A DNA stretch of 10,301 bases. Source: an uncultured Bacilli bacterium. GTDB lineage: Bacteria > Bacillota_I > Bacilli_A > RF39 > UBA660. The translations under genes and the position numbers were made by a program. The notes under the pieces were generated by a model that saw only the letters and a program-made list of their open reading frames with translations, was not told where the DNA came from and did no database searches. Of this stretch, positions 1 to 10,301 are shown piece after piece; positions within the stretch are counted from its first letter, which is position 1, and every line of letters begins with the position of its first letter. The stretch is taken from positions 1 through 10,301 of the forward strand of contig CANRCL010000034.1 of the NCBI GenBank assembly GCA_947629115.1, written 5' to 3'.

Positions 1-61
1 TAGCATCTACTATTATATTTCCATCACTATTTTTATAGATTATTAAATTATTGTCATTCAT
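1..61 (-). CDS. N-terminal fragment of a RhuM-like protein, runs off the left edge
   Basis: The first 20 codons of a gene whose remainder lies left of the window. The start at 61-59 is chosen because it has a clear AAGGAG ribosome binding site at 70-75 about eight bases upstream, whereas the ATG at 57-55 meets a stop after four codons. The peptide begins MNDNNLIIYKNSDGNIIVDA. The pattern of a short polar leader followed by IIIY-x-(S/T)-x-DGN-I-x-(V/I)-D resembles the start of RhuM ('virulence protein RhuM') family proteins, which have a Bro-N/KilA-N-like N-terminal domain and are common in type I restriction-modification loci and pathogenicity islands. Family function is not established. With only 20 residues the assignment is pattern recognition, not proof. 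It lies downstream of the truncated dinD, with a repeat motif in its 5' region. Confidence 0.5.
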   Translation of the reverse strand, partial: MNDNNLIIYKNSDGNIIVDA

Positions 62-88
62 TTAAAATTCTCCTTCCCTTCAGTTTTT

Positions 89-110
89 GTTAACTTATGT
101 CGGAACTACC
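89..110 (+). repeat. Imperfect direct repeat R1, upstream of the RhuM-like gene
   Basis: This 22-bp motif shares GTTAACT, then GTCGG, then a TACC end with a 23-bp motif at 201-223 (R2), in the same orientation and 112 bp apart. R1 lies about 28 bases upstream of the RhuM-like start codon. It might be a recombinase target or the scar of an insertion; nothing in the window proves either. It also resembles the middle unit of the RNA at 7350-7383. Confidence 0.5.
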
Positions 111-200
111 TATTTTTTTCATAGTTTATATTTTATTTATTACAACAAAATGTAAAAAGTAAATTCATTAAATTCTATATTTATAAGCATTTTGTAAATA

Positions 201-223
201 GTTAACTAAAGTCGGTATATACC
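201..223 (+). repeat. Imperfect direct repeat R2, containing the dinD stop codon
   Basis: This is the partner of R1 (89-110). It begins GTTAACT, carries GTCGG in the middle and ends in the perfect palindrome GGTATATACC (214-223). The truncated DinD reading frame ends inside it: the last residues LVYTDFS and the TAA stop are encoded by the repeat. Coincidence of a repeat with a gene breakpoint is what a recombination junction would look like, but no recombinase is visible here. Confidence 0.5.
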
Positions 224-693
224 AGTTGATATTTAATTTTCTTTGATAAAACCTTTTTTTCATCATCTGATAATGAATCATATTCTTGTTCGGTAATTTC
301 TTGTTTTCTAGTTTGCACAGCAAAATAAGTTTGCCCTAAAGCAATAACTTCTTTACTTGGGTCAGCATTTTGCACTATAAGATAACATATATATCTAGAT
401 AATTTGTAATCTTGGATTAATTCTTCTTTTCCTTTACCAGTTTTTATTGGCTTGTTGACTTCAACAATCCAATCTTTATTATTTGAAATACTATTATTTG
501 CAGATGTAATTGCTTTATCTATTACTTTTTTAAAATTTCGCCATTCTTTATAGTCTAATGCCTTTTGCAATTCCCGAGCATACCAATATTCATTTCCATA
601 TTCGTCTAAATGTTTTATGCTTTCAAAAGTACTATCAGCATACTTTTCATCAATGTTTTTACTAATTAAATTATTTTTATGTTTATTTACCAT
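202..693 (-). pseudogene. dinD: DinD-like damage-inducible protein, C-terminally truncated
   Basis: About 163 residues matching the N-terminal half of DinD (DNA-damage-inducible protein D; family length about 275). Recognisable stretches are YWYARELQKALDYKEWRNF, the W-x-V-x-VNK segment, LSRYICYLIVQNADPSKEVI and GQTYFAVQTRKQE, the Bro-N-like antirepressor fold. The sequence diverges after the LSDDEKKVLSKK segment and stops in repeat R2, so the C-terminal ~110 residues are missing and are not found in any frame of the 200 bases beyond. E. coli DinD is LexA-regulated and antagonises RecA filaments in vitro; in Bacillota, DinD genes often sit in type I restriction loci. The start is ATG at 693, with AAGGAAG eight bases upstream; the in-frame GTG at 702 lies within that site. 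It follows the kinase-like gene by 28 bases, so both are probably cotranscribed. It could be a functional short form instead of a pseudogene. Confidence 0.75.
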
Positions 694-721
694 AAAAGTC
701 ACTTCCTTTCTATAATTTTTA

Positions 722-1849
722 TTATCTATTTAAATTACTATTTTTTCTTTTAGCAAGTAATTGAAGAGCATCTAAAATATATTGATTTGGATTCTCTTTT
801 CCTAAATTTTCTAATTGCTCATGAAATAATTCCATCACATAACTATCTAGACTAAAATCCAATTCTCTTTTATATTCCCATTCATCTTCATATTCGCTTG
901 GATTAACTACTGGATTACTTCTATGATTTTTCCAAGCAGGTCTTAATCCCATAGCGGATATAGCATTTCTAATTTGGTTAACTTCAACGTCCCATAATTC
1001 TTTTTTACCACTAGCAATCATAGCCAAACTATCATTAACAATTATTTGAACAAATTCATCAAATTGCTCATAATCTTTATCATTTAACTCTAAAGAATCC
1101 ACAGAAATTCCAACATTAGCAAAAACTTCTAATTCTTCTGGAGAATAAGATCTTAATATCCATCTTCTAAATTGATTAAAATTAGGAACTGTTTTTTCCA
1201 TTGCTATGAAAATTTTGGCTCTTATCTCTTGTTGTAATTTTTTTGATTCGGCTAATTCTTCAGAAGTTGCTGTTTCTTTATAAGAATATAAAGTTGTAGA
1301 ATTGGTTATAAAATCTAAATACTTACGTAACCATAAAACATCACTAACTAAATTAGGATTTAATGGTGTAGGATCATCATTTAATAAATCAATAAATGTA
1401 AATCCTCCATTTTCCCTAGCATCATAGAAAACATTTTTAGGCTTTAATTCTAAACCCATATGAAATAATTCGGAAATATCTCTTACACATTGGATATAAT
1501 GTTCTAACGGAGCATTTAATAATATTTTTTGTTTTTCTAATTGCTCTTTAGGATCATTAGATGAATAATAACTAAAACTTTTTCCTGGGGCTTTAGTTTG
1601 CAATACCCAGCAATAATTATTTTTTTCGTCTTGAGTCCTTTTAACTTCTAAATGTAATGGTGTTCTTACGCCATTTTGATTCTTCATATTGGCAACTTTA
1701 GAAATTGATTCCTCATTATCTCTAGCAATACCATATTTATTAGGTATTGAATAAACAACTAATATTTTATCTCCAAAATCATAAGCAGGACTACCTCCAT
1801 CACTTACATTAGGCATATTTTCTACTTGTTTTATGTATTCTTCAATCAT
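722..1849 (-). CDS. Kinase-fold-like protein of unknown function
   Basis: A 375-residue cytosolic protein without signal peptide or membrane segment. I do not recognise a named family, but residues 20-180 read like a small protein-kinase or aminoglycoside-kinase fold: a hinge-like WVLQTKAPGKSF (81-92), a helix of the type HYIQCVRDISELFHMG, a catalytic-loop-like GLELKPKNVFYD (132-143) and a metal-site-like FTFIDLL (150-156). In canonical kinases the loop reads H-x-D-L-K-P-x-N; here the Asp position is Glu134, while Asn139 and the Asp154 of the DFG-equivalent are kept. It may therefore be an atypical kinase or a pseudokinase. The C-terminal 200 residues are mixed helical and charged. A strong ribosome site (AGAGGAG, about 1856-1862) precedes the ATG. 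It is separated from lepB by a terminator and leads into dinD, suggesting membership of the accessory or defence segment and not of the housekeeping operon. The kinase reading is inference from motifs. Confidence 0.6.
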   Translation of the reverse strand: MIEEYIKQVENMPNVSDGGSPAYDFGDKILVVYSIPNKYGIARDNEESISKVANMKNQNGVRTPLHLEVKRTQDEKNNYCWVLQTKAPGKSFSYYSSNDPKEQLEKQKILLNAPLEHYIQCVRDISELFHMGLELKPKNVFYDARENGGFTFIDLLNDDPTPLNPNLVSDVLWLRKYLDFITNSTTLYSYKETATSEELAESKKLQQEIRAKIFIAMEKTVPNFNQFRRWILRSYSPEELEVFANVGISVDSLELNDKDYEQFDEFVQIIVNDSLAMIASGKKELWDVEVNQIRNAISAMGLRPAWKNHRSNPVVNPSEYEDEWEYKRELDFSLDSYVMELFHEQLENLGKENPNQYILDALQLLAKRKNSNLNR

Positions 1850-1874
1850 TTTATTCTCCTCTTCTTCATTTATT

Positions 1875-1903
1875 AAAAAAAGTTAAATGTATTATTTAAC
1901 TTT
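1875..1903 (-). terminator. Rho-independent terminator of lepB
   Basis: A ten-base-pair stem (1879-1888 with 1894-1903) closes a five-base loop and is followed in the transcript by seven U (1881-1875). The 5' arm overlaps the lepB stop codon. It separates the rplS-lepB unit from the kinase-like gene. No clear promoter is visible between it and the next ATG, so the downstream genes may depend on readthrough or on a promoter inside lepB. Confidence 0.8.
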
Positions 1904-2377
1904 GCCAAACCGACTAAATGGATATAAGACAATTCCAACGGTTCCCTCTATCTCTTCTTTTTTAATAACCCCTAAAATACGACTATCTAAAGATATTTTT
2001 CGATTATCTCCCATTAGGAAATATTCATCTTCTCCTAAAGTCACTTGATAAAAATCTTCTGTTTTACCTGAACCATAAACATCTTCAATAACTTTATTAT
2101 TAATATAAAGTTTATTATCCTTATATTCAATAGTTTCTCCAGGTAAACCAATTACTCTTTTAATTAAATTATCACCCTCGACACTTTTACTAACAACAAC
2201 AATGTCAAATCGTTCATAACTAGTATCATATTTTTTTAAAATCATTATTTCATTGCCATCTAAAGTTGGAACCATACTTTCTCCTTGAACCATAATCGGA
2301 GTAAATAAAAAAGTTCTAATAACAATAACAATTAAAATAATCATTAAATATGGTATTAATTCTTTTATGACTTTCAT
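1892..2377 (-). CDS. lepB: Signal peptidase I
   Basis: Type I signal peptidase of 161 residues that cleaves signal peptides from exported preproteins on the outer face of the cytoplasmic membrane. One N-terminal membrane segment (about residues 7-26) is followed by the conserved boxes: G-E-S-M-x-P-T-L with nucleophile Ser34, the I-K-R-V-I-G-L-P-G-E box with general base Lys73, and GDNR (123-126) with S-x-D-S-R (129-133). The length and single anchor fit the short Gram-positive (SipS-like) type. The ATG is preceded by GGAGGAG nine bases upstream. It follows rplS after 44 bases that contain a hairpin with a short U tract, so expression may be partly uncoupled from rplS. The secreted CAP protein and the DUF285 protein encoded nearby are plausible substrates. 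Confidence 0.95.
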   Translation of the reverse strand: MKVIKELIPYLMIILIVIVIRTFLFTPIMVQGESMVPTLDGNEIMILKKYDTSYERFDIVVVSKSVEGDNLIKRVIGLPGETIEYKDNKLYINNKVIEDVYGSGKTEDFYQVTLGEDEYFLMGDNRKISLDSRILGVIKKEEIEGTVGIVLYPFSRFGKVK

Positions 2378-2397
2378 CCACTAATCTCCTCCAACAA

Positions 2398-2427
2398 TTA
2401 AAAAGAATTAAGGTTAATACCTTAATT
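2398..2427 (-). terminator. Weak terminator or attenuator between rplS and lepB
   Basis: An eight-base-pair stem (2406-2413 with 2420-2427, six-base loop) overlaps the rplS stop codon and is followed in the transcript by C then five U. The U tract is short and interrupted, so partial termination that lowers lepB relative to rplS is more likely than a full stop. Confidence 0.55.
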
Positions 2428-2763
2428 TCTTTCTTTAACCTTATATTCTTTACGCATATTTTTAATAAAGTTAAGTTTACTTCTTCTAACCATTCCTTTT
2501 TTAATAACTGTAATTTTATCAATAGTTGGAGCATTTACTGGGAATATTCTTGTTACTCCAATACCACTAGATGTTTTACGTACAGAGAATGTTTCTGAAA
2601 CACTTCCACCTTTTTTAGCAATTACTAGTCCTTCAAAGGCTTGAATTCTTTCCTTTTTACCTTCTTTTACCCAAACATCAACACGTACAGTGTCTCCTAC
2701 ACGAAATTCAGGAATGTCTTTGCGTATATGGCGTTCATTAATTTTATCAACTAAATTTGCCAT
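2422..2763 (-). CDS. rplS: 50S ribosomal protein L19
   Basis: Ribosomal protein L19, 113 residues, close to the family norm (about 115). Recognisable signatures are FRVGDTVRV near residue 20, R-I-Q-A-F-E-G-L-V-I-A, SETFSVRKTSSGIGVTRIFP and the C-terminal R-R-S-K-L-N-F-I. L19 sits at the 30S-50S interface near the base of bridge B6/B8. The ribosome site AAAGGAAG precedes the ATG at 2763. In most Bacillota rplS directly follows trmD; here three genes intervene and rplS has its own promoter and leader (2764-2912), which lets it be regulated separately from rimM-trmD. Confidence 0.97.
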   Translation of the reverse strand: MANLVDKINERHIRKDIPEFRVGDTVRVDVWVKEGKKERIQAFEGLVIAKKGGSVSETFSVRKTSSGIGVTRIFPVNAPTIDKITVIKKGMVRRSKLNFIKNMRKEYKVKERN

Positions 2764-2880
2764 CTTTCCACTTCCTTTCTATAAATATTACCTGTAATCA
2801 TTAATATATATTTTCTTTAAGCGGATTACATACCTTGAATTATTTAATTAATAAATAATTCTAACCTCTTGGGTTCGCAT
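2764..2880 (-). promoter_or_regulatory. rplS 5' leader, candidate L19-leader RNA
   Basis: A leader of about 115 nt lies between the promoter and rplS. It contains a small hairpin (AACC...GGTT, near 2863-2875) and a perfect ten-base-pair hairpin (2837-2846 with 2852-2861, loop of five), followed by a CCGC-containing stretch near 2821-2826. Autogenous L19 leaders are known upstream of rplS in Bacillota, and position and layout fit. I cannot confirm the family consensus by eye. Confidence 0.5.
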
Positions 2881-2883
2881 AAG

Positions 2884-2912
2884 ATTATAACATAAGTTTT
2901 CTTTTATCGCAA
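2884..2912 (-). promoter_or_regulatory. SigA-type promoter of rplS
   Basis: A perfect -10 TATAAT (2884-2889) is 17 bases from a -35 TTGCGA (2907-2912). The -35 starts directly after the stop of the Nudix-GNAT gene. Transcription should start near 2877, just before the structured leader. Confidence 0.8.
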
Positions 2913-2913
2913 G

Positions 2914-3813
2914 TCATTTCTCAATTTTATGCTTATAGTTATCTCTAGTAATTTTCATATAAATATCATCAATTATTTGGCCGTTTTTAACGCCACAATT
3001 TTTATCTACTTGATATACTTCAAAGCCTAATTTTTCATATAAATGTTTTCCTCTTAAATTATGAGAATAAAAACTTAATAATACTTCTTCTAAATTCAAA
3101 ACTTCAAAAGCATATTTTAACAATGTTTTTAAGGCTTCATAACCATAATGCTTATTTTGCCATTCTAAAGTAATACATATACCTACTTCAACATTCTTTT
3201 CATTTAAATCTTTTAATTCAATATTACCAATAAATTCATTAGTTAATTTATCTACCATGGTAAAAATAAGGTCTCTATTATTTAATTTTTCTTCATCTTC
3301 ATATGTAATAGTTCTATTCTTTAAAGTAATATATTGATTAACTTCAGGATTATTAACCATTTCTATATAATCCTCAAGATAATTTTTAGATATATTTACA
3401 TATTTTATTCTTTTAGAATCTAAAACAATATCTTGTAAAGCCTCTTTATATAATTCTTTTATATTAGAAAAAGATAAGAAATCACTTACTTTTGCCATTG
3501 GAACCCATTGATATTCCAAAATTTCTTCTGGTTGTAAATTTATTTCATTATGGTTTTTAATTATACCAATAAAATAGACAACTTCTTTATAAACATTTTC
3601 TTTTGGATTATAAGAAATTAGATATTTTTTATTTTTAATTATTTCTACATCTAAATTGGTTTCTTCTTTTACTTCCCTTAAAGCCGTATCTATTTCACTT
3701 TCCGAATTTTCAGTATGGCCTTTAGGAAATCCCCAATCATTATTAGTAGTTTTAATTAATAAAACCTTATCTTCATTTACTATAATAACTCCACAAGATT
3801 TTTCATGTTTCAT
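2914..3813 (-). CDS. Nudix hydrolase fused to a GNAT acetyltransferase
   Basis: A 299-residue two-domain protein. The N-terminal part (1-130) is a Nudix hydrolase of the Ap4A-hydrolase-like type: W-G-F-P-K-G-H-T-E precedes a Nudix box at 32-54 with Gly32, Glu38, Arg46-Glu47 and Glu50-Glu51 in the required spacing; the usual Gly near its end is Asn53. Such enzymes hydrolyse nucleoside diphosphate-linked compounds. The C-terminal part (about 137-290) is a GNAT N-acetyltransferase of the RimJ/RimL type: Q-N-K-H-Y-G-Y-E-A-L is the acetyl-CoA loop and L-Y-E-K-L-G-F-E the terminal motif. Substrates of both halves are unknown. The start at 3813 has AAGG overlapping the stop of the upstream CAP gene (nine-base gap), so it is cotranscribed. 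It ends with a TGA. The fusion is continuous, with no sign of a frameshift between the domains. Confidence 0.88.
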   Translation of the reverse strand: MKHEKSCGVIIVNEDKVLLIKTTNNDWGFPKGHTENSESEIDTALREVKEETNLDVEIIKNKKYLISYNPKENVYKEVVYFIGIIKNHNEINLQPEEILEYQWVPMAKVSDFLSFSNIKELYKEALQDIVLDSKRIKYVNISKNYLEDYIEMVNNPEVNQYITLKNRTITYEDEEKLNNRDLIFTMVDKLTNEFIGNIELKDLNEKNVEVGICITLEWQNKHYGYEALKTLLKYAFEVLNLEEVLLSFYSHNLRGKHLYEKLGFEVYQVDKNCGVKNGQIIDDIYMKITRDNYKHKIEK

Positions 3814-3822
3814 ATTTTTTCC

Positions 3823-4950
3823 TTAATTAGTAAACATTTGTACCCAATAAATTTTTCCATTTAATTTATACATTCCAACTCCTAATTTATTTGATGTTTT
3901 GGCAATCATATTATTATAATGCCCTGTTGAATTACGCCATCCCACAGTTACTGCTTCACTAGTTGGATAATTATAGGCAATATTTTCAGCCGCAGACATA
4001 TAACGAATTGATAATTCATCTAATACTTCAAAACAAGATAAATCATCTTTACCAAATGGCCTTGTATGAGAAAACTTATTAGAATAAGCCATTTCAATGG
4101 CTCTTATAGTAGCCGCAATTGATAAATTACTATCTAATTGTAATGGAGATGCTCCTACTTCTTGACGATAAACATTAGTATAATTTAATACTTCTTCATA
4201 AATTTTTTGATTTTTCTTGGCTTCTTCAGTGGCTTCGGCTTTCATATCAGAAACTTGACCATTAAATGTACTAAAATCATAAGTATATTTACTAGATAAT
4301 TCTTTTTCTTCTTTTGTTTCATCACTATAAGTTTTTACTTCATATGTTGTAATTTTTGTAATTTTAGTGCCATATTTAGTTGAATCAGTATTTCTTGTTT
4401 CTTTTTCTGTCGAAACTAATTCTTTTTTCGGTGTCGCTGTTGTTGTTTGCGTATTGCTATTACTATTACTACTACTGCCATTATTGCTATTATTACTGTT
4501 ATTGTTATTACTACTATTACTATTGTTATTATTAGTTGTAGTAGTATTATTTGGCTTAGTAGTCGTTTGCGTATTACTACTTGGTTTAGTAGTTGTTTGG
4601 GTATTTTTATTAGCGCTATCTTCTTTAGTTGTAGTTTTTTCAGTTGTAGTACTAGAATTTACCCCCCCCGATGGCTTCTTTTCTTCTTCTTTTTTCGGTG
4701 TTTCTTCTTGAGTAGTTGGCTCTTTCTCATCTTCTTTTTCGGCATTTACTTCAGTATTTTTATTGTCATCATTATCTTCTGTTTCTGTATTCTCATTTGG
4801 AATATTTTCTTCTTCTTTTTCATTTTCTTTTGTCGTATCACTTGCTGGTACATCCACTTTTTTATCATTTAAAAGACTAAAACTAACCATAGTTGTTAAA
4901 CCCACAGTTATAACAACTAAACTAATAATTAAAAGTAATTTCTTTTTCAT
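3823..4950 (-). CDS. Secreted CAP (SCP-like) domain protein with low-complexity stalk
   Basis: A 375-residue exported protein. Residues 1-26 form a signal peptide or N-terminal anchor (KKK followed by a hydrophobic core). Residues 30-92 are acidic and rich in Glu, Asn and Thr; 93-170 are a Thr/Ser/Asn stalk with almost pure Asn/Ser runs; about 245-375 form a YkwD-like CAP domain with FSHTRP, AENIAY, GW-x-x-STGHYNNM and a final YWVQMFTN. The His, Glu and His of these motifs are the CAP cavity residues. CAP proteins of this kind act outside the cell; their biochemical role in bacteria is poorly defined. AAGGAG precedes the ATG. The gene contains eight consecutive G (4662-4669, codons 94-97) immediately before the stalk; one base less or more gives a stop within a few codons, so the gene may be phase variable. 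It lies 14 bases after the 123-aa gene in the trmD operon. Confidence 0.9.
   Translation of the reverse strand: MKKKLLLIISLVVITVGLTTMVSFSLLNDKKVDVPASDTTKENEKEEENIPNENTETEDNDDNKNTEVNAEKEDEKEPTTQEETPKKEEEKKPSGGVNSSTTTEKTTTKEDSANKNTQTTTKPSSNTQTTTKPNNTTTTNNNNSNSSNNNNSNNSNNGSSSNSNSNTQTTTATPKKELVSTEKETRNTDSTKYGTKITKITTYEVKTYSDETKEEKELSSKYTYDFSTFNGQVSDMKAEATEEAKKNQKIYEEVLNYTNVYRQEVGASPLQLDSNLSIAATIRAIEMAYSNKFSHTRPFGKDDLSCFEVLDELSIRYMSAAENIAYNYPTSEAVTVGWRNSTGHYNNMIAKTSNKLGVGMYKLNGKIYWVQMFTN
4447..4665 (-). repeat. Low-complexity Asn/Ser/Thr codon-repeat tract
   Basis: This stretch of the CAP gene consists of near-repeats of AAT, AGT, AAC, ACT and ACA codons and contains repeated N-T-Q-T-T-T-K-P modules. 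It encodes an extended, probably disordered stalk. Because the repeats are in multiples of three, slippage here would change stalk length without loss of frame. On the opposite strand it produces meaningless Leu/Val/Ile-rich open frames. Confidence 0.8.
4662..4669 (-). repeat. G8 homopolymer in CAP gene, candidate phase-variation tract
   Basis: Eight C on the plus strand, read as eight G in the gene, spanning codons 94-97 (Ser-Gly-Gly-Val). The present length keeps the frame open. With seven G the next codon is TAA; with nine G a TAG follows after three more codons. No other G or C run of this length was noticed in this AT-rich window. Confidence 0.75.
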
Positions 4951-4964
4951 TGTATCACTCCTTT

Positions 4965-5336
4965 TTATCTTCCTTTACTTTTTCTTTCCATAGTTGGCAC
5001 TTTACTTTCTAACATTAATAGCATATTCATATATCTTTTTAAAGTTGCTGCATCTAAATGTTTACCAAACATTTTAAGAACATAATTTCTTAAATCATCT
5101 ATTTTCATTAAAACAAGTTCAGTATCACTTTCCGTAGCGTCATCAGCATTTTCAATACTCATAATAATATATAATAAATCACGATATTTTTTATTAAAAT
5201 AACTATTAATTGCCTTTTCCATTAAATCTTTATCATAAAAAGTAATTTCTTCTCCTTTATTTTTACTACCTAAAGCAAATACTTTTTTATCTTTTAATTC
5301 AATAATTTCAAATTCACATCTTACTTTATTTAACAT
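4965..5336 (-). CDS. Uncharacterised 123-aa protein in the trmD operon
   Basis: I do not recognise this protein. It is 123 residues, without signal peptide or membrane segment. The first 35 residues look like a small beta structure (C-E-F-E-I-I-E-L-K-D-K-K-V-F-A-L-G-S); the rest is helical and charged, with D-L-L-Y-I-I-M-S-I-E-N in the middle and a Leu/Met-rich helix (Y-M-N-M-L-L-M-L-E-S-K-V-P) near the C-terminus. It overlaps the end of trmD by eleven bases and its ribosome site (GGGGGAT) lies within the trmD 3' end, so translation is probably coupled. Gap to the CAP gene is 14 bases. The tight position suggests a real, expressed gene. A tie to tRNA or ribosome biogenesis is only a guess from context. 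Confidence 0.75.
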   Translation of the reverse strand: MLNKVRCEFEIIELKDKKVFALGSKNKGEEITFYDKDLMEKAINSYFNKKYRDLLYIIMSIENADDATESDTELVLMKIDDLRNYVLKMFGKHLDAATLKRYMNMLLMLESKVPTMERKSKGR

Positions 5337-6006
5337 CCCTATCCCCCATTAATAAATCTGGTCTTCGCTCTTTGGTTCTTTTTTGCTGTTCTTGAAGTCG
5401 ATATTCTCGAATTTTAGCATGATTACCACTCAATAATACTTCTGGTACTTTTAAACCTCTAAAATCAGCCGGTTTAGTATAAGTTGGATAATCTAATAAA
5501 TTATCTGTAAAAGAATCACTTTCCCAAGAAGACTCATTAATAACTTCCGGAAGTAATCGCACAATTGAATCGGTAATTGCCATCGCTGGTATTTCACCAC
5601 CCGTTAATATATAATCCCCAATACTAATTTCCATATCAACAAAGTTTCTAATTCGCTCATCATATCCCTCATAATGTCCACAAACAATAATTAAATGCTT
5701 ATATTTTTTTAATTGATTGGCTTTTTCTTCCGTATAAACTTTTCCTTGCGGACAAGTAAGAATTACTAAAGAATCTTCAGTTTTTAAATCTTCAATAGCC
5801 CTTACAACTGGTTCACACATTAATACCATTCCGGCTCCTCCCCCATAAGGAGTATCATCAACTTGCTGATGATTGGCTAAAGAATACTTACGAAAATCAA
5901 TAATATTTATTTCTACTTTTCCTTTATTAATGGCTCTTTTAATAATTGATTCAGTAAGAAATCCCTGAAACATAGCGGGAAATAACGTTAAAATATCAAT
6001 TTTCAT
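5326..6006 (-). CDS. trmD: tRNA (guanosine-37-N1)-methyltransferase
   Basis: TrmD uses S-adenosylmethionine to methylate G37 next to the anticodon of tRNAs reading CNN/CGG-type codons, preventing +1 frameshifting. The 226-residue product shows the family signatures in order: MKIDILTLFP at the N-terminus, D-D-x-P-Y-G-G-G-A-G-M (50-60), the knotted SAM site with CPQGK (85-89), VCGHYEGYDERI (108-119) and IGDYILTGGEIPA (129-141), then the linker with Asp168 and the C-terminal VPEVLLSGNHAKI. Its ATG overlaps the rimM stop in an ATGA, a classic translational coupling. Length is slightly short of the usual 240-250 but no conserved element is missing. Confidence 0.97.
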   Translation of the reverse strand: MKIDILTLFPAMFQGFLTESIIKRAINKGKVEINIIDFRKYSLANHQQVDDTPYGGGAGMVLMCEPVVRAIEDLKTEDSLVILTCPQGKVYTEEKANQLKKYKHLIIVCGHYEGYDERIRNFVDMEISIGDYILTGGEIPAMAITDSIVRLLPEVINESSWESDSFTDNLLDYPTYTKPADFRGLKVPEVLLSGNHAKIREYRLQEQQKRTKERRPDLLMGDRDVK

Positions 6007-6497
6007 AGAATTAAATCACTTCCCTTATTAGTTATAATCTTTCTATCTTTTGCAATAACTTCTTTAATATAATTAGAAATTAATGGAAGATAAAAACTTT
6101 TAGAACCTTGAACTTTTAATAAATAATTATTTACTTCTTTAATATAATCAATAACTATACCTATTTCTTTATTATCATCAAATACTTTAAATCCAATTAA
6201 ATCCCCAATTAAATATTCATTATCTTTTAAATTTAAATCACTTCTTAAAGTATAAATATTCTTTCCTTTATATTTTAATATTTCATTAATATTACTATAT
6301 CCCTCAAAACAAACTAAATCATAATTTTTATGAACACGATGAGTACTAATAACTTCCTTAACTTTAGTACTCCCAATATATAAAGGATAATCTTTCACAA
6401 ACACTCTATCTTTATAAACAAAATCACTAATTATTTTTACTTCTCCTTTTATTCCAAAAGAATTAACTATTTTACCTACTTCTACATAATTATCCAT
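6003..6497 (-). CDS. rimM: Ribosome maturation factor RimM
   Basis: RimM assists assembly of the 30S head and binds S19; the 164-residue protein has the N-terminal RimM domain (VGKIVNSFGIKGEVKI at the start) and a C-terminal PRC barrel (about 95-160, Y-L-I-G-D-L-I-G-F-K-V then Y-L-L-K-V and P-L-I-x-x-Y-I-K-E-V). I choose the ATG at 6497, not the in-frame ATG at 6509: ATGAGGT at 6509-6503 is itself the ribosome site, with GAGG six bases before the inner ATG. The gene overlaps the end of the ysgA-like gene by eight bases and the trmD start by four. The usual upstream partner rpsP (S16) is absent here. Confidence 0.94.
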   Translation of the reverse strand: MDNYVEVGKIVNSFGIKGEVKIISDFVYKDRVFVKDYPLYIGSTKVKEVISTHRVHKNYDLVCFEGYSNINEILKYKGKNIYTLRSDLNLKDNEYLIGDLIGFKVFDDNKEIGIVIDYIKEVNNYLLKVQGSKSFYLPLISNYIKEVIAKDRKIITNKGSDLIL

Positions 6498-7209
6498 TAT
6501 AGACCTCATACATTAATATACTAGCAGATACTCCAGCATTTAAACTTTCACAATTACTCTTCATCGGTATTTTAACTGTTTTATTACATAAAGAACTAAC
6601 TTCTTTACTTACTCCACTACCCTCATTACCTATTACTAAAGCAATTTTTTGATATTTTAAATTTCTAATATTTTCGCCATCATGAACATTAGTAGTCACT
6701 TTTAAATAAGAACTATCTAAATTAGTAAGAAAATTCTTAATATCACATCTTTTTATATTAAGATGAAAAATCATTCCCTCGGATGCTCTAATTACTTTGG
6801 AGTTATATAAATCTACGGAATCATTACTTAAAATGAGCGTATCAAAATTAAAGGCCACAGCACTTCTTATAATTGTTCCTAAATTACCAGGGTCTTGAAT
6901 TCTATCTAGTATTAAAATATTTCCTTTAATATCTCTTTCAGTTAATTGATTACAAAGGGCAATTATAGTTGTGCCATTTACTTGTTGCGAAATATTTTTC
7001 ATTATTTTATCAGTTATATAAAAAGTTGGTACTTCAAAATTTAATTCTTTATTAATAGTATATATTTCTTTTACTATACCTTGTTTAAGGGCTTCATTTA
7101 CTAAATGTTCATCTTCAATTAAAAATAATTTTTCACTATCTCGATATTTCTTTTGTTTAAGTTTTTCTAGATATTTAATCTTTTCATTATTTAAACTTGT
7201 TATTTCCAT
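6490..7209 (-). CDS. SpoU/TrmH-family RNA 2'-O-methyltransferase (YsgA-like)
   Basis: A 239-residue SPOUT-class RNA ribose methyltransferase. The N-terminal region (1-90) is the SpoU substrate-binding domain (I-K-Y-L-E-K-L-K-Q-K-K-Y-R followed by F-L-I-E-D-E-H-L-V-N-E-A). The three SpoU motifs are clear: D-P-G-N-L-G-T-I-I-R-S-A with the catalytic Arg, A-L-V-I-G-N-E-G-S-G-V-S, and the IPMKSNCESLNAGVSASILMYE knot, the last two binding SAM. The best match is the YsgA/RlmB-like group, which modifies 23S rRNA; the exact target base cannot be read from sequence. I prefer the ATG at 7209, with a GGTGG site seven bases upstream, over the GTG at 7221. It is the first gene of the rimM-trmD operon and has its own promoter at 7228-7256. 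Confidence 0.9.
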   Translation of the reverse strand: MEITSLNNEKIKYLEKLKQKKYRDSEKLFLIEDEHLVNEALKQGIVKEIYTINKELNFEVPTFYITDKIMKNISQQVNGTTIIALCNQLTERDIKGNILILDRIQDPGNLGTIIRSAVAFNFDTLILSNDSVDLYNSKVIRASEGMIFHLNIKRCDIKNFLTNLDSSYLKVTTNVHDGENIRNLKYQKIALVIGNEGSGVSKEVSSLCNKTVKIPMKSNCESLNAGVSASILMYEVYNG

Positions 7210-7227
7210 TAGTACCACCACACTTTA

Positions 7228-7256
7228 AGTATACTAAAAAATTAACTATAAAGCAA
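7228..7256 (-). promoter_or_regulatory. Promoter of the ysgA-rimM-trmD operon
   Basis: A -10 TATACT (7228-7233) lies 17 bases from a weaker -35 TTGCTT (7251-7256). It is downstream of the terminator at 7284-7313, so the operon is transcribed separately from the small RNA. Start of transcription is expected near 7221, giving a leader of only about a dozen bases. Confidence 0.65.
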
Positions 7257-7283
7257 AAAATATTTTAGAAAAATTAGATTCAT

Positions 7284-7313
7284 TAAAAAAATTAGAGATG
7301 TTTAACTCTAATT
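7284..7313 (-). terminator. Rho-independent terminator of the small RNA
   Basis: An eight-base-pair stem (7290-7297 with 7306-7313) with an eight-base loop is followed in the minus-strand transcript by an uninterrupted T tract at 7290-7284. A run of T on the other side (7315-7320) would also allow use from the plus strand, but no plus-strand gene ends here. Confidence 0.85.
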
Positions 7314-7314
7314 C

Positions 7315-7418
7315 TTTTTTAGTTCCCATTTAATGGCTGGGTTCACCGCTTTGTTAGTTTCCTGTTATGGTCGGAATTACCGCTTTGTTAGTTCCCACTT
7401 AATGGCTGGGTTCACCGC
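7315..7418 (-). repeat. Three tandem 34-35-bp units
   Basis: Units at 7384-7418, 7350-7383 and 7315-7349 abut without spacers. Units 1 and 3 differ at two of 35 positions; unit 2 is more diverged in the stem and loop but keeps both flanks (GCGGT and ACTAACAAA). The absence of spacers rules out a CRISPR array. Confidence 0.9.
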
Positions 7419-7449
7419 TTTTAAAGTGCATAATTTCTTATGCACTTAT

Positions 7450-7478
7450 AATATATAATATTTTTAGACTTTTGTCAA
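7450..7478 (-). promoter_or_regulatory. Strong promoter of the small RNA
   Basis: A perfect -35 TTGACA (7473-7478) is 17 bases from -10 TATATT (7450-7455). The -35 begins two bases after the stop codon of the metalloprotease gene. It is the closest match to the SigA consensus in the window and fires into a region with no reading frame. Confidence 0.8.
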
Positions 7479-7480
7479 TT

Positions 7481-8731
7481 TTATTTCTGCCTTATTAAGT
7501 AATTTTGATATAAAGCATTTATTTTAGTTTCACTAGTTAATTTTTCCAAGTCTCTTCTTAATTCTTCATTACTTTTTTTAACTACTTCACCATTTTCAAT
7601 TTTAGCCAAATATTTTAATTGCGGATAATATTTTAATATAAATGGTTTATCATATATAGTATCCCAAAATAAAGGCTCTAAACGTTCTTTATATCCATTA
7701 ACCATTCTAATATCATTATAAAATTCTCTTTGTAATTCCGTTAATTTTTCTTGAATATTTTCTTCTTTAGGTACTTCTATTCCTAATTTTTTTAACATAT
7801 TTAATTGACCTTGTTTACCAAAATATTCAGCATCTATTTCATAAGATATTACATCATAATTTTCATCATAATACCCTGTAATAAATTGCGATAATATTTT
7901 ATCCATTGACATAATCATATTTTCTAAAGATATATCTTTCCCCGTAAATACTCTAGCATCTTGATAAGTATGTCTTAATTCATGAAATATCGTTAATAAT
8001 AAAGCATTACTTCCATACATATATAAATAATTTAATTCTTCTAAAGTTAATCTAATTGAATCTTTATCATTATCTCCAACTATTATATTATTTGTTTTAA
8101 CTTTATTTAGTTCTTTTAAAGGAACAAATTCACAATGAGGATTAGGATAATATACCTTTATTTGTTTTTCTACCCAATATTTAATTAAATCTTTCATAGA
8201 TTCTCTTTCAATCATTGGGGAATATATCGCATCATTTAAAGGAGTTTTAATTAAATGATAAATAAAATAATCGACAAAAACATCTAAATCTTTATAAGAA
8301 GTAGCAATAATTGTTTCAATAGTATTTAAATCAGATACCCAAACATTTTCTCCTTGTTTTATTCTTTTAATACTTCTTTCATATACTTTATTAATTGAGG
8401 ATTGATAATTATATCTTTTTAAAAAGTTATTAACTTCATCTATTTCTATACCTTTAAGAGAATATAATAGATTAAATAATATATTAGCCCTTATATTTTT
8501 AATGGGTATGTTTAATAAATATTCATTAAATCTTTTTAATAAACTATTTAATTTAATAATTTCTATTTTTAATTCTTTACTTTCACTATGACATTGTTTA
8601 CAAGTATAATTTAAAAAACTACCACCACATTTAGGACATATTTTTAAATTATTAATATTATCTATTATTGGTTTTACTTCTTTATATATTTTTTCAATAA
8701 TACTATCTATATATTGTTGATATACATTCAT
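7481..8731 (-). CDS. Zinc-ribbon, HExxH metalloprotease-like protein
   Basis: A 416-residue protein without signal peptide or membrane segment, so probably cytosolic. Residues 32-47 form a zinc ribbon with paired Cys-x-x-Cys motifs (Cys32, Cys35, Cys44, Cys47). Residues 246-258 carry the zincin signature: HELRH at 250-254 with Glu251 as the expected catalytic base, followed by TYQD. A downstream I-S-Y-E-I-D-A-E segment (295-302) could supply the third zinc ligand, as in gluzincins. The rest is largely helical and charged. I do not recognise a named family or a substrate. It is monocistronic by appearance: a terminator of the DUF285 gene lies upstream and the small-RNA promoter begins right after its stop. 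The ATG at 8731 has only a moderate ribosome site (GGGTAAGTG). Confidence 0.8.
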   Translation of the reverse strand: MNVYQQYIDSIIEKIYKEVKPIIDNINNLKICPKCGGSFLNYTCKQCHSESKELKIEIIKLNSLLKRFNEYLLNIPIKNIRANILFNLLYSLKGIEIDEVNNFLKRYNYQSSINKVYERSIKRIKQGENVWVSDLNTIETIIATSYKDLDVFVDYFIYHLIKTPLNDAIYSPMIERESMKDLIKYWVEKQIKVYYPNPHCEFVPLKELNKVKTNNIIVGDNDKDSIRLTLEELNYLYMYGSNALLLTIFHELRHTYQDARVFTGKDISLENMIMSMDKILSQFITGYYDENYDVISYEIDAEYFGKQGQLNMLKKLGIEVPKEENIQEKLTELQREFYNDIRMVNGYKERLEPLFWDTIYDKPFILKYYPQLKYLAKIENGEVVKKSNEELRRDLEKLTSETKINALYQNYLIRQK

Positions 8732-8771
8732 AAAATCACTTACCCGAAATATATCTTATCAAAAAAACATT

Positions 8772-8798
8772 AAAAAAGAAAGATGGTTAGTCTTTCTT
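8772..8798 (-). terminator. Rho-independent terminator of the DUF285 gene
   Basis: An eight-base-pair stem (8776-8783 with 8791-8798, seven-base loop) overlaps the stop codon of the DUF285 protein and is followed in the transcript by six U (8777-8772). Confidence 0.85.
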
Positions 8799-10301
8799 AA
8801 TCAACATAAGATGGAGTGAATTTTCTATCAAAGGTACCTGTACCTAAAGGAAATTTATCTTCAAATATTTCTCTTTGACTTGATTTTATTGTGACTACAC
8901 ATTCGGACGGAACATAATTGAATGTACCACTGTTACCAGCACTATAACCACCATCGGTAGTTATTTTGTCAAATGTAAAACTACTTAAATCTAAATTAGT
9001 TAAACTAATACAACTTTGAAACATATAACTCATATCGGTTACTTGGGATGTATCAAAAGTACTTAAATCTAATGTGGTTCCTTGATAACTCTCAAACATA
9101 CGGCCCATATTTTTTACATTACTTGTTGTAAATTTTGACCAGTCTTTAAATGGTAATTCTGCTGATACACCATTAAACATAGAACTCATATTTTCTACTT
9201 TTGATGTATCAAAATTACTTAAATCTAAGGTGGTTCCTTGATAGCCAGAAAACATACCACTCATATAGGTTGCCGCTGAGCCAAATCTTTGCGGAAAGGT
9301 TATAGATGCATTAGTATACTCAAACATAGAACTCATATTTGTCACTTGTGATGTATCAAAATTACTTAAATCTAAGGTGGTTCCTTGATAGCCAGAAAAC
9401 ATACCACTCATATTTTCTACATTATTTGTAATAAATTTTTGCCACTCTTTAAATGGCAATTCTGCTGATACATTTCCAAACATACGAAACATATTTGTCA
9501 CTTTCGATGTATCAAATGTACTTAAATCTAATGTGGTTAAATCATTACATCCATAAAACATATTAGCCATATTTTTTACTTTTTCGGTATTAAAATGATT
9601 TAAACCCTTTATTTCTTTTATTGACGTATTATAATCATTTGAGCCAAACATATGACTCATATCGGTTACTTGGGATGTATCAAAATTACTTAAATCTAAA
9701 CTTTCTATTGACATGTCATGTCCATAAGAACCAAATAAATAACTCATATTTGTTGCTTCACTTGTATTTAAGTTATCAAAAGTTATCGTTTTTAAATTTG
9801 TCATATCTCTGAAACCATTTGATAAATCAGTAGTGTATATTTCTCCTTTTGAACCAATATATAAATCATATTTATTTGGTTCTGCCTCATTTGCCTCTAA
9901 CCATCCTATTACACTTTTTTGAGAAGTTCCTTTAGATGTATCTGATAAGTCCCAATATTTTGGTTTACTTGTTAATTCTTCTTCACTTGGTACATAATCT
10001 ACAAAGGATGCTCTTACTATTTTATATATATATTGATTCGAACGATAAAGTGTTCCGTAATAATATTCTCTATCTTCATCAAGGTTTGCCACATTATCCA
10101 ATTTAGCATAAACTTTTTCTCTCTTTTCCCCTACACTACATACCAAATTTTCATTTGTTATATTTATATCTATATCTTTTCCTGCTAATGCTGTTTGGTC
10201 GTCTTTTGTATTTTTTAATTCTATCGCTGCTGTTATATTTACACTACTATCTCCTACTATGGTATAGTTTACTGTTGTTTTATAACCCTTATTATTTTTT
10301 G
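8797..10301 (-). CDS. DUF285/BspA-like repeat surface protein, N-terminus beyond right edge
   Basis: The reading frame is open to the window edge: upstream of the TTG at 10146 another 51 codons continue in frame without a stop, so at least 500 C-terminal residues of a larger protein are present. After a non-repetitive part, about ten repeats of roughly 24-26 residues follow the pattern L-D-L-S-x-F-D-T-S-x-V-x-N-M-x-x-M-F, the mark of DUF285 (PF03382), the Mycoplasma/Bacillota relatives of BspA leucine-rich repeats. An eleventh copy is degenerate. Some repeats form alternating pairs (one with LDLSNFDTS, one with Trp/Phe-rich start). There is no LPxTG motif, membrane segment or cell-wall domain at the C-terminus (ends F-T-P-S-Y-V-D), so attachment must come from the unseen N-terminal part, for example a lipobox. 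Such proteins are surface-exposed and linked to adhesion. Confidence 0.88.
   Translation of the reverse strand, partial: KNNKGYKTTVNYTIVGDSSVNITAAIELKNTKDDQTALAGKDIDINITNENLVCSVGEKREKVYAKLDNVANLDEDREYYYGTLYRSNQYIYKIVRASFVDYVPSEEELTSKPKYWDLSDTSKGTSQKSVIGWLEANEAEPNKYDLYIGSKGEIYTTDLSNGFRDMTNLKTITFDNLNTSEATNMSYLFGSYGHDMSIESLDLSNFDTSQVTDMSHMFGSNDYNTSIKEIKGLNHFNTEKVKNMANMFYGCNDLTTLDLSTFDTSKVTNMFRMFGNVSAELPFKEWQKFITNNVENMSGMFSGYQGTTLDLSNFDTSQVTNMSSMFEYTNASITFPQRFGSAATYMSGMFSGYQGTTLDLSNFDTSKVENMSSMFNGVSAELPFKDWSKFTTSNVKNMGRMFESYQGTTLDLSTFDTSQVTDMSYMFQSCISLTNLDLSSFTFDKITTDGGYSAGNSGTFNYVPSECVVTIKSSQREIFEDKFPLGTGTFDRKFTPSYVD
9175..9413 (-). repeat. 92-bp near-identical direct repeats inside the DUF285 gene
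   Basis: Bases 9175-9266 recur at 9322-9413 (period 147 bp, 49 codons) with about four mismatches; 64 bp (9203-9266 and 9350-9413) are identical. The match is higher than protein conservation alone requires, pointing to recent duplication or gene conversion. In-frame recombination would remove or add two repeats. Confidence 0.85.

Follow-up and report, generated by a model that had tools for sequence, protein, structure and literature searches.

Type III toxin-antitoxin loci, as described in PMC5086642, consist of a promoter, tandem repeats, a terminator and a toxin gene, with the terminator lying between the antitoxin and toxN. ToxN cuts the precursor RNA into single repeats, and the pseudoknotted ToxI then occludes the active sites of the toxin; antiQ was reported to require at least 1.8 repeats (PMC5086642, PMC8860590). 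ToxI of Bacillus thuringiensis and antiQ of Lactococcus are built of tandem 34-36-nt units, each an H-type pseudoknot, with a promoter upstream and a terminator downstream, and have about three units (34 nt x 2.9 and 35 nt x 2.8, PMC5086642). The overall architecture is the same in ToxIN of Pectobacterium atrosepticum (pECA1039) and of E. coli (PMC5086642, PMC8860590). Antitoxin-like repeats without a toxin gene are described in phage PhiTE, whose pseudo-ToxI acts on ToxN made elsewhere; pseudo-ToxI suppressed ToxN in an abortive-infection assay, and a single repeat did not in an over-expression assay (PMC3475682).

Here we analyzed a stretch of 10,301 nucleotides from an uncultured Bacilli bacterium (hereafter, the window). 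It carries an array that resembles ToxI of B. thuringiensis and antiQ of Lactococcus in unit length, number of units and flanking signals; unlike ToxIN and AbiQ, the window has no toxin gene downstream. Pseudo-ToxI of PhiTE shares this absence; however, it is a phage counter-defence that arose by repeat expansion or recombination, as described in PMC3475682, whereas the window array has a promoter and a terminator of its own at a chromosome-like locus. From the comparisons described below, we consider the array very probably an orphan antitoxin RNA of type III, resembling ToxI and antiQ, from a ToxIN/AbiQ system. CptIN and TenpIN are type III systems of the same kind; the toxins linked to arrays of this family match ToxN/AbiQ models, the only toxin models compared.

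The array beside ysgA

The array and its surroundings comprise the following features.

7481-8731, minus strand: gene for a 416-aa protein adjoining the array, with no Pfam or NCBIfam family match
7450-7478, minus strand: sigma-70-type promoter of the array RNA, TTGACA-17-TATATT (11 of 12 matches; hexamers and spacing shared by genomes G393 and G403 at the same locus)
7424-7447, minus strand: 5' hairpin with a GAAA cap, AAGTGCATAA/TTATGCACTT, read from the sequence
7384-7418, minus strand: putative antitoxin unit 1, 35 nt, possible H-type pseudoknot GGU/GCC plus CCCA/UGGG
7350-7383, minus strand: putative antitoxin unit 2, 34 nt, possible H-type pseudoknot GGU/ACC plus UUCC/GGAA
7315-7349, minus strand: putative antitoxin unit 3, 35 nt, possible H-type pseudoknot GGU/GCC plus CCCA/UGGG
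7285-7313, minus strand: Rho-independent terminator, AATTAGAG/CTCTAATT and a T run (stem 7313-7290, T run to 7285), directly after unit 3
7257-7284, minus strand: 28-nt gap from the terminator to the ysgA promoter; in G393 an intact toxN occupies this place
7228-7256, minus strand: promoter-like TTGCTT-17-TATACT upstream of ysgA; array-less relatives have a similar TAGTATACT stretch before ysgA
6490-7221, minus strand: ysgA-like gene for a SpoU RNA methyltransferase, next to the array (judged by relatives, the ATG at 7209 is the likelier start)

A preliminary description of this DNA, made from the sequence alone, had listed a promoter, a 5' hairpin capped by GAAA, three units of 34-35 nt in direct succession, a terminator and a separate promoter for ysgA, all of which we found in place. 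The three tandem units (35, 34 and 35 nt) have the 34-36-nt repeat length of ToxIN/AbiQ antitoxins, and a Rho-independent terminator follows them, as in type III systems. The array promoter was the top-scoring of 10 sites in a scan of 1.2 kb, a number of sites close to chance (9.4 in shuffled sequences). The terminator scored -7.7 kcal/mol in an energy-based scan; the built-in terminator scan listed no site, because it requires three G-C pairs and this stem has two. Hairpins that by eye resemble the 5' hairpin also occur upstream of other arrays, both with and without a toxin. None of the ten window ORFs compared with Pfam matched ToxN, so the window lacks a complete type III system, nor did we detect any toxN stub in the 1.2 kb downstream of the array.

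Both stems of a compact H-type pseudoknot, proposed in the preliminary description for every unit, can be drawn in all three. The accompanying claim, that three of four stem base pairs change between units with pairing kept, came from stems compared one register apart. In register, only a single pair is altered on both sides between units 1 and 3 and unit 2 (from C-G to U-A). Two C-G pairs stay the same, and at the stem ends an A-U pair gives way to G.A while a U-A pair is added; covariation is nevertheless seen across relatives, above all in the GGU/RCC stem. The UUCC/GGAA variant is found in unit 2 of G393 and G396 too. Folded as a whole, the 159-nt array RNA had a z-score of -2.15, and 4 of 200 shuffled sequences folded equally well. 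Its minimum-energy nested structure comprises the 5' hairpin, the terminator and the unit-2 stem, with units 1 and 3 pairing with each other, rather than three separate unit hairpins. An H-type pseudoknot in each unit is predicted by comparison, since stem S1 covaries in both orphan and toxin-linked units (see below).

The 416-aa protein has what we take to be a zinc-ribbon-like motif (CPKCGG..CKQCH) and a metallopeptidase-like motif (HELRH). Only five relatives besides itself, at 33-35% identity, were found among 5.8 billion proteins. In relatives, genes that look similar by eye lie upstream of ysgA or of the array there (loci L137 and L196, for example). Elsewhere on the minus strand of the window, a surface protein of PARCEL/DUF285 repeats is encoded at 8797-10299 and extends past the window end, and a protein encoded at 2914-3813 has a NUDIX domain fused to a GNAT acetyltransferase domain.

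Linkage of homologous arrays to toxN

In one scan of a genome-contig collection, a strict unit pattern identified 12 loci: 11 tandem arrays and one chance match inside a coding region (L004, Saprospiraceae). This recurrence is firmer evidence against chance than the fold score of the RNA. Eight of the 11 arrays are labelled Bacilli, and the others Clostridia (L002), Clostridium (L008) and archaeon (L005). The arrays of L002 and L005, both from horse faeces, are nearly identical to each other and close to Bacilli arrays, and their labels may be binning errors. Downstream of the array, six loci (L001, L002, L008, L010, L011 and L012) have a terminator and then a ToxN ORF. These ORFs, two of them in L001, match ToxN in Pfam (PF13958, E 1e-43 to 1e-50) and AbiQ in PADLOC, and the one in L010 also matches four ToxN or AbiQ chains of solved structure, with 4ato at the top (E 6.5e-23). 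Unlike Pfam and PADLOC, NCBIfam gave no match for three ToxN proteins. In L001 there are two consecutive toxN genes, each with its own array, the second array being of another, 41-nt unit type.

A covariance-model search of related Bacilli, suggested in the preliminary description, was run with a model (R1) built from 32 units, including the three of the window and those of L001-L012 without L004, so that R1 matches on these arrays are circular. Across 385 genomes of one order, R1 detected homologous arrays in 90, and ToxN was found in 100 (96 over the Pfam cut-off). The matches listed comprise 79 arrays in 72 of the 90 R1-positive genomes, and among these, toxN lies downstream of 51 of 79, no more than 1.5 kb away and in the same orientation. 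Of four annotated ToxN/AbiQ loci compared with R1, two had matching arrays: one on a Fusobacterium plasmid, at up to 25.1 bits, and one on a Lactococcus plasmid, at up to 19.2 bits. The Sutcliffiella locus scored weakly (10.7 bits), and R1 gave no match at the P. atrosepticum pECA1039 locus, which also differs from the window in having its toxin and a longer array (36 nt x 5.5, as given in PMC5086642). Given the toxN linkage and the R1 matches on annotated plasmid arrays, the window units are best assigned to the type III antitoxins of the ToxIN/AbiQ kind.

This assignment goes against the earlier remark that no described family like this was known, these arrays being the antitoxin half of ToxIN/AbiQ systems, with toxN (PF13958) carried by relatives. 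The same description had proposed a modular RNA carrying copies of a protein-, RNA- or ligand-binding element: the modularity is supported, and protein binding was an idea of the right kind. We set aside the ligand-binding (riboswitch-like) reading, as array neighbours vary and the toxN linkage accounts for the arrays.

The window had no match among 4227 Rfam families at E up to 1. Eight sources, including the four annotated ToxN/AbiQ loci (one of them pECA1039), gave a single sub-threshold microRNA match; the Rfam result for the window, one of the checks named in the preliminary description, is therefore uninformative, as annotated ToxN/AbiQ loci were unmatched as well. Type III antitoxins seem to be without a usable Rfam model. 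The pECA1039 ToxN locus (L140 in our set) also had no Rfam 15 match at E up to 0.5. A viral origin of the arrays was considered and rejected, two array patterns having no matches in viral contigs.

The ysgA locus in related genomes

We examined the genus of genome G151, which has the best YsgA match in the order sample. The genus is represented by 38 genomes, and the relatives are incomplete metagenome assemblies. Arrays were found in 18 of them (R1, E up to 0.001) and toxN in 14. In 32 we identified a YsgA orthologue that shares at least 61% identity across most of its length, and in six of these R1 detected an array directly upstream of ysgA. Three (G393, G403 and G407) have an intact toxN between the array and ysgA, and three (G396, G202 and G326) have the array and ysgA without toxN, to which the window adds a further case. 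In G396 we did not detect toxN anywhere in the genome.

The order of elements in G393 is promoter, hairpin, the same three units, terminator, toxN and ysgA. G393 and G396 are the closest to the window among the relatives sampled (YsgA identity 74% for both), and the three form a clade in the YsgA tree (support 98/91), with G393 and G396 as sisters (100/99). G202 and G326 have unsupported placements in this tree, which was built from 31 of the 32 genus orthologues (G397 was left out) and leaves 13 of 32 inner branches unresolved. The array states were no more clustered on it than in shuffles (209 and 230 of 500). Over aligned bases the window array is identical to that of G393 at 96 of 101 positions and to that of G396 at 94 of 101, while fourfold-degenerate third positions of ysgA agree with the window at 25 of 52 (G393) and 29 of 52 (G396). 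The conservation between the window and G393 may partly be older than any toxin loss. In unit 1 of G396, CCCG/CGGG replaces the CCCA/UGGG of G393 and the window, a two-sided A-U to G-C change on a toxin-less branch.

Taken together, the homology of the units, including a G393 counterpart with toxN, the unit-by-unit match to the array-toxN locus of G393 and the absence of toxN from the window locus show by comparison that the window array corresponds to the antitoxin of the ysgA locus without its toxin, the absence of toxN applying to this locus only. For the window and the G393/G396 pair alone, parsimony favours one toxN gain in G393 over two losses. That the toxin was lost rather than gained is argued instead from stubs and broken toxN genes at other loci, which make loss the most likely course. 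Overall, an orphan antitoxin beside ysgA, its toxin most likely lost and any action on ToxN exerted in trans, is highly probable.

The array adjoins ysgA on the same strand, and could in principle act as a leader or attenuator of that gene. We consider this very improbable: a terminator and a separate ysgA promoter intervene, a similar promoter stretch precedes ysgA in array-less relatives, toxN lies between array and ysgA in the three relatives named above, and arrays elsewhere stand before unrelated genes. The view of the preliminary description, that this is an independent RNA and not a ysgA leader, was thus borne out.

Orphan arrays and their conservation

Among the matches listed, 28 of the 79 arrays are unlinked to toxN, and about 24 count as orphans. 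Three were not counted because they lie within about 200 nt of a contig end (G015, G095 and G278) and one because it lies just behind toxN (G323), while two arrays with toxN stubs (L125 and L131) were counted. In G323 (contig C6, loci L056 and L124), one toxN is flanked by arrays on both sides, the upstream units being of a longer, 39-nt type.

Several loci appear to record stages of toxin loss. C-terminal toxN stubs directly follow the array in two of 22 orphans tested (L125, E 2.9e-7; L131, E 1.7e-5), and in L197 the toxN after the array is split over two frames. At the ruvB locus, L011 has the toxin and L120 does not, and their arrays are identical at 105 of 109 positions; likewise at the polA locus, L010 has the toxin and L007 does not (a pair compared by its surroundings only, outside the identity calculation).

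An orphan might serve a ToxN encoded elsewhere in the same genome, in a split or cross-wired toxin-antitoxin arrangement. Orphans do coexist with toxN at other loci in G132, G322, G329 and G391; but at least 16 of the 24, among the matches listed, sit in 15 genomes of the order sample without detected toxN, as do the arrays in 8 of the 18 array-bearing genomes of the G151 genus. Even allowing for the incompleteness of these assemblies, we regard such an arrangement as unlikely. Rather less likely still is that the RNA has been co-opted and now binds another protein or RNA. The array is kept without a toxin in several species, as co-option would have it, but orphan units resemble toxin-linked units and the neighbour genes are many and different. 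No common partner gene was apparent by eye around 20 unlinked arrays (including the non-orphans L124, L129 and L132) and 10 further array loci (including L196, at a contig end, and L197, with the broken toxN).

A more serious alternative is that the window array is a passive relic, from which toxN was deleted recently and which, though not yet eroded, is now functionless. The stubs and broken toxN genes show that losses occur, and there are orphans with what looks like decay, such as L139, reduced to a single unit and lacking a terminator, and L009, whose first unit is damaged. Orphan promoters also appear somewhat weaker, since 20 of 31 orphans score at least 10 of 12, compared to 24 of 27 linked arrays (28 linked loci were entered and 27 scored, L064 being dropped) and 10% of background pieces; some best promoter sites, more than 100 nt from the array, may be chance matches. 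A terminator is present in 29 of 31 orphans and in 27 of 27 linked arrays.

The pseudoknot, in contrast, is not decayed in orphans relative to linked arrays, among the units counted. We compared 57 orphan units from 22 loci (set A2) with 71 linked units from 34 loci (set A3, including G375, whose toxN is in two pieces). Counted over the three core pairs of S1, 170 of 171 cells are paired in the orphan units and 211 of 213 in the linked ones. These values are upper bounds, because the units were picked largely by patterns that constrain the S1 letters, if only to purine or pyrimidine (some units were picked by hand, and duplicates were dropped). The selection pattern does not produce AU-for-GC changes in S1, and at one S1 pair a two-sided GC-to-AU replacement is seen in 7 of 57 orphan and 6 of 71 linked units. 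Stem S2 is paired in 76.1% of orphan and 76.6% of linked cells, counts that are lowered because the MAFFT alignment sets several A2 rows one register off.

In both orphan and linked sets the percentage paired and the covariation score exceeded all 500 shuffles, whereas the number of pairs changed on both sides did not beat the shuffles (83, 133 and 22 of 500 were as high in sets A1, A2 and A3, respectively). When the pairing was slid along the units, the true register gave more paired cells than any other, although in orphans both-side changes are more numerous at slide -1 (40) than in the true register (26). Since S2 shifts register between unit types, which partly raises the slide -1 count, it is S1 that carries the pairing argument.

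Orphans beside the same gene in diverged species also speak against a passive relic, their arrays being 82-89% identical. The orphans L194 and L195, both in genomes without detected toxN, lie beside an SDR-like gene followed by a uvrB-like gene; their arrays are identical at 95 of 107 positions, while the gene is 78% identical in amino acids and agrees at 26 of 61 fourfold sites. For L121 and L134, which share a neighbour gene, the figures are 88 of 107 for the array, 55% for the protein and 9 of 19 fourfold sites. The arrays of L131 and L192 agree at 70 of 71 positions (fourfold sites 88 of 160), and those of L128 and L188, from close species, at 102 of 103 (fourfold sites 49 of 56). The two-sided change in unit 1 of G396 would point the same way if it came after toxin loss, but it may also have come before. 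Orphans thus keep the pseudoknot and the terminator about as well as linked arrays do, and some are better conserved than synonymous sites. With the observations on both sides, we hold the relic explanation to be possible but doubtful.

Under the preferred reading, an orphan antitoxin that still acts on ToxN, transcription from the array's own promoter would yield an RNA of roughly 160 nt ending at the terminator, in which each 34-35-nt unit would fold as an H-type pseudoknot able to bind ToxN-family endoribonucleases and block them. As there is no toxin in cis, the target of such an RNA could only be a ToxN supplied in trans, whether from another place in the cell or brought in by transfer. 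With its three units, the RNA should, if transcribed, neutralize a cognate ToxN. It is probable that the window RNA retains this ability when expressed. Whether the array is retained for that reason, as insurance, is a separate matter: this may be so, although we would put it somewhat short of an even chance.

The type III system itself is known, and the toxin-less arrays kept at fixed loci are a variant of it. Our search of the open-licence literature, partly with broad terms, found no description of orphan type III antitoxins, which does not prove their absence from print. Because the surveys that PMC5086642 describes take the toxin as their starting point and ask for a ToxN homologue, orphan antitoxins are invisible to them.

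An orphan array poses the question of why a cell would keep an antidote without the poison. As a tentative proposal, orphan type III antitoxins may be selected stand-alone RNAs in these Bacilli, retained once toxN is gone as a vaccine-like shield (an RNA anti-addiction element) against the ToxN of plasmids, phages and neighbours, with one locus found in either state in closely related species. ToxN homologues occur in 160 plasmid and three phage records, all below 60% identity, and in viral contigs ToxN was found at three loci out of 239 pattern matches, which gives no support for a phage-borne threat to this group. The set of arrays spans complete, broken-toxin, stub-only and clean orphan stages and includes, at one locus, related species that have the toxin or lack it. 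These stages make two questions directly testable: whether an RNA antitoxin can be kept for its own sake, and whether it would immunize the cell against foreign ToxN.
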